In this document: piece after piece, positions 1 to 64,000 of the stretch
Position numbering within the stretch: position 1 is the stretch's first letter
Layout of the letters: every line of letters begins with the position of its first letter
DNA from: Candidatus Rokuibacteriota bacterium
Lineage (GTDB): Bacteria > Methylomirabilota > Methylomirabilia > Rokubacteriales > CSP1-6
Assembly (NCBI GenBank): GCA_003220345.1
Contig: QHSC01000091.1
Location: 1-64,000, forward strand
Direction: 5' to 3'
Length of the DNA stretch: 64,000 bases
Notes under the pieces: model-generated
Databases searched by the model: none
What the model was told of the DNA's origin: nothing
The model's input: only the letters and a program-made list of their open reading frames with translations
Translations under genes and position numbers: made by a program

Positions 1-1206
1 CTGCCGCGAGATGCACCAGGGCCGGATGTTGTCCATCCAGTGGTAGTAGGTCTTGACCCAGGGACGGGGCAGGATCTTGATGCGTCGCCCCCGCACGGCC
101 TTGGTGGCGACCTCGGCGAGGGGCTTGACGTTGACGTACCACTGGCGCGAGATGAGCGGCTCCACCACGGTCTTGCTGCGGTAGCAGAGACCGACGGAGT
201 GGCGGTAGGGCTCGATGCGCTCGATGAGCCCGAGCTGCTGCATGTCCTCGACGATGCGCTTGCGGGCCTCGAAGCGATCGAGGCCCGCGTACTTGCCCGC
301 CTCCGCGGTCATCCGTCCGTCGAAGCCGATGACCGTGCGCGTGGGCAGGTTGTGACGCCGTCCGATCTCGAAGTCGATGGGATCGTGGCCCGGAGTGACC
401 TTGATGACGCCCGTCCCGAACTTGGGATCCACGGCGCTGTCCGCGATCACGCGCAGGGTGATGGTGCCCTCGACCGACGGCACCTCCAGCGTCTTGCCCA
501 CGTACTTGGCGTAGCGCTTGTCCTTGGGGTGCACGGCCACCGCGGTGTCGCCCAGCTTCGTCTCCGGGCGCACCGTTCCCAGGGTTAGAGGCCCGTACTT
601 GATGTAGACGAAGTCCGTGTCGCGCTCCTCGCGCTCCACCTCGAGATCCGACAGCACGGTCTGGCAGCTCGGGCACCAGTTGACGATGTAGTCGTCCTGG
701 TAGATGAGACCTTCCTCGAAGAGACGGACGAAGGTCTCGCGCACGGCGCGGGACAGCCCGGGATCCATGGTGAAGCGCTCGCGCGACCAGTCGCAGGAGG
801 CGCCCAGGCGCTTGAGCTGGCGGATGATGGTCCCGCCGGATTCCTCCTTCCACTTCCAGGCGCGCTCCAGGAAGGCCTCCCGCCCGATGTCGTGACGGGT
901 CTTGCCTTCGGCGGCGAGCTGCCGCTCCAGGATCACGTGCACGGCGATGGACGCGTGGTCGGTGCCGGGGACCCACAGCGCGTTGTAGCCGTCCATGCGC
1001 TTGTAGCGGATGAGGATGTCCTGCAGCGTGTTGTTGAGGGCGTGCCCCCAGTGCAGCGAGCCAGTGACGTTGGGAGGCGGGATGACGATGCAGTACGGGG
1101 GCTTGGGCGAGGCGGGATCGGCGCCGAACAATCCGCGCTCTTCCCATTCGCGGTACCAGCGTGACTCGACGATACTCGGGTCGTAGCGGTCCGCGATCTC
1201 AGCCAT
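1..1206 (-). CDS. valS: valyl-tRNA synthetase, N-terminal part (runs off window edge)
   Basis: Reverse-strand translation from ATG at 1206: MAEIADRYDPSIVESRWYREWEERGLF...PPNVTGSLHWGHALNNTLQDILIRYKRMDGYNALWVPGTDHASIAV; class I HIGH-type motif. Confidence 0.95.
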   Translation of the reverse strand, partial: MAEIADRYDPSIVESRWYREWEERGLFGADPASPKPPYCIVIPPPNVTGSLHWGHALNNTLQDILIRYKRMDGYNALWVPGTDHASIAVHVILERQLAAEGKTRHDIGREAFLERAWKWKEESGGTIIRQLKRLGASCDWSRERFTMDPGLSRAVRETFVRLFEEGLIYQDDYIVNWCPSCQTVLSDLEVEREERDTDFVYIKYGPLTLGTVRPETKLGDTAVAVHPKDKRYAKYVGKTLEVPSVEGTITLRVIADSAVDPKFGTGVIKVTPGHDPIDFEIGRRHNLPTRTVIGFDGRMTAEAGKYAGLDRFEARKRIVEDMQQLGLIERIEPYRHSVGLCYRSKTVVEPLISRQWYVNVKPLAEVATKAVRGRRIKILPRPWVKTYYHWMDNIRPWCISRQ

Positions 1207-1212
1207 GATGAT

Positions 1213-2286
1213 CTATCGTAGCACGGGGGCGGCGTCGCTCAGGCGCCAGCCGGACGCGGCGCGGCCCCACCAGAGCGTCCACGGCACGCGTCGTCCGTTC
1301 TCTCCGGGGGCGCTCGCCGCGACCTGCGCCACCCTGGGCATGTCCGGGTTGTGGACGTCGCAGGCGGTCTCGGGGGCGAGACCCGCGGGCAATTTCTTGC
1401 GGACGCGCGCCGCGGGCACGAGCCTGGCCATCTCTCCCGCGTCTCGCTTCTCCTGCGCGGCGAAGAAGCGCGCCACCGCCGCCTGCAGCTCCCGGTGCCA
1501 GCCGTTGAAGAGCTGGCGGGTTACCAGCCTGAGGCGGCCCGTGCCCGGCTCGACGCGATACGTGTCCTCCTGCTCGCTCTGCACGTCGCAGCCCGGCTTC
1601 CAGCCCGGATAGCGGAGCTCGTAGCGGATGAACACGGTCTCCCCCTTCACGGCGAGCTGGGAAGCCCACAGTCCGTGGCGATAGATCTCGGCGCTCCGCC
1701 ACGTCGCCGAGAGGGCGCGGCCACGGAGGCGCCACAGGGTGAGCCGCAGGGGACGGCTCCCCCACCCGGTGGGCGCCTCCGACCACGCCGCGAGGAAGAT
1801 GGCCGTGTCGCCCGCGCGCGGCGACGGCCACGGAAAGACCTCGGGCACGCCGTCCTCTCGCCACGCCTCGATGAGGGCGGGCGCGCCGTCGCTCCGGCCA
1901 TAGAGTCTGATGGAATTGCCCACGCCCTTGGCCGAGAGGAGAAAGCGTCCGACGAGAAAGCCCGCGCCCGCCGGACTGATGCGGAGCGAGGCGCCGCCCC
2001 AGGCGTCGGCGAATGCCTCCAGGCGATCGCGGATGAACTCGAGCGATGCGAAGGGGCCGCCGCTGCGCAGGCTCTCCAGCACCTCCGCATCGAGCAGCGC
2101 CTCGATTTCGTCCTGGACCTCGGCGTCGAGTCGTCCGCCCGTCTCCTCGACGAGGGCGAGACGGCGCGCGGCGAGCTCGCGGAAGCGCTCCAGACGGTCC
2201 CGGGGCGCCGCCGCGCCCGCGGAGCCCGTGGCGAGGAGGCCCGCGAGGAGCGCAAGGGCGAGGGCGAGAAGAGCCGGCGCGCGCAT
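1213..2286 (-). CDS. hypothetical exported protein (signal peptide, ~357 aa)
   Basis: ORF with N-terminal MRAPALLALALALLAGLLATGSAGAA signal-like segment; no family recognised. Confidence 0.6.
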   Translation of the reverse strand: MRAPALLALALALLAGLLATGSAGAAAPRDRLERFRELAARRLALVEETGGRLDAEVQDEIEALLDAEVLESLRSGGPFASLEFIRDRLEAFADAWGGASLRISPAGAGFLVGRFLLSAKGVGNSIRLYGRSDGAPALIEAWREDGVPEVFPWPSPRAGDTAIFLAAWSEAPTGWGSRPLRLTLWRLRGRALSATWRSAEIYRHGLWASQLAVKGETVFIRYELRYPGWKPGCDVQSEQEDTYRVEPGTGRLRLVTRQLFNGWHRELQAAVARFFAAQEKRDAGEMARLVPAARVRKKLPAGLAPETACDVHNPDMPRVAQVAASAPGENGRRVPWTLWWGRAASGWRLSDAAPVLR

Positions 2287-2300
2287 GCGCCTATCGTACA

Positions 2301-4634
2301 ATGGGCATGGTGCTGAAGACGCTCGACCGGTATCTGCTGAAAGAGCTCGGCCCTCCCTTCGTGCTCGGGGCCGGCGTGCTCACCTTCTTCCTCGTCATCG
2401 ATCGCGTCTACGATCTGACCGATCTCGTCATCACCAAGAATGTCCCGTTCCACCTCGTCATGGGTCTGCTCGCCTTCATGCTCCCCGCCTTCCTCGGCCT
2501 CACCCTGCCCATGGCCCTTCTCGTCGCCGTCCTCATCGTGTCGGGGCGCATGGCCGCCGACATGGAAGTGGCGGCCTTCAAGGCCTCCGGGGTGAGTCCC
2601 CTCCGGCTCTTCCGGCCCTTCGTGCTCGCCGCCTGCGTGGTCAGCGGCGCGGTGGCGTTCATCACGCTCATCGCGGCGCCGGCGGCGAGCGGGGCCTTCC
2701 AGAACCAGCTCTTCCAGATCCTCCAGACCAAGGCGACCACGGGGATCAAGGAGCGCACCTTCACCGCGTCGTTCAACCAGATGGTCATGTACGTGGAGGA
2801 CATCAGCGCCTCCCAGGTCGCCCTCCGCGGGCTCCTCGTCTCCGACGAGCGCGATCCCAAGCTCTCGCGCGTCATCGTGGCCAGGGAGGGACGGCTCTTC
2901 ACGGACACCAAGAAGCGGCGCGTGACCATGCGCTTCATCGACGGGGCGGTGAGCGAGACCGATGCCGCCGACGCGCGACGCTTCCGGCTCACCGCCTTCA
3001 GCCTCTACGACCTCAACCTGCCCCTCGAGAATCCCCAGAGCGCGGCCCAGCGCATCGAGAAGCCCGAGAAGGAAATGACGCTCGAGCAGCTGCGCGCCAC
3101 GGTCGCGGAGCTCGAGCCCCAGGGACAGATCGTGACGCCCTTCCGCGTGGAGATCCAGAAGCGCTTCACGCTGCCCGTGGCCGCGCTCGTTTTCGTCACG
3201 GTGGGATTTCCCCTGGGCATCCGGACCCTGCGCGGCGGCCGCACCCTGGCCATGGGCTCGAGCCTGGCCATCGTGGTCGGCTACTACGTCATCCACACCT
3301 TCCTCGAGGGCCTGGCCCTCCGGCAGAGGTTGCCCGTGACCCTGGCCATGTGGCTGCCCAATGCCCTCTTCGGCGCCGCCGGTCTCATCCTGCTCTACGG
3401 CGCCACTGCGGGTCTGCCCCTGTCCTTCGCTCGACTACTCGTACGCCTTCGCGCCGCTCTCCCGCGGGTGTTGCGGACCCTCGTCCCCCGGCGCTCGCCC
3501 GTCGTGCGCGCGCGGCGGGAGCCCGCGGGCGTTCGCGGGCCGCGCGCCTCCACCTACCTCATCGATCGCTATCTCGTCCGCGAGTACCTGATCTACATCG
3601 GCACCGGCCTCGCCGTGGGGGCCGTGCTCATCCTCGTGGTCGATCTCCTCCAGTACCTCGACCGCTTCCTCAGGGTGAAGCCGCCCTTTCTCTACATCCT
3701 CCAGCACCTGTTTTACCGCCTCCCCGGCTCGCTGTACGAGGGGCTGCCCATCATCGTGCTGATCTCGACCGTCTTCCTCTTCCTCTCCCTGACTCAAGCG
3801 CGCGAGCTCGACGCCATGAAGGCGGCGGGGATCAGCCTCTACCGCGCCAGCCTGCCCGTCCTCCTCGTGGCCCTCTCCATCAGCCTGGTCTCGGTGGTGC
3901 TCCAGGAGACCGTGCTCCCCGTGATCAACAGCAAGGCGGACGACGTGGACCGGGTGAAGATCCGCGGCAACCAGCCACGGCACCTCCAGCGTCAGACGCA
4001 GATCTGGTACCGGTCGTCCGATACCCGCTTCATGCGCATGGAGCTGCTGGACCCCATCGAGCGATCGCTCGACGGTCTCCTCGTGGTGGGCATCACCCCG
4101 GATTTTCGTCTGGCCGATCGGCTGGACGCCCGCAAGGCGCGCTGGACGCGCGAGGGCTGGATGCTCTCCGACGGCGTCTACCGCCACGTGGGACCGGGCA
4201 ACCACGTGAGCGCCGACCCCTTCGCGGAGCGTCTCGCCACCATGCCCGAGCAGATCAACGACCTGATCCAGGTCCAGCAGGGGCCCGAGACCATGAGCTT
4301 CCGCGAGCTCCGGACCTACGTCACGCGGCTCGCGGAGACGGGACACAACGTCGGCAAGTACCTCGTCGACCTCTACCGCAAGCTCTCCTTCCCCCTCATC
4401 CACGTGATCATGGCCCTCGTGGCCATCCCCTTCGCGCTGAGCTCGCCCCGCACGGGCGGGCGCGCGATGGGGATCGGCGTGGCCATTCTCATCTCCGTCG
4501 GCTACTGGGTCATCCACTCCATCGCCATCGCCTTCGCCAAGGCGGAGCTCCTCCCGCCCCTCCTGGGCGCGTGGACCGCCAACATCGTCTTCGCCGGAGT
4601 GGGCGCCGCGTTGTTTCTCCGCGCCCGCACCTAG
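2301..4634 (+). CDS. lptFG: fused LPS export permease LptF-LptG (YjgP/YjgQ tandem fusion)
   Basis: One uninterrupted frame holds two YjgP/YjgQ permeases: MVLKTLDRYLLKELGPPFVLG... then STYLIDRYLVREYLIYIGTGLAV...PRTGGRAMGIGVAILISVGYWV. Confidence 0.88.
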   Translation: MGMVLKTLDRYLLKELGPPFVLGAGVLTFFLVIDRVYDLTDLVITKNVPFHLVMGLLAFMLPAFLGLTLPMALLVAVLIVSGRMAADMEVAAFKASGVSPLRLFRPFVLAACVVSGAVAFITLIAAPAASGAFQNQLFQILQTKATTGIKERTFTASFNQMVMYVEDISASQVALRGLLVSDERDPKLSRVIVAREGRLFTDTKKRRVTMRFIDGAVSETDAADARRFRLTAFSLYDLNLPLENPQSAAQRIEKPEKEMTLEQLRATVAELEPQGQIVTPFRVEIQKRFTLPVAALVFVTVGFPLGIRTLRGGRTLAMGSSLAIVVGYYVIHTFLEGLALRQRLPVTLAMWLPNALFGAAGLILLYGATAGLPLSFARLLVRLRAALPRVLRTLVPRRSPVVRARREPAGVRGPRASTYLIDRYLVREYLIYIGTGLAVGAVLILVVDLLQYLDRFLRVKPPFLYILQHLFYRLPGSLYEGLPIIVLISTVFLFLSLTQARELDAMKAAGISLYRASLPVLLVALSISLVSVVLQETVLPVINSKADDVDRVKIRGNQPRHLQRQTQIWYRSSDTRFMRMELLDPIERSLDGLLVVGITPDFRLADRLDARKARWTREGWMLSDGVYRHVGPGNHVSADPFAERLATMPEQINDLIQVQQGPETMSFRELRTYVTRLAETGHNVGKYLVDLYRKLSFPLIHVIMALVAIPFALSSPRTGGRAMGIGVAILISVGYWVIHSIAIAFAKAELLPPLLGAWTANIVFAGVGAALFLRART

Positions 4635-7351
4635 CGCGCCTCCCGGAGCTGGCCGAGCAGTCCTTCGAGCTCCTTTTGCGCCTGACCATAGGCCGACCAG
4701 TCGCCCCGCTTGATCGCCTCCTGGCCGCGCTGCCAGGCCTCCCAGGCCTTCTGGACGAGTCCGGCCAGCGCCCCTGACACGACGGGAGCGGGCCGGCCGT
4801 CCGGAGTCTTCGCCGCGGGCGCCTCGTCCCCCCGCACCCGTCCGCCGAAGATGCGCTGGAGGGACTGCTCGAGGGTCGGCTCCATGGCGATCTGGTTGCC
4901 GAAGGCGACGATGACACGCCGGAGCTCGGGAAGGGCTCCCTGCTCGGCCGAGAGGTAGAGAGGCTGGACGTAGATCAGCGACTCCTCGATGGGGATGGCG
5001 AGGAGCGAGCCGCGGAGGACGCGTGACCCCTGCTGGTTCCAGAGCGAGATCTGCTGCGAGATGACGGGATCCTGGTTGATCCGCGCGTCGACCTGGCGCG
5101 GGCCGTAGACGAGCTTCTGCTTGGGAAAGATGTAGACGACGAGCCCGCCATAGTTGGGCGTGTCCATGCGCGCCGCCATGATGGCGATCATGTTGTCGCG
5201 CCGCGCCGGGTTGAAGCCCGACAAGAGCACGAACTCCTCCCGCTTCTCTCCGGGCAGCCGCATGATGGTGAAGTACGGCTCGATCTCCCGGTCGCGCCCG
5301 TCCTGCTGCAGGCGCGGGATGTTCCAGAGATCCTCCTTGTTGTAGAAGACCTGCGGGTCCTGCATGTGGTAGGTGCCGTAGAGCTTCGCCTGGATCCGGA
5401 AAAGGTCTTCCGGGTACCGGATGTGAGCGCGAAGGTTCTCGGGCATCTGCTCGATGGGCTTGAAGAGCCCGGGGAAGGCCCGGGCGAAGGTGCGGATCAG
5501 CGGATCCTTGGCGTCGGCGACGTAGAAGGCCATGGTGCCGTCGAAGGCGTCGACGGTCGCCTTGACGGAGTTACGGATGTAGTTGATGGGGCCTTCGGGC
5601 TGGGCGAAGGGGTAGCGGTCGGTGACGGTGTAGCCGTCCACGATCCAGACGAGCCGCCCGTCGTCGGTGATGACGAGGTACGGGTCGTGATCGAAGCGGA
5701 GGAAGGAGGCGACCTGGCGGACGCGCTCCCCTACTCTGCGATAGAACATGACCCGGCTCTCCGCGGAGATGTCGTCGGAGAGGAGGATCTTGATCTCGCC
5801 GAAGCGGAGGGCGAAGGCGAGCTTGCGGAGGGCTCCTCCCACGGGCACGCCGCCCCGGCCTTCGTACTTCGTGTACACGTTCTGATCGCCGGCCGGATAG
5901 TTCAGCTCCTGGGACTTCGTGCGAACGATGGCGTACTCGTTGCTGAGCTCCCCGTAGTAGATCTCCGGCCGCGTGATCTTGGGCATCCCGCCCTTGACCG
6001 CGGGGGGGATGTCCTGCACGAAGAGGTCGGGCAGCCCCTCGGGGGTGATGCGATTGACAGGCCCCGCCACCAGCCCGAAGCCGTGGGTGAAGGTCAGGTG
6101 CTCGTTGATCCACACCCGGCTCGGCAGGTGCGCGTAGGACATCTCCCGCGAGGAGAGCATGATCTGCCGGAGCTCGCCGTTCAGCGTGTAGCGGTCCACG
6201 TCCACATCGGCGAACTTGTAGTACGTCCGGATCTCCTGCAGCTGGGCGAAGCTCGTGAGGAGCGGCCGGTGGTCCCACAGCCGGATGTTCTTGATGGTGA
6301 GGCTGTTGCGATCGAGGGCGGCCGCGGTCAGCCGGTCCTCGGCGGGAAAATCCTGCTCCTTGATCCCGTCGAGGCCGTAGGCCTGCCGGGTCATCCGGAT
6401 GTTGTGCTTGATGTACGGCCGCTCGGCCTCCAGCTCGTTTGGCGTCACCTGGAGGCGCTGGAGGAGGGCGGGGTAGATGCCGAGCCCGCCTACCCAGACC
6501 ACGGCCAGCACCACGAGGCCCGCCACCAGGAAGCCCCAGCCGCCGCGACCGATCTGGAGCACGCAGGCCGCCGCGCAGAGGAGCGAGATCGCAGCGAGGG
6601 CCCCCAGAGCCGGGAGGGAGGCGTGGACGTCGGTGTAGGAAGCGCCAAAGACCACGCCGCGCGGCGAGTAGAGAAGCTCGTAGCGGTCGAGCCAGAAGCC
6701 GATGGCCCGGAGGACCAGGGCGAAGGCGGCCAGGCCCAGGAGGTGATTGCGGGCGCCCACCGCCATGCGGGGGCCCTGGGCCGTCAGCACCAGGCTGCGC
6801 AGGAGCACATAGGTGGCAATGCTCAGGACGAGGGTGCCCATCACGAGGGTCAGGGCCCCACCGTAGATGAAGCGCCAGAGGGGCAGCTCGAAGACGAAGA
6901 AGGCGAGGTCGCGCCCGAAGAGTGGATCTGTCACGCCGAAGGGCGTGGCATTGAGATAGCGCAGGAGCATGTCCCACGAAGCGCTGGCCCGGATGCCGGA
7001 GAGGAGCGCGATGACGGCGACGGCGGGAACGAGCACGCGCCGGATCAGGGGCTCGAGCACGGCGCGGCCCGGCAGCCCGAGCTGATCGTCGAGCTCCCAC
7101 AGCACGTCGGGAGCCGCCGTGCGCGCGGCCATCCAGAGATTGGCGTAGAGGAAGACGAAGACGATGCCGCCCGCCCCCAGCACCAGCCAGCCCCGGAGGG
7201 TCAGCACGGTGGTGAAGACCTGCGTGTAGCCGACCTCGCCGTACCAGAGCCAGTCGGTGTAGAGGGCCACGGCCTGGCCGACGCCGGCGAGGAGGACGAA
7301 GGCCAGGAGAAGCCACAAGCCCAGTCGCGGCGGACGCTGTCCTATCGCCAA
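4631..7351 (-). CDS. UPF0182 family large membrane protein
   Basis: 906 aa; N-terminal TM helices and motifs LLRYLNATPFGVTDPLFGRDLAFFVFELPLW and GMPKITRPEIYYGELSNEYAIVRTKSQELNYP typical of UPF0182. Confidence 0.9.
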   Translation of the reverse strand: MAIGQRPPRLGLWLLLAFVLLAGVGQAVALYTDWLWYGEVGYTQVFTTVLTLRGWLVLGAGGIVFVFLYANLWMAARTAAPDVLWELDDQLGLPGRAVLEPLIRRVLVPAVAVIALLSGIRASASWDMLLRYLNATPFGVTDPLFGRDLAFFVFELPLWRFIYGGALTLVMGTLVLSIATYVLLRSLVLTAQGPRMAVGARNHLLGLAAFALVLRAIGFWLDRYELLYSPRGVVFGASYTDVHASLPALGALAAISLLCAAACVLQIGRGGWGFLVAGLVVLAVVWVGGLGIYPALLQRLQVTPNELEAERPYIKHNIRMTRQAYGLDGIKEQDFPAEDRLTAAALDRNSLTIKNIRLWDHRPLLTSFAQLQEIRTYYKFADVDVDRYTLNGELRQIMLSSREMSYAHLPSRVWINEHLTFTHGFGLVAGPVNRITPEGLPDLFVQDIPPAVKGGMPKITRPEIYYGELSNEYAIVRTKSQELNYPAGDQNVYTKYEGRGGVPVGGALRKLAFALRFGEIKILLSDDISAESRVMFYRRVGERVRQVASFLRFDHDPYLVITDDGRLVWIVDGYTVTDRYPFAQPEGPINYIRNSVKATVDAFDGTMAFYVADAKDPLIRTFARAFPGLFKPIEQMPENLRAHIRYPEDLFRIQAKLYGTYHMQDPQVFYNKEDLWNIPRLQQDGRDREIEPYFTIMRLPGEKREEFVLLSGFNPARRDNMIAIMAARMDTPNYGGLVVYIFPKQKLVYGPRQVDARINQDPVISQQISLWNQQGSRVLRGSLLAIPIEESLIYVQPLYLSAEQGALPELRRVIVAFGNQIAMEPTLEQSLQRIFGGRVRGDEAPAAKTPDGRPAPVVSGALAGLVQKAWEAWQRGQEAIKRGDWSAYGQAQKELEGLLGQLREAR

Positions 7352-7415
7352 GGCGGAGGACCTCCGGCGCCCGGGCGGGTCCTCCCGGGAGCCACGCGGT
7401 CGAAAGGGGCCGGCG

Positions 7416-8729
<1,314 letters not shown>

Positions 8730-8793
8730 TCAAGCCGCGGCCCCGCGCCGGCATGCCGGACGCGGGGCCGCCTGATCGCGTCTCGTCGCGGGC

Positions 8794-9945
8794 TCAGACG
8801 CCCGCGTCGTCCCGCAGGTCCTTGACCCGGTTGGTTTGCTCCCAGGTGAACTCGGGCTCGGTGCGGCCGAAGTGGCCGAAGGCCGCCGTCTTGTGATAGA
8901 TGGGCCGCCGGAGGTCGAGGTACTTGATGATGCCGATGGGCGTGAAGTCGAAGTGGCGCCGGACCATCTGCTCGAGCTTGGCGTTGGGCACCTTGCCCGT
9001 GCCGAAGGTCTCGACCATGACGGACACGGGCTCGGCGACGCCGATGGCGTAGGCGACCTGCACCTGCGCGCGCTCGGCCAGCCCGGCCGCCACGATGTTC
9101 TTGGCCACGTGGCGCGCCATGTAGCATGCCGACCGGTCCACCTTCGTCGGATCCTTCCCCGAGAAGGCGCCGCCCCCGTGCGGGCAGGAGCCGCCATAGG
9201 TGTCCACGATGATCTTGCGCCCGGTCAGGCCCGTGTCGCCCATGGGCCCGCCCGTGACGAAGCGCCCGGTCGGGTTGATGTGGTACGTCACCCTCTTGGG
9301 GTCGATCAGATGCTTGGGGATGGTGGGCAGGACGACGTGCTCGATGATGTCCTTCCTGATCGTCTCCAGGCTCGCGTCGGGACCGTGCTGGGTGGAGATG
9401 ACCACCGTCTCCACGCTCACTGGCTTGCCGTCGACATAGCGGACCGAGACCTGGCTCTTGCCGTCGGGGCGGAGGTAGTCGAGGGCCCCGCTGCGACGCA
9501 CCTGGGAGAGGCGCTGCACCAGCTTGTGCGACAGCATGATGGGCAGCGGCATCAGCTCTTCCGTCTCCGTGCAGGCGTAGCCGAACATCAGCCCCTGGTC
9601 TCCCGCGCCCAGCTTGTCCACGCCCATGGCGATGTCGCCCGACTGCTCGTCGATGGCGGTGATGACACCGCAGGTCTCGTAGTCGAAGCCGAACTTGGCC
9701 CGGGTGTAGCCGACGCCCTTGATGGTCTCTCGCGCGATCTTCGGGATGTCCACGTAGCAGGACGTCGTGATCTCGCCCGCCACCACCACGAGGCCGGTCG
9801 TCAGCAGGGTCTCGCACGCCACGCGCCCGGTGGGATCCTGCCTGAGGATCGCGTCGAGCACCGCGTCCGAGATCTGGTCCGCGATCTTGTCGGGATGCCC
9901 CTCGGTCACCGACTCCGAGGTGAACAGATACTCCTCTCGCGCCAT
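8794..9945 (-). CDS. metK: S-adenosylmethionine synthase
   Basis: [54 protein letters not shown] motifs. Confidence 0.98.
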
Positions 9946-9956
9946 CGTCTTCCTCC

Positions 9957-10006
9957 CGTCCGTTTAGTCACTTCCCACTGCCATGGTGACGTCCGGATTC
10001 GGACGT
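9957..10006 (-). promoter_or_regulatory. candidate cis-regulatory leader of metK (hairpin plus alternative pairing with SD region)
   Basis: Minus-strand leader has ACGTCCG-AATC-CGGACGT hairpin (10006..9989); a second CGGACG directly before the GGAGG SD (9962..9957) could pair with the same 5' arm. Confidence 0.4.
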
Positions 10007-10085
10007 ACTCACGCGAGGTTAGCATGGCCTCCGGCACCGCTCAAGCGAAATGGGCACGGCGGCCGATATTTCGCGGGAGACTTCG

Positions 10086-12206
10086 CTATGGCCGACGGCC
10101 GGGGCTCCGAGGGAGGACGCGGGGGACGAGGGAGACAGATCCCTCCCACACGCTACCGGGCGCGAGCGTCACGGCCCAGGTCAGGAGCAGCGCCGAGCCC
10201 TGGTAGATTCGCTCGAAGCCGCTCTCGGACAGCGACACCGTCTCGATGGGCGCCCAGCCGATGTGGGCGCCCGCGGACCACGCGAGTCCGATCTCGCCAC
10301 CGATCCACTCGTCCACGAGGCTGAGCGTCTGCGCGCCGCCGAGGGCGCCGCGCGAGCCCAGCGACGGTCTTCCCTCCACGCGGTAGTACCGTCCCTCCGC
10401 CTCGCCCGCGGTGAGCGTGAGGTTGAGCTGCACGGCCCAGCGCCCTTCGACCGGGTCTTTACCATGCCAGTGGAGACGGTATTCCGCGCGCACTTCGGCC
10501 TGCTCCGAGCTGATGGAGACACGCTTCTCCACGCGAAGAGGCCAGCCGTCGGGCGCATCGAGGTGAAGCGAGGCCTCGAGCCCCGTCCCCGAGGCGGACA
10601 CGCGCGCGTGGAAAGCCCGTTCTCCCAAGGCGAGCCGCGCCTCCGCCCACGGGTTGAGCGGATCGGGAGGATCGCCGGGGGGAAAGAATCCTTCGAGGAG
10701 CGAGGCGCGGCGCCACGGATCGTAGTCGAGGAGCTTCTGGAGGCCGTCCTCCTTCACCGTGGGCGACGAGTGGATGGTCTTGGTTCCCGTGATGTCCGCC
10801 ACCCCGAGCCTGTCCTTGACGAGACCGTGGTAGGCCTCCGGCCGCCGCGTGAAGACGCCGGCGACATCGAGATCGAGAGGACGGAAGGCGAGCTCGCTCA
10901 CCGTCCCCCCGGCCTCGGGGCGGAGGGTGACCGTGAGCTCTCGCGTGCGCGCGCGGATCTCTTCGCGTCCGTCGCCGTTGATGTCCTCCCGCGTCCACTC
11001 GACCGCCGATCTCGGGCCCGCCTCGTCCAGGATGCGCTCGGCGGCCACGAGCGCGCTCTTCACGGCGCGGCGGAGATGCGGCAGGTAGCAGCCGCCGAAG
11101 ACCCCGTGCCAGTAGGCGTCGTTGGCCTGTCCGCGCCAGAGATCCTCGCGCGCGGCCTGAAGGCGCGGGTCGTCGGGGCGGGCCCGGAGCGCCTCGTGCA
11201 GACGGCGCGACAGGGCGAGCATGATCGCATACGCATCGCCCATCTCCGGATACTTCACGAGAAAGTTGCGCCAGAAGCCGCCGCGAAGGAGCCGCGTCAG
11301 TCGAGCGCCATCGGGCAGGGTCTCGAGCCGGCGTCGCGTCTCCTCGAGCTCCTGGGCGGCGGCGGCGGGCAGCGCCCAGTCGCCCATCTCCGTGTAGGAG
11401 GCGGTGGGCAGATAGACGGAGCCCTCCGGCGGCGCCGCGTCGAGGCAGGCGGAAAACGTCGACATCCGGAGCCACGGCGCCGCTACCAGGGCCTCGAAGA
11501 ATCTCGGGAGCCATCGCTCTTCATACGCGAGATGGTGCGTGCCCGGCCACACTCCGAACTTCTCGCCGTCGTCGAAGAGGGTCAGCGCCCCCGCCTCGCG
11601 CCGCGACTCGAGATAGCCGAGCGCCTCTTCGGGGGCGGCGAAGGGCACGAGGTAGCGGAGGCGCTGGCTGATGGGAAAGACGGCGAGCCGGTCGCCCTGC
11701 TCCTCGGTCAGGTAGTAGCCGCCCAGGGACTCGGGCTCGAGCCCGGCGAGGGCGAAATGGGCATCGTCGAGAAGGACGAACTCCACGCCGGCGCGGCGGA
11801 GGATGCGGGGCAGCTGAGGCTCCCACACGCGCTCGGCCAGCCACATGCCCCGAGGGCGGACGCCGAAATTGGCGCGGAGGAACTCGGTCAGGGCCTGGAT
11901 CTGCCCGACCTTGTCCTCGTCGGGCAGCATGGCGAGGATGGGCTCGTAGAAGCCGCCCGTGAGGATCTCCACACGGCCCGAGGACACGAGGCGGCCCAGC
12001 AGGTCGAAGGTCGCGGGCGCCCGCTCCCGGAGGAAGGCGAGGAGACCGCCGGAGCAGTGCACGGCCACCACCATCCCCTCGACGGCGCCGGCGGCTTCGA
12101 GAAAGGGATGATAGGCCCGGGCCGCCGCCTCGAGCACGACGGAGTCGAAGTTGCCGACGGGCTGATGGTTGTGAACGCCGAAGAGGAAGCGGAGCCCTTC
12201 ACTCAC
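10086..12206 (-). CDS. glycoside hydrolase family 57 (alpha-amylase / 4-alpha-glucanotransferase type)
   Basis: FLFGVHNHQPVGNFD, VEILTGGFYEPILAMLP, GMWLAERVWEPQLPRIL and C-terminal DUF1925/1926-like region. Confidence 0.88.
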   Translation of the reverse strand: MSEGLRFLFGVHNHQPVGNFDSVVLEAAARAYHPFLEAAGAVEGMVVAVHCSGGLLAFLRERAPATFDLLGRLVSSGRVEILTGGFYEPILAMLPDEDKVGQIQALTEFLRANFGVRPRGMWLAERVWEPQLPRILRRAGVEFVLLDDAHFALAGLEPESLGGYYLTEEQGDRLAVFPISQRLRYLVPFAAPEEALGYLESRREAGALTLFDDGEKFGVWPGTHHLAYEERWLPRFFEALVAAPWLRMSTFSACLDAAPPEGSVYLPTASYTEMGDWALPAAAAQELEETRRRLETLPDGARLTRLLRGGFWRNFLVKYPEMGDAYAIMLALSRRLHEALRARPDDPRLQAAREDLWRGQANDAYWHGVFGGCYLPHLRRAVKSALVAAERILDEAGPRSAVEWTREDINGDGREEIRARTRELTVTLRPEAGGTVSELAFRPLDLDVAGVFTRRPEAYHGLVKDRLGVADITGTKTIHSSPTVKEDGLQKLLDYDPWRRASLLEGFFPPGDPPDPLNPWAEARLALGERAFHARVSASGTGLEASLHLDAPDGWPLRVEKRVSISSEQAEVRAEYRLHWHGKDPVEGRWAVQLNLTLTAGEAEGRYYRVEGRPSLGSRGALGGAQTLSLVDEWIGGEIGLAWSAGAHIGWAPIETVSLSESGFERIYQGSALLLTWAVTLAPGSVWEGSVSLVPRVLPRSPGRRP

Positions 12207-13092
12207 GATCGATGTCCCGGTGCCGGACCACGGGGGCGGCGCCCGTGGCCTCGAGCGCCCGGCGCAGCGACTCGACGAGCGTGACCGAGCGATGGCGGCC
12301 CCCCGTGCAGCCGATGGCCACCGTGAGGTAGGCCTTGCCTTCGCGCTGATAGAGGGGCACGAGGAAGCGGAGGAGATCCTCCAGCTTGGCGAGGAGCTGG
12401 CGCGCCTCCTCGAAGGACAGCACGTACTGCGCCACGGGCTCGTCGCGGCCGTCCAGCGGCTTGAGGGCGGCCACGAAGTGCGGGTTGGGCAAGAAGCGGA
12501 CGTCGAAGACGAGGTCGGCGTCGTAGGGCGCTCCGTGCTTGAAGCCGAAGGACATGAGCGACACCGTCAGCCCGTCGCGCGAGCCATGGGGGCCATAGGC
12601 CTCCACGAGCCGGTCCTTGAGCTGGTGCACGGAGAGCCCGGTGGTGTCGATGATGCGATCGGCGACCCCGCGCAGGTGGGCGAGCGCCGTGCGCTCGGCG
12701 CGGATGCCCTCGAGCACGCTCCCCTCGCCGGCCAGGGGATGGCGGCGGCGCGTCTCCTGGTAGCGTCGCACGAGGGTCTCCTCCCCCGCTTCGAGGAAGA
12801 GCACCTCGGGCTTGTGCCCCTGGGCGCGCAGCTTGTCGAGCGTCTCCATGAGGTGGGCGAGGTATTCGCCCTCGCGGATATCCACCCCCAGCGCGATCAT
12901 TCGGATGTCGCGGCTCGAGTGCTCGCAGAGCTCCGCGAAGGTGGGGATGAGCGTGGTGGGGAGGTTGTCCACGCAGAAATATCCCAGGTCCTCGAGGCAC
13001 TTGATGGCGTAGCTCCGTCCCGCTCCCGACATGCCCGTGATGATGACGAAGCGAGGCGCGGGGACGGACGCGGCCGATTGCTCGGCGGGCAT
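12199..13092 (-). CDS. rapZ: RNase adapter / nucleotide-binding protein RapZ
   Basis: IITGMSGAGRSYAIKCLEDLGYFCVDNLPTTLIP...GCTGGRHRSVTLVE. Confidence 0.93.
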   Translation of the reverse strand: MPAEQSAASVPAPRFVIITGMSGAGRSYAIKCLEDLGYFCVDNLPTTLIPTFAELCEHSSRDIRMIALGVDIREGEYLAHLMETLDKLRAQGHKPEVLFLEAGEETLVRRYQETRRRHPLAGEGSVLEGIRAERTALAHLRGVADRIIDTTGLSVHQLKDRLVEAYGPHGSRDGLTVSLMSFGFKHGAPYDADLVFDVRFLPNPHFVAALKPLDGRDEPVAQYVLSFEEARQLLAKLEDLLRFLVPLYQREGKAYLTVAIGCTGGRHRSVTLVESLRRALEATGAAPVVRHRDIDRE

Positions 13093-13099
13093 GCTCTCC

Positions 13100-14560
13100 T
13101 CAGCGCTTCTTGGGCTGGAGCCGCCGCTGGTGCGACGGGAGAATGCCAAGCTCCTCCCGGTATTTGGCTACCGTGCGTCGCGCGATGGTGAGGCCCTGCC
13201 CGCGCAGGACCTGGGCGATCTCCTGGTCCGACAGCGGCTTGCCCGCGTCTTCGGCGGCCACGAGGTCCCGGATGTTCTTCTTGACGGAGACCGAGGAGAC
13301 CATCTCCCCGGAGTCCGAGGCGATGCCGCTGTGGAAGAAGTACTTGAGCTCGAACAGCCCCTGGGGCGTCTCCACGTACTTGTTGGTGGTGACGCGGCTG
13401 ATGGTGGACTCGTGCATGCCGATGTCCTCGCCCACGTCCCGGAGCGCCAGAGGGCGCAGGTGGGCCACGCCCCGGTCGAGGAAGTCGCGCTGGAACTTCA
13501 CGAGGCTCTGGGTCACCTTGCGCAGGGTGCGCTGGCGCTGCTCGACACTCTTGATGAGCCAGACGGCCGAGCGCAGCTTCTGCTCGACGTACTGCCGGGC
13601 CTCGTCGCCGGAGCGGCGCAGGAGCGAGCGGTAGAGGGCGTTGACGCGCAGGCGCGGAATCCCCTCCTCGTTGAGCACCACCACGTAGTCGTCGCCCACC
13701 TTGTGGATGGAGACGTCGGGCGCGATGTACCGCTGCTCGGAGGGGGAGAAGCGGCGGCCCGGCTTGGGCTCGAGCCCCTGGATCTCCTCCACCGACTCCA
13801 TGATCCGATCGAGGGAGAGCTTGAGCGTCCGCGCGATGTCCGCGTAGCGGCGGCGCTCGAGGTCCTCGAAGTGCTTCTCCACGATCTCCACGGAGACGGG
13901 ATCGGGCTCGGCGTCGGCGGTGAGCTGGAGGAGGAGACACTCCTGGACGCTCCGCGCGGCCACCCCCGTGGGGTCGAAGGCCTGAACGATGCGCAGGGTG
14001 GACTCGACTTCCTCGGCGGTCACCCCCATCCCCTTGGCGATCTCGTCCACCCCGGCGCGGAGGTAGCCGTCCTCGTCGAGATTGCCGATGATGGCCTCCC
14101 CGATGGCCACCATCCGCGGGTCGTCCGTGGCCAGCCGCAGCTGCTCCTCGAGGTGCTCGGCGAGCGAGGTGGCCGTGCGCCCGAGGTTCTCGAAGGGCAG
14201 GTCCTCGCGCTCCTCCGTGGAGACGGGCGTCCGCTCGTCCTGCTGGTCGAAGACGGCCGAGGTCAGATCGAAGGGCAGATCGTCCGCGCGCTCCCCGTCG
14301 ACGGAGGAGGTCTCCTTGGACGCCGGCTCGGTGGGAGCGGGCGCGGGGGCGAGCTCCGTTCCGTCCGCGGCGGTGGCCGTGGCCGCCTCGCCGTCCACCT
14401 CCTGCTTCTCTTCGGGCAGCTCCTCGAGGAGCGGGTTCTCCTCCAGCTCCTTGCGCACGACCTGCTCGAGCTCGAGCGTGGACAGCTGCAGGAGCTGGAT
14501 GGCCTGCTGGAGGAGCGGGGTCATCACAACCCGCTGGGTGGCGCGGAGAGAAAGACGCAT
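13100..14560 (-). CDS. rpoN: RNA polymerase sigma-54 factor
   Basis: LQQAIQLLQLSTLELEQ N-term; C-terminal RpoN box ARRTVAKYREELGI. Confidence 0.97.
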   Translation of the reverse strand: MRLSLRATQRVVMTPLLQQAIQLLQLSTLELEQVVRKELEENPLLEELPEEKQEVDGEAATATAADGTELAPAPAPTEPASKETSSVDGERADDLPFDLTSAVFDQQDERTPVSTEEREDLPFENLGRTATSLAEHLEEQLRLATDDPRMVAIGEAIIGNLDEDGYLRAGVDEIAKGMGVTAEEVESTLRIVQAFDPTGVAARSVQECLLLQLTADAEPDPVSVEIVEKHFEDLERRRYADIARTLKLSLDRIMESVEEIQGLEPKPGRRFSPSEQRYIAPDVSIHKVGDDYVVVLNEEGIPRLRVNALYRSLLRRSGDEARQYVEQKLRSAVWLIKSVEQRQRTLRKVTQSLVKFQRDFLDRGVAHLRPLALRDVGEDIGMHESTISRVTTNKYVETPQGLFELKYFFHSGIASDSGEMVSSVSVKKNIRDLVAAEDAGKPLSDQEIAQVLRGQGLTIARRTVAKYREELGILPSHQRRLQPKKR

Positions 14561-14607
14561 GGGTCAGGCTCGCATGGGTCGCGTCATGGATCGCGGCTTG
14601 GGTAGCA

Positions 14608-15330
14608 TCAAAGGGAGAACTTCTCGCCGAGATAGATCTCGCGGGCCCGGGGATTCTGCGCGAGCTCCGCGGCGGTGCCGGAGGCGAGGATCTGTCCGTT
14701 GTAGAGGATATAGGCGCGGTCGGTGATGGCCAGCGTCTCGCGCACGTTGTGGTCCGTGATGAGGACGCCGATGCCGCGCTCCTTGAGCCGCCCCACGATC
14801 TCCTGGATGTCGCTGATGGCGATGGGATCGATGCCCGTGAACGGCTCGTCGAGGAGGAGGTAGCGGGGGTTCGTCACGAGGGCCCGCGTGATCTCCAGCC
14901 GGCGCCGCTCGCCCCCGGACAGCGTGTAGGCCTTGTGGCTGGCGAGTGGGGTCAGGTCGAGCTCGGCCAGGAGCTCCTCGAGACGCGCGTGCCGCTCGTG
15001 GTGGCTGAGGTCCAGGGTCTCGAGAATGGCGAGCAGGTTCTCCTCCACCGTCAGCTTGCGGAAGACGGAGGACTCCTGGGGCAGATATCCCATGCCCAGC
15101 CGGCACCGCTTGTACATCGGCAAATCGGTCACCTCACGCCCCTCCAGGAATATCCGTCCACCATCCGCGCGCAGCAGCCCCACTATCATATAGAAGGACG
15201 TCGTCTTCCCGGCTCCATTGGGTCCCAGGAGCCCGACCACCTCGCCTCGATGAATGTCCAGGGTGACCCGATCCACCACGAGACGATTCCGAAAGCGCTT
15301 CCTCAAGCTCTGCGCGATGAGTCCTTCCAC
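14608..15330 (-). CDS. lptB: LPS export ABC transporter ATP-binding protein
   Basis: [50 protein letters not shown]. Confidence 0.95.
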
Positions 15331-15356
15331 TCACAGGCTCCGCGCGGCGCCCGATG

Positions 15357-15950
15357 TCATGGGCAGACAGGGCCGCCCGGCCCCGCCTTGATGTCCGTCT
15401 TGGGTCGATCCTGGGCCGAGGGATAGAAGATGGCCTTGACCCGCTCCTGCTTGCCGCCCTCCACCAGGCTCCTGTCCTCCGCGAGATAAATGGTGATCCG
15501 CTCACCCGTGACGACGTTGTCCTCGCGCCACACCCGCGCGTTGCCGATCAGCACCACCCGCTGCTCCGCATCATAGTACTCGGCCCGATGGGCCGTGCCC
15601 ATGCGGCAGTCCCGCGTGATGATCCTGACGTTGCCCGTGGACACCACGCGCTCGATGCTTTTCGTCTTGGCGTCGGTGTAGACCTCCATGCGGTCGGCGT
15701 ACTGGATGGAGTTGTCCTGACGCGCCACCACATTGCCCTTGAAGACGGCCAGTCCCTCTTTCTGAAGACTCTCGAGGGTGTCGGAGTTCACGGTCACCGG
15801 CGCATTCTTGCCGTCGGTGGACGGCGCAGCGGGAGAAGAGGCGGCGGGACGTGATTTGGGCGCCGTCGGCTGGGCCTCCGGGGAGCGCGCGAGGACGAGC
15901 GCCCCGAGGACGATCAGCCCGACCATCGTCGCCGTCCGCCCGAGGCTCAC
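15357..15950 (-). CDS. lptA: LptA/OstA-like periplasmic LPS transport protein
   Basis: OstA-like APVTVNSDTLESLQKEGLAVFKGNVVARQDNSIQYADRMEVYTD; adjacent to lptB/lptC. Confidence 0.85.
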   Translation of the reverse strand: MSLGRTATMVGLIVLGALVLARSPEAQPTAPKSRPAASSPAAPSTDGKNAPVTVNSDTLESLQKEGLAVFKGNVVARQDNSIQYADRMEVYTDAKTKSIERVVSTGNVRIITRDCRMGTAHRAEYYDAEQRVVLIGNARVWREDNVVTGERITIYLAEDRSLVEGGKQERVKAIFYPSAQDRPKTDIKAGPGGPVCP

Positions 15951-16555
15951 GGCCGCGCTCGCCTGGTCGGCGGAGGAGGGGGCGCCGCCGCCGCTTGCCT
16001 GGCGCCGCCCTTCGTGCCGGCAAAGGTCGCCTGCACGGGGCCCCGGATAACCGTGAATTCCTCGGCCGGTCGCGTGTCGAGGCCGCTCCCCGTGACGACG
16101 ACCCCCGACCGATAGACGGTCACGGGCTCTTCGGTCCAGGCGCGGCTCTCCGAGTTGCTCCAGAGGAGCCGCGAGGTCTCGAGCCGGAGACCATCGCTCG
16201 AGGTCAGCACGATGTGACCGCGCATCTCGACGTCGCGCGTCTGCTGGACGAGATCACCCTCGTCCCCGGTGATGGTCCATTTCCGCGTCGGCTCCTCGAT
16301 GGCGAGCACGACCTTTCGCAGGAGGGTCTTGCCCGTGCTGTCGTACGAATCCGCCTGCTCGGCGTCCAGGCTCCACCGATAGCCGGTCTTGCCGTCCTCT
16401 TGAAGGTGGATCTCCCGGATCTGCTGATCGGACTGGGCGGGAACGATATCCGGAGGCGGCGCCGCGGCCCGATGTCCCTTGACGACGAGGACACCGATGA
16501 CGATCGTCACGAAGAGGACGACTCCGAGGAGAATGCCGGCGGCGGTCTTTTGCAT
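15947..16555 (-). CDS. lptC: LPS export protein LptC
   Basis: N-terminal TM then IREIHLQEDGKTGYRWSLDAEQADSYDSTGK; overlaps lptA start by 4 nt. Confidence 0.75.
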   Translation of the reverse strand: MQKTAAGILLGVVLFVTIVIGVLVVKGHRAAAPPPDIVPAQSDQQIREIHLQEDGKTGYRWSLDAEQADSYDSTGKTLLRKVVLAIEEPTRKWTITGDEGDLVQQTRDVEMRGHIVLTSSDGLRLETSRLLWSNSESRAWTEEPVTVYRSGVVVTGSGLDTRPAEEFTVIRGPVQATFAGTKGGARQAAAAPPPPPTRRARP

Positions 16556-16585
16556 ATGCAAGTTCGGTACCACGCTAGCATAGAG

Positions 16586-16619
16586 CCCCCCACCGAGGCA
16601 AACACGAAAGGTAGGGGGG
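16586..16619 (-). terminator. G/C-rich hairpin between kdsC and lptC
   Basis: CCCCCCACC (16586..16594) pairs with GGTAGGGGGG (16610..16619) with one bulge. Confidence 0.4.
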
Positions 16620-16626
16620 TTGAAGC

Positions 16627-17139
16627 CTAAATCTTCGGCGGCCAAGCCTTCCGTCCGCGGAGCAGCATTTCAATAGCTTCCCTGACAGCCCCGCGCCCGC
16701 CGTCAAATCTGGAAACCCAGCCGACAGCACGCTTCACTTCCGCCGCGGCATCGGCCGGCGCAAGGGCAAGGCCCGCCATTCGCATGAGGGGCAGATCGGG
16801 GAGGTCGTCGCCCATCACGGCGACGACCGAAGCCTTCAGACGAAGCCGGGTGAGGATGTCGCGGAAGACCTCGGCCTTGTCGCTCGCGCCCTGGTGGACC
16901 TCGACCACGCCGAGCTCCGTCATCCGCCGCGTGACGGCCGCCGAGGCCCGGCCGGAGATGACCGCGATCGCCAGTCCGGCGCGCCGGGCCGCCTGCATCG
17001 CGTAGCCGTCACGCACGTGGAAGCGCTTGGTCTCCTCGCCCGCGGAGCCGAAGACGAGGGTTCCGTCGGTGAGCACGCCGTCGACGTCGAGGACGAGCAG
17101 TCGGATGCGGGCGGCCGAGGCCGGGGGCTTCGCCCTCAC
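16627..17139 (-). CDS. kdsC: KDO-8-phosphate phosphatase, HAD family
   Basis: RLLVLDVDGVLTDGTLVFG...KRFHVRDGYAMQAARRAGLAIAVISGR; GTG start overlaps kdsD stop (GTGA). Confidence 0.9.
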   Translation of the reverse strand: MRAKPPASAARIRLLVLDVDGVLTDGTLVFGSAGEETKRFHVRDGYAMQAARRAGLAIAVISGRASAAVTRRMTELGVVEVHQGASDKAEVFRDILTRLRLKASVVAVMGDDLPDLPLMRMAGLALAPADAAAEVKRAVGWVSRFDGGRGAVREAIEMLLRGRKAWPPKI

Positions 17140-18107
17140 ACGATCTTCGCGCGCAGGATGTCGTGGACGTGGATCACGCCGGCCGGGCGGCCCCCCTCGT
17201 CCGCGATGACGAGGCTCGTGATCACGCCCTCCATCAGCGCGAGCGCGCGCGCCGCGAGCTCGTCGGCGCCTATCCGCTTGGGATCGGGCGTCATGCAATC
17301 ACCCGCGCGCCGATCGAGGAGGGCGCCGTGCACGAGCTGCTGGCGCCGCAGATCGCCGTCCGTGATCACGCCGAGAAGTCCCCCCGCCGCGTCCACGACG
17401 GTGGTCATACCGAGCCCCTTGGCATTCATCTCCTCGATCGCCTCTTTCATGGTGGCGCTGTCTCGCACAATGGGAACGGCGTCGCCCGTATGCATGAGGT
17501 CGCGCACGCGGAAGAGCGATTTCCAGCCGAGGGCCCCGCGGGGATGGAGGGCGGCGTAGTCCTCCGGACCGAGCCCCCGAAGATCGAGGAGGGCCATGGC
17601 GAGCGCGTCACCCATGGCCAGCGCCGCCGTCGTGCTCGAGGTCGGGGCCAGGTTCATCGGGCACGCCTCCTCGCCCACGCCCACGTCGAGCGCCACGTCC
17701 GCCTGGCGGGCGAGCGTCGAGCTGACGCTGCCCGTGAGCACGACGAGCGGGACGCCCAGGCGCTTGATGGCGGGAAGGACGGCCAGGACCTCGTCCGTCT
17801 CTCCGGAGTTGGACAGGGCCAGGACCACGTCTCCCTTGGCCATCATGCCGATATCGCCGTGGACGCCCTCGGCGGGATGCAGGAAGTAGGCGGGCGTTCC
17901 CGTGCTCGCGAGGGTGGCGGCGATCTTGCGCCCGATGATGCCGCTCTTGCCGATGCCCGTGACGATGATGCGGCCCCGGCAGCCATGCATCAGCTCCACC
18001 GCCCGCACGAACCGCTCGTCGAGCCGCTCGCGCAGGGCCGCCACGCTCTCCGCCTCGAGCCGCAGGACCCGATCGGCCATGGCCAGGAGGCGGATCCGAT
18101 CGATCAC
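17136..18107 (-). CDS. kdsD: D-arabinose 5-phosphate isomerase (SIS + CBS)
   Basis: [38 protein letters not shown] plus CBS pair. Confidence 0.95.
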
Positions 18108-18958
18108 GGGCCGACCTTCCCGAGCCCGTCGCGAATGGCCGCGAGCTCGTCGAGGAGCCGGGGCAGGTCGTCGAGGCGGAGCATGTTCGGCCCGTCCGAC
18201 AGGGGCCGCCCATCGGGCATGGTGCGATCGGGATCCTCGTGGATCTCCATGAAGAGCGCGTCCACGCCGACGGCGACGGCGGCCCGCGCGAGGGCCTGCA
18301 CGTATTGCCGCTCCCCGCCCGAGCGGTCCCCCGCCCCGCCCGGCAGCTGGACGGCATGGGTCGCGTCGAAGATCACCGGGTAGCCGAAGCTCCGCATGAT
18401 GGGAAGCCCGCGGAAGTCGACCACGAGATTGTTATAGCCGAAGGATGTCCCGCGCTCGGTGAGCAGGATCGACTCGTTGCCCGTGGAGCGGATCTTGTCC
18501 ACGACATTGCCCATGTCGCGGGGAGCCATGAATTGCCCCTTCTTGACGTTCACGGGCTTGCGCGTTCCCCCGCAGGCGAGAAGGAGGTCCGTCTGCCGGC
18601 ACAGGAAGGCGGGCACCTGGAGGACGTCGAGCACCTCCGCGGCTGGCCCCACCTCGGACACGTCGTGCACATCGGAGAGGACGGGCAGCCCGCTCGTCTC
18701 CTTGACACGGGCGAGGATGCGCAACCCTTCCTTGAGCCCGGGCCCACGATAGGAGTGGACGGAGGAGCGATTGGCCTTGTCATAGGACGACTTGTAGATG
18801 AAGGGCACGCGGGCCGCGGACGTCACGCGCTGGAGCCGCTCGGCCATCATGAGGGCGTGGCGCTCGTCCTCGATGGCGCAGGGCCCGCCGATGAGGGCCA
18901 GGGGCGCGCCGCCGCCGATGGTCACTCCCCCCACCGTGACCGAGCGCTCGGAGGTCAT
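18104..18958 (-). CDS. kdsA: 2-dehydro-3-deoxyphosphooctonate aldolase
   Basis: [54 protein letters not shown]. Confidence 0.95.
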
Positions 18959-19008
18959 GCCTTGGCCCGGTGACTCACGGCCTGGTGGTCCAGGGCCGCG
19001 CGGATGAA
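18661..19008. repeat. direct repeat copy 1 (pyrG 3' tip + kdsA 5' part)
   Basis: Matches 19266..19613 at constant 605-nt offset; scattered mismatches only in the left part, last ~200 nt identical by eye. Confidence 0.9.
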
Positions 19009-19265
19009 GGGATGATCGGGCAGCTCGATGATCTCCACGAGCTGCTTTTCCGCCCAGATGCCCGAGATCCGGAGCCCATTCTTCTCCAGCGCGGGCAGGT
19101 AGTCGTTGTTGACCTCATAGCGATGGCGGTGGCGCTCCTGGATCACGCCCTGGCCGTACGCGCGGGAGGCGCCGCTGCCCTCGGCCAGCATCACCGGGTA
19201 GAGCCCCAGCCGCATCGTCCCCCCCTTGTCGGTGATGTTCCGCTGCTCGGGCAGGAGGTCGATCA

Positions 19266-22140
<2,875 letters not shown>

Positions 22141-22144
22141 GGGG

Positions 22145-23041
22145 TCAGCTCGCCTTGCGCTCGGCGCGCGGGTGAAATTTTCTGTACATGGCGCGAACGG
22201 CGGCCGAGGGCAGATGCGTGTAGATCTGGGTGGTCGAGATGTCGGCATGGCCGAGCATGGCCTGGACGGAGCGAAGGTCGGCTCCCCGCTCGAGGAGGTG
22301 GCTCGCGAAGGAGTGACGCAGGGTATGGGGCGACACGGAGGCGCGGATGCCCGCCCGCCGCGCCGCCCGCTTGATCATGGCCCAGAGTCCCTGGCGCGAG
22401 AGCGGCTGCCCGTACCGGTTCAGGAACAGGCAACCGGGATCGCCCCGCTTGACGAAGCCGGAGCGCGACGTGGCGATGTAGCGCTGAACCCAGCGGAGGG
22501 CCTGCCCTCCCACCGGCACGAGGCGCTGGCGGCTGCCTTTGCCCGTGGCCATCACGTAGCCCGCCGCCTGATTGAGATCTTCCAGCCTGAGCGTCAGGCA
22601 TTCCGAGGCGCGAAGCCCCGAGGCGTACATGAGCTCGAGCAGGGCCCGGTCCCGCAGGCCTTCGGGAACGGAGATGTCCGGCGCTTCCACCAGGGCCGCG
22701 GCATCCTCGACCGACAGGGTGCGGGGCAGCCGCCGCGGCGGCCTGGGCGCCTCGAGATGCTCCGTGGGGTCGCGCCGGATCCCGCCGCTTCCCAGGAGGA
22801 AGCGGTAGAGCCCGCGCACGGCCGAGAGGTGGCGGGCCGTGCTGCGCGCCCCCAGCCCCTGCCGCCGGAGGGCCGCGAGGTATTCGGTGAGATCGCCCAC
22901 GCGGGCCGTCGCCACCGCCCGGCCCCCGCGGCCGAGAAACGTGACGAAGCCGGTCAGGTCACGACGATAGGCGGCGAGCGTATGAGGGGAGGCGCCCCGC
23001 TCTGTCTGTAGGGCGGTGAGGAACTCGCGCACCGCGTCCAC
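22145..23041 (-). CDS. tyrosine recombinase XerC/XerD
   Basis: GLRASECLTLRLEDL, VSPHTLRHSFASHLLERGADLRSVQAMLGHADISTTQIYTH. Confidence 0.95.
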   Translation of the reverse strand: MDAVREFLTALQTERGASPHTLAAYRRDLTGFVTFLGRGGRAVATARVGDLTEYLAALRRQGLGARSTARHLSAVRGLYRFLLGSGGIRRDPTEHLEAPRPPRRLPRTLSVEDAAALVEAPDISVPEGLRDRALLELMYASGLRASECLTLRLEDLNQAAGYVMATGKGSRQRLVPVGGQALRWVQRYIATSRSGFVKRGDPGCLFLNRYGQPLSRQGLWAMIKRAARRAGIRASVSPHTLRHSFASHLLERGADLRSVQAMLGHADISTTQIYTHLPSAAVRAMYRKFHPRAERKAS

Positions 23042-23151
23042 TCAGGGCCTCCGGGGCCCGGACACAGCGACGCCCCGGTAGCGGCCCATCCCAACCACCT
23101 GGGCCATGACCGGGGCGAACCCAGCCCACCGCTGAGGCATGTCGAAGTTTA

Positions 23152-24738
23152 TCACCCGTCACCAGGGGCGGGCAAGGATTGCCCCCGACGCCGCAGCATC
23201 TGACGAAGCGCGGGAATCTCCGGCGCCCTGAGGACCGCGGCCACCGCGCCGTACACGACCACGCCGACGATGAGGGCGCCTCCCATCCACGCCGCCCCCG
23301 GCCAGCCCGCGCCGAGTCTCGGTCCCGCCCACAGACACCACAGCAGAAGCGCGCTCGAGGCCGCAGCCGTCCGCGCGAGCGACCGCAAGGTCTCGCGGCT
23401 GCCCAGCCGGCCGAGACGCCGCCGCAAGAGCCAGTAGAGAAGCGCGAGGTTGATATAGGCGGAGAGCGACGAGGCGAGGGCAAGCCCCGCGTGCTTGAGG
23501 GGCCACATGAGCAGGAGCGCGAGCGCGATGTTCGCGGCCACGGAGACGAGCCCGGCCCACACCGGCGTGCGCGTATCACCGAGGGCGTAGAAGGTCTGCG
23601 CGGCCAGTCGCGTCGCGGAGAAGGCGGGCAGCCCCACCGCATAGCCCGCCAGCGCCTGCGTCGTGAGAACGGCATCGGAGGCTGTGAACTCCCCCCGCTG
23701 GAAGAGGAGCCTCACGATGGGATGACCCAGCACCACGAGGCCGACCGCCGCGGGCACCGCGATGAAGACCGACAGTCTCAACGAGAAGCTCACGGTATCG
23801 CGAAGGGCCGCGTGGTCGCCGCGCGCCGCCTGCGCCGACATGCTCGGCAGGGCGGCCGTGGCCAGCGCGATGCCGAAGACGCCGAGCGGGAACTCCATGA
23901 CCCGGTCGGCGTAGTACAGATAGGAGACCGTCCCCTGCGGCAGCAGCGAGGCGAGCAGCGTGTTGACGAGGACGGTCACCTGCACGGCGGCGAGGGCAAA
24001 GACGGCAGGCCAGAGCCGGCCCGCAATCGCGCGGACGGCGGGATGTCTCCACTCGACCGAGGGCCAGAGGGGCACCCCGAGCCGGCGAAGCTCGGGCAGC
24101 TGAACGAGAAATTGCCCCGCCCCGCCCACGAGGACGCCGACGGCGAGGGCGAGGATGGGCGGCGTCATCCTCACCGCGAGGACGAGCACGGCCAGGATCA
24201 TGGCCACGTTCAGCACGGCGGGCCCGAGCGCCGCCGTGAAAAATCGGTGATGCGCGTTGAGCGCCGCCATGCCCAGGGAGGCCAGCCCCACCAGGACGAG
24301 GTAGGGAAACATGAATCGCGTGAGATCCGCGGCGAGCCCGATCTGTCCCGGATCCGAGGTCCAGCCGGGCGCCATGACGCGCACGATCCACGGCGCCGCG
24401 AGCATGCCGAGGACCGAGACGGCGCAGAGCGCGACCGCGGTGGCGCCCGCCACCGCACGGAGCATCCTCCGGAAGCCCGCGCGGCCGTCATGCGTCAGGG
24501 AGGAGGTGAACACGGGAATGAACGCGGTGGAGAGCGCGCCCTCGGCGAGAAGGCGCCGCAGGAGATTGGGAATGCGAAAGGCGACGAAGAAGGCGTCCGT
24601 GACCGGCCCCGCGCCGAAGGCGCGTGCCACCACCATGTCGCGCACGAACCCCAGGATGCGGCTCAGAAGGGTGGCGAGACCGATCGAGCCCACCGCCCGC
24701 ACGACCCCGTGCCGCACGTCCCGCTGCGCGTCGCTCAC
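23152..24738 (-). CDS. murJ: lipid II flippase MurJ (MviN)
   Basis: ATLLSRILGFVRDMVVARAFGAGPVTDAFFVAFRIPNLLRRLLAEGALSTAFIPVF. Confidence 0.95.
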   Translation of the reverse strand: MSDAQRDVRHGVVRAVGSIGLATLLSRILGFVRDMVVARAFGAGPVTDAFFVAFRIPNLLRRLLAEGALSTAFIPVFTSSLTHDGRAGFRRMLRAVAGATAVALCAVSVLGMLAAPWIVRVMAPGWTSDPGQIGLAADLTRFMFPYLVLVGLASLGMAALNAHHRFFTAALGPAVLNVAMILAVLVLAVRMTPPILALAVGVLVGGAGQFLVQLPELRRLGVPLWPSVEWRHPAVRAIAGRLWPAVFALAAVQVTVLVNTLLASLLPQGTVSYLYYADRVMEFPLGVFGIALATAALPSMSAQAARGDHAALRDTVSFSLRLSVFIAVPAAVGLVVLGHPIVRLLFQRGEFTASDAVLTTQALAGYAVGLPAFSATRLAAQTFYALGDTRTPVWAGLVSVAANIALALLLMWPLKHAGLALASSLSAYINLALLYWLLRRRLGRLGSRETLRSLARTAAASSALLLWCLWAGPRLGAGWPGAAWMGGALIVGVVVYGAVAAVLRAPEIPALRQMLRRRGQSLPAPGDG

Positions 24739-24751
24739 GCGGACATAGTCC

Positions 24752-24780
24752 TTGACAGTGATGGACGTGGACGGTAGGGT
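24752..24780 (+). promoter_or_regulatory. sigma70-type promoter upstream of rpsT
   Basis: TTGACA (24752..24757), 17-nt spacer, TAGGGT (24775..24780). Confidence 0.6.
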
Positions 24781-24872
24781 CTACTGTCGCTCGAGGGTCG
24801 AGCGTCCGGTGTCCACGCACGCAGTGATTGTCGCAGGTTGATCCGAGACCACCTCAGGGGAGGAAGGCAGCC

Positions 24873-25037
24873 GTGGCCAACACGCGATCCGCCATGAAGC
24901 GGATCAAGCAGAACGAGAAGCGTCGCCTGCGCAACCGCGCCGCGCGCGTCCTCGATCGCGCCGTGAGCCGCGGCATCATCCATCGCAATACGGCGGCTCG
25001 CAAGAAGTCGGCCCTCGCCCGCTCCCTCCCCCGCTAG
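24873..25037 (+). CDS. rpsT: 30S ribosomal protein S20, unusually short (54 aa)
   Basis: VANTRSAMKRIKQNEKRRLRNRAARVLDRAVSRGIIHRNTAARKKSALARSLPR: S20 N- and C-terminal blocks joined directly; AGGGGAGGAAGG SD upstream of GTG. Confidence 0.9.
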   Translation: MANTRSAMKRIKQNEKRRLRNRAARVLDRAVSRGIIHRNTAARKKSALARSLPR

Positions 25038-25045
25038 CGCGCGCA

Positions 25046-26347
25046 TCAGCGGCGGGACACGGAGGCGGCCAGGCGCTCCAGCAGCTCGGTGGCGGCGTCG
25101 CGCAGGATTTCCCCGCCCCCCTCTCCGTACAGGCTCCCGCAGGCGATGTAGCTCGGCTTCGCGTAGTCCTCGCGGGTGAGGAAGTAGCCGAGGTAGTCGT
25201 TGGTGTAACCCGCCACGAAGACCCGGGCGAAGTGCCGCCGCCCCGCCTTCTTGATATCGAGACCGAGCCGCGTCTGCAGCTCGCCGGGCACGGTCACCCA
25301 CGCCCCGTCGCCGATCCGGAAGGCGAGAAGCTCGGAAGACGTGGGCAGGGCGGATCCGAGCCCGATGCGGACGAAGCCGGGCGCCCAGCCCGCCAGACAG
25401 TTGCGCGCGGACAGAGCCGGCCTGGGCAGCCTCACACGCGTCACCTGAGAGGCGAGCGGCGCGTCGCTTCCCTCGCCCAGGTCGCGCCACAGCGCGAGGG
25501 CCCCCTCGGCCAGCGCCGCGCCCGCCCACCCGACCCCGCCCCATCCGTGTCGGAGTGGGCTCACGTCCGCCGCCGCGCCGTTGACGAAGAGGGCGGGCGC
25601 GCCCGTCTCCCGCTCGAGACGCGACGAAGCCTCGGCCATCAGGTCGCCAGAGAGGAGGAAATTGTGGCGCCCGAGGGCCGTCCCGTGCACGGCATAGCTC
25701 CACACGACGGCGATGGGACGACCGCGCGCGGCGGTGACCTTGAGCATTCCGAGCTCGGGGTCGAGCGGCTGCTTCAGTCGGCTCCGGCCCAGGCCCGGCA
25801 GCGGCGCGAGGCCCATGATCGCGCGCGCGGGCTCGCGACGTCGCTCCGCCTCTCGGGCCGCCGCCTCCATTCCGTCGAGGAGCCGGGCCCGCACCTCGGG
25901 CGCCAGGCGATCGAGGGCCAGGAAACCGAAGAGCGACGACTCGCTGTAAGCGCCCGGGCCCGAATGCGTGTGCGAGGCCGACAGCACAAGGGTGGGGGCG
26001 GAGCCTCTCGCGGCCAGGCGCTGGCGCAGGTCCGTGACGAGAGTCGGATCGATGCCGATGGTGTCCACGGCGAGCCACAGGATCTGCGTGGCCCCGGACG
26101 TCAGGACGAGGGCGCGCGCCCGAATGGGATCGTGGACGCCGGTCGACGGCCTGAACCAGAAGGCGTAGGGCCGGCTTCCGAGAAGATCGGGCATCCACGC
26201 GCGACGCGGAAATCCTCCGTAGCCCGCGAGCGGCGTGCCGGCGGGAAGCACGATCTCCACCGACGCCGCGCCCGCTTCGAGCGCCGCCGCGGGTGACGGC
26301 GACGCGGCCATCGCGAGCAGGATAGTGGCGGCGGTCAGTCCGCGCAC
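25046..26347 (-). CDS. neutral/alkaline ceramidase-like protein
   Basis: GYGGFPRRAW, LVLSASHTHSGPGAYSES, FVAGYTNDYLGYFLT motifs; signal-like N-terminus. Confidence 0.75.
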   Translation of the reverse strand: MRGLTAATILLAMAASPSPAAALEAGAASVEIVLPAGTPLAGYGGFPRRAWMPDLLGSRPYAFWFRPSTGVHDPIRARALVLTSGATQILWLAVDTIGIDPTLVTDLRQRLAARGSAPTLVLSASHTHSGPGAYSESSLFGFLALDRLAPEVRARLLDGMEAAAREAERRREPARAIMGLAPLPGLGRSRLKQPLDPELGMLKVTAARGRPIAVVWSYAVHGTALGRHNFLLSGDLMAEASSRLERETGAPALFVNGAAADVSPLRHGWGGVGWAGAALAEGALALWRDLGEGSDAPLASQVTRVRLPRPALSARNCLAGWAPGFVRIGLGSALPTSSELLAFRIGDGAWVTVPGELQTRLGLDIKKAGRRHFARVFVAGYTNDYLGYFLTREDYAKPSYIACGSLYGEGGGEILRDAATELLERLAASVSRR

Positions 26348-27213
26348 AGGTCGGCCACGAGCAGGCAGAGCTCGGGGCGCGCGAGGCCGCCCAGCTTGAG
26401 CCGACGCTCCACCTTCCAGCACCGCGCGAGGCGCGAGGCGGCCGGGGTGGCGCGCCGCGCCTGGCCCGCCAGGATGGCCAGGATGCGCAGCGGCTCCTCG
26501 CCGGCCGAGAGGAGCCGGTCCAGGAGGGGCAACGCCGATCCCGGGTCGCGGAGCTCCACCGCGCGCGTCAGCTCGAAGATCTCCCGCGAGCGATGCTCTC
26601 CGACCACAGCCTGGATCTGTGCCACGCCGATCCGCCTGTTGTCCGCGCCCCCGGCGAGGGCCGCCTTGCCGAGCTCGGCGGCGAGCGCGGCCGGCTCCTC
26701 GCCCACGAGGGTGACGAGGAGCTGCGCGGCGTCCTCGGCCAGCTCCAGTCCCTCGGAGGCGGCATGAGCGCGGAGCCATCCGATGAGGGAGCGACCGGAG
26801 AGGCGCGGCACGTCGATCACGGAGGCGGCGGGCACCGCCTTGAGCAGCCAGTGCGAGGAGGCGAGGACTTGCGGGACGGCGAGAAGAAGCGCCGTCGTCG
26901 GGTTCGGCTGACCCAGGTACTCCACGAGCGGCTCGGCCTGCTTGGGGCCGAGCGCCTCCACTCCGCGGGCGATCACGACCCGCCGCGCCGCGCCCCACGG
27001 AAAGGTCTGGGCGGCGCGGACGATGCCCTCGGCCCCCGCCTCCCGCGCCTCGAGGACATCGCGCGACATGACGAGCTCGGCCGCCTCCGGAATGAGGGCG
27101 CGCGTGATCCGTGCGATGGCCTCGTCGATCAGGAAGGGCTCGGCGCCGTGAAGGAGCGTCACCGCGGCGACCTGTCCGACCTCGGCCGCCCGGAGCCAGC
27201 TCCCGTAGTTCAC
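26335..27213 (-). CDS. holA: DNA polymerase III delta subunit
   Basis: TLLHGAEPFLIDEAIARI...FELTRAVELRDPGSALPLLDRLL...PLRILAILAGQ; sits between lptE and downstream genes. Confidence 0.9.
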   Translation of the reverse strand: MNYGSWLRAAEVGQVAAVTLLHGAEPFLIDEAIARITRALIPEAAELVMSRDVLEAREAGAEGIVRAAQTFPWGAARRVVIARGVEALGPKQAEPLVEYLGQPNPTTALLLAVPQVLASSHWLLKAVPAASVIDVPRLSGRSLIGWLRAHAASEGLELAEDAAQLLVTLVGEEPAALAAELGKAALAGGADNRRIGVAQIQAVVGEHRSREIFELTRAVELRDPGSALPLLDRLLSAGEEPLRILAILAGQARRATPAASRLARCWKVERRLKLGGLARPELCLLVADLCAD

Positions 27214-27749
27214 TAGAAGCGGTCGACCGCGTGATTGACCACTTTTCGCCCTATCTCCACGGCGGCCTGCTTGACCGCCCCTTCCTCGCGGCTCACGGTA
27301 TCGGCGACCTGGCCCGCGACCTGGAAGTCCACCACCTCGCGCAGCCCCTGCTGCTCCCAGAGCATGGCGCTCTTCTTGAGGTCGCGGAACCGGACGTTCA
27401 TGGTCACGGCCAATCGATAGGAGCGGAGGTTCAGGCGGCTGTCGAAGGCGAGCGACTGCACCTCGAAGCCGATGATCTCGCCCTCGAGCATGGAGTCAGC
27501 CGCGTCGAGCGAGACCACGCGGAGCTTGCCGTTGGTGGTGAAGGCGTTGACCACGGCGCTGCTGATGGTGCTCTCGACGCCGGGCTCGGTGGTCCGGTTC
27601 CTGAAGACGGGCACGGCCACGCTCTTGATGTGGTCCGGCAGGTTGCCCTGCAGCGAGTAGCCGCAGCCACCGACGCACAGCGCCGCGGCCAGGGCGAGTA
27701 TTGTCCGGATCTGGGGGGAAGCGGCGCCGCTAGTGCCCCGACCCCTCAT
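27213..27749 (-). CDS. lptE: LPS-assembly lipoprotein LptE
   Basis: Lipobox LCVGGCGYSLQG; KSVAVPVFRNRTTEPGVESTISSAVVNAFTTNGKLRV; ATGA overlap with leuS stop. Confidence 0.88.
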   Translation of the reverse strand: MRGRGTSGAASPQIRTILALAAALCVGGCGYSLQGNLPDHIKSVAVPVFRNRTTEPGVESTISSAVVNAFTTNGKLRVVSLDAADSMLEGEIIGFEVQSLAFDSRLNLRSYRLAVTMNVRFRDLKKSAMLWEQQGLREVVDFQVAGQVADTVSREEGAVKQAAVEIGRKVVNHAVDRF

Positions 27750-30247
27750 GAGCTGGTCACGATGTTGACCAGCCTCCCGGGCACGACCACGACCTTGGCG
27801 ACCTGCCGGCCATCGATCCACGGACGCACTTTGTCCTCGGCCAGCGCCGCCTCGCGGATGCTCTGCTCGGGCGCGCCGACCTCGACGGTGAGACGCGTCC
27901 GTACCCGGCCATCCACCTGCACGACGATCTCCACCGCCTCGCGACGAAGCGCCGCGGGGTCGGCGGTGGGCCATGGCTGAGTGAAGAGGCTGCCCGGGCG
28001 GCCGAGGATGGTCCACAGCTCCTCGCCGATGTGGGGGCAGACGGGCCCCAGGAGAAGCAGCGCGGTGTCGACGGCCTCGCGCAGGAGCGCCGCCCGCTCC
28101 GCGCGGGCCACCCGGTCCAGCGAGTCGCGCTCGAAGTCGTGGAGGGCGTTGACGAGCTCCATCACCGCGCTGATGGCGGTATTGAAGTGGAAGTCGCGCT
28201 CGACGTCGGAGGTGACGCGCGCGACCGTCTCGTGGATGACCCGGCGGAAGGCTCGGCCCGCCTCCGAGAGCGGGCCCGGCCCGGGAGGCCCGGCCGCGCC
28301 GATCTCCTCGCGATGCGCGTGGACGAAGCGCCAGAGGCGGTTGAGGAAGCGCGAGGCGCCTTCCACCCCGCTCTCCGTCCACTCGAGGTCCCGCTCGGGC
28401 GGAGCGGCGAAGAGCGTGAAGAGTCGCGTCGCGTCGGCCCCGAAGCGCCGGATCATGTCGTCGGGATCGACCACGTTGCCCTTGGACTTTGACATCTTGG
28501 CGCCGTCCTTGATCACCATGCCCTGGGACAGGAGCGCGCGGAACGGCTCGTCGAGGGCGATGAGATCCAGGTCGCGGAGCACCTTGGTGAAGAACCGCGC
28601 ATAGAGGAGGTGGAGCACGGCGTGCTCGATGCCCCCGATGTACTGGTCCACGGGCATCCAGTACTCGGCGGCGGCGCGCTCGAACATCCCCTCATCGTAG
28701 TGCGGCGAGCAGTAGCGGAGGAAATACCAGGACGACTCCACGAAGGTGTCCATGGTGTCGGTGTCGCGCCGCGCCTTGCCCCCGCAGCGCGGGCATGTGG
28801 TGTTGACGAAGGACGCCACGCCCGCGAGTGGAGACCCGCCCTTGCCGCTGATCTGGACGTTCTGGGGCAGCACCACGGGCAGGTTCTCTTCGCGCTCGGG
28901 CACCATGCCGCACGTCTCGCAGTAGAGAATGGGAATGGGCGCGCCCCAGTAGCGCTGCCGGCTGATGCCCCAGTCGCGGAGCCGGTAGTTGACCTTCGAG
29001 CGCCCGATCCCCTGCCTCACGAGCCAGTCGATGGCCGCGCGCTTGGCCTCGTCCACGGACAGCCCGTCGAGGAAGCCCGAGTTGATCTTCACGCCGTCGC
29101 CCGTGTAGGCCTGGGTGTCCTCCCATCCTTCCGGACGCTTGACGGTGGCGACGATGTCGAGCCCGTGCTGCTTGGCGAACTCCCAGTCCCGCTGGTCTTC
29201 TCCCGGCACGGCCATGATGGCACCCGTGCCGTAGCCCATGAGGACATAGTCGGCGAGGAAGAGCGGGATCTCCGCGTCCGTGAACGGATTGACAGCGCGC
29301 GCGCCGAGCCGCAGCCCACGCTTCGGCCGGTCGGCGGCGAGGCGCTCGATCTCGGACTCCCGCGCCACCTCCTGCCGAAAGGCGGCCACACGCGCGCGCT
29401 CCTCCTCGTCGGCGACGAGGGCGTCCACAAGGGGGTGCTCGGGGGCGAGCACCGCGTAGGTCATGCCGAAGGCGGTGTCGGGCCGCGTGGTGAAGATCGT
29501 GATGGCGAGGCCGGCGCGTCCCACCACGGGCAAGTCGAACTCCGCGCCCTCGCTCCGTCCGATCCAGTTGCGCTGCATGGTGAGGACCCGCTCGGGCCAG
29601 CCGGGGAGCCGGTCGCACCAGTCCAGGAGCTCCTCGGCATAGTCGGTGATCTTGAAGAACCAGCCTTCGATCTCCTTGGCCTCGACCTCGGAATCGCAGC
29701 GCCAGCAGCGGCCCGCCTCCACCTGCTCGTTGGCGAGGATGGTCTGGCACGACGGACACCAGTTGACCTTGGAGCGCTGCTTGTAGGCGAGACCCCGCTC
29801 GAACATCCGGATGAAGATGAGCTGCTCCCACCGGTAGTACGCGGGATCGCAGGTGGCGAGCTCGCGGTCCCAATCGTAGGACATGCCGAGACGCCCGAGC
29901 TGCGTCTTCATGTTGGCGATGTTCTCGAGCGTCCACACGACGGGGTGGACCCCGTTGTCGATGGCGGCGTTCTCCGCGGGGAGGCCGAAGGCGTCCCATC
30001 CCATGGGGTGGAGGACGTTGAAGCCCCGCATGAGCTTGAAGCGGGCCAGAAGATCACCGATGGTGTAGACGCGGACGTGGCCCATGTGAATCCGGCCCGA
30101 GGGATAGGGAAACATCTCGAGGCAGTAGTACTTGGGCCGGCCCGGATCCTCGGTGACCCGGAACTGCTTGCTCTTCTCCCAGACCCCCTGCCACTTGGGC
30201 TCGATGTCCCGGAAGGGATAGCGGTCCTGGCGGTCGTCGATGGCCAT
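27746..30247 (-). CDS. leuS: leucyl-tRNA synthetase
   Basis: YPSGRIHMGHVRVYTIGD, MSKSKGNVVDPDDMI. Confidence 0.98.
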   Translation of the reverse strand: MAIDDRQDRYPFRDIEPKWQGVWEKSKQFRVTEDPGRPKYYCLEMFPYPSGRIHMGHVRVYTIGDLLARFKLMRGFNVLHPMGWDAFGLPAENAAIDNGVHPVVWTLENIANMKTQLGRLGMSYDWDRELATCDPAYYRWEQLIFIRMFERGLAYKQRSKVNWCPSCQTILANEQVEAGRCWRCDSEVEAKEIEGWFFKITDYAEELLDWCDRLPGWPERVLTMQRNWIGRSEGAEFDLPVVGRAGLAITIFTTRPDTAFGMTYAVLAPEHPLVDALVADEEERARVAAFRQEVARESEIERLAADRPKRGLRLGARAVNPFTDAEIPLFLADYVLMGYGTGAIMAVPGEDQRDWEFAKQHGLDIVATVKRPEGWEDTQAYTGDGVKINSGFLDGLSVDEAKRAAIDWLVRQGIGRSKVNYRLRDWGISRQRYWGAPIPILYCETCGMVPEREENLPVVLPQNVQISGKGGSPLAGVASFVNTTCPRCGGKARRDTDTMDTFVESSWYFLRYCSPHYDEGMFERAAAEYWMPVDQYIGGIEHAVLHLLYARFFTKVLRDLDLIALDEPFRALLSQGMVIKDGAKMSKSKGNVVDPDDMIRRFGADATRLFTLFAAPPERDLEWTESGVEGASRFLNRLWRFVHAHREEIGAAGPPGPGPLSEAGRAFRRVIHETVARVTSDVERDFHFNTAISAVMELVNALHDFERDSLDRVARAERAALLREAVDTALLLLGPVCPHIGEELWTILGRPGSLFTQPWPTADPAALRREAVEIVVQVDGRVRTRLTVEVGAPEQSIREAALAEDKVRPWIDGRQVAKVVVVPGRLVNIVTSS

Positions 30248-30295
30248 ATTTCTGGCTGATTTTTACCACACTTAGGAGGGGGGCGCAAGAAAGCC

Positions 30296-30320
30296 CCCCG
30301 GGGGCCGGAGGCCCCCGGGG
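30296..30320. terminator. perfect G/C hairpin
   Basis: CCCCGGGGGCC-GGA-GGCCCCCGGGG, 11-bp stem, 3-nt loop, downstream of 30332..30580. Confidence 0.6.
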
Positions 30321-30331
30321 ACGGGCAAGAT

Positions 30332-30580
30332 CTACTTCTTCTTCAGGGTGAGGTTGATCGCCTTCGCGGCCTCGTCGGCCTTGGCAACCGACTCGGCGTG
30401 CTTGCCCGAGTCATGAAGGGCCTTGGCTTCCTTGGCAAGGGCCTGAGCTTTCTTCGACGCGTCATCCGTCTTGCCGGCCGTCGCGTCCTCGATCTGCTTG
30501 ATCAGGAGCGGGCACTGGTTGGCCAGAGCCGCCCCAGCGGTCGCGACGATCAGGGCAAGAGCTATCAGGACTCTCCTCAT
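30332..30580 (-). CDS. small exported helical protein (82 aa)
   Basis: MRRVLIALALIVATAGAALA signal then Lys/Ala-rich helical segment. Confidence 0.6.
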   Translation of the reverse strand: MRRVLIALALIVATAGAALANQCPLLIKQIEDATAGKTDDASKKAQALAKEAKALHDSGKHAESVAKADEAAKAINLTLKKK

Positions 30581-30612
30581 GTGTTCACCCCCTTTCCGTT
30601 GCTGTCGGCATT

Positions 30613-32505
30613 CTAACCTCTTTCCGGACGGGTGGGTTCCCCGTTGGACGGCGCCGATTCCCCTTTCGGTGCCGCCGGAGGCTCCGGGGCGGGGTGAAAG
30701 AAATCGTGGATGCGCTCCGCGAGCTTGGGTGAGACCTTCGGCACGGCGGCGAGCTGAGCGACCGAGGCCTCGCGCACCGCGCGCGCCGAGCCCAGGCTGC
30801 GAAGCAGGCTCGTTCTCAATGTCGGCCCCACGCCGGGAATCTGGTCGAGCACCGAGCTGATGGTCCGCTTCGTCCGCAGCTTCTTGTGATACGTGATCGC
30901 GAAGCGGTGCGCCTCGTCACGGATCTTCTGCAGCGCCTGGAGCGCGGGCGAGGTCAGCTCGAGGACGAGGGGCTCGAGCCGATCCGGCGTGTACACCTCC
31001 TCCGCTCTCTTGGCGAGGGAGGCCATGGGCAGATAGTCGAGCCCGAGCGCCTCGAGGGCCTTGAGCCCCGCGCCCAGCTGACCGCGACCGCCATCGAGCA
31101 GCACCAGATCGGGAAGGGCGCCGTCGGTCTCGAGGGCCTTGCCGTAGCGGCGCGTCACCACCTCGTGCATGGCCGCGAAGTCGTCCGTGCCCGTCACTGT
31201 CCGGATGCGATAGCGCTTGTAGTCGTCCTTCTTCATCTCCCCGTCCTGCCAGACGACCATGGAGGCCACCGTCTCCCCGCCCTGGAAGGTCGAGATGTCG
31301 AAGGCCTCGATCCGGTGCGGCGCCTCGGGGAGATTGAGGGCGCGCTGCAGCTCGTCGAGCACGGCCTGCGTCCGGTTGCCGCGGGACAACAGGTAGGTCG
31401 AGAGCGCCAGCGCCGCGTTCTCCTCCGCCATGGCCACGAGCTCGCGCTTGCGCCCGCGCTGGGGAGCGAGGAGCTCGACGCGCCCGGCCCGTCGCCGGGC
31501 CAGCCACTCGAGGACCAGATCCGCCTCGGGAATCTCGGCGGAGAGGAGGATCTCGGGCGGCGGGGTCACCTCGCGGGCGTAGAACTGGCGGAGAAAGGCG
31601 GAAAGCAGCTCGCCCTCGCCTTCCCCGCCCAGCCGCTCGAAGAAGAAGGACTCGCGCCCGAGGAGCCGGCCGCGACGAACGAAGAAGAGCTGCACGCAGG
31701 CATCGGGCCCCTGGCGCACGCAGCCCACGATGTCCAGGTCGCTGTCCTCGGTCGAGATGATCTTCTGCCGCTCCCGCACCGTGTTCAGCGCCTGGACGCG
31801 GTCGCGCAGCCGCGCGGCCTGCTCGAACTTGAGCTCCTCGGCCGCCGACTCCATCTGCATCGTCAGCTCCTGGGCGAGACCGTCGTTCTTCCCCTCGAGG
31901 AAGCGCTCGACGTCGGCCACCGTCCCCGCGTAGCCCTCCCGGCTCTCCCACCCCGTGCAGGGCGCGTTGCAGCGATGGATGTAGTACTGCAGGCACGGTC
32001 GCGATCGCTTGCCATCGATCTTGATCCGGCAGGTCCGGAGGGGAAAGAGCTGGCGGACGAGCCGGAGCGTCTCGCGCATGGCCGTGGCAGGGTAGAACGG
32101 CCCGAAGTAGGCGGCGCCGTCCTGCTGCACGCGCCGCGCCACCACCAGTCGCGGGTACTCCTCGTTGGTGGTGAGCTTGAGGAACGGGTAGTGCTTGTCG
32201 TCGCGCAGGATGATGTTGTAGCGGGGCCGGTGCTTCTTGACGAGGTTCGACTCCAGGATGAGGGCCTCGAGCTCATTGCTCGTGACGATGTACTCGAAGT
32301 CGCGGATCTGCCCGACGAGGGCGTCCGTCTTCGGGTCGGGGGCGCGGGACTCCTGGAAATAGGAGCGCACGCGGCTCTTCAGGGAGGCGGCCTTACCCAC
32401 GTAGATGATCTGGCCCTTGGCGTCCTTGTAGAGATAGACGCCGGGCCGGGCGGGAAGCCGGTCGAGCTTGTCCTCGAGCTCCCCCGCCCCTACGCGCCCA
32501 GCCAC
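30613..32505 (-). CDS. uvrC: excinuclease ABC subunit C
   Basis: LPARPGVYLYKDAKGQIIYVGKAASLKSRVRSYF, HRCNAPC, C-terminal HhH. Confidence 0.95.
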   Translation of the reverse strand: MAGRVGAGELEDKLDRLPARPGVYLYKDAKGQIIYVGKAASLKSRVRSYFQESRAPDPKTDALVGQIRDFEYIVTSNELEALILESNLVKKHRPRYNIILRDDKHYPFLKLTTNEEYPRLVVARRVQQDGAAYFGPFYPATAMRETLRLVRQLFPLRTCRIKIDGKRSRPCLQYYIHRCNAPCTGWESREGYAGTVADVERFLEGKNDGLAQELTMQMESAAEELKFEQAARLRDRVQALNTVRERQKIISTEDSDLDIVGCVRQGPDACVQLFFVRRGRLLGRESFFFERLGGEGEGELLSAFLRQFYAREVTPPPEILLSAEIPEADLVLEWLARRRAGRVELLAPQRGRKRELVAMAEENAALALSTYLLSRGNRTQAVLDELQRALNLPEAPHRIEAFDISTFQGGETVASMVVWQDGEMKKDDYKRYRIRTVTGTDDFAAMHEVVTRRYGKALETDGALPDLVLLDGGRGQLGAGLKALEALGLDYLPMASLAKRAEEVYTPDRLEPLVLELTSPALQALQKIRDEAHRFAITYHKKLRTKRTISSVLDQIPGVGPTLRTSLLRSLGSARAVREASVAQLAAVPKVSPKLAERIHDFFHPAPEPPAAPKGESAPSNGEPTRPERG

Positions 32506-32705
32506 AAGGTCACCGCGAGGAGGGCGAGGCCCACCAGCGCCGGCACCAGCACCATCCACGTCAGCATTTCCCCCCAGCGCCGAAGCGCGAGCGCTCCCGT
32601 GCGTCCGCGCCGCGGCGGATTGAGAAAGGCGATCAGCTTGGAGAGCACCACGAGCGCCACCGCAAGCACGGCGAAGAATACGAGGGTCCACTTGACCACG
32701 AACAC
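32490..32705 (-). CDS. small two-TM hypothetical protein (71 aa)
   Basis: VFVVKWTLVFFAVLAVALVVLSKLIAFLNPP...WMVLVPALVGLALLAVTLWLGA between uvrB and uvrC, overlaps uvrC start. Confidence 0.5.
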   Translation of the reverse strand: MFVVKWTLVFFAVLAVALVVLSKLIAFLNPPRRGRTGALALRRWGEMLTWMVLVPALVGLALLAVTLWLGA

Positions 32706-32712
32706 GGCGTCA

Positions 32713-34746
32713 TCACCCTCGGTGCACGCCGAGGTCGACCTTGCGGAGGGCCTTGATCCGGTCCCGCAGCTCGGCCGCCCGCTCGAAGTCGAGCCGCCGG
32801 GCCGCCTCGCGCATCGCTCCCTCGAGCTCCACGATGTGAGCCTGAAGCGCCGCCGGGCTCTCCCAGGTCGGCTCGGCCGTGGTGGGCACCTCGACCGTGT
32901 AGTAATCGCGCTCGGGCACGCTGTCGAGGAGGTCGCGCAGCGACCGCTTGACCGACTCCGGCGTGATCCCGTGCTCCTCATTGTACCGTCCCTGCACCGA
33001 CCGGCGCCGCTCGGTCTCGGCGAGGGCCTCCTGCATGGAGCCGGTGACGGTGTCGGCGTACATGATCACCTCGCCGTTGACGTGCCGCGCCGCCCGCCCC
33101 GCCGTCTGGATGAGAGAGGTCGCGGAGCGGAGGTAGCCTTCCTTGTCGGCATCGAGAATGGCCACGAGGGAGACCTCGGGCAGATCCAGGCCCTCCCGCA
33201 AGAGGTTGATGCCCACGAGGGCGTCGTACTTGCCGAGCCGCAGCTCGCGAATGATGGCCACGCGGTCCAGGGTGTCGATGTCGGAGTGAAGGTAGCGCAC
33301 GCGCAGGCCGTTCTGCTGGTAGTACTCGGTCAGGTCCTCGGCCATGCGCTTGGTGAGCGTGGTGATGAGGACCCGCTCGGCGCGCTCGGCCCGGGCCCGG
33401 ACCTCGGCCATGAGATCGTCGACCTGGACGCCCGCGGGCCGCACGGTGATCTTCGGGTCCATGAGCCCCGTCGGACGGATGATCTGCTCGGCCACCGCCC
33501 CCCCCTGCCACGGCTGGCCCGGCGCCGTGCGCCGCCCCCCCGCCAGCCTCAGCTCATATGGTCCGGGAGTGGCGGAGACGTAGAGCGTCTGGGGCACGAG
33601 GGCGGTGAATTCTTCGAAGGTCAGGGGCCGGTTGTCGAAGGCCGAGGGCATCCGGAACCCGTATTCGACGAGGGCCTCCTTGCGCGACCGGTCGCCCGGG
33701 TACATGCCGCGGATCTGCGGGACGGTCACGTGAGACTCGTCGATGATCACGAGAGCGTTCCGGGGCAGGTAGTCCATGAGGGTGGGCGGGTTCTGGCCTG
33801 GCTTTCTCCCCGACAGGTGGCGAGAGTAATTCTCGATGCCGTGGCAATAGCCGATCTCGCGCAGCATCTCCATGTCGAACAGCGTGCGCTGCTCGAGGCG
33901 CTGCGCCTCCAGGAGCTTGCCCCGCGCCTTGAGGAAGCGCAGCCGCTCCCCCAGCTCTTCCAGGATGCCCGCGATGGCGCGCTCCGTCTGGTCGGCGGGC
34001 GTGACGTAGTGGCTGGCGGGATAGATGCGCGCGCCGGTGACGGTGCCCGTGGTGACGCCGCGGAGCGGGTCGAGCGTCGACAGCTTCTCGATGGTGTCGC
34101 CCCACAGCTCCACGCGCAGCGCCTCCGCCTCGGCGGCGGCGGGAAAGATCTCGACCACGTCGCCCCGCACCCGAAAGGTGCCCCGCCGGAAATCGACGTC
34201 GTTGCGCTCGTACTGGATGGCCACGAGGCTCCGGATGAGCGCGTCGCGCTCGAGGGTCTGGCCCGTCTCGAGCCCCACGTGCATGCCCTGGTAGGTCTCC
34301 GGTTCGCCGATGCCGTAGATGCACGACACGGAGGCGACCACGATGACGTCGCGGCGCTCGAAGAGGGACGTGGTGGCGGAGTGCCGCATCCGGTCGATCT
34401 CGTCGTTGACGAGGGCGTCCTTCTCGATGTAGGTGTCCGACTGCGGAATGTAGGCCTCGGGCTGGTAGTAGTCGTAGTACGACACGAAGTACTCGACGGC
34501 ATTGTCGGGAAAGAACGACTTGAACTCGCCGTAGAGCTGGGCGGCCAGCGTCTTGTTGGGCGAGATGACGAGAGCGGGCCGGTCGAGCTGCCGGATCACG
34601 TTGGCGAGCGTGAAGGTCTTGCCGCTTCCCGTGATCCCGAGGAGCACGGCATGGGGGTGCCCCTCGGCCACCAGCGAGGCGAGGCGCTCGATGGCCCCGG
34701 GCTGATCGCCCGCGGGCGAGTACTCCGAGGACAGCCGGAAAGACAC
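32713..34746 (-). CDS. uvrB: excinuclease ABC subunit B
   Basis: [50 protein letters not shown]. Confidence 0.98.
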
Positions 34747-34748
34747 GC

Positions 34749-35279
34749 TCAGGGGGCGGTGGGAACCGCCACCAGGTACTTCCGCCACGAGTCCAGGAAG
34801 CTGGTGGCGTGGGGGTGCCGCATCAGGTGGACCGAGAAGAGGAACTGCGGGTGGACCGGCTCACGGATGAGCCGCATGCGCGACTCCTCGAGGGTGCGGT
34901 TGCCCTTGAAGAGGTTGCATCGGAGACAGGCCGCCACCACGTTGGTCCACGTCGTCTGGCCGCCCCGCGAGCGCGGCATGACGTGATCCACCGTGAGCTT
35001 CTCTCCGCGCCGGGAGCAGTACTGGCAGGTGTAGCCGTCGCGACGAAGGATATTCTTCTTGTTGAAGGCCACCCGCTCCAGGAAGGGCTTCCGGATATAG
35101 GCGGCGAGACGGATCACGGAGGGGAGCGGGAAGGCCCGCGAGGGCGAGCGAATCACGCGGGGCGAGCTCTCCACGCTCTCGGCCTTGCCCGCGAGCAGCA
35201 GGGTGACGGCGCGCTTGGCGTTGGTGAAGTGGAGCGGCTCGTACGTGTAGTTGAGCACCAGGACCGCGATATCGTTCAT
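34749..35279 (-). CDS. HNH endonuclease
   Basis: [55 protein letters not shown]. Confidence 0.93.
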
Positions 35280-35330
35280 ATCCCTTCGTCAAGGATAGTC
35301 AGCGGTCCCAGCACTGTCAACACCTGCCCC

Positions 35331-35822
35331 TCAGACCAGGGCCCGCCACACGACCGGCGCAAAGCCGGTGAGCACGAGGAAGACCGATCCCACCCAGCGC
35401 CAGTCGCCCGTGGTGAGCGAGACGGCGATGAGGACGATCATGAGACAGAGGAGGAGGAAGCACAGAGCGTAGAATCGGATCTCGCGCCGATCCGTCCATC
35501 CGCCTTTGCCCACGAGGGCCGGCATCATCCCCGCGAGATAGACCGGGGAGTAGACGAGAAAGAACACGACGAGGGCAGCGGAGAAGAGCACGATGCCGGC
35601 CAGGCCTCCGACTACGCCCCAGGCAATCCACGCCACGGGTGACGCCGCGGGCTCTGAAAGGAGACGCGGCACCATGTCGGGACGGAACATGATGAGGAGG
35701 AGCGCGCCCGCGCATACGGGCAGGACCCATTCAAGCCAGGCGAGCTTGGGAGGGCGCGGGCCAATCTGGATCGCTGATCGGCGCTGCTGCTTGGCGCTGT
35801 ACTGGCCGGATCTGTTCGCCAT
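35331..35822 (-). CDS. hypothetical membrane protein
   Basis: 163 aa with several hydrophobic helices (WVLPVCAGALLLIMF; IVLFSAALVVFFLVY). Confidence 0.6.
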   Translation of the reverse strand: MANRSGQYSAKQQRRSAIQIGPRPPKLAWLEWVLPVCAGALLLIMFRPDMVPRLLSEPAASPVAWIAWGVVGGLAGIVLFSAALVVFFLVYSPVYLAGMMPALVGKGGWTDRREIRFYALCFLLLCLMIVLIAVSLTTGDWRWVGSVFLVLTGFAPVVWRALV

Positions 35823-35981
35823 GGCCCCTCCCTCTCAGCGAGCCTGGGTCTCGACGACCAAGAGCAAGCTCCGCTGCTCGGCAAAGCGCCCGGACGCAAG
35901 GTTTCGCTTCATGACCTGCTCAGTATCTCACAAGGATGCCCTCCGACGGTCCGCCCGCGGCTGCGCCTGCCCACCCCGCAG

Positions 35982-38300
35982 CTAGGCGGACGGGCGGAGA
36001 CGCAGGGCGTCGGCGAGCACGGCCAGCACCCGCTCGAGCCTGAAGGGCTTGACGAGCATGAGGTCCACGCCGGCCTCCCGCAGCTTCTCCGGATCCAGCA
36101 AATGCCCCCACCCCGTGATGAGGATGACCGGTGTGTCGGGACGCAGGCGCTTCACCGAGCTGGCGACGTCGAGCCCCGAACACTCCGGCAGCGAGAGGTC
36201 GGTCAGCACGACGTCGAAGGCCCCGCCCTGGAAGCGCGCCAGCCCCGTGAGCCCGTCGGTCGCGGATTCGACGCGATGGCCCGCAGAGGCCAGGGCCTCG
36301 ACCAGCATCGTGCGGATCCGGTCCTCGTCCTCGAGCACCAGGATGGAGGCGATATCCGAGAGCGCGGCCGCCTTCGCTTGCTCGGCCGCGGGCGGGGGCA
36401 CCTCCACGGCACGGGCGGAGGCGACGGGGAACCACAGCGTCACCGTGGTGCCCCCGCCCGGCTCGCTCCGCACGTGCACGCTGCCGCGGTGGCGGCTCAC
36501 CACTCCCTGGACCACCGAGAGGCCGAGTCCAGTGCGGTGCGGGGCCCGCGTGGTGAAGAAGGGATCGAACATGCGCCGCCGTATGTCCTCGCGGATCCCC
36601 TCTCCAGTGTCCGAGACCTGGAGCTCGACCCCCGTGTCCACGCGGCGCGCGGTCAAGCCCAGGCGACCTCCCTGCGGCATGGCGTCGATGGCATTGAGGA
36701 TCAGGTTCATGACGCCCTCGCGCAGCGCCGTCGCCTGCCCGTCCACCGAGAGGTGGAGATCCAGATCGGTGACCACGTCGATCTGCACCCCGCGCGCTTC
36801 CGCCTCGTCCTTCCACACCGCTCGGGTCAATGTCATCGCGTCCTGCACGACGGCGATCAGGTCCACGGGCCCCGTCGCATCGTCCGCGCTCGTCGCCGCG
36901 AAGCCCTGGAGACGGCGCACGATGTCGGCAGCCCGCCACCCCGCCTCCTCGATGTCGGCCAGGTCTTCGCGCAAGGGCCCGTCGGGCACGCGCGAGAGCA
37001 TGAGCTGCGTCTTGCCGAGCACGATGGCCAGGACATTGTTGAACTCGTTGGCGATGCCGCCCGCCATGGCGCCCGCCGCGCGCGCGCTCGACGTCTGCAC
37101 GAGCTGCTCCTGGGCTCTCTCGAGGCCCTGGAGGGCGCCCTGCACCTCACCGTAGAGTCGATTGTTCTCCATGCCGAGCGCGAGCATGGAGGCGAGGACC
37201 TGGACGGCCTCGATCTGGTCGGCGGAGAAATCGCGCGCCTCGGGGTCGCCCACGTAGAGCGCGCCCACCGTCTGCCGCCGGAGGCGCACCGGCACGGCGA
37301 GGCAGGCGCGCAGACCGACCTGGAGCAGGAAGTCGTCCTCCGATCCCGCGCGGCCCTGGATGTCCCGGCAGGCCGCCGGGCGCTGCGTCGCGAACATTTC
37401 CCCCGTCAGTCCGCGCGCGCTATCCACGCGGATGGTGTCGAGGGCATCTGCGGAGAGCCCCATGCCCGCCGCGAGAGCGAGGCCGCCCGTCCCACCCGGC
37501 ACGCCGATGGCCGCGACCCGCGCCTCGGCCAGCCGGCAGGCGACCTCGCACGCGCGCGCGAGAACGGCCTCCATGTCCTGGCCCACGAGCACATGGCCGA
37601 GGAAGACCTCGAGCTCGCGGAGCCGGCCGATGTGGCCTCGCGTGGTCTCAATGGCATCGCGCTGGCCCAGGGCGTTGCCGACCCTGTCGGCGATCACGAG
37701 GAGCAGCAAGACCTCGGCCTCGGAAAAGGGCGGCCGCGGCGCGCGGCGGCCCGCGTAGAGAATTCCCAACGCGCTGCCTCCCGAGCGGACAGGGACGGCG
37801 ACGGCATCGGAGACGGGAAACAGGGCGAGGAAAGGATCCTCCACGATGCGAGGGGCGCCGCCGGAGACGCGCGTGAGCCTCTCGTCCTGGAAGGCCTGGC
37901 CCACGAGTCCTTCCCCCGCCTTGATGGAGATGGTCTCGAGGTCGTCCCGGCGGAACCCGCGACCGGCACGCGGCACGAGCCTCGAGGCGAGGGCGTCCCA
38001 GGTGAAGAGCATGGCACGGTCGGCGGTGAGGACACGCGCCACGCGATCCATGGCGAGGGAGAAGACCTGAGACGGCTCGAGGCCGCTCGAGGGGATGGCC
38101 AGGATCTCCTCGCCCACCGTGAAGGCATCCCGCTCCTCCGGCGCCTCCGCGGCGACCCGGGGCCCGAGAGACGAGGGGGAAAGCGCGACACGACGGAACC
38201 GGTGGGCGAGCGACTCGATGCTCCGTCGGATCTCGACGAGCGCGCCGTGAAGGTCCGGCGAGGTCGGATCCGGGGAGACCTGCTCGTCGCTCATGGGCAA
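35982..38300 (-). CDS. GAF-GAF-histidine-kinase-like-REC hybrid protein with Asn in place of phosphoacceptor His
   Basis: MAGGIANEFNNVLAIVLGK; NLILNAIDAMPQGG; SDTGEGIRE; GLGLSVVQG; REC VVLTDLSLPECSG...LVKPF. Confidence 0.88.
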   Translation of the reverse strand: MPMSDEQVSPDPTSPDLHGALVEIRRSIESLAHRFRRVALSPSSLGPRVAAEAPEERDAFTVGEEILAIPSSGLEPSQVFSLAMDRVARVLTADRAMLFTWDALASRLVPRAGRGFRRDDLETISIKAGEGLVGQAFQDERLTRVSGGAPRIVEDPFLALFPVSDAVAVPVRSGGSALGILYAGRRAPRPPFSEAEVLLLLVIADRVGNALGQRDAIETTRGHIGRLRELEVFLGHVLVGQDMEAVLARACEVACRLAEARVAAIGVPGGTGGLALAAGMGLSADALDTIRVDSARGLTGEMFATQRPAACRDIQGRAGSEDDFLLQVGLRACLAVPVRLRRQTVGALYVGDPEARDFSADQIEAVQVLASMLALGMENNRLYGEVQGALQGLERAQEQLVQTSSARAAGAMAGGIANEFNNVLAIVLGKTQLMLSRVPDGPLREDLADIEEAGWRAADIVRRLQGFAATSADDATGPVDLIAVVQDAMTLTRAVWKDEAEARGVQIDVVTDLDLHLSVDGQATALREGVMNLILNAIDAMPQGGRLGLTARRVDTGVELQVSDTGEGIREDIRRRMFDPFFTTRAPHRTGLGLSVVQGVVSRHRGSVHVRSEPGGGTTVTLWFPVASARAVEVPPPAAEQAKAAALSDIASILVLEDEDRIRTMLVEALASAGHRVESATDGLTGLARFQGGAFDVVLTDLSLPECSGLDVASSVKRLRPDTPVILITGWGHLLDPEKLREAGVDLMLVKPFRLERVLAVLADALRLRPSA

Positions 38301-38368
38301 TCCGACCAGATATTACTTCGCCCTCGGACCCACCCGCCCGGCAAACTTCGGCGACCGCTTGCTCCGCG

Positions 38369-38785
38369 CTACTTGGCCGCGAGAGAGTGGATGTAGCCGA
38401 CGAGGGCCCAGCGATCCTTCTCGGGCAAATGCCGCCACGCGGGCATGGCCCCGCGGCCTGTGCTGATCTTCCAGAAGAGCTCGCCGTCCGTATCGTCCTG
38501 CACCGCCTTCGACGTCCAGTCCGCCGGCTTGGGGTTGAGAGCGACCGAGGCCGCCCCGTCGCCCTTGCCCTTGGCCCCATGACAGGTGACGCAGTTGACC
38601 TGGGCCACTTTCCTGCCCTGCTCGATGGTCTGGGCATCGGCGGGCAGCGGGTTCTTCTTCTCCTTCTCCCCCGCCGGTGCCGTCCAGGGCGCCTGCGCCG
38701 CCGCGAGCGCGGCCATCGAGATGAGTGCCGCCAATCCAAGCGCCGTGCCCACGAGTCGGGCCGCTCGTCTCACCCCGGTCACCAT
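38369..38785 (-). CDS. class I c-type cytochrome (monoheme)
   Basis: Signal peptide; GRKVAQVNCVTCHGAKGKGDG; distal Met in GRGAMPAWRH. Confidence 0.9.
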   Translation of the reverse strand: MVTGVRRAARLVGTALGLAALISMAALAAAQAPWTAPAGEKEKKNPLPADAQTIEQGRKVAQVNCVTCHGAKGKGDGAASVALNPKPADWTSKAVQDDTDGELFWKISTGRGAMPAWRHLPEKDRWALVGYIHSLAAK

Positions 38786-38920
38786 TGCCTCCTCCTTCCG
38801 TAACCTTCGTCCGTAGCCTTCTGTCCCGGCGCCCCTGCTGGGCGACTCGAACCGTCGTGGGCACGTCGCGTATCACTTAACATCCGCAAGATTCGACGGT
38901 CAAGCCGAATCCTCGATTCG

Positions 38921-39135
38921 GTCCTGGGTCAAGTTGCGAGCCAGATCTACTCAGCCCTCGCCTCGGGGCTCCGCCCTCAGCTCGAACCACCACGCCCGAG
39001 GGAGCCTGCAATGCGAGGCGTACCTGTATGTACGTTGAGCGTTTGCAGGCGACCGAGAACGTGGCTCTTCGAGCCGAACGGCCCTGCCGTGAGGCGAGAG
39101 CTGAGTTGATCTGGCGAAGCAAATTGGCCCAGTAC
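38921..39135. repeat. long imperfect palindrome (MITE-like or hairpin RNA candidate)
   Basis: 38941..38964 CCAGATCTACTCAGCCCTCGCCTC vs reverse complement of 39091..39114 CCAGATCAACTCAGCTCTCGCCTC (22/24); pairing extends outward and inward to CGTAC-CTGTAT-GTACG. Confidence 0.75.
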
Positions 39136-39179
39136 CCGCCGTTCGCGGCTCGCGGAGCCCTGTGCTATGGTCTCCCCCC

Positions 39180-40511
39180 ATGCCGGAATCGACGACACAC
39201 GCGGTTGCCGTCGTGGGCGCGGGCCCGGCGGGACTCTTTGCGACCCGCGCGCTCGCCGCGGCGGGATGCCGAGTTCTCCTCCTCAATCGTGACATCAAGC
39301 CGGGCGGGCTCGCCGAGTACGGGATCTTCCTCAACAAGTACAAGATGAAGGGCGGCCTCCGGAGGCAGTTCAGCAAGATCCTCACCGACCCGCGCGTCAC
39401 CTATCTCGGCCACGTGGCGGTGGGCGAGAGCGGGCCCCTGAGCGTTCCCGCCCTCCGCGCGGCGGGCTTCGACGCCGTGGTCTTCGCCATCGGAGCCCAG
39501 GGCACCAAGTACCTCGGCATCGAAGGGGAGCGGCTCCCAGGCGTGTACCACGCCAAGGACCTCGTCTATCACTACAACCGCCTTCCGCCATTCTCGGAGC
39601 GTCACTTCCCCATGGGTCGTCGGGTGGCCATCGTGGGCGTGGGCAATGTCATGGTGGACATCGCCAACTACTGCGCTCATTTCTGCGAGTGCGAGGAGAT
39701 CATCGCGGTGGCGCGGCGGGGCCCGCACGAGAAGGCGTACGATGACCGCGAGTTCGAGGACGTGGAGGACGCCTTCGACCGCGACGCGTACCGGCGGGAG
39801 GTCGAGCGCATTCGCCCGCGCCTGGAGGCGGCCGGGCAGAGCGCGGACGAGCTTCTGAAAGCCCTCGCCGCTCGGCCGGAAGCGGAGGACCGCTGTCGGG
39901 CTCGCCTGACCTTTCGCTTCCTCGCCTCCCCGCAGCGCGTGATCACCGAAGGCGGGCGCGTCGTCGGCCTCGAGATCGAGGAGACGCGGCTCGCGCGCAA
40001 GGGCGAGCGGATCAGCGCGGTCGGGACGGGCGAGATCTCGCGCATCCCGTGCGACACGGTGGTCTTCGCCGTGGGCGACCGCGTGGACGAGAGCGTGGGA
40101 CTGCCGTACCGGGAAGGGCTGTACGTGACGGCGCCCGGGGCGGAGCAGGACCCGGCCGCGGCCTATCAGGTCTGGGATCCCGCCCAGGGTCAGCCCCTCG
40201 CCGACGTCTTCGTGGTCGGCTGGGCGCGGCGGGCCAGCGACGGCGTGGTCGGGCGGGCGCGCCTCGACGCCGAGACGGGGATCAAGCACATCTTGAAGAT
40301 CCTCGGGTCCCGGCCCACGCGCGCGCCCGCGGAGGCCGAGCGGCCCGTGACGAAGATCATGCACGAGCTCGGCAAGGCGGGCGCCCGGCCCGTGACGTAT
40401 GAGGAGGTCCTGCGCATCGAAGCCGCAGAGCGCGAGCGCGCCCGCCGCGACGGGGTGGAGGAATTCAAGTTCGCCAGCGACGAGGACATGCTGGCCCTTC
40501 TCTCGAGCTAA
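39180..40511 (+). CDS. FAD-dependent pyridine nucleotide-disulfide-type oxidoreductase (ferredoxin-NADP reductase-like)
   Basis: VAVVGAGPAGLFATRALAAAG; VAIVGVGNVMVDIANY. Confidence 0.85.
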   Translation: MPESTTHAVAVVGAGPAGLFATRALAAAGCRVLLLNRDIKPGGLAEYGIFLNKYKMKGGLRRQFSKILTDPRVTYLGHVAVGESGPLSVPALRAAGFDAVVFAIGAQGTKYLGIEGERLPGVYHAKDLVYHYNRLPPFSERHFPMGRRVAIVGVGNVMVDIANYCAHFCECEEIIAVARRGPHEKAYDDREFEDVEDAFDRDAYRREVERIRPRLEAAGQSADELLKALAARPEAEDRCRARLTFRFLASPQRVITEGGRVVGLEIEETRLARKGERISAVGTGEISRIPCDTVVFAVGDRVDESVGLPYREGLYVTAPGAEQDPAAAYQVWDPAQGQPLADVFVVGWARRASDGVVGRARLDAETGIKHILKILGSRPTRAPAEAERPVTKIMHELGKAGARPVTYEEVLRIEAAERERARRDGVEEFKFASDEDMLALLSS

Positions 40512-40512
40512 A

Positions 40513-42057
40513 TTAGCTGTCTCTTTCCGCGCGGGCGCTCGAGATGGCGAGGAGCGCCAGTATCACCGCGCCCAGTCCATAGCCGGCAGCGAGCAGGAAG
40601 GGATAGGCGCTTCCGGCCGACCAGGGCCAGAAGAGCGCGCCGCTCGGCAGCGGCGAGTGCATCAGGCCGACGAGCGTGGCCAGGCCCGCTGCGAGAAACA
40701 CGGCGGCGGCCCGACCCAGCCGCCCATCGATGATGCTCACGAGGGCCCAACCCCACAGGAGCGCCGTCACGATGAAGCCATTTCCGAGAGCGAGAAGGTG
40801 CTGGTAGGCGAGGCGGCCGTCACCGGTCAGATCCGCCGCGCCTTTTCCGACTGAGGCCAGCAGACCATTGACCTCGATCAACACCAAGGTGGCTACCGCA
40901 GGGATGAAGGACACGGCAACGGCTGCCGCATGGCGAGCGGGCGAGGCCACGAAGGCCTGGGCCGTGATCTCGAGGCCGACGAAGATGAGGATGGGCGCCA
41001 CGGCAGCCTCGGGCAGGAGGCTCACGAGAATGCCCACGAGTCCAAGCGAAGCCCCCACCCCGATGACGAGGGCGGTCGCGAGCGTATAGCCCGCCCGCGC
41101 GCCCATGGCCTTGTAGGCCGGATGTCCGATATACGGTGTGTTCTGTATCACCCCTCCACAGAGGCCCGCGGCGATCGTCGCCACGGCCTCCGTCAACAAG
41201 ATGTCTCTCGCCCGGTACTCGTCTCCCGCCACGATGGCGGACTCGGTATTGTCGATGCCGCCAATCACGGTTGCGAGGGCAAATGGCATGGCGAGCGGCA
41301 AATACGGCCAGACGGCGCCAAAGGTCTCGGCCCATGCCAGGGTCGGCCAGGGAATGGCCAGGGCGAGGCCGGGTAGCTCGGTCGCAGGCGCCGGACCCCA
41401 GCCCCCCGCCGCGCGAAGCCAGAAGATTCCCGCCCCCGCCAGGACGGCGGCAAGGGCGCCCGGCATGCCGCCGGGAAGCCGCACTCGGCCGATCAGCGCG
41501 ACGAGCACCAGGGTCAGCGAGACGAGTCCTACCAGTGGATCGGCGAATACCCTCAGGGCCGGGAGGAAAGCGATGAGCAGTATGGCCACGCCGGCGATGG
41601 AGCCCAGGAGCGCCGCCCGCGGCACGAGACGTCGCACCCAGTCACCGAAGAAGGCCAGCAGGAGCTTGAACCCGCCCATGGCGACGGTGACACCCATGCC
41701 GATCTTCCACGCGAGGATCGGATCTCCCGTGGCCAGCATGGCGGGTCCGAGCACTCCGAAGACGATCCCGAAGAGCGACGGTGTGTCGATGCCGAAGGGC
41801 ATGGCCGTGACCTCGTCCCGACCCGACGCGCGGGCCAGACGCACGGCTAGCCACGTGTAAGTCAGGTCACCGACGAGGACGCCCGCCGCTGTCCCGGGCA
41901 CGATGCGTCCGAGCACGAGATCCGGCGGGAACTTGAAGGCGCCGATGAGCAGACTCGAGAGGATGACGAGGAGGGTCGTGTTGTCGAGCGCGAGGACGAA
42001 GAACGCGTTCCAGTCCCCGGGCGCGACCCAGCGCGGGCCGCGGCGCGCGACCCTCAC
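40513..42057 (-). CDS. NCS2-type xanthine/uracil permease family protein
   Basis: Multi-TM; TAMPFGIDTPSLFG; VIGGIDNTESAIVAGDEY; NTPYIGHPAYKAMGARAGYT. Confidence 0.75.
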   Translation of the reverse strand: MRVARRGPRWVAPGDWNAFFVLALDNTTLLVILSSLLIGAFKFPPDLVLGRIVPGTAAGVLVGDLTYTWLAVRLARASGRDEVTAMPFGIDTPSLFGIVFGVLGPAMLATGDPILAWKIGMGVTVAMGGFKLLLAFFGDWVRRLVPRAALLGSIAGVAILLIAFLPALRVFADPLVGLVSLTLVLVALIGRVRLPGGMPGALAAVLAGAGIFWLRAAGGWGPAPATELPGLALAIPWPTLAWAETFGAVWPYLPLAMPFALATVIGGIDNTESAIVAGDEYRARDILLTEAVATIAAGLCGGVIQNTPYIGHPAYKAMGARAGYTLATALVIGVGASLGLVGILVSLLPEAAVAPILIFVGLEITAQAFVASPARHAAAVAVSFIPAVATLVLIEVNGLLASVGKGAADLTGDGRLAYQHLLALGNGFIVTALLWGWALVSIIDGRLGRAAAVFLAAGLATLVGLMHSPLPSGALFWPWSAGSAYPFLLAAGYGLGAVILALLAISSARAERDS

Positions 42058-42058
42058 G

Positions 42059-42337
42059 CTAGGCGGATCTTCGCTGACCCGGCGCCCGGGCGGCCACGGT
42101 GTCGCGAACGAGCCCGCGCACCCGCTCGGCGAGGGCCTGGCACCAGGCCAGGCTGCCGCGACGCTCTCTCACTTCCGGGTAGGCCAGCTCGATCTCGGAA
42201 GAGAGCCCATCGCCGATCCTGACGCGAAGCCCATAGGTCTTGCCCTCGCGCGGGCCCACACGATCGAGCAGCACTTCCGCATGCAGGTTCTCGCGCTTGG
42301 CGTGGGACTCCGCGAGGTTCCAGAGCCAGCGCGCCAC
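42059..42337 (-). CDS. hypothetical protein (92 aa)
   Basis: Short ORF directly between nrdJ and the permease. Confidence 0.5.
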   Translation of the reverse strand: MARWLWNLAESHAKRENLHAEVLLDRVGPREGKTYGLRVRIGDGLSSEIELAYPEVRERRGSLAWCQALAERVRGLVRDTVAARAPGQRRSA

Positions 42338-42373
42338 CTCATCGTAGTCACCGCCGCTGAACAGGGGCTTCCC

Positions 42374-45300
42374 CTAACACTCGTTGAAGCCGCAGGACAG
42401 ACACTTCTTGCACCCTTCCTCGTAGACGAGGGTCGCCTGTCCGCACTCCTTGCAGAGATCGCCGACCCTGCGGCGTCCCCCTTCGGGCGCCTTCGCGGCC
42501 TCCGGGGCGGGGCCACGGCCGATGCCGATGTGCTCCCCCAGCGTGCGGGCGAGTGCGTCCGGCAGCGAGAGCACCTTGGCCGCGCCGAAGCCCGTGGGCT
42601 GGCCGCCGCCGATCCATGCGAGCTGACTGATGACCTCCTCGAGCCGCCGTCGGGGAGACAGCGGCGAGGGCAGGCGGAGCACGAGCGAGATGAGGCGCCC
42701 GAGGGCCTCGGCCACCGCCATCGTGTCCGAGCCCGCCTTGCCGACCTGGACGAAGACCTCGAAGGGGTCGCCGCCCGGCGTCTCGTTGACGGTGACGAAG
42801 GCCGTGCCGATGGGCGTCTCCATGCGGTAGGTGGCGCCCGCGAGGCTGTGCGGACGGGGCCTGACCACGCGATCATCGAGCGCGTCCGTCGCCTCCGGCG
42901 CCCCCGCCGCGTCGCCGCCCACGCCCACGTTGAGCACCTGACCTCCCTTGCAGCCGTCGCGAAACACGGTGATGCCGAGACAGCCCTCGCGCCAGGCCAG
43001 AAGATACGCGTCCGCCACGTCCTGTCCCGTCGCGTCGGCGGGCAGGTTGATGGTCTTTGACACGCCGTTGTCGGTATGTCTCTGGAAGGCGGCCTGGTGG
43101 CGCACATGCCAGCTCCAGTGAATCTCGTGCGCGGTCTTGAAGACGGCGCGCGCTGCCTCCGGGACTCCGGGGATGCCCGCGAGGGTGCCGCGGCGGGCCA
43201 CCTCACCCATGAGGGCGTCGGAGTAGAACCCTCGCTGCCGCCCGAAGCGCTCGAAGCTCTGGCTGACGAAAGGCAGGACGCGCTCGCCGTCCACGCCCTT
43301 GACCCTGTGCTCGAAGGCCAGCGCGAAGACCGGCTCGATGCCCGAGGAGCAGCCGGCGATCATGGAAATGGTGCCCGTGGGCGCGATAGTGGTCACGGTG
43401 GAGTTCCGGAGCGCGCGCCCGCGCTCGTAGATGGACCGCTCGTAGTTCGGGAAGGGCCCGCGCTCCTCGGCAAGCCGGGCCGACTGGTCGTGGCCGATGT
43501 CCTGGATGAAGGCCATGAGGCGCCCGGCCAGCGCGAGCGCCTCCTCGCTGTCGTACGGGATGTCGAGGGCAAAGAGGAGGTCGGCCCAGCCCATGACGCC
43601 CAGCCCGATGCGGCGGTTCGCCTTGACCATGGCATCGATCGCGGCCAGCGGATACGGATTGACCTCGATCACGTCGTCGAGGAAGCGCACGGCGAGGCGG
43701 ACCACACGCTCGAGCTCGTCCCAGTCCAGGCTCCACAGTCCGTCCTGCTCTCGAGCGAAGCGGGCGACATTGAGCGAGCCCAGATTGCACGCCTCGTTGG
43801 GCAACAGAGGCTGCTCACCGCACTGGTGAACCACGAGGCCATTGGCGATCATCGAGTGGCTTTGCGGCTCGGTCAGATCGTAGACGCGGCGGACGCCCGC
43901 CGGCTCGACGCTGACCACGGGATCCGAGAAACGCTGCGCGTAGAAGCCGCCATAGCGGATACGGCCGAGGCGTTCCTGTTTGGCTCCGAGGAAGCCGACG
44001 GTCCGTCGAAAGACCTCGCGAGACTTGCCGAAGATCCCGAGCTCGAAGAGCACACCATCCGATCTGTAGGCTCGCGGGGCGCCTCGGACAGCTCGATAGG
44101 CGAAGATGCAGTCGCGGGGTGCTCGAGACCGGTCGAAGATGCGACTCTTGATGCCGAGGTTCAACAGGAGAATCTGGACACCCCGGAGCAATTCGGCGCT
44201 CTTGGATGTCAGCGCGATCCACGCGCTGTTGGCTTTCGGATTGTCCCGGACCGTTCCGTCCGCCGTGAAGAGCGCCTGGAGAAATCCGATCACGGCCTCC
44301 GGGGGCGCCCCGAAGATAGACGCCGGCACGACCTTGTCCGCGGCGCGGGCGGGGCGGACTCCCAGGCGAACGAAGAAATCGACGAGGAACTTGCCGTGGT
44401 AGGACACGTGCCAGACGCCCCGGGGCCGCTCGACGGCGCGCGTCGGATGTCCGTACCATTCGTCGACCGCGCCATGGATCCGCTCACGCATCGTCGCATC
44501 CCCGGGCCCGAAGCTGAATCCCACCCGGCAGTTGCGATCGCCCGCTCTGAGCCAGCCGTCACCGATCAGCCAGCCCAGGACGAAACCCAGCTCCTGTGTC
44601 CAGATGGATGGCAATGCGTGGCGGTACGACCGTCCATTCGCGCCCTTGAACTCGGTGGCAACGTCGAAGGGAAGCCGTCGATCGGAGGCAAAGGCGCCCG
44701 GATCGCTCTGGATCCACACTCGATGCCCGCCCGACTTCAGCTCGCCCGCCGCCATCCACCCGCGATCGGTCATGACGCGATGGTCCGGCGTGCACACGAG
44801 CTCGAAGCCGGCCCGGGTCCGGAGCCGCACGGTCTCCCGCTCTCCGGAGCAGATCGCCTGGCTTATGGGCAGACATCCGTTGTCGTACGAGACAAGGGGC
44901 ACGTTGTGCGTGCCTTCCCAGACCATGAACCGCGCGGGAAGGAGCCGGCCGTCGATCTTGACGGCCACCCCGCCCGCAGCATGGCGCTCGACGAGCTCGT
45001 CCATGCGCATCAGGCCCCGGTCCGTGGCCACGAGCGCCTCGCCGGTGAGGCATGGGTTCGTCGCTTCGACGAGGCCCACCGCGGGAGTGGGATTGGCGGG
45101 GCTCGCGTTGATGCGGTCGATGAAGACGAGGCCGGGATCGCCCGTACGCCACGCCGCGCGCACGATGCGATCGAAGACCTCCTGCGCCGACAGTCGCGCC
45201 ACCGCCATGCCCGTCCGCGGGTTGATGAGGTCGTAGTCCCCGCCCGACTCGAGGGCGGCCATGAAAGAATCGGTGACGGCGACCGAGATGTTGAAGTTGG

Positions 45301-45898
45301 TCATGGCGCCGTCGAGCTTGCACTCGACGAACTCCAGGATGTCCGGATGGTCGACGCGCAGCACGCCCATGTTGGCGCCGCGGCGGGTGCCCCCCTGCTT
45401 CACCGCCTCCGTCGCGCTGTTGAAGACTTTGAGAAAGGACACGGGGCCCGAGGCCCGGCCGCCCGTCGAGCGGACGAAGTCGTTCTTCGGCCGGAGACGC
45501 GAGAACGCGAAGCCCGTGCCCCCGCCCGACTGGTGGATGATGGCCGCGGCCTTGACGGAGTCGAAGATCTCCTCCATCGAGTCGCCCACGGGGAGGACGT
45601 AGCAGGCGGAGTACTGGAGCTGGTTGTCCTTGCCCGCGTTCATCAGCGTGGGCGAGTTGGGCAGGAACTGCCCCTCGACCATCATGTCGTAGAAGGCGGT
45701 GGCGATCTCCTGGGAGGCGGCCGGGCTCCGACCGAAGCGCGCCTCGGCGTCGGCGATGGTGCGCGCCACACGCCAGCACATCTCCTCCGGGGTCTCGATG
45801 ACCTTCCCCTCCCGGCGGGAGAGGTAGCGCTCGGCCAGCACGCGCAGCGCGGGCTCTGACCAGCGCCCCATCTTGGACGGTCTCGTCTGAGCGTTCAT
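42374..45898 (-). CDS. nrdJ: adenosylcobalamin-dependent ribonucleotide reductase with in-frame intein
   Basis: NSPTLMNAGKDNQLQYSACYVLPVGDSMEEIFDSVKAAAIIHQSGGGTGFAFSRLRP; NP^CGEQPLLPNEACNLGSLN; C-terminal Cys-rich tail. Confidence 0.97.
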   Translation of the reverse strand: MNAQTRPSKMGRWSEPALRVLAERYLSRREGKVIETPEEMCWRVARTIADAEARFGRSPAASQEIATAFYDMMVEGQFLPNSPTLMNAGKDNQLQYSACYVLPVGDSMEEIFDSVKAAAIIHQSGGGTGFAFSRLRPKNDFVRSTGGRASGPVSFLKVFNSATEAVKQGGTRRGANMGVLRVDHPDILEFVECKLDGAMTNFNISVAVTDSFMAALESGGDYDLINPRTGMAVARLSAQEVFDRIVRAAWRTGDPGLVFIDRINASPANPTPAVGLVEATNPCLTGEALVATDRGLMRMDELVERHAAGGVAVKIDGRLLPARFMVWEGTHNVPLVSYDNGCLPISQAICSGERETVRLRTRAGFELVCTPDHRVMTDRGWMAAGELKSGGHRVWIQSDPGAFASDRRLPFDVATEFKGANGRSYRHALPSIWTQELGFVLGWLIGDGWLRAGDRNCRVGFSFGPGDATMRERIHGAVDEWYGHPTRAVERPRGVWHVSYHGKFLVDFFVRLGVRPARAADKVVPASIFGAPPEAVIGFLQALFTADGTVRDNPKANSAWIALTSKSAELLRGVQILLLNLGIKSRIFDRSRAPRDCIFAYRAVRGAPRAYRSDGVLFELGIFGKSREVFRRTVGFLGAKQERLGRIRYGGFYAQRFSDPVVSVEPAGVRRVYDLTEPQSHSMIANGLVVHQCGEQPLLPNEACNLGSLNVARFAREQDGLWSLDWDELERVVRLAVRFLDDVIEVNPYPLAAIDAMVKANRRIGLGVMGWADLLFALDIPYDSEEALALAGRLMAFIQDIGHDQSARLAEERGPFPNYERSIYERGRALRNSTVTTIAPTGTISMIAGCSSGIEPVFALAFEHRVKGVDGERVLPFVSQSFERFGRQRGFYSDALMGEVARRGTLAGIPGVPEAARAVFKTAHEIHWSWHVRHQAAFQRHTDNGVSKTINLPADATGQDVADAYLLAWREGCLGITVFRDGCKGGQVLNVGVGGDAAGAPEATDALDDRVVRPRPHSLAGATYRMETPIGTAFVTVNETPGGDPFEVFVQVGKAGSDTMAVAEALGRLISLVLRLPSPLSPRRRLEEVISQLAWIGGGQPTGFGAAKVLSLPDALARTLGEHIGIGRGPAPEAAKAPEGGRRRVGDLCKECGQATLVYEEGCKKCLSCGFNEC
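43823..45052 (-). other. 410-aa LAGLIDADG intein in nrdJ
   Basis: Starts CLTGEALVATDRG (block A), TPDHRVMT (block B), LGWLIGDGWL and LQALFTADGTV dodecapeptides, ends VYDLTEPQSHSMIANGLVVHQ followed by Cys+1 (CGEQ). Confidence 0.95.
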
Positions 45899-45930
45899 GA
45901 ACCTCATCTTAACATAGGAGAATCGCGGGC

Positions 45931-45958
45931 TTGACTCTTTGGCCGCCATCCATAGAAT
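45931..45958 (+). promoter_or_regulatory. sigma70-type promoter of the efflux operon
   Basis: TTGACT (45931..45936), 16-nt spacer, TAGAAT (45953..45958). Confidence 0.65.
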
Positions 45959-46010
45959 GGGTGCCAGCCAAGAGCCCGATGACCTTGTCCTCTCCGGCTT
46001 CAGAGAAGCG

Positions 46011-47315
46011 ATGACTCTCCTCAGACGCTACCGCGTCGCCGCCGCTGTGATCGTTCTTCTCGTGGCCACGGGGGGCGCGCTCCTCTTCTGGACCAAGACC
46101 CAGCAGGCCCGCGGCGCCACGCGGGGTCGCCCAGATCCCTTGGTGGGTGTCGTCTCCCCGCAGCGGCGCGACATCGAGGTCAAGCTCTCCTTCACGGCCG
46201 ACATCCTGCCTATCCAGCAGGCAGCGATCTTCTCCAAGGTCTCCGGCTATATCAGGAAGCTCCACGTCGAGCGCGGAGACTTCGTCAAGGAAGGCCAACT
46301 CCTCGTGGAGATCGACGACCTCGAGCTGCGAGCCTCGGCCGAGCAGGCTCGGGCCGCCCTCGTCTCGGCCGATGCGGGCCTGGAGGTCGCGCGCTCCACG
46401 CTCGAAGGGCAGCAGGCCAACTACGAGAATCAGCGCGCCAACCTGGCCAAGGCCCGAGCGGTCGCTGCCAATGACGCCCGCCAGGCGGAGCGGATGAAGA
46501 CCCTCTTCCAGAAGGGCATGGTGGCGGCGGCCGACTGGGACAATGCCCGGACCACCGCCGACTCTTCGGCCGCGTCGACGGACGCCGCGGAGGCGCAGGT
46601 GCGGCTCGCGACCGTGCAGATCTCCACGCAGGAGAGCCAGGTCCGGCTCGCCCAGGCCCAGGTGGAGACCTACCGCGCGGCGCTCACGCTCGCCCGGACG
46701 AACCTCGCGAACACGCGACTCCTCGCGCCCTTCGCCGGATACGTCGCCCAGCGCAACCTCGACCAGGGCGCGGCGGTGAGCGCGCAGTCGTCGGGCACCA
46801 CCAACACCTCGGTGGGCATCATCGTTCTCCAGGACATCAAGAGCGTGAAGATCCAGCTCGAGGTGCCCGAGCGGGACATCGGACGAGTCAAGGTGGGCGG
46901 CCCCGTGCGCGTGACGGCCGATCCCTACAAGGGGGAGCTCTTCGCAGGGTCCATCGCGCGCATGGTCCACGCTCTCGACCCCCGCTCGCGCACCATGGGT
47001 GTCGAGGTGGAGATCCCGAACCCGGATGCCCGGCTCAAACCCGGGATGTTCGCGCGCGTCGAAGCAGTCGTCGAGACTCGCACGGGCGTGCTCTCGGTGC
47101 CCATGGAGACCCTTCGGGTGGGTGAAGGGCCGCCCCTCGTGATGGTCGTCCGCAACGGCGTCGTGGAGACCGTTCCCGTCCAGCTCGGCGCCGCGGACGC
47201 GAAGGGAATCGAGATCGTCAAGGGACTGGGCGAGCGCGAGCAGGTCATCCTGCAGGGCAAGGACCTCGTTCGCCAGGGACAGAAGGTCCGGACCACGCCG
47301 GCGGGCGGTCAGTAG
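46011..47315 (+). CDS. RND efflux periplasmic adaptor (HlyD/MFP family)
   Basis: KVSGYIRKLHVERGDFVKEGQLLVEID; coiled-coil; APFAGYVAQRNLDQGAAVS. Confidence 0.92.
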   Translation: MTLLRRYRVAAAVIVLLVATGGALLFWTKTQQARGATRGRPDPLVGVVSPQRRDIEVKLSFTADILPIQQAAIFSKVSGYIRKLHVERGDFVKEGQLLVEIDDLELRASAEQARAALVSADAGLEVARSTLEGQQANYENQRANLAKARAVAANDARQAERMKTLFQKGMVAAADWDNARTTADSSAASTDAAEAQVRLATVQISTQESQVRLAQAQVETYRAALTLARTNLANTRLLAPFAGYVAQRNLDQGAAVSAQSSGTTNTSVGIIVLQDIKSVKIQLEVPERDIGRVKVGGPVRVTADPYKGELFAGSIARMVHALDPRSRTMGVEVEIPNPDARLKPGMFARVEAVVETRTGVLSVPMETLRVGEGPPLVMVVRNGVVETVPVQLGAADAKGIEIVKGLGEREQVILQGKDLVRQGQKVRTTPAGGQ

Positions 47316-47318
47316 CGC

Positions 47319-50300
47319 ATGTGGCTGACCCTCGCGGCCATGCGGAATGGCATCGCCATTCTCATGGCCTCCCTCTGCATCATCCTGCTGGGCGCCACCT
47401 CGCTGGGTCGCATGCCCATCGACCTGTTCCCGAACATCAACTACCCGTCGCTCCGCATCGGCACCATCTACAAAGGCGCCAGTGCCCAGGACGTCGAGCG
47501 CACGGTCACCTACCCCATCGAGAAGGCGGTCTCGGCCGTCGCCAACGTCCGCTACGTCGAGTCGCGCTCGCGTCAAGGCTTCTCCGTGGTCACGGTTCAG
47601 TTCTCCTGGGGCGCCGACGTCGACGCGGGCCTGACCGAGGTGATGCAGCGGATCCAGGCCATTCTGAGCACGCTCCCCATCGGCGTCCAGCAGCCCTTCA
47701 TCCTCAAGTTCGACCTGTCGAACATCCCCGTCTGCATCCTGACGGCGTCGGGCGGGGGGCTCGACGAGCGAGCGCTCTACGACCTCGCCTACAACACCAT
47801 CGAGCCCCAGATCGAGCGGCTGCCCGGAGTCGCCTCGGCCAACGTGGATGGCGGCAAGATCCGGCAGATCACGATCAATCTCGACCGGGACCTCCTCTAC
47901 TCCAAGGGGCTATCGGTCAACGAGGTGACCCGGGCGGTCAACGACGCCAATTTCCTGCTCCCCTCGGGCGACGTCAAGATGGGCTCCTTCGATTACAACG
48001 TCTTCACCAACAACCAGTTCTCCGTGGTCGAGCCCATGGAGGACATCGTGGTCCGCCGCAGCGGGACCACGCCCATACGCCTGCGCGACGTGGGACGGGT
48101 CGAGGACTCGGCGGAGACGCAGGTGTCGATCGTGCGCGTGAACGGCGAGCGGGCCGTCTACCTGCGCGTAAACAAGCAGCCCGGCGCCAACACCGTCGAA
48201 GTCGTGGATGCGGTCAAGGCCACCATGCCCAAGCTCCTCGGGCTCCCGCCGGGCGTGGATGTCCGCCTGAGCCTGGACCAGTCCACGTACATCCGGCAGT
48301 CGATCGAGAATCTCTGGCACGAGGCGGCCATCGGCTCCGTCCTGGCCTTCCTCGTCATCCTGCTCTTTCTGAGCTCCCTCGTCTCGACCTTCATCATCGG
48401 CATTGCCATCCCGCTGTCGCTGCTCCTGACCATGGTCGCCATGTACTTCCTGGGCCAAACGCTCAACATCTTCACGCTGGGTGGCCTCGCCCTCGCCGTC
48501 GGCCGTCTCGTTGACGACTCCATCGTCGAGCTCGAGAACATCAACCGGCATCTCGCCATGCCCGGCAAGCCACGGCGCAAGGCGGTGCTGGACGCTGCGC
48601 GCGAAGTGGCCATGCCCATCTTCGTCTCCACCATCACCACCATCGTGGTGTTCCTGCCCACCGTCTTCCTGGAAGGTCAGGCACGGCTCCTCTTCATTCC
48701 GCTGACCTTCACCATCTCCTTCTCGCTCTTCGCCTCATTCCTCGTCTCGCGGACGGTGACCCCGCTCCTCTGCTATCACTGGCTCAGGGGGGAGCACGAA
48801 ACAGATCACGCCCAGGCGGTGGGGCCGTCCGGCGGGCTTCGGGCCAAGCTGAGCGCCGTCTTCGCCTGGAGCAGCAGGATGCTGCAGGGGTTGGACACGG
48901 TGTACCAGCGCCAGCTCAACTGGGCGCTCGACCACCGCAAGGCTCTCCTCGGGGGCATTCTCGTCCTGCTCGCCTCCGCGCTGATCGTCCTGCCCTGGGT
49001 CGGGACCGAGTTCTTCCCGGAATCAGACGAGAGCCAGTTCATCGTCCGACTTCGGGCGCCCGTCGGCACTCGGGTGGAGGAGACCGAGCGCATCGTCAAG
49101 CGAATGGAAGACATCATGCGGTCCACGGCGAAGCCGGGTGAGATCCGGACGATCGTCACAAGCATCGGGGTACCGAGCGGGCGCTCCGGGCTCTTTTCGT
49201 CGAACACCGGCCCCCATACGGCGCAGCTCCAGGTCTATCTCACCGACCCGGATCAAAGGTCCCGGAGAGACAGGGAAATATTCGCCGAGATAAGGCCCAA
49301 ACTTGCCGGGCAATTCCCCGGTACGACGTATGGCGTCGACTTCGGGGGCATCGTGACCCGCGTCCTGAACTCGGGCTCCGACGCCCCCATCCAGATCGAG
49401 CAGCTCGGATACGACTTGAAGGACGCGCGGGATCTTGCCCGGATGGTTGCCCGGACCCTTCAAGACACTCCGGGCGTGGCGGATCCGCTCATAAGCCGCG
49501 AGGAGAACTATCCTCAGTTCGACATCGTGGTGGACAGGGAGAAGGCGGCCATGGCCGGCCTCAGCCAGCGCGACATCGCTCAGACCGCGCTGATCTCTCT
49601 CAACAGCAATGTCAGCCTGACCCCGTCAATTTTCACTGATCCCCGGACGGGGAACCAATACAATGTGGTCGTGCAGCTCGACGAGCCGTTTCGGTCCACT
49701 TCTGACGATCTGTCTCGGCTCTTCGTCATGGGTGACGGGAATCGGCCGGTCCTGCTGGGCTCGGTGGCCGAGGTCAAGCAGGGCGTCGGGCCCGTGATGA
49801 TCGAGCGGAAGTACCAGCAGCGCATCGTCAAGATCATTGCCCAGCCTTCCGGACGGGATCTCGGCTCCATCGCGCGGGACATCGAAACCGGGCTCCAGGC
49901 GCTTCCCCTGCCTCCCGGCTTCAACTTCCAGCTCACAGGCCAGATCCAGCAGCAGCGCGAGGCGTTCAGCAGCCTCAAGTTCACCTCGCTCTTGGCCATC
50001 ATCCTCGTCTACATGGTCATGGCCTCCCAGTTCCGCTCCCTGCTCGACCCCTTCATCATCATGTTCTCCGTGCCCCTCGGGATGATCGGGGTCATCTGGG
50101 CGCTCTTCCTGACGCGCACCACCCTCAACGTCACCTCCTTCATGGGCATCATCATGATGGTCGGCATCGTGGTCTCCAACGGCGTCCTGCTCGTCGAGTA
50201 CATGAACGAGCTCCGCCGCCATGGGCTCGGGCTGCGCGAGGCCGTGATACAGGGTGGCCGCACGCGGCTCCGCCCCATTCTGATGACGAGCCTGACCACC

Positions 50301-50510
50301 CTGGTCGGACTCATCCCCATGGCCCTGGGCATCGGTACGGGGAGCGAGGCGAACGCGCCCCTGGCGCGCGCCGTCATCGGCGGGCTCGCCGTGTCCACCC
50401 TGCTCACGCTCCTGTTGATCCCGACGCTCTACGTGATGCTGGAAGAGCGCTTCCCGCGTCGCATGGAAGAAACCCAGGAGGAGCTACCCCTGCACGGGAC
50501 AACGGCATGA
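47319..50510 (+). CDS. RND family efflux permease
   Basis: MPIDLFPNINYPSLRIGTIYKGASAQDVERTVTYPIEKAVS; GGLALAVGRLVDDSIVELENI; 1063 aa. Confidence 0.95.
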   Translation: MWLTLAAMRNGIAILMASLCIILLGATSLGRMPIDLFPNINYPSLRIGTIYKGASAQDVERTVTYPIEKAVSAVANVRYVESRSRQGFSVVTVQFSWGADVDAGLTEVMQRIQAILSTLPIGVQQPFILKFDLSNIPVCILTASGGGLDERALYDLAYNTIEPQIERLPGVASANVDGGKIRQITINLDRDLLYSKGLSVNEVTRAVNDANFLLPSGDVKMGSFDYNVFTNNQFSVVEPMEDIVVRRSGTTPIRLRDVGRVEDSAETQVSIVRVNGERAVYLRVNKQPGANTVEVVDAVKATMPKLLGLPPGVDVRLSLDQSTYIRQSIENLWHEAAIGSVLAFLVILLFLSSLVSTFIIGIAIPLSLLLTMVAMYFLGQTLNIFTLGGLALAVGRLVDDSIVELENINRHLAMPGKPRRKAVLDAAREVAMPIFVSTITTIVVFLPTVFLEGQARLLFIPLTFTISFSLFASFLVSRTVTPLLCYHWLRGEHETDHAQAVGPSGGLRAKLSAVFAWSSRMLQGLDTVYQRQLNWALDHRKALLGGILVLLASALIVLPWVGTEFFPESDESQFIVRLRAPVGTRVEETERIVKRMEDIMRSTAKPGEIRTIVTSIGVPSGRSGLFSSNTGPHTAQLQVYLTDPDQRSRRDREIFAEIRPKLAGQFPGTTYGVDFGGIVTRVLNSGSDAPIQIEQLGYDLKDARDLARMVARTLQDTPGVADPLISREENYPQFDIVVDREKAAMAGLSQRDIAQTALISLNSNVSLTPSIFTDPRTGNQYNVVVQLDEPFRSTSDDLSRLFVMGDGNRPVLLGSVAEVKQGVGPVMIERKYQQRIVKIIAQPSGRDLGSIARDIETGLQALPLPPGFNFQLTGQIQQQREAFSSLKFTSLLAIILVYMVMASQFRSLLDPFIIMFSVPLGMIGVIWALFLTRTTLNVTSFMGIIMMVGIVVSNGVLLVEYMNELRRHGLGLREAVIQGGRTRLRPILMTSLTTLVGLIPMALGIGTGSEANAPLARAVIGGLAVSTLLTLLLIPTLYVMLEERFPRRMEETQEELPLHGTTA

Positions 50511-52159
50511 CGGGGCAGGCCCCGAGAAGGCTCCTCGCGCTGGCCCTCGCGATCTCCCTGTGCGTGGCGGAAGCCTCGGCGCAGACTCAGCCCCCCGGGG
50601 GATCTCAGGTGATACCGCCGGGAGGCTCTCAGCTGCCCCCGGGAGCGACCCAGACGCCCCCCGGCGCCATCCAGACGCTCCCGGGCCAGACGCCCCCGGC
50701 CCCGGCGCCGACAACCCCCGGCGCCCCGCCGGCGCCCGCTCCCGGCATGCCCGGCCCGCCCGTCACGCAGCCTCCCCTGACGATCACGCCTCCGGGCGAT
50801 GCCACGAGACCGCCGTCGGGAACGGGGTCCATCCCGGGCCTGGCGCCGACGCAGGTTCCCATTCGCGAGATGCTGCCCACACCCTCGGGGATCCGGGCCT
50901 TCCCCTCCCCGGACGAGCTCAAGGGCAAGGAGCTCGAGCTCGAAGAGGCGATCAAGATCGCCCTCGACAATCAGCCGCTCATCCTGGCGCGCATCGGCGA
51001 CTACCAGGCCTCGATCCAGAGCATCTATATCGCGCTGGCGCCCCAGCTGCCTCAGCTCAGCGGCCAGTGGAACGGGTTCGAGCAGAAAACCGTGTCGTCG
51101 GGGCCGAGCCCATCGGGCCAGTTTGCGCCGCTGTCGTTGACCCGCAACGTGACGACGTCGGCCACGTCGCTTTCGACCACGGCCACCGTCACCGCCTCCC
51201 AGCTCCTCTGGGACTTCGGGAAGACCCTGGCCGCCACCGCCGCCGCGAAGGCGGGGGCCAAGTCCTCCGCCGAGGATGTCGAGATCCAGAAGGATGAGAG
51301 CGTCCGTCTCGTCAAGACGGGGTACTTCAACCTCATCCTCAACGAGCGACTGGTCGAGGTGAACCAGGCCGCCCTCGAGCGGGCCCTCGTGAATCTCCGG
51401 AGCGCCAAGGGCTTCTTCGACGTGGGCACCCAGCCCAAGTCCGCGGTGACGCGCGCAGAGGTCGACGTGGCGACCGCGCAGGTCAACCTGATCGGCGCCC
51501 TCAATGCCGTGGTGATCTCGCGCACGACCCTCAACACGCTCATGGGCATCCCCGTGAACACGCCGACCCGGGTCCGCGACATCCTCGCCTACCAGCACGT
51601 GGACTTCGATCCGAAGACCCTGCTGCCCGAAGCCTTCGCCCGGCGCCCCGAGTACCGGCAGATCAAGGCGCGTTTCGAGCAGTCCGAGCAGACGGTCAAG
51701 CAGCAGTTCCGCAACTTCTTTCCTTCCATCACGGCAAGCGGCACCTATGGATCCGCGCGCTCCGACATGAACGAGATCTACAACTACGGCGTCCAGCTCA
51801 ACTGGACCATCTTCGACGGCGGCGGCAAGATCGCGCTGTACAAGCAGGCGCAGGCCCAGCGGGACGCCGCGCAGGCGCGGGTGCGGGACACGGAGCTGAC
51901 CATCTGGCAGCAGGTGGAGCAGGCATACAACACGGCCATCCAGAGCGAGGAAGCCATCGGCGCCGCCACCAAGGGGGTGGAATCCGCCGACGAGAACTTC
52001 CGATTGAGCCAGGGACGGTTCGACGCCGGCGTGGCCAACATCATCGAGCTGACCGACGCCCAGCTGGCCCTGACCACGGCCCAGGCCACCCTCGTCCAAG
52101 CCCTGGCGAACTACCGGATCGCCATCGCCCAGCTCGAGCGGTTCCTCGGCCGGCGCTAG
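50507..52159 (+). CDS. TolC-like outer membrane efflux protein with Pro/Gly-rich N-terminal extension
   Basis: LELEEAIKIALDNQPLI; NYGVQLNWTIFDGGGK; IIELTDAQLALTTAQATLVQAL. Confidence 0.93.
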   Translation: MTGQAPRRLLALALAISLCVAEASAQTQPPGGSQVIPPGGSQLPPGATQTPPGAIQTLPGQTPPAPAPTTPGAPPAPAPGMPGPPVTQPPLTITPPGDATRPPSGTGSIPGLAPTQVPIREMLPTPSGIRAFPSPDELKGKELELEEAIKIALDNQPLILARIGDYQASIQSIYIALAPQLPQLSGQWNGFEQKTVSSGPSPSGQFAPLSLTRNVTTSATSLSTTATVTASQLLWDFGKTLAATAAAKAGAKSSAEDVEIQKDESVRLVKTGYFNLILNERLVEVNQAALERALVNLRSAKGFFDVGTQPKSAVTRAEVDVATAQVNLIGALNAVVISRTTLNTLMGIPVNTPTRVRDILAYQHVDFDPKTLLPEAFARRPEYRQIKARFEQSEQTVKQQFRNFFPSITASGTYGSARSDMNEIYNYGVQLNWTIFDGGGKIALYKQAQAQRDAAQARVRDTELTIWQQVEQAYNTAIQSEEAIGAATKGVESADENFRLSQGRFDAGVANIIELTDAQLALTTAQATLVQALANYRIAIAQLERFLGRR

Positions 52160-52234
52160 CCAGCTCGGAGGGCGCCACCCCCCTTCCGGAGCGCCCCCCG
52201 CCTCTAGGAATAAAGCCCCTCGCAGGGTAGTCTC

Positions 52235-53884
52235 ATGGCTATGAGTCGTCGTGCGTGGATCGTGGTCGCGATGATCGTGCTGGCCGCGGGCGCCAGCGGC
52301 GCGTGGTTCTACACGCAGAGCCGCGGCAGCACGCCCCGCTTCCGCGCGGCCAAGGTCGAGCGGGGGCCGCTCACCGCCACCGTCTCGGCCACGGGCACGC
52401 TCAACGCCGTCGTCACCGTCCAGGTCGGCTCCCAGGTCTCGGGGCAGATCAAGGAGCTGTTCGCGGACTTCAACTCCCAGGTCAAGCGCAACCAGCTCGT
52501 GGCCCGGATCGACCCCGAGAAGTTCCAGGCCGCGGTGTCCCAGGCCAAGGCCCAGGTGGACGCGGCCAAGGCGACCGTGCTCAACCAGCGGGCCCTGGTC
52601 GAGAAGACCCGAGCGGACCTCGCCAATGCCCAGGCGGCCCTCGCCGTGGCCAAGGCGCAGACCGCCAAGGCCCAGGTCGCCGTGGTCGACAGCCGACGGA
52701 CCCTTGCCCGCAACGCGGACCTGAGAAAGCGCGGCCTCATCGCCCAGGCCGACGAGGACACGGCGCAGGCCGCGTACGACTCGGCCGTCGCCCAGGCCGA
52801 GTCGGCCAAGGCGCAGGAAGTCGCCCAGGCCTCCCAGATTCGATCCGCCGAAGCACAGCTCAAGGTGACTGAGGCCATGCTGCAAGCGGCCAGCGCCAAC
52901 GTGGTCCAGCAGGAGGCTGGCCTCAAGCAGGCCCAGGTCGATCTCGACCACACGGAGATCCGCGCGCCCGTGGACGGCGTCGTGGTCTCGCGTACCGTGG
53001 ATGTCGGCCAGACGGTGGCCGCGAGCCTCCAGGCGCCCACGCTCTTCACCATCGCGCAGGACCTGACCCAGATGCAGGTGGATACCAACGTGGACGAGGC
53101 CGACGTCGGCCGCATCCGGGAAGGTCTGCACGCCACCTTCACCGTGGACTCCTTCGCCAACCAGACCTTCTCGGGCGAGGTCATGCAGGTCCGCAAGGCG
53201 CCCCAGGTACTCCAGAACGTCGTCACCTACAACGTCGTCATCTCCGCGCGGAATCCGGATCACAAGCTCCTGCCCGGCATGACGGCCAACGTGCGCCTCA
53301 TCGTGGACCAGAAGGACTCCGTTCTGAAGGTGCCGAACTCCGCGCTGCGATTCCGCCTGCCCGGCGACGACAGCGTGCCCGTGCGAGGCGTGGCCCCGGG
53401 CGCGGGGGCCGGCGGAGGGGCGAGCCAACCCTCGATCGACCAGATACGAGAGCGTCTCACCAAGTCCCTGGGCCTCACTCCCGAGCAGCAGCAGAAGCTC
53501 GATCCGATCCTCCAGGACACACGCGAGAAGATTCGCGCGCTGGGCGCGCGCGGCGCCAACGACAACGAGCGCCGGATCGAGAGCCAGCGGATTCGCGAGG
53601 CCTCCCGCGAGCAGATCCGGGGCATCCTGACGCCCGAGCAGCGTACCAGGTATGATCAGGACATGGCCGACGCGCGGGCGGGCCGCCAGGCCATCTCGGG
53701 ACGCGTCGTCATCCTCGGGCCGGACGCCAAGCCCGTGCCCGTCACGGTGCGGCTCGGCATCACCGACGGCAGCTTCACCGAAGTGCTCTCCTCCGACCTC
53801 AAGGAGGGCCAGGAGGTCCTCGTGGGCTCGGCAGACTCGCGCTCGCCCGGGAGGCCGGGCGACAGCCCGCGGCTGAGGCTCTAG
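52235..53884 (+). CDS. MacA-like periplasmic adaptor with LTxxQ insert
   Basis: [59 protein letters not shown]; inserted [15 protein letters not shown]...[11 protein letters not shown]. Confidence 0.9.
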
Positions 53885-53885
53885 C

Positions 53886-54631
<746 letters not shown>

Positions 54632-54635
<4 letters not shown>

Positions 54636-55864
54636 ACGTCCTCGCGGGCGCTCGCATCGCCGTTCGCGCCCTCCGCGTGAACAAGTTGCGCAGCATCCTG
54701 ACCATGCTCGGCATCATCATGGGGGTGGCCGCGGTCATCGCCATGATCTCGGTCGGCTCGGGGGCGCAGGCCCGCATCGCCGAGCAGATCCAGAGCCTCG
54801 GCGCCAACATGCTCGTCGTCCTCTCCGGCTCCAGCACCTCGGGCGGAGTGCGTCTCGGCTTGGGCTCCCAGCTCACCATCACCGAGGAGGACGCCTGGGC
54901 CATCAAGCGGGAGGTTTCGAGCGTGGAGGCGGCCGCCCCCACCATGCGCGGGGGCGCGCAAGTGGTGTGGGGCAACCTCAACTGGTCGACCCAGATCCAG
55001 GGCATCACGCCCGAGTTCTTCGAGGCGCGCGATTGGCCGGTGGTGGCGGGGCAACCATTCGCCCAGGACGCCGTCGACGGCGCGACGAAGGTGGCGGTGC
55101 TGGGCGAGACCGTCGCCCGCAACCTCTTCGCCGACTCCGACCCTGTCGGCCAGGTCATCCGCATCAAGAAGGTCCCCTTCACGATCGTCGGCGTCCTCGG
55201 AAAGAAGGGACAGACGACGTGGGGCCAGGACCAGGACGACCTCATCCTCGTCCCGCTCTCCACGGCCAAGCGCAAGCTCCTCGGGGTCAGCCAGGCCAAT
55301 GCGCGCTCGGTGGGCGCCATTTCCGTCAAGGTGCGCGAAGGTGAGGACATGAAGGACGCGGAGACCCAGACGCGGGAGCTCTTGCGCCAGCGCCATCGTC
55401 TCCAGCCCTACCAGGACGACGACTTCAACATCCGCAACCTGGCCGAGTACGCGGCCGCGCAAGAGGAATCCTCGCGCGTGATGACCATCCTCCTGGCCGC
55501 CATCGCCTCCGTGTCGCTGCTCGTGGGCGGGATCGGCATCATGAACATCATGCTCGTCTCGGTGACGGAGCGGACCCGCGAGATCGGCCTCCGCATGGCC
55601 GTGGGCGCGCGCGGGCGCGACATCCTGATGCAGTTCCTCGTGGAGGCGGTCACGCTTTCCATGATCGGAGGCACCATCGGAGTGGTGCTGGGGCTCGTCA
55701 CGTCGTACACCATTCCCTACTTCGCGGGATGGCGCACCCTGGTCCGGCCCGAAGCCATCGTCATCGCCTTCGGCTTCGCGGCGGCCATCGGGATCTTCTT
55801 CGGCTTCTATCCCGCCCGCAAGGCCGCCGGCCTCAATCCCATCGAAGCGCTCCGCTACGAATGA
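54632..55864 (+). CDS. MacB-type ABC transporter permease (FtsX domain)
   Basis: [60 protein letters not shown]. Confidence 0.97.
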
Positions 55865-56256
55865 CCGCTCCCCTCCTCCTCGCCTTGATCGTGGCCGCCG
55901 CCTGGGCCGGCCCCGCCGCCGCCCAGACGTATACCTTCACGCCCCAGTCCTCGAAGGACCTGACGGTGACCTTCCAGATCCAGCGGGAGGGCGGCTCGCG
56001 CGTGCTCGTCCTTGGCGAGGTGCGCAACGCCTCGAGCCTGCCCTGCGAGCGCGTGGTCCTCAAGGCGGAAGGCCTCGATGAAAATGGCCGGGTGGTCAGC
56101 CGCGCTCGCGCCTACGTCCAGGGACAGGTGGCCGCCAAGGCGGTGGCTCCCTTCGAGGTCAGGCTCGCCTCCACGGGCAACGAGCGGCGCTACCGGGTGG
56201 AGATCGAGACCTTCGAGTTCCTGAGCACGTCGAGACGACCCGAATCGGGCCAGTAG
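55861..56256 (+). CDS. small exported protein, FxLYD-like
   Basis: Signal peptide; VLVLGEVRNASSLPCERVVLKAEGLDENGRVV; ATGA overlap with macB-type permease. Confidence 0.6.
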   Translation: MTAPLLLALIVAAAWAGPAAAQTYTFTPQSSKDLTVTFQIQREGGSRVLVLGEVRNASSLPCERVVLKAEGLDENGRVVSRARAYVQGQVAAKAVAPFEVRLASTGNERRYRVEIETFEFLSTSRRPESGQ

Positions 56257-56302
56257 CGGCAAGGGCAGCGTCGCGGGATTTGCCGCATGTGATAATCGAC
56301 GC

Positions 56303-56815
56303 GTGAAGCGCAAAGCTCCTCGCCCTGCGACTGCTTCGCCGCCTGTGCCGCCCCCTCCCCCCGCTCCCGTCCCCGAGTCCGCGGCGGACACCGTCCGCGC
56401 CATCGAGGAGCGCTTCGCTCCCATCGTGGCCGCGGTGGATCGGGTCGCCCGCGGGAGCGAATCGCCCGCGGTGAGACTGGAGGGGGCGATGGAGATCATC
56501 TTCGGAGCCCACGGACAGAGTGATCCGGATTTCTCCGAGCTCCTCCTCGCGGGCTGGACGCGGGCGCGCCGCGACAAGCACCACCGTCTTGCCCTCGCCT
56601 GGCAGCGCGAGCAGCTCCGCCTCGCCCTCCAGGAGATTCTTCAGGCGGGGACGGCCTCGGGCGCGTTCCGGAAGGATCTCGACGCGGGCGCGGTGGCTGC
56701 CGTCATCCTGGGAGCGGCCGAAGGCTGCCTGCTGCAGGCGGCGACCCAGGGCGGCGCGGTGCCTCCCGGGGAGATCGTGCGCACCCTCTTGAGCCTGACC
56801 CTCAGCGGGGCTTGA
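56303..56815 (+). CDS. TetR C-terminal-domain-like protein lacking an HTH
   Basis: Pro-rich N-terminus then ELLLAGWTRARRDKHHRLALAWQREQLRLALQEILQAGTASGAFRKDLDAGAVAAVILGAAEGCLLQ. Confidence 0.6.
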   Translation: MKRKAPRPATASPPVPPPPPAPVPESAADTVRAIEERFAPIVAAVDRVARGSESPAVRLEGAMEIIFGAHGQSDPDFSELLLAGWTRARRDKHHRLALAWQREQLRLALQEILQAGTASGAFRKDLDAGAVAAVILGAAEGCLLQAATQGGAVPPGEIVRTLLSLTLSGA

Positions 56816-57173
56816 GCTCGATCAGGTAGCCGTCAGGGTCGCGGAGGTAGAGCGACGGCCCCGTGCCGTAGGCCCCGCGCCTCTCCACGACCTCACCCTC
56901 CAGCGTGACCCCACGGTCCCCCAGCACCTTCCTGACCGCGCCGAGGTCGGCGCAACGGATGGAGAGGCAGAAGTGGTCGAGGCCCTCGGCGGAGGGCCGG
57001 CCCGGCAGGAGGTCGATCAGCTGCTCGCCGAAGCGGAGCTGCACGAGCGAGATGCGGGCGTTGACGTGATCGAGGGTGCACCCGAGGACGTCGATGTAGA
57101 AGCGCTGGGCGGCTTCCTGATCGCTCACGCGCAGGACGATGTGATCGAGACCGAGGGGGTCGAATTCTTTCAT
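56802..57173 (-). CDS. VOC/glyoxalase family protein
   Basis: LDHIVLRVSDQEAAQRFYIDVLGC...GTGPSLYLRDPDGYLIELKPR. Confidence 0.9.
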   Translation of the reverse strand: MKEFDPLGLDHIVLRVSDQEAAQRFYIDVLGCTLDHVNARISLVQLRFGEQLIDLLPGRPSAEGLDHFCLSIRCADLGAVRKVLGDRGVTLEGEVVERRGAYGTGPSLYLRDPDGYLIELKPR

Positions 57174-57622
57174 CGCGTTCTCACCGCCTCCATGATCAAG
57201 GTGCCGATGCCCGCCAGCATGACCACGACGTTCAGCACGCTCGACAGCCGATGCAGCCGCGAAAAGCTGACCGCCGTCGCGGGGTCCCCGCCCGTCGCGC
57301 GCATGGCCTCGCGCGCGGCATGGGCCGCGGGCAGGACCACCGCGCCCGCGAAGAGCGTGAGCGTCAGCATGAGCACGAGAAGCCCGATGGGCACCCAGTC
57401 CAGGGGCCGCACCCCGCGCCCCAGGACCCTCACGACCAGGCTGGCCAGGGCCACGAGCCCGAGCCCGAATCCCACGGCATAGTACTTCGGAAAGACCGCG
57501 CTGACGAAGCGTCCCGCCGCTTCGCGATCCAGCGTGGAAAAGGCCGCGGGCGCCACCACGAAGGCGAAGAAGCCCATGGCGCCGAGCCAGAGTCCGAGGG
57601 CGGCCACGGTCAGCTGCTTCAT
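57170..57622 (-). CDS. DUF4149-like membrane protein
   Basis: LGLWLGAMGFFAFVVAPAAFSTLDREAAGRFVSAVFPKYYAVGFG. Confidence 0.75.
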   Translation of the reverse strand: MKQLTVAALGLWLGAMGFFAFVVAPAAFSTLDREAAGRFVSAVFPKYYAVGFGLGLVALASLVVRVLGRGVRPLDWVPIGLLVLMLTLTLFAGAVVLPAAHAAREAMRATGGDPATAVSFSRLHRLSSVLNVVVMLAGIGTLIMEAVRTR

Positions 57623-57694
57623 CGCGTCCACAGTAGCGGCCTCACCGGCCCAGTTCAAGTTGACACGCTGGAGCCCCACCCCTAGCATCGAGTC

Positions 57695-58429
57695 ATGCGC
57701 GCGCTCGCCGTCGCTCTCGCCGTGATGGCCACCGTGATCCCCGCGCGGGCCGAGTCGCCGCTCGTCACCGAGCTGCGCGCCTTCTCGACCCGCTACCACG
57801 AGAATCTCCCGCACATCGACGAGCTGAGGGCCGCCCTCGAGAAGGCCGCGCAGTCGGACCCGCGGCCGGAGATCTTCCTCGCTCTCTCCGAGGCCTGCTT
57901 CATGTACGGCGATGTTCGCGCGAGAACCACGGAGGAGAAGCTCGAGGCCTACGACCGCGGACGTCAGGCCGCCCAGCGCGCCATCGAGCTCGCTCCCAAG
58001 AGCGCGGCCGCCCGGTTCTGGTACGGCACCAACGCGGGCCGCTGGGGGCAGACCAAGGGCGTGCTGCGCTCGCTCTTTCTCTTGCCCGCGGTCAAGGAGG
58101 CGATGCAGACCGCGCTCGAGCTGGATCCGTCCTTCGCCCCCGCGTACGCCCTCGGGGGCACCATCTACTACGAGGTCCCCGGGTTCGCGGGCGGCGATCT
58201 CGACCGATCCGAGGCTCTCTTTCGCAAGGGTCTCGAGATCGACCCCCACTACACCAACATGCGCCTCGGCCTCGCCCGCACCCTCCTGAAGAAGGGACGC
58301 GGCGCCGACGCGAAGCGCGAGCTCGAGGCCGTGCTCGAGGAGAAGGCGCCCTTCAATCTCGCCGACTGGACGATGAAGGACGTGCCGGACGCCAAGGCGC
58401 TCCTCGCCAGGATCAAGGCGCGCAGCTGA
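57695..58429 (+). CDS. exported TPR-like protein (TRAP T-component-like)
   Basis: Signal peptide; AARFWYGTNAGRWGQTKGVLRSLFLLPAVKEAMQTALELDPSFAPAYALGGTIYYEVPGF. Confidence 0.7.
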   Translation: MRALAVALAVMATVIPARAESPLVTELRAFSTRYHENLPHIDELRAALEKAAQSDPRPEIFLALSEACFMYGDVRARTTEEKLEAYDRGRQAAQRAIELAPKSAAARFWYGTNAGRWGQTKGVLRSLFLLPAVKEAMQTALELDPSFAPAYALGGTIYYEVPGFAGGDLDRSEALFRKGLEIDPHYTNMRLGLARTLLKKGRGADAKRELEAVLEEKAPFNLADWTMKDVPDAKALLARIKARS

Positions 58430-58473
58430 GCGGAACGGGGCGGGCCGTCGAGATCGGCCGGGTCATCCAGACC

Positions 58474-59094
58474 TTGACCCGGCACGCCCCGCGCTGGCGC
58501 AAGACGTCGATGGCCGAAGTGGCCGCGGAGCGCCGCGACCCCTTTCGCGTGCTCATCGCCTGTCTCCTCTCGCTCAGGACCAAGGACGAGACCACGGGGC
58601 CGGCGGCGGCCCGCCTGTTTGCCCTCGCCGACACGCCGGAGGCGATGCGGCGGCTGCCCGCCAAGCGGATCGAGCGCGCCATCTTCCCCGTGGGCTTCTA
58701 CCGCACCAAGGCGCGCGTCCTCCTCGGCGTCTGCCGGGATCTCCTGGAGCGGTTCGGGGGACAGGTGCCGGACGACATCGATCGGCTCCTCACCCTCAAG
58801 GGCGTCGGGCGAAAGACCGCCAACCTCGTGGTCACCCAGGGCTTCAACAAGCCCGGCATCTGCGTGGACATCCACGTGCACCGCATCTCGAATCGCCTCG
58901 GCTACGTGAAGACGAAGAACCCGACGGAGACCGAGACGGCCCTCCGGAAGCGGCTGCCCCGCCGCTACTGGATCGGCTACAACGATCTTCTCGTGTCCTT
59001 CGGGCAGAACATCTGCCATCCCGTCTCCCCCCGATGCTCCGAGTGCCCCGTGCGTCCGCGCTGCGCCCGGGTGGGCGTCACGCGTTGGCGTTAG
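58474..59094 (+). CDS. nth: endonuclease III
   Basis: LKGVGRKTANLVVTQGF HhH-GPD; CHPVSPRCSECPVRPRC Fe-S ligands; start codon uncertain. Confidence 0.93.
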   Translation: MTRHAPRWRKTSMAEVAAERRDPFRVLIACLLSLRTKDETTGPAAARLFALADTPEAMRRLPAKRIERAIFPVGFYRTKARVLLGVCRDLLERFGGQVPDDIDRLLTLKGVGRKTANLVVTQGFNKPGICVDIHVHRISNRLGYVKTKNPTETETALRKRLPRRYWIGYNDLLVSFGQNICHPVSPRCSECPVRPRCARVGVTRWR

Positions 59095-59941
59095 CGCGAA
59101 GCTTGCGCAGGAGGGCGAGGGCCGCCCGGTCCGCCTGGGGCTCAGGTTCTTTCGGCGTCTCGAGGGCCATGGGCACACGCAGGAAGCGACCGTCGGTCAT
59201 GAGCCGGCGGAAGGCGGCCACGCCCAGCTTGCCCTTGCCGATCTTTTCGTGGCGATCGAGCCCGGAGCCGAGGGGCGCCTTGGCGTCGTTGAGATGGAAG
59301 GCGCGGACGCGCCGGATCCCCACGTGGCGGGCACAGCTCTGCATGGCGGCGTCGTAGCCTTCGGGCTTTCTGAGATCGTAGCCGGCGGCGAAGAGGTGGC
59401 AGGTGTCGAGGCAGACCCCGACGCGCTCCGGAACCTTGACGGCGCGGAGGAGCAGGGCGAGCTCCTCGAAGGTCCGGCCGATGGTCGCGCCGCCGCCCGC
59501 GGTGTTCTCGAGGAGGACCATGACGCGATAGCCGCGCGTCCGCGCGATCACCTCGTCGAGGGCAGCCACGATGCGGCTGATGCCCTGGTCGAGCCCCTCG
59601 CCACGATGGGAGCCGGGATGGATGATCACGAAGGGCAGGCCGAGGGCCTCCGCGCGCTCGAGCTCGTCCTGGAACGCCGCCACCGCCCGCTTCCACTCCG
59701 CCTCGGCGGGCGCGGCGAGGTTGATCAGGTAGCTCGAGTGGGCGAAGACGGCCCGCATGCGCGTCGCCTTCCATGCGTCGCGGAAGCGTCGGATGTCCTC
59801 CTCCGAATACGGAGCGGCCGCCCACTGGAGCTGGTTCTTGAGAAAGATCTGCACGACGGAGCAGCCGACCTCCAGGCCCCGCTCGAGGGCGCGGTAGACG
59901 CCGCCCGCGATGGACATGTGGGCGCCGAGGAGATCAGGCAT
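59078..59941 (-). CDS. nfo: endonuclease IV
   Basis: GAHMSIAGGVYRALERG; VIIHPGSHRGEG; CLDTCHLFAAGYDL; HLNDAKAPLGSGLDRHEKIG. Confidence 0.96.
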   Translation of the reverse strand: MPDLLGAHMSIAGGVYRALERGLEVGCSVVQIFLKNQLQWAAAPYSEEDIRRFRDAWKATRMRAVFAHSSYLINLAAPAEAEWKRAVAAFQDELERAEALGLPFVIIHPGSHRGEGLDQGISRIVAALDEVIARTRGYRVMVLLENTAGGGATIGRTFEELALLLRAVKVPERVGVCLDTCHLFAAGYDLRKPEGYDAAMQSCARHVGIRRVRAFHLNDAKAPLGSGLDRHEKIGKGKLGVAAFRRLMTDGRFLRVPMALETPKEPEPQADRAALALLRKLRANANA

Positions 59942-60596
59942 CGAGGGCCCGCTCCACCGACTGGAGCTCGCGCTTGAGGCGCCGGATCTTGCCGGTCAGC
60001 GCCTGCCCTCTCGGCGCCCGACGGTGCAGGCCGTCCTCCACGAGGGCCAGGAAGGCGCCCGAGACCTCCTCGGCACCCCAGCGGCCCGCGGGGTTGTACC
60101 ACTTGTAGAGCCAGTTGAGCATCCCCAGCAGGCCGAAGACCACGAGGCGGGGCGGCACGTCCCGGAAGACGCCGCGCCGGACGCCCTCGACCACGATGGA
60201 CTCCACGCCCTTGTCGTAGCGGTCCTTCTGCGCGGCGAGCTGGCGGGCGAAGCGCGCGGGCAGGCTCGCCTCCTCGCTGAAGAACACGGTGAGGAAGGAG
60301 CGGTTGGCGATGACGAAGCGCACGTGCTGCCGGACGACCCGGCGGAGCTTGTCCTCCGGGGACAGGCTCGAGCGCAGGACCAGGCCGAGCTCCCGGGTGA
60401 ATCCCTCGATGGTCTCACGCGAGATGGCCGCGAGCATCTCGTCCTTGGCGCGGAAGTACCCGTAGAGCGAGGCCTTGGACATGCCGAGCCGCCGGGCGAT
60501 GTCGTCGAGGGTGGAGGCCCGGTAGCCGCGCTCGCGAAAGAGGTCCGCCGCCGTGCGGAGGATCTGATCCCGGACGGCCTGCCGCCGTGCGTTCAT
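59934..60596 (-). CDS. TetR family transcriptional regulator
   Basis: RDQILRTAADLFRERGYRASTLDDIARRLGMSKASLYGYFRAKDEML. Confidence 0.95.
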   Translation of the reverse strand: MNARRQAVRDQILRTAADLFRERGYRASTLDDIARRLGMSKASLYGYFRAKDEMLAAISRETIEGFTRELGLVLRSSLSPEDKLRRVVRQHVRFVIANRSFLTVFFSEEASLPARFARQLAAQKDRYDKGVESIVVEGVRRGVFRDVPPRLVVFGLLGMLNWLYKWYNPAGRWGAEEVSGAFLALVEDGLHRRAPRGQALTGKIRRLKRELQSVERALDA

Positions 60597-60611
60597 GGCT
60601 CCGGAGTCTAC

Positions 60612-60654
60612 TTGACGCGGGCCCCTCCGGCATGGTAAAAACTGAGTAGTCTCA
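60612..60654 (+). promoter_or_regulatory. candidate promoter and TetR operator between divergent TetR and diiron protein genes
   Basis: TTGACG (60612..60617), ~17-18 nt, GTAAAAA, then TGAG-TAGT-CTCA (60643..60654) near the expected start site. Confidence 0.4.
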
Positions 60655-60692
60655 AAAGGATACCTTCGAGTTTTCCGAGAGGGAGGTGCCGC

Positions 60693-61592
60693 ATGGATCG
60701 CCGCGTGATTCCCAGTCCCATGGACACGGTGTTCGAGTTCGACTACGCGGTGCAGGCCGAGGACATGCGCAGCCTGTACGAGAAGGCCAAGCGCGACCAG
60801 TGGAACGCCTCCCGCGACATCGCCTGGGACACCCCGGAGCCGTCGGACGGCCGCACCCTCGCCGACGAGATGGTGGACATCTACGGCAGCCCCATCTGGG
60901 ACAAGCTGTCCGAGAAGGAGCGCGTCGAGCTCAACCAGCGCCTCACCGCCTGGCGGCTCTCCGTCCTCGTCTACGGGACCCAGGTCATGGACGAGGCCCG
61001 CCACAACGAGGTGCTGGAGCGCTACATCGCCACCCGCCTGAACGGCCTCCACTACCCCATGCCCGAGAACGAGCGGGTGCTCTTCGACAGCATCCTCTCG
61101 GACTCACGCTGGTACATCAAGACCATCGCGCTCCAGCTCGTGGCCGAGACCTTCGCCGTCTCCATGTTCAAGATGATGGCGGAGTGCGCCCATGATCCCC
61201 TCCTCCAGGAGGTGTGCCGCCGCATCCTCCAGGACGAGTCGCGTCACATGGGCTTCGGCATGCTCGCCCTGCCCGAGGTCATCCGCGGGGCGAGCCCCGC
61301 CGAGCACCGCGAGATGGAAGACTTCACCTGCATGGCCATCGAGAAGGTCCTGACCGGCTTCTTTCCCGTCGACGCGTACCGCGACATGGGGTTCTCCCCC
61401 GCCCAGATCCGCGAGGTGCAGGCCTATCGCCGGGACGTGGCCGCCCGCAACGACTACGCCGTGTTCAGGAAATACTTCAAGCGGGACATGCACGCGGCCA
61501 TGGTCAGCAACCTGGCGCGCATCGGGCTCTTGACCGAGCGCGTGCGCCCGCGCCTGGCCGCCCTCGGCATCGAGCTGCCCTCGGCCGCGTGA
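60693..61592 (+). CDS. ferritin-like diiron protein
   Basis: QVMDEARHNEVLERY and ILQDESRHMGFGM: two E/D-x-x-R-H metal-ligand motifs. Confidence 0.75.
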   Translation: MDRRVIPSPMDTVFEFDYAVQAEDMRSLYEKAKRDQWNASRDIAWDTPEPSDGRTLADEMVDIYGSPIWDKLSEKERVELNQRLTAWRLSVLVYGTQVMDEARHNEVLERYIATRLNGLHYPMPENERVLFDSILSDSRWYIKTIALQLVAETFAVSMFKMMAECAHDPLLQEVCRRILQDESRHMGFGMLALPEVIRGASPAEHREMEDFTCMAIEKVLTGFFPVDAYRDMGFSPAQIREVQAYRRDVAARNDYAVFRKYFKRDMHAAMVSNLARIGLLTERVRPRLAALGIELPSAA

Positions 61593-61599
61593 GCGGGGC

Positions 61600-61971
61600 T
61601 CAGCCTCCTCGATAGGTCACCCGGTCCTCCACCCACGTCCCCGATGGGCCTCCCGCCGCCGTCCTCTCCTCGAGAAACCGGTGCCGGTGCTCCCAGCGGG
61701 TAAAGGGACCCCAGAGCTGGGCGTCCACGAAGCGGAAGGGCGGGTCGAACTCGCGGACCATGACGCGCCAGCGGATGGGCAGCCCCGCCACACGCACGCG
61801 GAAATCCAGGAGGGCGCCCGCCTCGAGCCGCGCCGGCGGCTCCACGAGCCAGATCGGCCGCGCCCAGCTCGGCTGCACGACGGTGAGGTTCCGCGGCGAA
61901 GCGAAGAAGGCGAAGATGTCGGCTCGCGGACGCGGCAGCCACAGACGCCGCTCGAGGACATAGTCGGCCAT
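61600..61971 (-). CDS. SRPBCC family protein, short C-terminus
   Basis: ERRLWLPRPRADIFAFFASPRNL...FRFVDAQLWGPFTRWEHRHRF; ends VEDRVTYRGG*. Confidence 0.75.
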   Translation of the reverse strand: MADYVLERRLWLPRPRADIFAFFASPRNLTVVQPSWARPIWLVEPPARLEAGALLDFRVRVAGLPIRWRVMVREFDPPFRFVDAQLWGPFTRWEHRHRFLEERTAAGGPSGTWVEDRVTYRGG

Positions 61972-61994
61972 GACGGACGCGCTATGATAGGCGG

Positions 61995-62897
61995 GTGCCC
62001 GGTCCGGGTCAAACCGGCGCCTACGCCGCCCTCGCGCTGATCGCCGCCCTCTGGGGCTCCTATCCCGCCTTCGCCAAGCTCGCGCTGGTCGCCTTTCCCC
62101 CGCTCGTCCTCGTGGCGCTTCGCTGTAGCATCGCCTCGATATTTCTCGGCGCCCTGCTCGCCCGGCGCGGATGGAGCGAGTTCAACGCCCTCCGCCTCCG
62201 TGACCTCGGCCCCTTGGCCTTCCTGGGATTCGCGGGCATCTTCGTCTCGACGGGCGCGACCTATCTGGCCCTCGCCTTCACCACGGCGTCGAACGCGGTG
62301 CTGCTCCAGCCCGTGACGCCGGTGATGGTCGCCATCGGCGCCCGGCTCTATCTCAAGGAGCGGCTCACCCGGATACAGTGGGCGGGCGTCGCCTGCTCGG
62401 CGGCCGGGGTCGTTCTCATCATCAGCAAGGGGAGCTGGCGGGCCGTCACCCATCTCGATCTCCGGCCCGGCGATTTCATCCTGCTCGCGGGGCAGATCGG
62501 ATGGACCGTCTATACCGTCTACGGTCAGCGTGTGCTCACCCGGCACTCGCCCGCTGTGGCGACCACGGCGGCCTACATCCTCGGCTCCGTCATGCTGCTG
62601 CCCCTGCCCCTCCTCACGGCGGACTTCTTTCCGCGGCCGGATCTCGCCTCGCCCGTGGCGTGGGCCGTGGTCGGCTATCAGGCCATTCTCGGCTCGGTGG
62701 CGCACGTGTGGTGGTACGAGGCGGTGCGCGCGCTGGGGCCGAGCCGCTCGGCCGTCTTCCTGAATCTCCAGCCCGTGGTCGGCGTGCTGCTCGCCTGGAT
62801 CATGCTCGGGGAGAGCATCGGAGGGCTGGCGCTCGTGGGCGGCGCCGCCATTCTCACCGGGGTCGCCTTGACAAGCCGACGGACGGCAGGCCGCTGA
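61995..62897 (+). CDS. EamA/DMT family transporter
   Basis: Ten-TM-like; ALIAALWGSYPAFAKLAL; NAVLLQPVTPVMVAIGARLYLKERLTRIQWAGV. Confidence 0.92.
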   Translation: MPGPGQTGAYAALALIAALWGSYPAFAKLALVAFPPLVLVALRCSIASIFLGALLARRGWSEFNALRLRDLGPLAFLGFAGIFVSTGATYLALAFTTASNAVLLQPVTPVMVAIGARLYLKERLTRIQWAGVACSAAGVVLIISKGSWRAVTHLDLRPGDFILLAGQIGWTVYTVYGQRVLTRHSPAVATTAAYILGSVMLLPLPLLTADFFPRPDLASPVAWAVVGYQAILGSVAHVWWYEAVRALGPSRSAVFLNLQPVVGVLLAWIMLGESIGGLALVGGAAILTGVALTSRRTAGR

Positions 62898-62931
62898 AAA
62901 AGGCCCATCTGGACCTTTTTCAGCGGCCTGC
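62886..62931. terminator. bidirectional terminator-like inverted repeat
   Basis: GCAGGCCGCTGAAAAAGG (62886..62903) / CCTTTTTCAGCGGCCTGC (62914..62931): 18-bp perfect arms, 10-nt loop, between convergent genes. Confidence 0.8.
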
Positions 62932-62938
62932 GGTGCTT

Positions 62939-63406
62939 CTACGGAAGCTTCTGGAGCTCGGCGAGGATCTTGTCGGGTTCCGGCAGCTCGCCCTTGCCAT
63001 AGCGCTCGGCGAAGACGACCTTGCCCTGCTTGTCGACGATGAAGGTGGCGCGCACGTTGGCGTTCCAGTCCGGCCAGTAGACGCCGTAGTCCTTGCTGAC
63101 CGTCCGGTGCACGTCCGAGAGGAGCGGATAGTTGGAGATGCCGACCGACTTCGCCCAGTTCTCATGGCTGAATGGGCTGTCCGTGCTAATACCCAGCACC
63201 TGGGCATTGACCGCCTCGAAGTCCTTGGCGCGACGATCGAAGGCGGGCATGCACTTGGATCAGCCGGGCGTCCAGTCCAGCGGGTAGAACAGGAGCACCA
63301 CCCTCTTGCCCTTGAAGTCCTTCAGGCTGACCTCCTTGAGCCCGATGGTCTTCATGGTGAACTCGGGCGCGGTATCCCCCACCCCGAGCGTCTTGTTGTC
63401 ACTCAT
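62939..63406 (-). CDS. peroxiredoxin (AhpC/TSA), probable selenoprotein with in-frame UGA at 63260..63262
   Basis: MSDNKTLGVGDTAPEFTMKTIGLKEVSLKDFKGKRVVLLFYPLDWTPG-[TGA]-SKCMPAFDRRAKDFEAVNAQVLGISTDSPFSHENWAKSVGISNYPLLSDVHRTVSKDYGVYWPDWNANVRATFIVDKQGKVVFAERYGKGELPEPDKILAELQKLP*. Confidence 0.85.
63211..63246 (-). promoter_or_regulatory. candidate bacterial SECIS hairpin
   Basis: CCGCCU(U)CGA-UC-GUC-[GCGCCAAG]-GAC-U-UCGAGGCGG; apical loop begins with G, 28 nt after UGA. Confidence 0.55.
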
Positions 63407-64000
63407 GCCGACGAGCCTCCTTTCGCCTTCCGGCGTTGACGTCCATCCCGCATGATAGCGGACGCTTCCCTCCTCTTCAATCGCGGCTCCATGCGGCGAG
63501 CCTGCTTGCGCGATCCGCGCCAGAGATCGCTCCGCCGGGATTCCAGCGCCTCGTCGGGAAGACCAAGAAAGCCGGCCGCGGTCACGACATGCCCGGTGTC
63601 CCAGAGGCGCCGAAAGCGCTCGCGGTAATCCGGCGCGCGCAGGGCATGGTGATCGAAGAGCACCCGGCAGCCGGTCTGCCCGATCACGTGGAGCAGCTGG
63701 TCGATACCCTGCTCGATCAGGCCCCGTCCGAGCTGCCCTTCGAGATAGGCGGGCGGCCCCGAGAGGTAGAGAAGGGTCGGCCGCTCGCGGATGAGGTAGG
63801 CGGCGGCCACCGGCGAGAGCGGTCCCTGCACGTCCGAGGCGTGAACGAAGCGCGTGCCCTCGCGCAGATCGGTCACGGTGAGCGCCGTGACGTAGCCGAG
63901 CCCGGTGCCTTCGATGCCGTGAGCGAGCGGCGGCGATGCGCTCAGACGCGCATCGGCGGTCTCCACGCTCCGCCCCTCGGCGGAATCCAGCCGGGAGACG
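63403..64000 (-). CDS. metallo-beta-lactamase-fold protein, UPF0282-like (5' end beyond window)
   Basis: HGIEGTGLGYVTALTVTDLREGTRFVHASDVQGPLSPVAAAYLIRERPTLLYLSGPPAYL. Confidence 0.75.
   Translation of the reverse strand, partial: VSRLDSAEGRSVETADARLSASPPLAHGIEGTGLGYVTALTVTDLREGTRFVHASDVQGPLSPVAAAYLIRERPTLLYLSGPPAYLEGQLGRGLIEQGIDQLLHVIGQTGCRVLFDHHALRAPDYRERFRRLWDTGHVVTAAGFLGLPDEALESRRSDLWRGSRKQARRMEPRLKRREASAIMRDGRQRRKAKGGSSA

Follow-up and report, generated by a model that had tools for sequence, protein, structure and literature searches.

The ERIC or IRU (RU-1) repeats of enterobacteria are imperfect palindromes of ~127 bp, intergenic, dispersed and capable of forming a strong hairpin (PMC3049150, PMC2229807). 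The BOX repeats of Streptococcus are composites in which the number of modules varies between orthologous sites and each module folds largely independently (PMC3049150). In Neisseria, the Correia or NEMIS repeats come in two size classes that differ by an internal block of ~50 bp (PMC2229807). REPINs are miniature hairpins believed to travel in folded, single-stranded form (PMC3116915), and REP sequences are palindromes of 20–40 bp tagged at one end by GTAG or CGTC (PMC3733652).

Our locus lies in a window of 64,000 nucleotides, the whole stretch of DNA that we analysed (positions 1 to 64,000 of contig QHSC01000091.1, assembly GCA_003220345.1, Candidatus Rokuibacteriota bacterium). We interpret positions 38920–39136 as a recently inserted copy of a miniature mobile element, non-autonomous and moved as a strand-specific hairpin, and put the probability of this reading at about 0.6. 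Its behaviour is reminiscent of ERIC, with 127-bp palindromes, of BOX, with variable modules, and of REPINs, with movement as a folded single strand. Like ERIC, the element is intergenic (none of 69 copies lies inside a gene), dispersed and forms a strong hairpin, with a module-free class of 127 nt counting its 4-nt ends; it differs in belonging to another phylum, in its ladder of GA/GA loops, in carrying 45-nt modules at three sites and in showing no target duplication, although the two were compared by description only. As in BOX, module number varies between orthologous sites, but the defining arrangement of BOX, a tandem boxB array flanked by boxA and boxC, is absent: the element's module, M, occupies either arm or the apical loop, in sense or antisense, and occurs solo elsewhere as well. 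Size classes set by an internal block recall Correia/NEMIS, but the element has up to three modules and no target duplication was seen; it is also GC-rich and phylum-wide. The element, like REPINs, may have moved as a folded single-strand hairpin, but a REPIN comprises two short REPs linked to a RAYT, whereas the element is a single long hairpin whose presence does not correlate with RAYTs; the cognate RAYT that marks REPINs and REPs was found neither in the genome nor beside the element. From REPs it departs in both size and tag, being a hairpin of 127 nt or longer whose ends read GG(T/C)ACTGGG.

A preliminary description had placed a palindrome at 38921–39135, and folding bears it out. The RNA fold of 38880–39160 reaches −162.7 kcal/mol, whereas shuffles average −106.3 (sd 5.3); this corresponds to z = −10.7 on the plus strand, with none of 200 dinucleotide shuffles equally good; the minus strand gives z = −9.8. 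The arm pairings it listed are there in the sequence, and a gap-free repeat search did not return the arms because they contain bulges. Its extent was approximately right: comparison of copies puts the true ends one base further out on each side, at 38920 (GGTC, then CTGGG) and 39136 (CCCAG, then TACC). The perfect hairpin said to abut the left side, CCGAATC-CTC-GATTCGG, also exists, at 38905–38921 rather than 38906–38922. Its last GG is the element's first two bases, and its perfect form is partly an accident of the junction, since an element-free relative reads CGAATCTTCGATTCA there. No ORF explains the palindrome, as had been said; those crossing it are mechanical, and the neighbouring genes begin outside. 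Our core covariance model, R1, matches the window copy with 84 bits (E = 1.2e-19), and the copy carries two modules M, one left and one right (Table 1).

Table 1. The window copy, its parts, and the genes and probable promoters on either side.
Feature	Positions	Strand	Remarks
Cytochrome c-type gene, 138 aa	38369–38785	−	Left neighbour, outside the element
GGTCAA (TTGACC on minus), probable −35 of the cytochrome c gene	38899–38904	−	Left of the insertion; read from sequence, conserved in aligned relatives
Complete element	38920–39136	+	209-nt class plus 4 nt of paired end per side; between two divergent promoters (probable); copies in register, element-free orthologous site in G003
Left terminal arm GGTCCTGGGTCAAGTTGCGAGCCAGA	38920–38945	+	In most of 69 copies the bases beyond CTGGG co-vary with those of the right end
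Left hairpin module M, antisense	38946–38994	−	Core of M 38951–38986 (minus); missing from the 119-nt class
Conserved core hairpin CCCGAGGG...GAGAACG, three GA/GA internal loops	38995–39061	+	Model R1 match and covariation
Apical motif GCGAGGCGTAC-loop-GTACGTTGAGCG	39013–39041	+	Common to the second palindromic family
Right hairpin module M, sense	39062–39107	+	Core of M 39068–39104
Right terminal arm GATCTGGCGAAGCAAATTGGCCCAGTACC	39108–39136	+	End comparison of copies
TGTGC-TATGGT, probable extended −10 of the FAD oxidoreductase gene	39167–39172	+	Right of the insertion; read from sequence, similar in aligned relatives
FAD-dependent oxidoreductase, 443 aa from ATG (39180)	39180–40511	+	Right neighbour, outside the element

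The window copy is one of many. BLAST of the region against its own genome gave ~91 matches, several of them near full length at 73–91% identity, and we read 69 full-length copies with their flanks in this genome and four species of its genus. Their lengths cluster at ~119, 164, 209 and 254 nt, with some deletion and duplication variants falling outside, and these classes are a core hairpin plus 0, 1, 2 or 3 modules M of ~45 nt. Three places can take a module: the left arm, where it is antisense, and the apical loop and right arm, where it is sense. The units are diverse, with 122 distinct modules and 89 distinct apical sequences, yet across the 122 the positions of the apical stem are complementary in 302 of 356 cases, against 213 when partners are shuffled. 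Apparently repeated modules occur only in L189, L198 and L200. The whole element is short and non-coding, with conserved terminal inverted repeats of 13–17 bp.

A second palindromic family, which has the same apical motif, GAGGCGTAC..GTACGTTGAG, also carries module M in its apical loop; elsewhere M is found by itself or nested within other copies of M. Five loci (L032, L043, L046, L062 and L073) belong to this second family (AGATGCGAGGCGGCGCCC...GCAGATGGGCCTTTTT), whose body is different, and in the first three of them M occupies the apical loop. At L030, L031, L035, L036, L038 and L039, M is nested in or adjoins another M, forming compound palindromes outside the core element, and at L033, L034, L037, L041, L045 and L047 a solo M is repeatedly joined to a further dispersed repeat, a palindrome of the form CCCTCTCCCC..GGGGAGAGGG. 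Next to the terminal repeat, in the left or right flank of L189, L199, L205, L206 and L020, lies an outer extension like GTGGGTCAGTTTGGGCGCTGG, perhaps a further module. The window itself holds, at 62878–62939, a 30-bp inverted repeat (CAGGCCGCTGAAAAAGGCCCA..TGGACCTTTTTCAGCGGCCTG, 87% complementary) that looks like an intrinsic terminator and resembles the outer ends of the second family.

How the element is constrained emerges from covariation among 20 core sequences drawn from several families of the class and compared over 17 stem pairs. Pairing is kept at 99.4%, and in eight of the 17 pairs both partners have changed. Covariation scores 0.379, compared with 0.132 ± 0.017 for shuffles and at most 0.067 for slid structures. 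On the plus strand these cores together have 44 G·T pairs and not a single A·C pair. Three 2x2 internal loops are GA/GA in 59 of 60 cases, while a fourth switches between GA/GA and two Watson–Crick pairs. The bases just outside CTGGG/CCCAG co-vary in most of the 69 copies (gta/tac, gca/tgc, gtc/gac), and the plus strand is the stabler of the two in 62 of the 69. The compensatory changes, the G·T pairs without A·C and the near-invariant GA/GA loops show constraint on the plus strand in its folded, single-stranded form, as one would expect of a molecule that is read as one strand. Template-switch correction of quasi-palindromes could account for part of the covariation, but it would also erase the invariant GA/GA mismatches. 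Since G·T and sheared GA pairs form in RNA and single-stranded DNA alike, the sequence does not separate the two.

That the element moves, or did so until recently, is seen at orthologous sites. The closest species, G003, whose FAD protein is 91% identical, has the same divergent region without the element: it reads ATTC-ACCTCCA-TTCGCGG where the window reads ATTC-[element]-CGCCGTTCGCGG. Insertion of the window copy is therefore lineage-specific, and cannot be old, because the closest species does not have it; comparison with the G003 site reveals no target-site duplication. G003 has its own copy one gene further on, between cytochrome c and a histidine kinase, where the window is empty. Two other copies also have counterparts in G003, one a clean element-free site (L019) and one a short scar (L017). 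When we probed with the joined flanks of ten other copies, nine turned out to have a close relative whose orthologous site lacks the full element. These sites are clean (L174, L193, L211), carry a different short filling, or hold a scar; the scars at L207 and L217 consist of the element's end, and some further sites are too diverged for judgement. Only a handful of target sites are truly clean, the rest being scars or diverged, and at the clean ones (window/L161, L019/L230, L174/L268, L193/L269 and L211) we found no target-site duplication. The orthologous pair L213/L215, with flanks 96% identical, shares a rare core variant, yet one copy is 209 nt with both modules and the other 119 nt with none. 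In two further orthologous comparisons, L203/L212 and L015/L206, the flanks correspond but the element between them points the other way. A reading of L012/L175 as gene conversion only is not secure, because the positions are ~30 nt apart and independent insertions into one gap could explain them. Copies within one genome are at most ~97% identical, so no transposition event has been observed directly.

The insertion of the window copy falls between the conserved TTGACC on the minus strand and the conserved TGTGCTAT on the plus, so both probable promoters, as we read them from sequence, are spared, and the local effect is probably just to shift the two putative promoters 217 bp apart. The preliminary description had also considered a structured regulatory region for this gene pair. 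A dedicated cytochrome c/FAD regulator is not supported, for the same pair of genes stands without the element in five relatives (G001, G002, G003, G004 and G006). The nearest named record to the FAD oxidoreductase is from a Candidatus Rokuibacteriota MAG, at 76% identity. Further along the window, the minus strand at 42374–45949 has a 1191-aa ribonucleotide reductase-like ORF whose translation contains an apparent intein-like stretch (ends NPCLTGEALVATDRG ... ANGLVVHQC).

Across the family, divergent gene pairs flank 32 of the 66 copies that could be classified, whereas 72 of 331 background gaps are of this kind (Fisher p = 2e-5; p = 5e-4 when measured against intergenic length), p values that are rough because the gene caller was a simple in-house one and a few copies are orthologous. 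Copies between tandem genes sit close behind the upstream stop: 16 of the 31 are within 6 nt of a stop codon, where uniform placement would give 3.0. We make no claim of stop-codon targeting, because avoidance of promoters and starts is enough: a null that keeps insertions 60 nt off start codons predicts 16.1. In five single- or low-copy genome loci (L286, L288, L289, L292 and L293) the element runs directly up to the TAG stop codon, the genes being unrelated to one another, and a flank of ~30 nt like TTGCTGTCAAACTTTTCTTGACG is conserved.

Three other explanations deserve a hearing. The first holds that the transcript is the selected molecule, in a structured RNA or RNA-level element such as a 3′ stabiliser, an attenuator or a retro-transposed RNA. 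A plus-strand fold with conserved G·U pairs and tandem GA loops is typical of structured RNA, half of the tandem copies are within 6 nt of a stop codon, and in those single- and low-copy genomes that we inspected, different genes have their TAG where the element ends. The proximity to stops, however, is equalled by the start-avoidance null. Orientation relative to transcription is random, with 13 tandem copies in the same direction as the genes and 18 opposite (13/31, p = 0.47), which argues against a cis-acting mRNA element, and nearly half of all copies lie between divergent genes and hence outside any mRNA. Rfam covariance models gave no match up to E = 1 or 0.5. We consider this explanation unlikely. 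For the long hairpin ncRNA first suggested, then, the hairpin stands, with one strand constrained as a folded single strand, but the expressed ncRNA is not borne out.

A second explanation is an ordinary MITE: an insertion sequence encoding a DDE transposase would have shrunk by deletion, and the remnant would be cross-mobilised by way of its terminal inverted repeats. Of the candidates originally put forward, an old MITE with long terminal inverted repeats came closest: the copies are small, ORF-free and dispersed, with matching terminal repeats and element-free orthologous sites. The duplications that were to accompany the copies did not appear, no autonomous parent was found, and the window insertion is not old. 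A search of five genomes, all fragmented MAGs, with the end-repeat pattern gave no pair spaced as in an insertion sequence; strand-specific GA/GA loops would be unexpected in ends read as double-stranded DNA. With neither target duplications nor an insertion sequence bearing these ends found, we think a DDE-type MITE improbable, even though an autonomous partner could be missing from the data because the genomes are fragmented. The third candidate, a REPIN- or REP-like element driven by a RAYT (Y1 HUH) transposase, is very improbable: a strand-specific, imperfect intergenic hairpin without duplication is what has been proposed for REPINs (PMC3116915), but Y1_Tnp is missing from the high-copy genomes G003, G031, G036 and G038 and occurs ten times in the element-free G054, and no element termini lie near the two RAYT loci inspected.

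The core covariance model matches 49 of 89 genomes sampled across the phylum that includes Rokubacteria, and 23 of 32 genera, with from 1 to at least 43 copies per positive genome. All these genomes are fragmented MAGs (the window's own assembly has 429 contigs and an estimated contamination of 7%), and copy numbers are lower bounds because dispersed repeats break assemblies. Single copies in another family of the class sit at different genes and so do not represent one fixed locus. Carriage by phage was considered and set aside, the one matching viral contig having the apical motif without the rest of the element. Our literature searches turned up no description of the element in these bacteria, and the family is apparently undescribed.

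How might a hairpin of this kind move? In the mobile-element reading that we prefer, the moving unit would be the plus strand, extruded as a hairpin from single-stranded DNA during replication or transcription or, less likely, as RNA. An enzyme acting in trans would read the ladder of GA loops and the paired ends, and would insert the strand into intergenic DNA without duplicating the target. We infer this step, since no transposase or other enzyme has been tied to the element; the mobilising enzyme is probably not a RAYT. Insertions would be tolerated only where coding sequence and promoters are spared, whether in a gap between divergent promoters, as for the window copy, or a few bases behind a stop codon. 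The modules M may be mobile hairpins in their own right, entering three permitted places of a host hairpin, and copies may later be lost by internal deletion, leaving short scars. More tentatively, and with considerable doubt, we suggest that structure, and not sequence, defines a class of mobile DNA that extends across the phylum. Its members would be strand-specific hairpins that bear a ladder of tandem GA/GA loops, can host smaller hairpins built in the same way, and enter new sites with no target duplication through an enzyme whose action on such elements has yet to be recognised.

Small palindromic repeats abound in bacteria, most of them without a settled mode of movement. This family offers a structural fingerprint, in its GA/GA ladder and covarying ends, a record of modular insertion at orthologous sites, and a phylum-wide spread; with these in hand, both the search for the enzyme and the choice between single-stranded DNA and RNA become testable. 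The family would also allow annotation pipelines to recognise a source of intergenic variation that recurs in Rokubacteria and their relatives.
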